Origin: Desulfuromonas sp. SDB
Lineage (GTDB): Bacteria > SDB-A
Reading direction: 5' to 3'
DNA length: 10,794 bases
Assembly (NCBI GenBank): GCA_001412365.1
Contig: LKUE01000126.1
Span: 1 to 10,794 of the forward strand
Shown: piece after piece, positions 1-10,794 of the stretch
Numbering within the stretch: the first letter of the stretch is position 1
Layout of the letters: every line of letters starts with the position of its first letter
Notes under the pieces: generated by a model
Seen by the model: only the letters and a program-made list of their open reading frames with translations
Told to the model about the DNA's origin: nothing
The model's database searches: none
Program-made: the position numbers and the translations under genes

Positions 1-104
1 ACATTGGCTAAAAAATAAATATCCAGGGGCTTGGTTACCACCAAAGCGTCTAATCCCCGCTCTAGCAGCTTAGCCTTGATTTGATTAATCTTAGTAGCTA
101 CCAT
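1..104 (-). CDS. Probable Xaa-Pro peptidase (M24/creatinase family), N-terminal fragment, runs off the left edge
   Basis: Only the first 34 codons are in the window. They read M-V-A-T-K-I-N-Q-I-K-A-K-L-L-E-R-G-L-D-A, then L-V-V-T-K-P-L-D-I-Y-F-L-A-N. This is the typical opening of the creatinase-like N-terminal domain of aminopeptidase P/prolidase-type enzymes: a first helix with 'L..KGLDALLVT', then 'P.NI.YL.G/N'. In that family the metal-binding catalytic domain lies C-terminal, here outside the window. The ATG (104-102) has a strong AGGAGG about 9 bases upstream and overlaps the end of the SUMF1 lipoprotein gene by 7 bases (ATGGTAG), so translation is probably coupled to it. Such enzymes are cytosolic and cleave X-Pro bonds. 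The frame and start are seen directly. The family call rests on a short stretch and could be wrong in detail (PepP versus PepQ versus a creatinase-like protein). Confidence 0.65.
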   Translation of the reverse strand, partial: MVATKINQIKAKLLERGLDALVVTKPLDIYFLAN

Positions 105-955
105 TCAATCATCCCTCCTGGTTCCAGGTGAATTCTTATGGGCAAGCTATCCATATCCTGGGGAAGGTAAACACATCTGAAACCCAGATGAGGTGAGGGT
201 ATAGAGGGATAATGAATACCCCGGTAGGTTACTGAAGCCAAGTCTTTGGTATTCATATAGGAGCCCCCCCGGATAACTTTAACTATTGTTCCGAAGTATT
301 CGCTTTGAGCGCTACTTCCGGGATAGGAGTTGTACCAGCTAGAGGTCCATTCAGCGACATTCCCTGCCATATCATAAACTCCCCAGGGGCTTGCTCCGAA
401 TGAACCGTACCACCCGATTAACTGAGGAATATCAAACCGCTGTTCAGCACTGCGGCAGTATTGATCATTCCAATCATCTCCCCAGGGGAAGGTCCTTAAA
501 TCCACTCCCCGGGCAGCCTTTTCCCATTGCTGTTCAGAGGGAATTTGTTTACCCAGCCACTGTGCATAAGCCCGGGCATCTTCATAGGAAACCCACCTCA
601 CCGGTTCATAAAGCCTGTATTCCGGACAAATTCCTCCAGGCCAGTCTCGAGGTGCAGGATGGCCAGTGGCATTGCAGAACAACTGGTACTGATAACAAGT
701 TACCTCATATCTATCAATATAATATGCAGGTAAAAATACTTCATGGGTTGGGGATTCATCGGGAAAACTGTAGTCTGAACCCATTATAAAATAACCTTCG
801 GGGATTAAAACCATTTCCCAAATATCCAAATAAGTTTCAGTTATAATTTCAAAATCACTAAAACGGTGAATTCTATTTTTTCTGACGATAATTTCTTTGG
901 AGGTACAGGAAATTATCAACAAACAGGTAGTTAATATAATGTATAATTTTTTCAT
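98..955 (-). CDS. SUMF1/formylglycine-generating-enzyme-like domain lipoprotein, lacking the FGE cysteine pair
   Basis: The product is 285 residues from the chosen ATG at 955-953. An in-frame ATG 19 codons upstream lies inside the preceding gene. The start at 955 leaves a 13-base gap and gives a clean lipoprotein signal: M-K-K, a hydrophobic run, and lipobox L-I-I-S-C with Cys17 as the lipidated residue. Residues about 48-262 form one SUMF1 (FGE-sulfatase) fold. Its marks are M-V-L-I-P-E-G-Y-F-I-M-G-S, D-E-S-P-x-H-x-V, Y-x-I-D-R-Y-E-V-T, R-L/I-P-S-E-x-x-W-E-K-A-A-R-G, W-G-D, G-N-V-A-E-W (198-203), R-G-G-S (229-232) and G-F-R (258-260). True sulfatase-activating FGE has two catalytic cysteines just after R-G-G-S-W. 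Here that segment is Y-M-N-T-K-D-L-A-S with no Cys, so it is unlikely to make formylglycine. SUMF1 folds without the pair occur in structural and binding lipoproteins (for example GldK/GldJ of Bacteroidota). The lipid anchor implies an envelope role. Partner unknown. Confidence 0.88.
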   Translation of the reverse strand: MKKLYIILTTCLLIISCTSKEIIVRKNRIHRFSDFEIITETYLDIWEMVLIPEGYFIMGSDYSFPDESPTHEVFLPAYYIDRYEVTCYQYQLFCNATGHPAPRDWPGGICPEYRLYEPVRWVSYEDARAYAQWLGKQIPSEQQWEKAARGVDLRTFPWGDDWNDQYCRSAEQRFDIPQLIGWYGSFGASPWGVYDMAGNVAEWTSSWYNSYPGSSAQSEYFGTIVKVIRGGSYMNTKDLASVTYRGIHYPSIPSPHLGFRCVYLPQDMDSLPIRIHLEPGGMIEW

Positions 956-968
956 AAATATCTTTAAA

Positions 969-1754
969 TTAAGGAAATAAAGGTGCTCCGCAATTCTCAC
1001 AATACCATGCATCAGGCTGATTTTCAGCGCCGCATTTACTGCACTTTATTTTTGTTCCTTCTGTTTTCGGCTCCACATCTAAATTCACTTCGGAAGATTC
1101 AGAAGTTTTTTCTTGTTCAGGGGGTTGAAACACGCTGTCAAAAGTATCATCAAACTCTTCGGAAGGTTCTTCAGATGAATCTGCAAAACTTGGAATTAAT
1201 GAATCTTCTTCTTCAGTATTTTCCTGAGGGGGAACAGATTCTTCTTCTTCTTCAGATCCAATACCATCAAATAAAGGAGGAGGATGAAGTATATCTTGTT
1301 CTGTTTGAGATGCTGGTATTTCAATTTCAGGTTTGGAAACTGCTTCTTCAATCACCCGGCTAAGACTGTTTTTCATATTCTGGAGTTCAGTTATTTTTTT
1401 GGTAATTTCCTCTTTGCTTGATTGAAATTCAGACTGTTGAATTTGATAACTGCTTTCATCTAATTCACCCACCATATTGCGTAAATTAAGTTCCTCCAGC
1501 TTCTCTTCAATTCCATTGTATTCGTTTTTTAGCATATTTTGTTTCATATTAATTTCTTCTATCTTACCCTGGACATCAGTGGTCATGCCTTGAAGTTTAC
1601 TTTGCCAAACTGCAATCCGCTCTTGATAATCCTTTTTAACCCGTAGATATACATCTTCCTTTACTTCGTTTTTATGCTTTTCTACTTTCTCCAGAAGTTT
1701 TTTTAAACTATCAATCTGTGAAAGGATTTCATCAAAGCTGAGATCGCCTTCCAT
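969..1754 (-). CDS. Coiled-coil protein with acidic linker and C-terminal zinc ribbon, function unknown
   Basis: About 261 residues, with no signal peptide or membrane segment, so probably cytoplasmic. Two adjacent ATGs exist (1757 and 1754). The AAGGAG upstream sits 3 bases from the first and 6 from the second, so I favour 1754. There are three regions. Residues about 8-135 are Lys/Glu-rich, heptad-like and predicted coiled coil; they include a D-V-Y-L-R-V-K-K-D-Y-Q-E-R-I segment. Residues about 140-235 are a low-complexity Glu/Ser/Pro linker with a run of five Glu. The C-terminal end is a treble-clef/zinc-ribbon, C-S-K-C-G-A-E-N-x-x-x-x-x-Y-C-x-x-C-G-A-P-L, with four Cys in C-x2-C-x10-C-x2-C spacing. 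Such ribbons bind one zinc ion and commonly serve for protein or nucleic-acid contact. The gene lies 21 bases after holA and 13 before the lipoprotein gene. I do not recognise a named family, and no function should be assigned. Confidence 0.85.
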   Translation of the reverse strand: MEGDLSFDEILSQIDSLKKLLEKVEKHKNEVKEDVYLRVKKDYQERIAVWQSKLQGMTTDVQGKIEEINMKQNMLKNEYNGIEEKLEELNLRNMVGELDESSYQIQQSEFQSSKEEITKKITELQNMKNSLSRVIEEAVSKPEIEIPASQTEQDILHPPPLFDGIGSEEEEESVPPQENTEEEDSLIPSFADSSEEPSEEFDDTFDSVFQPPEQEKTSESSEVNLDVEPKTEGTKIKCSKCGAENQPDAWYCENCGAPLFP

Positions 1755-1775
1755 CATTTACTCCTTTTTTTTATT

Positions 1776-2819
1776 TTAAATAGCCATTATATCATTAATC
1801 AAGGTTAAAACAGCAAGTTTTTCTTGAATTTTTCCAAGTCGTATAGATATCATGGTTTTGTACATTAATTCCCTTGCCTTTTTAATATCAGTCTTACTCC
1901 AGTACCTGGTTTGGTAAGATAAGCGGTTGGCTAATTCCGGAGTGATGTAAACTCCCTGCTGAAGTAATTTTTTTTGAATAGCAAAACCATTTCCAAGCTC
2001 AATATGCGGTTTCACTGCATTTAACAAATTGAAGTATTTTGATAAAACCGCCAGGATTTCACCGGGGCGATGCCCCCAGTTTACCGCATTATCAAATGAG
2101 GCAAAGGAATCCTGATAATCGCGATTGGCAATATTATAGGATAAAATATCAATACTGTCCTGAGATGCCAGTATATCCGAAAGATTTAACCTGCCCCCAC
2201 TATCGGCAACAATTGATAGTTGTTCCATAAGCAGATTTAATTCAGCAGCGGTGGAGGGACCGTAAAGATCAATTTTGCTGATTTGATCAGAGGATAAGGT
2301 TAAGTTATAGGATTCAGTCAGCTTCTGAATAAAATCCTTCCGTTGATTGGGAAAAGGGTCCAGAAATATTGCAGTTTGTGAGATTTCAGATAAACATTTT
2401 ATTAAAGCGGGGGTTTTTCTGCTTTTTCTGAAGTTTTTACTTTCTCCTGAATCAGACAGGAAAACTACGCAATGAAGATCAGATGAGAATTCCAGGACAG
2501 GCAATTTATCTTGATAATTACGGTTTAACAATTTTTCAGTATTATAAACTAATATTATCTTTTTTTTTGAATCTACGGGGGGAGTGCTTATAGCTTCCAA
2601 TAACCTGGAAAATGCATCTTTTTCATCTGCCCAAATCAGTATACGGTCAAACTGATGAGTTTTAGGGTTGATTAAGTTGTCAAACAGGTAATTGGTTACC
2701 TTTTTTTTAGCGGAAAAATCGGATCCAAGCAGTAAATATCTTTTAAATACCCCAATATTTGAAATTTGATTTATTAATTGATGGGGATAAGTGAATATTG
2801 TACTGTATTCAGACTTCAT
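1776..2819 (-). CDS. holA: DNA polymerase III subunit delta (clamp loader)
   Basis: 347 residues, close to the usual ~340 of HolA. The delta subunit opens the beta sliding-clamp ring as part of the clamp-loader complex in the cytoplasm. It has the three-part delta layout. An N-terminal AAA+-like fold starts with Y-L-L-L-G-S-D (28-34) and has no P-loop Walker A, as expected for delta. A lid segment (about 155-215) contains the delta-typical E-L-N-L-L-M-E-Q-L followed by L-N-L-S-D-I. The C-terminal helical collar (about 220-347) holds the characteristic D-S-F-A-S-F-D-N-A-V-N-W-G, the P-G-E-I-L-A-V-L-S-K-Y-F segment, and the final A-R-E-L-M-Y...L-A-V-L-T-L-I helices. Conservation is low, as is usual for delta, so the call rests on layout and length. 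An in-frame TAA two codons upstream fixes the start at 2819. Only a weak AAGG lies immediately before the ATG. Confidence 0.85.
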   Translation of the reverse strand: MKSEYSTIFTYPHQLINQISNIGVFKRYLLLGSDFSAKKKVTNYLFDNLINPKTHQFDRILIWADEKDAFSRLLEAISTPPVDSKKKIILVYNTEKLLNRNYQDKLPVLEFSSDLHCVVFLSDSGESKNFRKSRKTPALIKCLSEISQTAIFLDPFPNQRKDFIQKLTESYNLTLSSDQISKIDLYGPSTAAELNLLMEQLSIVADSGGRLNLSDILASQDSIDILSYNIANRDYQDSFASFDNAVNWGHRPGEILAVLSKYFNLLNAVKPHIELGNGFAIQKKLLQQGVYITPELANRLSYQTRYWSKTDIKKARELMYKTMISIRLGKIQEKLAVLTLINDIMAI

Positions 2820-2825
2820 GCCTTA

Positions 2826-2855
2826 ATATTAATACTATTTAAACTAATTGGTCAA
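2826..2855 (-). promoter_or_regulatory. Possible promoter of the holA cluster
   Basis: On the minus strand TTGACC (2855-2850) resembles a -35 box. With an 18-base spacer it is followed by TAATAT (2831-2826), a 4/6 match to a -10 box. A TSS some 6-8 bases downstream would fall within a base or two of the holA ATG, giving an almost leaderless message. That would fit the poor ribosome site. In AT-rich DNA such matches arise easily, and read-through from the tRNA gene is an alternative source of transcription. Confidence 0.3.
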
Positions 2856-2874
2856 TAAAAGAATATTGAGGTTT

Positions 2875-2948
<74 letters not shown>

Positions 2949-2955
2949 AAATATT

Positions 2956-2961
2956 ATTATA
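2956..2961 (-). promoter_or_regulatory. Candidate -10 box for the tRNA-Pro gene
   Basis: A perfect TATAAT on the minus strand ends 7 bases before the first base of the tRNA. That is the spacing expected for a TSS at or next to the mature 5' end. No good -35 hexamer sits 16-18 bases upstream; the nearest, TTGAAT at 2977-2972, is only 10 bases away. The surrounding DNA is very AT-rich, so this is a suggestion only. Confidence 0.35.
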
Positions 2962-2995
2962 AAATTTATAAATTCAACCAGTTTATTTCTTTAAA

Positions 2996-3017
2996 TCTGC
3001 TGAATTAATTTAGCAGA
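2996..3017 (-). terminator. Weak hairpin after the protease gene, possible transcription end
   Basis: The six-base arms TCTGCT and AGCAGA are perfectly complementary around a 10-base AT-rich loop. They lie 19 bases past the protease stop and before the tRNA gene. On the minus strand the hairpin is followed by TTTAAAG rather than a run of T, so it is a poor intrinsic terminator and may only protect the 3' end. Confidence 0.25.
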
Positions 3018-3035
3018 ACAAATAATTTCCCGCCA

Positions 3036-5396
3036 CTACTTAGTTACAGCTAATTTATATACTGTAGAGCCGTAAGTTGTGGACAATCTCAGGAAATATG
3101 AACCGCTGGTTAATTTTGACCCATCTACATTAACCTGATGAGTACCTGAATTAAACCATCCTTCAGCAATATTCAGCTGTTCTCTTCCCACCAGATCGTA
3201 TAATTTCAAAGAAATATTTCCATCCACAGGGATAGAGAAATTTATCTGGTAGTTATTAATTCCACTGACAGGAGATGCCTGCAATACTAAATTGGAGCTT
3301 AAATTTGTTCCGATTTCTTCGGCAATACCCTGTTGATTACATACCACTGCTCCTACCGGCCAACCGTCATAAAAACCGTAATCACCAAGTTTTTCCCATC
3401 CGCCGGTATTAGTCCAAGCCCAGTCGCTCTTTCCGCTGTAATAAGAACCGGTATTAGCGGGAAAAGGAAAGACTCCGGATTCATAGGTAAATCCTACCAG
3501 CAGCCACATGTCCCCGCTGGCATTGACCGGTACATGATTTGTTCCCAGGTCAAATACATACCATTGGGAGTCGCCGGTCACTGTAAACGACATTTCTACT
3601 AAGGTATCACCGGGATTGGTAGAAGTGCTGTCTCCAAAGATATAGAATTTGGCATCGTTGGCTGGATTATTCCCTGCACCCAGCTGGAATATTATCTGTT
3701 CGATGTACTTGCCGCTGTGAGGACTTAATTCGGTGGGAGTAAATCTGGCTCCCATTCCCATCCATTCCGGGGGATCACCGTAGTTAAACCGGGTCTCCAC
3801 CACTCCCCAATCCCAGTAAGTAACCGTATCGCATGAGCCGGTGGAAGTGGTGTCAATGGTGAAAACTGCATCACTTAAATCATAAATAGAAGAGGGATGA
3901 CTATGATCGCGAACCCTGACCAGACATTGCGAGCTGGGAGTGTTGGGTATGGTCCAGGAGTAAGCATTGCTGCCGGTATTGGAGGTTAATTGAGTCCAGG
4001 TAGAACCATTGTTGGTACTGTAATGTACGTCAAAAGAACTGACATTGTTATCTGTCCAGGAAATGCTGTGAGATGAACCAACATACCAGGTTTCCCCTCC
4101 GTTGGGGGAGGTTACGGTGATGCTGGTATCCGGAGAACCGCCCTGCAAAGCTGCGTAGGCGTTTATTTTACCTGCACCCATCCACCCCTGGTTGTAGTAA
4201 TAACAACTGCTCATGGCATCTGCTGAGTTGTACAAGCGTTGAATAATCTGTGCATTACTCTCTCCGGGAAATTCGCATCTGATCAATGTCACCAATCCGG
4301 CGGTGAGGGGAGTAGACATTGAAGTTCCGTCCATGTACTGATAACTTCCGTAAGGTACGGTGGAGTACATATTTACTCCGGGAGCGGAAATATCAATCCA
4401 GGTTCCATAATTGGAAAAACTGGCTTTTTGGTTGTTGGAGGCAGTTGCCGCTACCGCTACGCAATTGCTGCCGGCGGCAGGATAGTAGGTGGTGGAAGTG
4501 TTGTAATTTCCGGCTGCAGCCAGACAAACTACATCGTAGTTGTTGTAGGCATCGTTGATTGCATTTTGCACTGAAGAATTCGGAGAAGTGCCGCAAGTCC
4601 AGCTCATGGAGATGGCATCGGCACCATTTTGACTGGCAAAGTAAATTCCCTGTACTGCCTCGGATATGTAATATGAACGTACCCCCATTAAACCGATGTT
4701 GAATCCTATGGAAGCAATTCCTATTGAGTTGTTGCTTCTCGCCGCTGCTAAACCTGAGCAATGGGTTCCATGGTTATCTCCGGAACTGGGAGGAGTGGGA
4801 TCATTGTCATTGTCCACATAGTCGTATCCGTTTACATAATTGCCGGTGAGATCAGCATGGTCTTTTTCACATCCGTCATCTACAATTGCGCAAATATGAC
4901 TGTGGTTTCCGGTTTGTATATCCCATGCCTGAGTAGCATTGATATTGGGCAGAAACCATTGAGAACTGTAGTAGGGATCATTAGGGGTTAGCAGGGGCTG
5001 CCAGGGATTGATGGTTATCCGTTCAAATTTTAATTTTAAATCCAACTCGGCATATTCAACCCAGGGACTGGCATTTAACTGGGAAATACTGTTAACTGCA
5101 CTTTGATCGTGGGCGGAGTGAAGTACATAGATCAAGTCGAGCTGGTAATCAACATTCCTGGAATGATCATATTCAGGAATGAGTTGATGATATTGGATAA
5201 AATTGTATTCAGATAAAATTTTATTTAAACCGGGATATGCGGAGACAACTTGATTTCCGGATAAACTCAGAATTTGTTCTCCTCTTAAATCACTTCTGAA
5301 CTTCACAATAACATTACCGGGATTATGTTCAGGAACAGCCAGTAATGCAGAAGTAAGGAAAACAATCAGTAAACCTAGAATTATACTCTTGTTCAT
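3036..5396 (-). CDS. Secreted subtilisin-like serine protease (S8) with Ig-like, jelly-roll-like and C-terminal sorting domains
   Basis: 786 residues from the ATG at 5396, chosen over one 9 codons upstream because GAGGAGG lies 5 bases before it and a standard signal peptide follows (hydrophobic core, cleavage after A-L-L-A, residue ~20). Residues ~25-125 look like a propeptide. The peptidase domain runs from P-N-D-P-Y-Y-S-S-Q-W (~138) to ~415. Its triad is Asp173 (I-V-D-D-G), His209 (N-H-G-T-H-C-S-G) and Ser359 (G-T-S-M-S-T-P), with oxyanion Asn297 (A-A-A-G-N), so it should be active. Residues ~425-515 form an Ig/Fn3-like domain (S-P-N-G-G-E-T-W ... I-S-W-T). Residues ~522-690 are Gly/Trp/Tyr-rich and look like a beta-sandwich. 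The last ~75 residues resemble the type A sorting domain of the type IX secretion system (I-S-L-K-L-Y-D-L-V-G-R-E ... L-T-S-G-S-Y-F-L-R-L ... Y-K-L-A-V-T-K). It is probably exported and surface-linked or released. The substrate is unknown. The gene appears monocistronic. Confidence 0.93.
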   Translation of the reverse strand: MNKSIILGLLIVFLTSALLAVPEHNPGNVIVKFRSDLRGEQILSLSGNQVVSAYPGLNKILSEYNFIQYHQLIPEYDHSRNVDYQLDLIYVLHSAHDQSAVNSISQLNASPWVEYAELDLKLKFERITINPWQPLLTPNDPYYSSQWFLPNINATQAWDIQTGNHSHICAIVDDGCEKDHADLTGNYVNGYDYVDNDNDPTPPSSGDNHGTHCSGLAAARSNNSIGIASIGFNIGLMGVRSYYISEAVQGIYFASQNGADAISMSWTCGTSPNSSVQNAINDAYNNYDVVCLAAAGNYNTSTTYYPAAGSNCVAVAATASNNQKASFSNYGTWIDISAPGVNMYSTVPYGSYQYMDGTSMSTPLTAGLVTLIRCEFPGESNAQIIQRLYNSADAMSSCYYYNQGWMGAGKINAYAALQGGSPDTSITVTSPNGGETWYVGSSHSISWTDNNVSSFDVHYSTNNGSTWTQLTSNTGSNAYSWTIPNTPSSQCLVRVRDHSHPSSIYDLSDAVFTIDTTSTGSCDTVTYWDWGVVETRFNYGDPPEWMGMGARFTPTELSPHSGKYIEQIIFQLGAGNNPANDAKFYIFGDSTSTNPGDTLVEMSFTVTGDSQWYVFDLGTNHVPVNASGDMWLLVGFTYESGVFPFPANTGSYYSGKSDWAWTNTGGWEKLGDYGFYDGWPVGAVVCNQQGIAEEIGTNLSSNLVLQASPVSGINNYQINFSIPVDGNISLKLYDLVGREQLNIAEGWFNSGTHQVNVDGSKLTSGSYFLRLSTTYGSTVYKLAVTK
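3042..3269 (-). other. C-terminal type IX-like sorting module of the protease
   Basis: The last ~75 codons match the general pattern of Por/type A C-terminal domains: an S-P-V-S-G start (where others have N-P-x-N-P), alternating strands, L-Y-D-L-V-G-R-E, a G-T-H-Q-V-N-V-D-G turn, L-x-S-G-x-Y-F-L-R-L, and a short basic-ended final strand. In Bacteroidota this module targets cargo through the type IX secretion system. Whether this organism has that system cannot be seen here. Confidence 0.65.
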
Positions 5397-5477
5397 TTTT
5401 CCTCCTCTGATTGGTTTTACCATTAAAAGATATTTTTCTAGTGTAATTTTCTCATCTAAATAAAATTAAGTGTAAAC

Positions 5478-5498
5478 TTACTTCAATGCTTGAAGTAA
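5478..5498. promoter_or_regulatory. Perfect 21-base palindrome in the divergent intergenic region, candidate operator
   Basis: The arms TTACTTCAA and TTGAAGTAA are exact reverse complements, separated by TGC. The site lies between the divergent protease and repeat-protein genes. It is 20 bases upstream of a plus-strand TTGACT. On the minus strand one arm contains TTGAAG, which could be a weak -35 with TTTATT (5464-5459) 16 bases on. Size and symmetry fit a dimeric helix-turn-helix regulator site. No regulator gene is in the window, and a role as a transcript hairpin cannot be excluded. Confidence 0.45.
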
Positions 5499-5517
5499 AA
5501 CAACATTTATTTCCAAT

Positions 5518-5544
5518 TTGACTTAGCTTGTATTAATTTATAAC
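5518..5544 (+). promoter_or_regulatory. Candidate promoter of the repeat-protein operon
   Basis: TTGACT (5518-5523, 5/6 match to a -35 box) is followed by TATAAC (5539-5544, 5/6 match to a -10 box) with a 15-base spacer, shorter than the usual 17. The position, about 30 bases before the first start codon, suits the operon beginning at 5574. It is the best pair I can see in this AT-rich stretch. Confidence 0.4.
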
Positions 5545-5573
5545 TTATTATTAATAATTTTAAAATACATTTT

Positions 5574-7397
5574 ATGATAATTATGATAAATTTTTCGAAG
5601 CTAATCAGAACTGCTGTTTTTGCCGCAGGGTTAATAGTTATCCAGGTTTTACCAATCCATTCACAGGAGATGAGTTATGATTCTTATGAACATTCTTCTG
5701 AGGATATTTGGCGCCCCCAGTTTTACAGGGCGTTAGGCTATTTACAGGCAGATGAGCAGGATATCCACATCCCCCTATCCTCATCTAATTTCTGGTTATT
5801 AAAGTCTGTGCAGAAAATAATGGATAGCCCTTTATACAGTGTGGATTTTCTGCATTATTATGCCGATCAGTTGAATTCAGGTGATTTACATAAAATAATA
5901 GAAACCTGTATATCAGAATACAACCTTACCGTTGATTATCCACTTCCTGAAGATAATTCACTGCCAGGTATTTTTGTGCTTGCTTCAACTCAACTGGACT
6001 ATTATTCCCAGGAATATTCAGAATCATTATGGAATTATACTCATGATCTGCTCAGGCATGATGATATCCTGGAAGATTTAGACCCCTACCAGGAATATTT
6101 AAATTCCTTAATCTATAAAGACACTGTTGAAATTTTCAAAAAATTAATATCAGAATTCGATATCACCCCTCTGTTTAAATCGGGTTTAATCACTCTATCC
6201 CTGTTATCAGTTGAACTTCCGGACACCCATTTAACCAGCTGCAGTTACAGTGAATGTCCAGTTCTTTATTACCTTCAAACTGACTATGGTCCAGTAATTA
6301 TTGGATCCAGGAGATCAGATTGTTACAAACTATCCCGGGGAATAATTATAGATCTGGGCGGTGATGACTGCTATTATCTCGATCCCAGCATTAAATCAGT
6401 AATTTGTATTATTGACTGCCAGGGAGATGACCGCTACTTTGCACAGCAGGATTTTGCTCCAGCCGGCAGTTTTTTGGGAGTTTCAGTAATAATTGACAGT
6501 TCAGGCAACGATTTATACCGAGGAAATTACATTGCCCTGGGCTCATCTATCCTGGGAATATCCATCCTGCAGGATCTGCAAGGTGATGACATCTACCTGG
6601 GGTCAGTGGGATCATGCGGAGCAGGAGGTTATGGTTTAGGTTTATTAATGGACCATTGCGGTAATGATGTCTATATTTCCCAGGCTAATTCCCAAGGCAT
6701 GGCCGGAGTGTACGGTATAGGAATTCTGTGGGATTCAACCGGGAATGATCAATATTCCTGCACCGGCCTCTATCCTGACCGGTTAAGATTTAACCAGCGG
6801 TATCTTTCCTTCGGTCAGGGATTTTCCATAGGATTTCGTCCGGAATTGCCCGGAGGATTCGGTATTTTAATAGATCAAGGGGGTAATGATAACTATGCTG
6901 CCGATGTATTTGCCCAGGGTGCAGCATACTGGTACGGTTTTGGAGGTATTTTAGAGGGAGGGGGAAATGATATCTACACTGCTTCCCAATACACCCAGGC
7001 TTCCGGAGTGCATCTGGCTGTGGGAACTATTCTGGAAATTGACGGTAATGATCTTTACTACAGCAAATCAGTATCCCAGGGCTGCGGTCATGATTTAGCT
7101 GCAGGTATTTTAATTGATCAGGGAGGTAATGATCAATACCTGGCTCAAGATTTAGCTCAAGGAGCGGGAAATGCCAATTCCTGGAGTATATTCATTGACG
7201 CTGCGGGTAAAGACTTTTATCAAGTACATAATAATTCAAATACCCGGGGATGGTCGGATATCAGAAGGGGCTATAGAGGATCAAGCATTTTCCTGGATTT
7301 GCGGGACCAGGATCAATACATCGGACCAGGTCAAAACAACACCATTATTTTACGGTCTACCTTTGGGGCTTTTATTGACATGGAAGACAGTTTATGA
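5574..7397 (+). CDS. Exported protein made of ~12 tandem 27-residue G-[ND]-D-x-Y repeats, function unknown
   Basis: 607 residues. The start could be ATG 5574 or 5583; neither has a visible ribosome site. After a basic stretch, a hydrophobic segment (about residues 12-27) ending P-I-H-S-Q reads as a Sec signal peptide. Residues ~32-250 are a non-repetitive, Tyr/Asp/Leu-rich and probably helical region with no motif I recognise. From residue 256 to the end the protein is repeats of the pattern h-h-h-D-x-x-G-N-D-x-Y-(x6)-Q-G-(x5)-G-h-G. The G-N-D or G-D-D cores start at residues 263, 284, 311, 337, 363, 390, 437, 464, 491 and 518, followed by degenerate copies at 545 (G-K-D) and 578 (D-Q-D). A regular period with turn-forming G-N-D and alternating hydrophobics suggests a beta-solenoid or similar repeat fold, possibly with Asp-bound calcium. 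This fold is inference. It is the first gene of a coupled operon and its stop overlaps the next start (ATGA). Confidence 0.88.
   Translation: MIIMINFSKLIRTAVFAAGLIVIQVLPIHSQEMSYDSYEHSSEDIWRPQFYRALGYLQADEQDIHIPLSSSNFWLLKSVQKIMDSPLYSVDFLHYYADQLNSGDLHKIIETCISEYNLTVDYPLPEDNSLPGIFVLASTQLDYYSQEYSESLWNYTHDLLRHDDILEDLDPYQEYLNSLIYKDTVEIFKKLISEFDITPLFKSGLITLSLLSVELPDTHLTSCSYSECPVLYYLQTDYGPVIIGSRRSDCYKLSRGIIIDLGGDDCYYLDPSIKSVICIIDCQGDDRYFAQQDFAPAGSFLGVSVIIDSSGNDLYRGNYIALGSSILGISILQDLQGDDIYLGSVGSCGAGGYGLGLLMDHCGNDVYISQANSQGMAGVYGIGILWDSTGNDQYSCTGLYPDRLRFNQRYLSFGQGFSIGFRPELPGGFGILIDQGGNDNYAADVFAQGAAYWYGFGGILEGGGNDIYTASQYTQASGVHLAVGTILEIDGNDLYYSKSVSQGCGHDLAAGILIDQGGNDQYLAQDLAQGAGNANSWSIFIDAAGKDFYQVHNNSNTRGWSDIRRGYRGSSIFLDLRDQDQYIGPGQNNTIILRSTFGAFIDMEDSL
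6339..7394 (+). repeat. In-gene tandem repeat array, unit 81 bases (27 codons)
   Basis: The repeats are clear at protein level and mostly diverged at DNA level. Starting at I-L-Q-D (residue 331), unit starts fall at 331, 357, 384, 431, 458, 485, 512, 539, 572 and 599. Most spacings are 26-27 residues; one unit is 47 and one is 33. Two units remain nearly identical in DNA: 6861-6890 and 7104-7133 match at 27 of 30 bases and are 243 bases apart, exactly three units. The final unit is cut short at A-F-I-D-M-E-D-S. Confidence 0.9.
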
Positions 7398-8311
7398 TCA
7401 CTATACTTCTCTTTCTGTTGTTGTCAGGTAGTCCCCCGGAATTATCTTATTTGGACAGCTTGTTTATCAGAGCATCGGTGGGAAGAATTGATTATCTTGA
7501 GCTAAATGAACCAGCCAGAGAATCTCTGGCAAATTTTCCGGAAGACAGTATCGGCAGATATTTAATAAATAAATTTTCAGGATGTTCCGCCAGGGAATTC
7601 CACAGTTTGGTGGAAATATTTAAAAAAATGGAGACCAGGGGCAGAACCAGTTTAGTTCAAGGCTTACATTCAGAAGATATGGATATCAAGCTTGCTTCTA
7701 TCTATACTGCCGGGGAGATTAAAGATACCTTTTTAATTTCACAATGTATTTCTCTGGTAAATGACAGCAATTACCAAGTTAGAGCAAATATTGCCCGGAT
7801 ATTGTACATCCTCGATGATTCCCTGGCTTTATACAATTTGATCAAACTGGTAAATGATTCAGTATTCACAGTTAAATTATATGCTTTAATTTCACTGGCA
7901 AAAATCGGCATTCCCCTGGACTGCCAATTACCTTGGTTCATTCACTGTATTGAAGATTCCAATGTGGTAGTTAGAGCGACTATGGCTGAAATAATTTCAA
8001 AATTAAACCAGGAGGGCATAGATCAGATTATTCAGCTATATCCGAATCTTGATTCCATTTCAAAATTATCAGTGATCTGCGGATTAGCTTCAAATCCGTT
8101 GCAGTGTTCCCAGAACTTCATTCAAGACAGTCTGGAAAGTTTTGATCCCTATCAACGGGCAGCTGTTTACCAAAGCTGGTTTAACCTATCTGCAGAAAGT
8201 ATTGACTCCTCAAGGATAGTACTACCATCCTGGAATAAAATACTTCAGCAAGAATCGTATCCGCCATTAAAAAATTATTTACAGTACATAATTGACCAGG
8301 AATCCCTGTGA
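7394..8311 (+). CDS. Short exported HEAT-repeat protein, function unknown
   Basis: 305 residues. The start ATG shares ATGA with the stop of the repeat-protein gene, implying coupled translation. The N-terminus (M-I-T-I-L-L-F-L-L-L-S-G-S) is a very short hydrophobic signal-like stretch lacking a basic residue, so export is likely but not certain. Residues ~85-205 contain at least four HEAT-like helical hairpins with aligned second helices: L-H-S-E-D-M-D-I-K-L-A (91), L-V-N-D-S-N-Y-Q-V-R-A (121), L-V-N-D-S-V-F-T-V-K-L (152) and C-I-E-D-S-N-V-V-V-R-A (185), spaced 30-33 residues. The rest is also helical in character. HEAT arrays are protein-binding scaffolds with no catalysis of their own. Its fixed place between the 27-residue-repeat protein and two enzymes suggests that it works with the former. 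No specific function can be named. Confidence 0.85.
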   Translation: MITILLFLLLSGSPPELSYLDSLFIRASVGRIDYLELNEPARESLANFPEDSIGRYLINKFSGCSAREFHSLVEIFKKMETRGRTSLVQGLHSEDMDIKLASIYTAGEIKDTFLISQCISLVNDSNYQVRANIARILYILDDSLALYNLIKLVNDSVFTVKLYALISLAKIGIPLDCQLPWFIHCIEDSNVVVRATMAEIISKLNQEGIDQIIQLYPNLDSISKLSVICGLASNPLQCSQNFIQDSLESFDPYQRAAVYQSWFNLSAESIDSSRIVLPSWNKILQQESYPPLKNYLQYIIDQESL

Positions 8312-9816
8312 TCTTTGATTTACTCATTAAAAATGCGATAATATTTCCTGAATCTGAATTAAAGGACATATATATAAAATCCGGAAAATTTGATCAAATA
8401 GAACCATCGGGGAAAAAAACCAGCTATCCTGCCTTATCCATACTGAACCTCCGGGAAAAAACGTTAATTCCAGCATTTACTGATGCCCATACCCATTTTT
8501 TTCAATGGTCCCTGGGAAGAATCCAGGTTTCTCTTGAACAAGTTGAAAGTTATGATGATGCCTTGAATAAAATTTCCGCTTATCTCAGTTTGAACCCGGA
8601 TACACCGGCAGTTATCGCCACTGATTTTGATCAGTACAGATGGATTAAACCAATTCTGCCCAGTAAAAAGGATCTAGATAAAATATCCACCAGTTGTCCC
8701 ATTGTGATGAGAAGAATATGCGGTCATCTTGCCGTTTTTAACTCCCCTGCCCTCAAAAAAATTGAAAACCTGGTAGATAAAAGATTTATTGATTTTAAAG
8801 AGGGGATAGTGGTGGAAGATCCAGTGTTAAAAATTTACAATTACTTTCCCCCATCACCAGAGATGATCAATCAAGCATTGCAGTCAGCTCAGCAGGAATG
8901 TTTCCGGCAGGGTATTTCAGCAGTAGGTGAAATAACTTCATCTTTGGGGAGAAAAATAATAGCCAGGGCTAGTCATCAACATCAACTTAAAGTAAAATTT
9001 AGATTATCGGTTAACCAGCAGGATTTTAAAAACTTGCAGCAGGGGGGCTTTTACCCCAGTTTAGGAGATGATCCGGTCTCGCTGAGAGCGTTGAAGATTT
9101 TTCTGGACGGATCCATCGGAGGGAAAACTGCTGCAGTCAGTTTTGTCTATAAGGATGCGCCTGCCTCAGCTAGACGGGGAATTTTGCTTATGGAGCAGAA
9201 TGAGTTAGGTGAATTATTGAAATCTGCTCTAAACGATCATTGGAAAATTTGGATTCACGCAATTGGAGACAGGGCGATAGATTTAATATTATCCTCAGCT
9301 AAAAAATTACATTTAAAAAATACTGAGAATATCCGCATTGAACATTTTGAATTGCCTTCTCCGGAGGCAATTGACCAAGTTGCAGACATGGGCATTCAGC
9401 TTTGTGTACAACCAAATTTCATCAACAACTGGTCATTTCCCGGACAGCTATATCAACAGGTCCTCCCTGATGAAATATACAGGTTTAACAATCCCCTTAA
9501 AGAAATATTAAACCGGAAATGCAATTTTTGTTTTGGCAGCGACAATATGCCCGTCAATCCATTTTACGGCATCCAGGGTACCGTAAATTCCCCCCTTCCC
9601 GTCCAGCGACTCAGTTTAACCGAGGCAATCAAACGTTATACTTTTCATTCAGCCAGATGTCTGGGGGATACTAACCGGGGTAAAATTATTCCTGGATTTC
9701 AAGCAGATATTGCGGTATTAAACCAATTTCCTGATGAAAACAATTTACTGCAAATTGAAGTTGAACAGATGTATATTGACGGGGAGAAAGTTTATGACCC
9801 TTATGGAGAAAGCTGA
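8308..9816 (+). CDS. YtcJ-like metal-dependent amidohydrolase (amidohydrolase 3 family)
   Basis: 502 residues starting at GTG 8308, which overlaps the previous stop as GTGA. No signal peptide, so cytoplasmic. It has the full layout of the YtcJ/NfdA branch of the amidohydrolase superfamily: a small beta-sandwich at both ends (1-55 and ~455-502, with G-x-I-x-P-G-F-x-A-D-I-A-V-L) around a TIM barrel. Metal-site candidates are His61 and His63 (D-A-H-T-H), Lys263 in A-L-K-I-F-L-D-G-S-I-G-G, His317 (H-A-I-G-D-R-A), His346 (R-I-E-H-F-E) and Asp412 (F-G-S-D-N-M-P-V). All key positions are present, so activity is expected. Known relatives hydrolyse N-substituted formamides, amides or cyclic ureides, and most have no known substrate, so none can be assigned here. 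Its pairing with a ROK kinase, one base apart in reading, hints at a carbohydrate-derived or amino-sugar substrate; this is inference. Confidence 0.92.
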   Translation: MIFDLLIKNAIIFPESELKDIYIKSGKFDQIEPSGKKTSYPALSILNLREKTLIPAFTDAHTHFFQWSLGRIQVSLEQVESYDDALNKISAYLSLNPDTPAVIATDFDQYRWIKPILPSKKDLDKISTSCPIVMRRICGHLAVFNSPALKKIENLVDKRFIDFKEGIVVEDPVLKIYNYFPPSPEMINQALQSAQQECFRQGISAVGEITSSLGRKIIARASHQHQLKVKFRLSVNQQDFKNLQQGGFYPSLGDDPVSLRALKIFLDGSIGGKTAAVSFVYKDAPASARRGILLMEQNELGELLKSALNDHWKIWIHAIGDRAIDLILSSAKKLHLKNTENIRIEHFELPSPEAIDQVADMGIQLCVQPNFINNWSFPGQLYQQVLPDEIYRFNNPLKEILNRKCNFCFGSDNMPVNPFYGIQGTVNSPLPVQRLSLTEAIKRYTFHSARCLGDTNRGKIIPGFQADIAVLNQFPDENNLLQIEVEQMYIDGEKVYDPYGES

Positions 9817-10727
9817 TGTCAATTTTAGCTTTAGATTTTGGGGGAACCAAAATCAAATACGGGCTGATTGAAAAGGATTATCTCCAATTTCAGGATAATT
9901 CCATAACCACTCCCTCCGGAGGACAATTCAGCCAAACGGTGGAAGCTCTGGATGAATTATTTCAGAAATTTTCTGAGGTTAAAGCAGTGGGAATTGGTTT
10001 TCCGGGGATAGTGGATTTTAAAAAACAAACTGTGAGATTTTCTCCAAATACCAGTGAATGGGAAGGAAAGAATATCAGCAGGGTACTCCGGGAAAAGTGG
10101 AATGTTCCGGTAGTGGTAGACAATGATGCCAATCTGTTCACCTATGCGGAAAGTAAAATTGGAGCTGGGCAAAAATGCTCCCATGTTTTGGGAATTACCC
10201 TGGGAACTGGAGTTGGTTCAGGAGTAGTAATAAATAATGAAATATACCGGGGGGTTAATGGAGCAGCCGGTGAATTAGGTCATACCGTTGTTGTTCCCGA
10301 AGGTCCGCTATGTTCCTGCGGGCGGAGGGGCTGTTTGGAGAGTTTAGTGGGGAAAAAAGCGATGCAGAGAGATTTAGCTGGATATATACAGCAGGGGATT
10401 GCCACCTCCTGTTCAAAATCCTGTAGTCCTGAGGAAATATACAATCAGGGATTAAAAGGGGATCTGGTTGCCCTGGAAATATTCAGAAAATTGAGCATTT
10501 ACCTGGGAATAGCCCTGGCTAATGCAGTAAATTTCTTTGATTTCGACGGGATTGTTCTGGGAGGAGGAATATCCTCAGCTTACCGCTTATTTATTGAAGA
10601 TTTAAAATTCCATTTCAAGCATCATTTAATCAACTTCTCCCAGCGACAGATAAAAATTTATCCTTCCCAGTTGAAATCCCGGGCAGCACTTATCGGTGCT
10701 GGATTACTTGCTGAAAAACTTCGGTAG
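9816..10727 (+). CDS. ROK-family sugar kinase (glucokinase-like)
   Basis: 303 residues, the normal length for a single-domain ROK kinase; no N-terminal DNA-binding domain, so an enzyme rather than a ROK repressor. The start ATG shares one base with the preceding stop (TGATG), and GGAG lies 7 bases upstream. Features in order: the ATP phosphate-binding D-F-G-G-T-K (7-12); G-I-G-F-P-G (59-64); catalytic Asp104 in V-D-N-D-A-N; the second phosphate loop G-I-T-L-G-T-G-V-G-S-G (126-136); sugar-binding E-L-G-H (153-156); the zinc motif His156 with Cys166, Cys168 and Cys173 (C-S-C-G-R-R-G-C-L-E); and the adenosine-site G-G-G (249-251). It should phosphorylate a hexose such as glucose, N-acetylglucosamine, N-acetylmannosamine or allose with ATP in the cytoplasm. 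Sequence alone does not fix the sugar. As the last clear gene in the operon it may handle a sugar released by its neighbours. Confidence 0.94.
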   Translation: MSILALDFGGTKIKYGLIEKDYLQFQDNSITTPSGGQFSQTVEALDELFQKFSEVKAVGIGFPGIVDFKKQTVRFSPNTSEWEGKNISRVLREKWNVPVVVDNDANLFTYAESKIGAGQKCSHVLGITLGTGVGSGVVINNEIYRGVNGAAGELGHTVVVPEGPLCSCGRRGCLESLVGKKAMQRDLAGYIQQGIATSCSKSCSPEEIYNQGLKGDLVALEIFRKLSIYLGIALANAVNFFDFDGIVLGGGISSAYRLFIEDLKFHFKHHLINFSQRQIKIYPSQLKSRAALIGAGLLAEKLR

Positions 10728-10738
10728 AGTAAAATTTT

Positions 10739-10794
10739 ATGTGTAAATATTTCTGGCAGGAAAGAGAAAAGGTGCTTATCCTAACTAAAAGGAT
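10739..10794 (+). CDS. Possible start of a further gene, runs off the right edge
   Basis: An ATG 11 bases after the ROK stop opens a frame of 18 complete codons (M-C-K-Y-F-W-Q-E-R-E-K-V-L-I-L-T-K-R) with no stop before the edge. The composition is protein-like and the spacing fits an operon member. No clear ribosome site precedes it. An in-frame GTG at 10772, with AGGAAAGAG upstream, is another possible start. The fragment is too short to name a family. Confidence 0.35.
   Translation, partial: MCKYFWQEREKVLILTKR

Follow-up and report, generated by a model that had tools for sequence, protein, structure and literature searches.

The gene at 5574–7397 on the forward strand of the window (the whole 10,794-nt stretch of DNA analysed) encodes a 607-aa protein that carries an array of 27-residue repeats. 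The preferred reading, held at a probability of about 0.6, is that this is an exported, probably Ca2+-stabilised solenoid of 12 coils, which has one binding or catalytic site and works with a HEAT-repeat partner. The repeat domain belongs to an ordered family with a fixed set of 12 coils, which is widespread in bacteria and carries no annotation.

The protein begins with a hydrophobic stretch (residues 1–31; 5574–5666, forward strand), modelled by AlphaFold2 as a helix at 2–24 with low confidence at 27–36. This stretch is consistent with a signal peptide, and the protein is probably exported. It is followed by a helical domain (about residues 36–215; 5679–6218, forward strand) that is conserved in the family: in 83 sequences, D at position 63 and P at position 86 were conserved, and position 65 was R in most homologues. 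Pfam scans of 22 and 58 family members found extra domains of PDZ, PQQ-type propeller or beta-helix type in homologues. Such domains are frequent in exported or periplasmic proteins.

The repeat array covers 6339–7394 (residues 256–607). The initial annotation had counted about twelve units with a G-[ND]-D-x-Y core, and 12 units were located whose core reads D-x-x-G-[ND]-D-x-Y, with the motif glycine at residues 263, 284, 311, 337, 363, 390, 437, 464, 491, 518, 545, and 578. A degenerate extra unit has its motif glycine at residue 247. The exact motif G[ND]DxY was found in 10 units, whereas 20,000 composition-preserving shuffles averaged 0.06 and never exceeded 2. The BLOSUM62 autocorrelation of the protein peaked at lag 27 (0.16); the best value among 300 shuffles, at any lag, was −0.39. 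The tandem 27-residue repeat was therefore confirmed. Its spacing had been called nearly constant at 26–27 residues, which was true for 8 of the 11 intervals between motif glycines; the other three were 21, 47, and 33 residues, and the last two are kept in homologues, at the same places in homologue L105. In the 47-residue interval, a conserved insertion lies between coils 6 and 7 (residues 398–423; 6765–6842, forward strand) and ends with G-x-R-P, including R422.

Pfam, NCBIfam, PHROGs, PADLOC, and PDB sequences were searched with the protein, with a profile of 22 sequences, and with a profile of a single unit, and none yielded a credible match for the repeat domain. The earlier statement that the repeat could not be assigned to a named family thus holds at the sequence level, and the profile search suggested with it returned no confident match to a characterised repeat family. 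No relevant work on the repeat motif or on the solenoid–HEAT pair was found in the literature. The Knotted Solenoid of Brevundimonas (PMC13123833) was rejected as a relative: it has a different fold, and its nearest kin are pentapeptide repeats. A phage or plasmid origin of the gene was rejected, as tblastn gave no match to the protein in phages or plasmids. The solenoid model had no significant match in a viral structure library.

AlphaFold2 modelling of the window protein with 83 sequences gave a pLDDT of 91.3 and a pTM of 0.90. The model showed helices at 43–212, followed by a regular beta-solenoid at 232–603 (6267–7382, forward strand) with the unit D-x-x-G-[ND]-D-x-Y-x6-Q-G. The domain of homologue L105 (42% identical), folded from an alignment that had no sequence in common with the first, was also predicted as a beta-solenoid (pLDDT 95.7, pTM 0.93). 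On these models, the last 370 residues would be wound into a rod with a constant set of 12 beta-solenoid coils. For residues 256–607, for which the initial annotation had suggested structure prediction, the predicted fold was a repeat fold and not a non-repeat one.

Structural re-alignment placed 3p4g, region IV of the Marinomonas primoryensis ice adhesin MpAFP, first for both models: Z 20.6 for the window model (rmsd 3.3 Å, 267 aligned; next row Z 11.9) and Z 22.7 for the L105 model (rmsd 3.0 Å, 261 aligned; next row Z 16.2). Its lead over the next PDB row was 6–9 Z units, and the likeness comes from this second aligner and not from Foldseek, which alone gave no significant match in the PDB for either model (E 0.25 at best). 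The other structural matches included an SRRP adhesin, tapirin, the RsaA S-layer protein, and Ag43, together with 1rmg (Z 7.6) and 1hg8 (Z 9.3). Two models from disjoint alignments and a beta-helix as the best PDB match both point to the solenoid that had been proposed from the sequence. As modelled, the family would be a variant of the Ca2+-type beta-solenoid and not a wholly new kind of fold.

MpAFP region IV is a Ca2+-bound right-handed beta-helix with thirteen repeats of consensus xGTGNDxuxuGGxuxGxux (PMC3492233). It matched both models across the whole solenoid and has in common with it one GND-containing turn per coil and about a dozen coils. However, MpAFP region IV is part of a giant adhesin and has 19-residue coils (repeat 19–21 residues) and a Thr/Asx ice-binding face, whereas the window protein has 26–27-residue coils fixed at 12, no Thr array, a coil-specific Y/W/H/D/R site, a putative N-terminal hydrophobic export signal, and a HEAT partner. 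Beyond GND, the MpAFP consensus was absent from the solenoid, and there was no sequence match. Thr reached at most 16% of any unit position (offset +3, 581 units). Ice binding, suggested by the MpAFP match, was rejected given the missing Thr array.

Two other groups of known proteins are similar in part. RTX/HemolysinCabind beta-rolls (PF00353) resemble the solenoid in the Gly-Asx-Asp turn, in probable export, and in likely Ca2+ binding. With a threshold of E 1, the PF00353 profile did not match the window protein, and it was missing from the families matched by 22 homologues at 0.01 and by 58 at 0.001; the RTX nonapeptide GGxGxDxUx was absent, and the solenoid has one turn motif per 26–27 residues. 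RTX-style type I secretion works without an N-terminal signal; in the window protein, the hydrophobic N-terminal stretch would rather point to Sec export. The beta-solenoid architecture is also that of right-handed parallel beta-helix proteins (pectate-lyase-like, PF13229 Beta_helix, NosD), and beta-helix profiles match some homologues, in L010 through a region added at the N-terminus. However, these profiles do not match the repeat domain of the window protein, and the structural scores are lower (Z 7–9).

The turn itself is nearly the same in every coil. The second alignment comprised 64 sequences and had no member in common with the set behind the first model. In it, the core positions D (−3), G (0), D (+2), and Y (+4) were alike in all 12 coils (coil-specific information 0.04–0.10 bit), and D at offset +2 was present in 95–100% in each coil. 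Each coil would turn at D-x-x-G-[ND]-D-x-Y. By analogy with MpAFP region IV, the stacked Asp/Asn of successive turns would most probably coordinate Ca2+ ions in a row, and this row would let the rod fold outside the cytoplasm. Ca2+ thus probably stabilises the solenoid. Of the calcium-binding Asp ladder proposed in the initial annotation, the near-invariant D at −3 and +2 is present in all coils and the nearest fold is Ca2+-bound, while the metal is suggested by analogy.

Two explanations bear on the fold and on the metal. AlphaFold2 over-predicts confident beta-solenoids for perfect repeats (PMC11795689), and the solenoid might be an artefact of this kind, the true fold being different. This bias is a minor risk here because the units are divergent (about 28% alike) and the alignments are deep. 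The agreement of two independent models, and the match of a solved Ca2+ beta-helix to both at Z above 20, also argue against an artefact, which is considered very improbable. The other explanation accepts the coils but removes the metal: Asn/Asp hydrogen bonding together with stacked Tyr would hold the DxxG[ND]DxY turns in place, the arrangement found in beta-helices free of metal. Pectinase-type helices, which are not known to have such a metal ladder, are indeed among the PDB matches (e.g., 1rmg and 1hg8). However, two near-invariant Asp per coil would then leave uncompensated charge columns, and the closest fold, MpAFP region IV, has both the GND turn and bound Ca2+. A metal-free ladder is therefore judged unlikely, though far less so than an artefact, and a Ca2+-stabilised rod is preferred.

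The solenoid domain was present in 67 of the 386 genomes of a spread sample, a rate that depends on how relatives were chosen for the sample and is indicative only; most matches covered the whole profile. A scan of named genomes, with a closer subset of the alignment as query, revealed 340 relatives, the best 80 of which were in Zixibacteria, Eisenbacteria, Stahlbacteria/WOR-3, TA06, and Calditrichota. Some genomes have several copies, with eight domain matches in one (G375) and five in another (G305). The genome of the window has one paralogue, L002 (contig C419, 410–2563), without a HEAT partner. The stop of L002 overlaps the start of a gene that, by its sequence, would encode an adenylate/guanylate cyclase containing an ATPase region. 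A conserved domain that is absent from Pfam, NCBIfam, PHROGs, and the PDB represents a substantial annotation gap in uncultured lineages, here Zixibacteria, Eisenbacteria, Stahlbacteria/WOR-3, and Calditrichota.

Identity between units was 36% when the same coil position was compared across proteins and 28% within a single protein. The order of the 12 coils thus predates the spread of the family, and the repeat is not freely expanding. A freely expanding tandem repeat was accordingly ruled out by the fixed number and order of the coils.

In contrast to the generic core, coil-specific information (same 64 sequences) was highest at unit offsets −11 (1.67 bits) and −12 (1.45 bits). The residues there were Y (95%)/W (86%) in coil 8, H (97%) in coil 9, and H (77%)/D (97%) in coil 10, corresponding in the window protein to Y452–W453, H480, and H506–D507. 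Conservation in 58 diverse sequences was 98% for H480, D507, Q415, and Q374, 97% for R422, and lower for Y473 (91%) and N535 (76%). The conserved coil-specific positions Q415, R422, Q448, Y452, W453, Y473, Q475, H480, H506, D507, and N535 lie within 6816–7178 on the forward strand. With a coil spacing of 27 residues, the conserved Y/W/H/D positions should stack side by side, as judged from the register and not from coordinates. A generic core in all coils, combined with coil-specific residues at one azimuth, was read as one ligand or active site. Residues of coils 7–11 (Y452–W453, H480, H506–D507, R422, Y473, and N535) would form this site, which looks like a candidate for ligand binding or catalysis. 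Its putative ligand is most plausibly a polymer of the cell surface or the extracellular space, for example a polysaccharide, as suggested by residue types only.

These residues could also be explained without a ligand, or by a more specific function. The protein may be a purely structural or adhesive surface rod, comparable to RTX adhesins and S-layer proteins, in which the coil-specific residues serve packing or capping. Its best structural matches are surface proteins (MpAFP region IV, the SRRP adhesin, tapirin, RsaA, and Ag43), and Gly, Tyr, and Trp can serve structure. However, the number and order of the coils are fixed across divergent lineages, unlike those of length-varying adhesive rods, and conservation of H480 (98%), D507 (98%), and R422 (97%) is confined to particular coils, which makes a mere rod rather doubtful, if slightly less so than a metal-free ladder. 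Within the preferred reading of one site, a narrower version takes the protein specifically for an enzyme: a polysaccharide lyase or epimerase of the beta-helix type whose catalytic residues would be the His/Asp/Tyr/Arg cluster. R422, Y452, Y473, H480, H506, and D507 lie on consecutive coils, and Arg, Tyr, His, and Asp are residue types used by beta-helix lyases and epimerases. Against this, no lyase or epimerase was matched by sequence, or by fold above the beta-helix background (1rmg and 1hg8, with the scores given above), so that an enzyme is possible but somewhat improbable, a little ahead of the mere rod. For the preferred reading, the generic Ca2+-type scaffold is separable from the coil-specific site, and direct tests with named residues and a named partner are possible.

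The partner gene at 7394–8311 on the forward strand overlaps the stop of the solenoid gene by 4 bp at its start. Its product matched Pfam HEAT_2 (PF13646) with 42.5 bits (curated cutoff 27.7, E 8e-11), and 78 of the 86 downstream genes of the aligned set also matched. The downstream products have hydrophobic N-termini and are predicted to be exported. Of 162 loci, 123 had HEAT repeats either next to the solenoid or fused to it (97 as a separate next gene and 26 as a C-terminal fusion), while among 347 other ORFs from these loci the HEAT profile matched 2. A maximum-likelihood tree built from 96 domains required 8 changes to explain the distribution of fusions, and well-supported branches forced at least 4 of these. 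This repeated fusion or fission of solenoid and HEAT is good evidence of joint action. The HEAT partner is not obligatory for the solenoid protein: it was not found in about a quarter of the loci, some of which end early, including a well-supported clade of 12 that contains L002. The partner is a member of the HEAT/PBS-lyase HEAT-like proteins (PF13646, PF03130), but differs from them in its predicted export, its pairing with an uncharacterised solenoid, and a context other than that of a phycobilin lyase. An exported HEAT-repeat protein paired with a solenoid is an unusual arrangement.

The helical N-domain, the solenoid, and the co-encoded HEAT protein may form one exported complex, with the HEAT protein as scaffold or adaptor; the physical complex is suggested by the gene pairing. 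Most likely, it would recognise or modify a polymer outside the cell or in its envelope. In its full form, a widespread unnamed two-component exported system in which a Ca2+-dependent 12-coil solenoid with a single His/Asp/Tyr/Trp/Arg active site on consecutive coils acts in complex with an exported HEAT-repeat protein, the proposal is tentative and more probably wrong than right, although it is given somewhat more weight than an enzyme specifically. If true, the solenoid would define a new class of enzyme or lectin, and the system would be present in about one in six of the sampled bacterial genomes.

Other genes were observed around the solenoid gene. Of the 80 named loci L025–L104, 26 had type IV pilin-like genes (called by Pfam N_methyl on one tested example) no more than a few genes upstream, and 26 had a sigma-54 response regulator there. 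This linkage is mostly seen in Zixibacteria and relatives and may reflect shared synteny. In the same loci, an RNase_H_2 superfamily protein was second or third downstream in 43, and an HDOD protein was second to fourth downstream in 37. In the window, a subtilase gene with a weak Por-type C-terminal tail match (3036–5423, reverse strand) is divergently adjacent to the solenoid gene, a position kept in two relatives of the same family (60–63% identity). Amidohydrolase and ROK kinase genes follow the HEAT gene (8308–10727, forward strand) with overlapping starts and stops; the amidohydrolase (Amidohydro_3, 8308–9816) is the third gene of this cluster, and its linkage is kept in the window's own family, as seen in G001–G003. 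At 98–1012 and 1776–2949 on the reverse strand, the window also has genes for an FGE-sulfatase-domain protein with a lipoprotein-like N-terminus, a DNA polymerase III delta subunit (weak Pfam match), and a tRNA-Pro (CGG).
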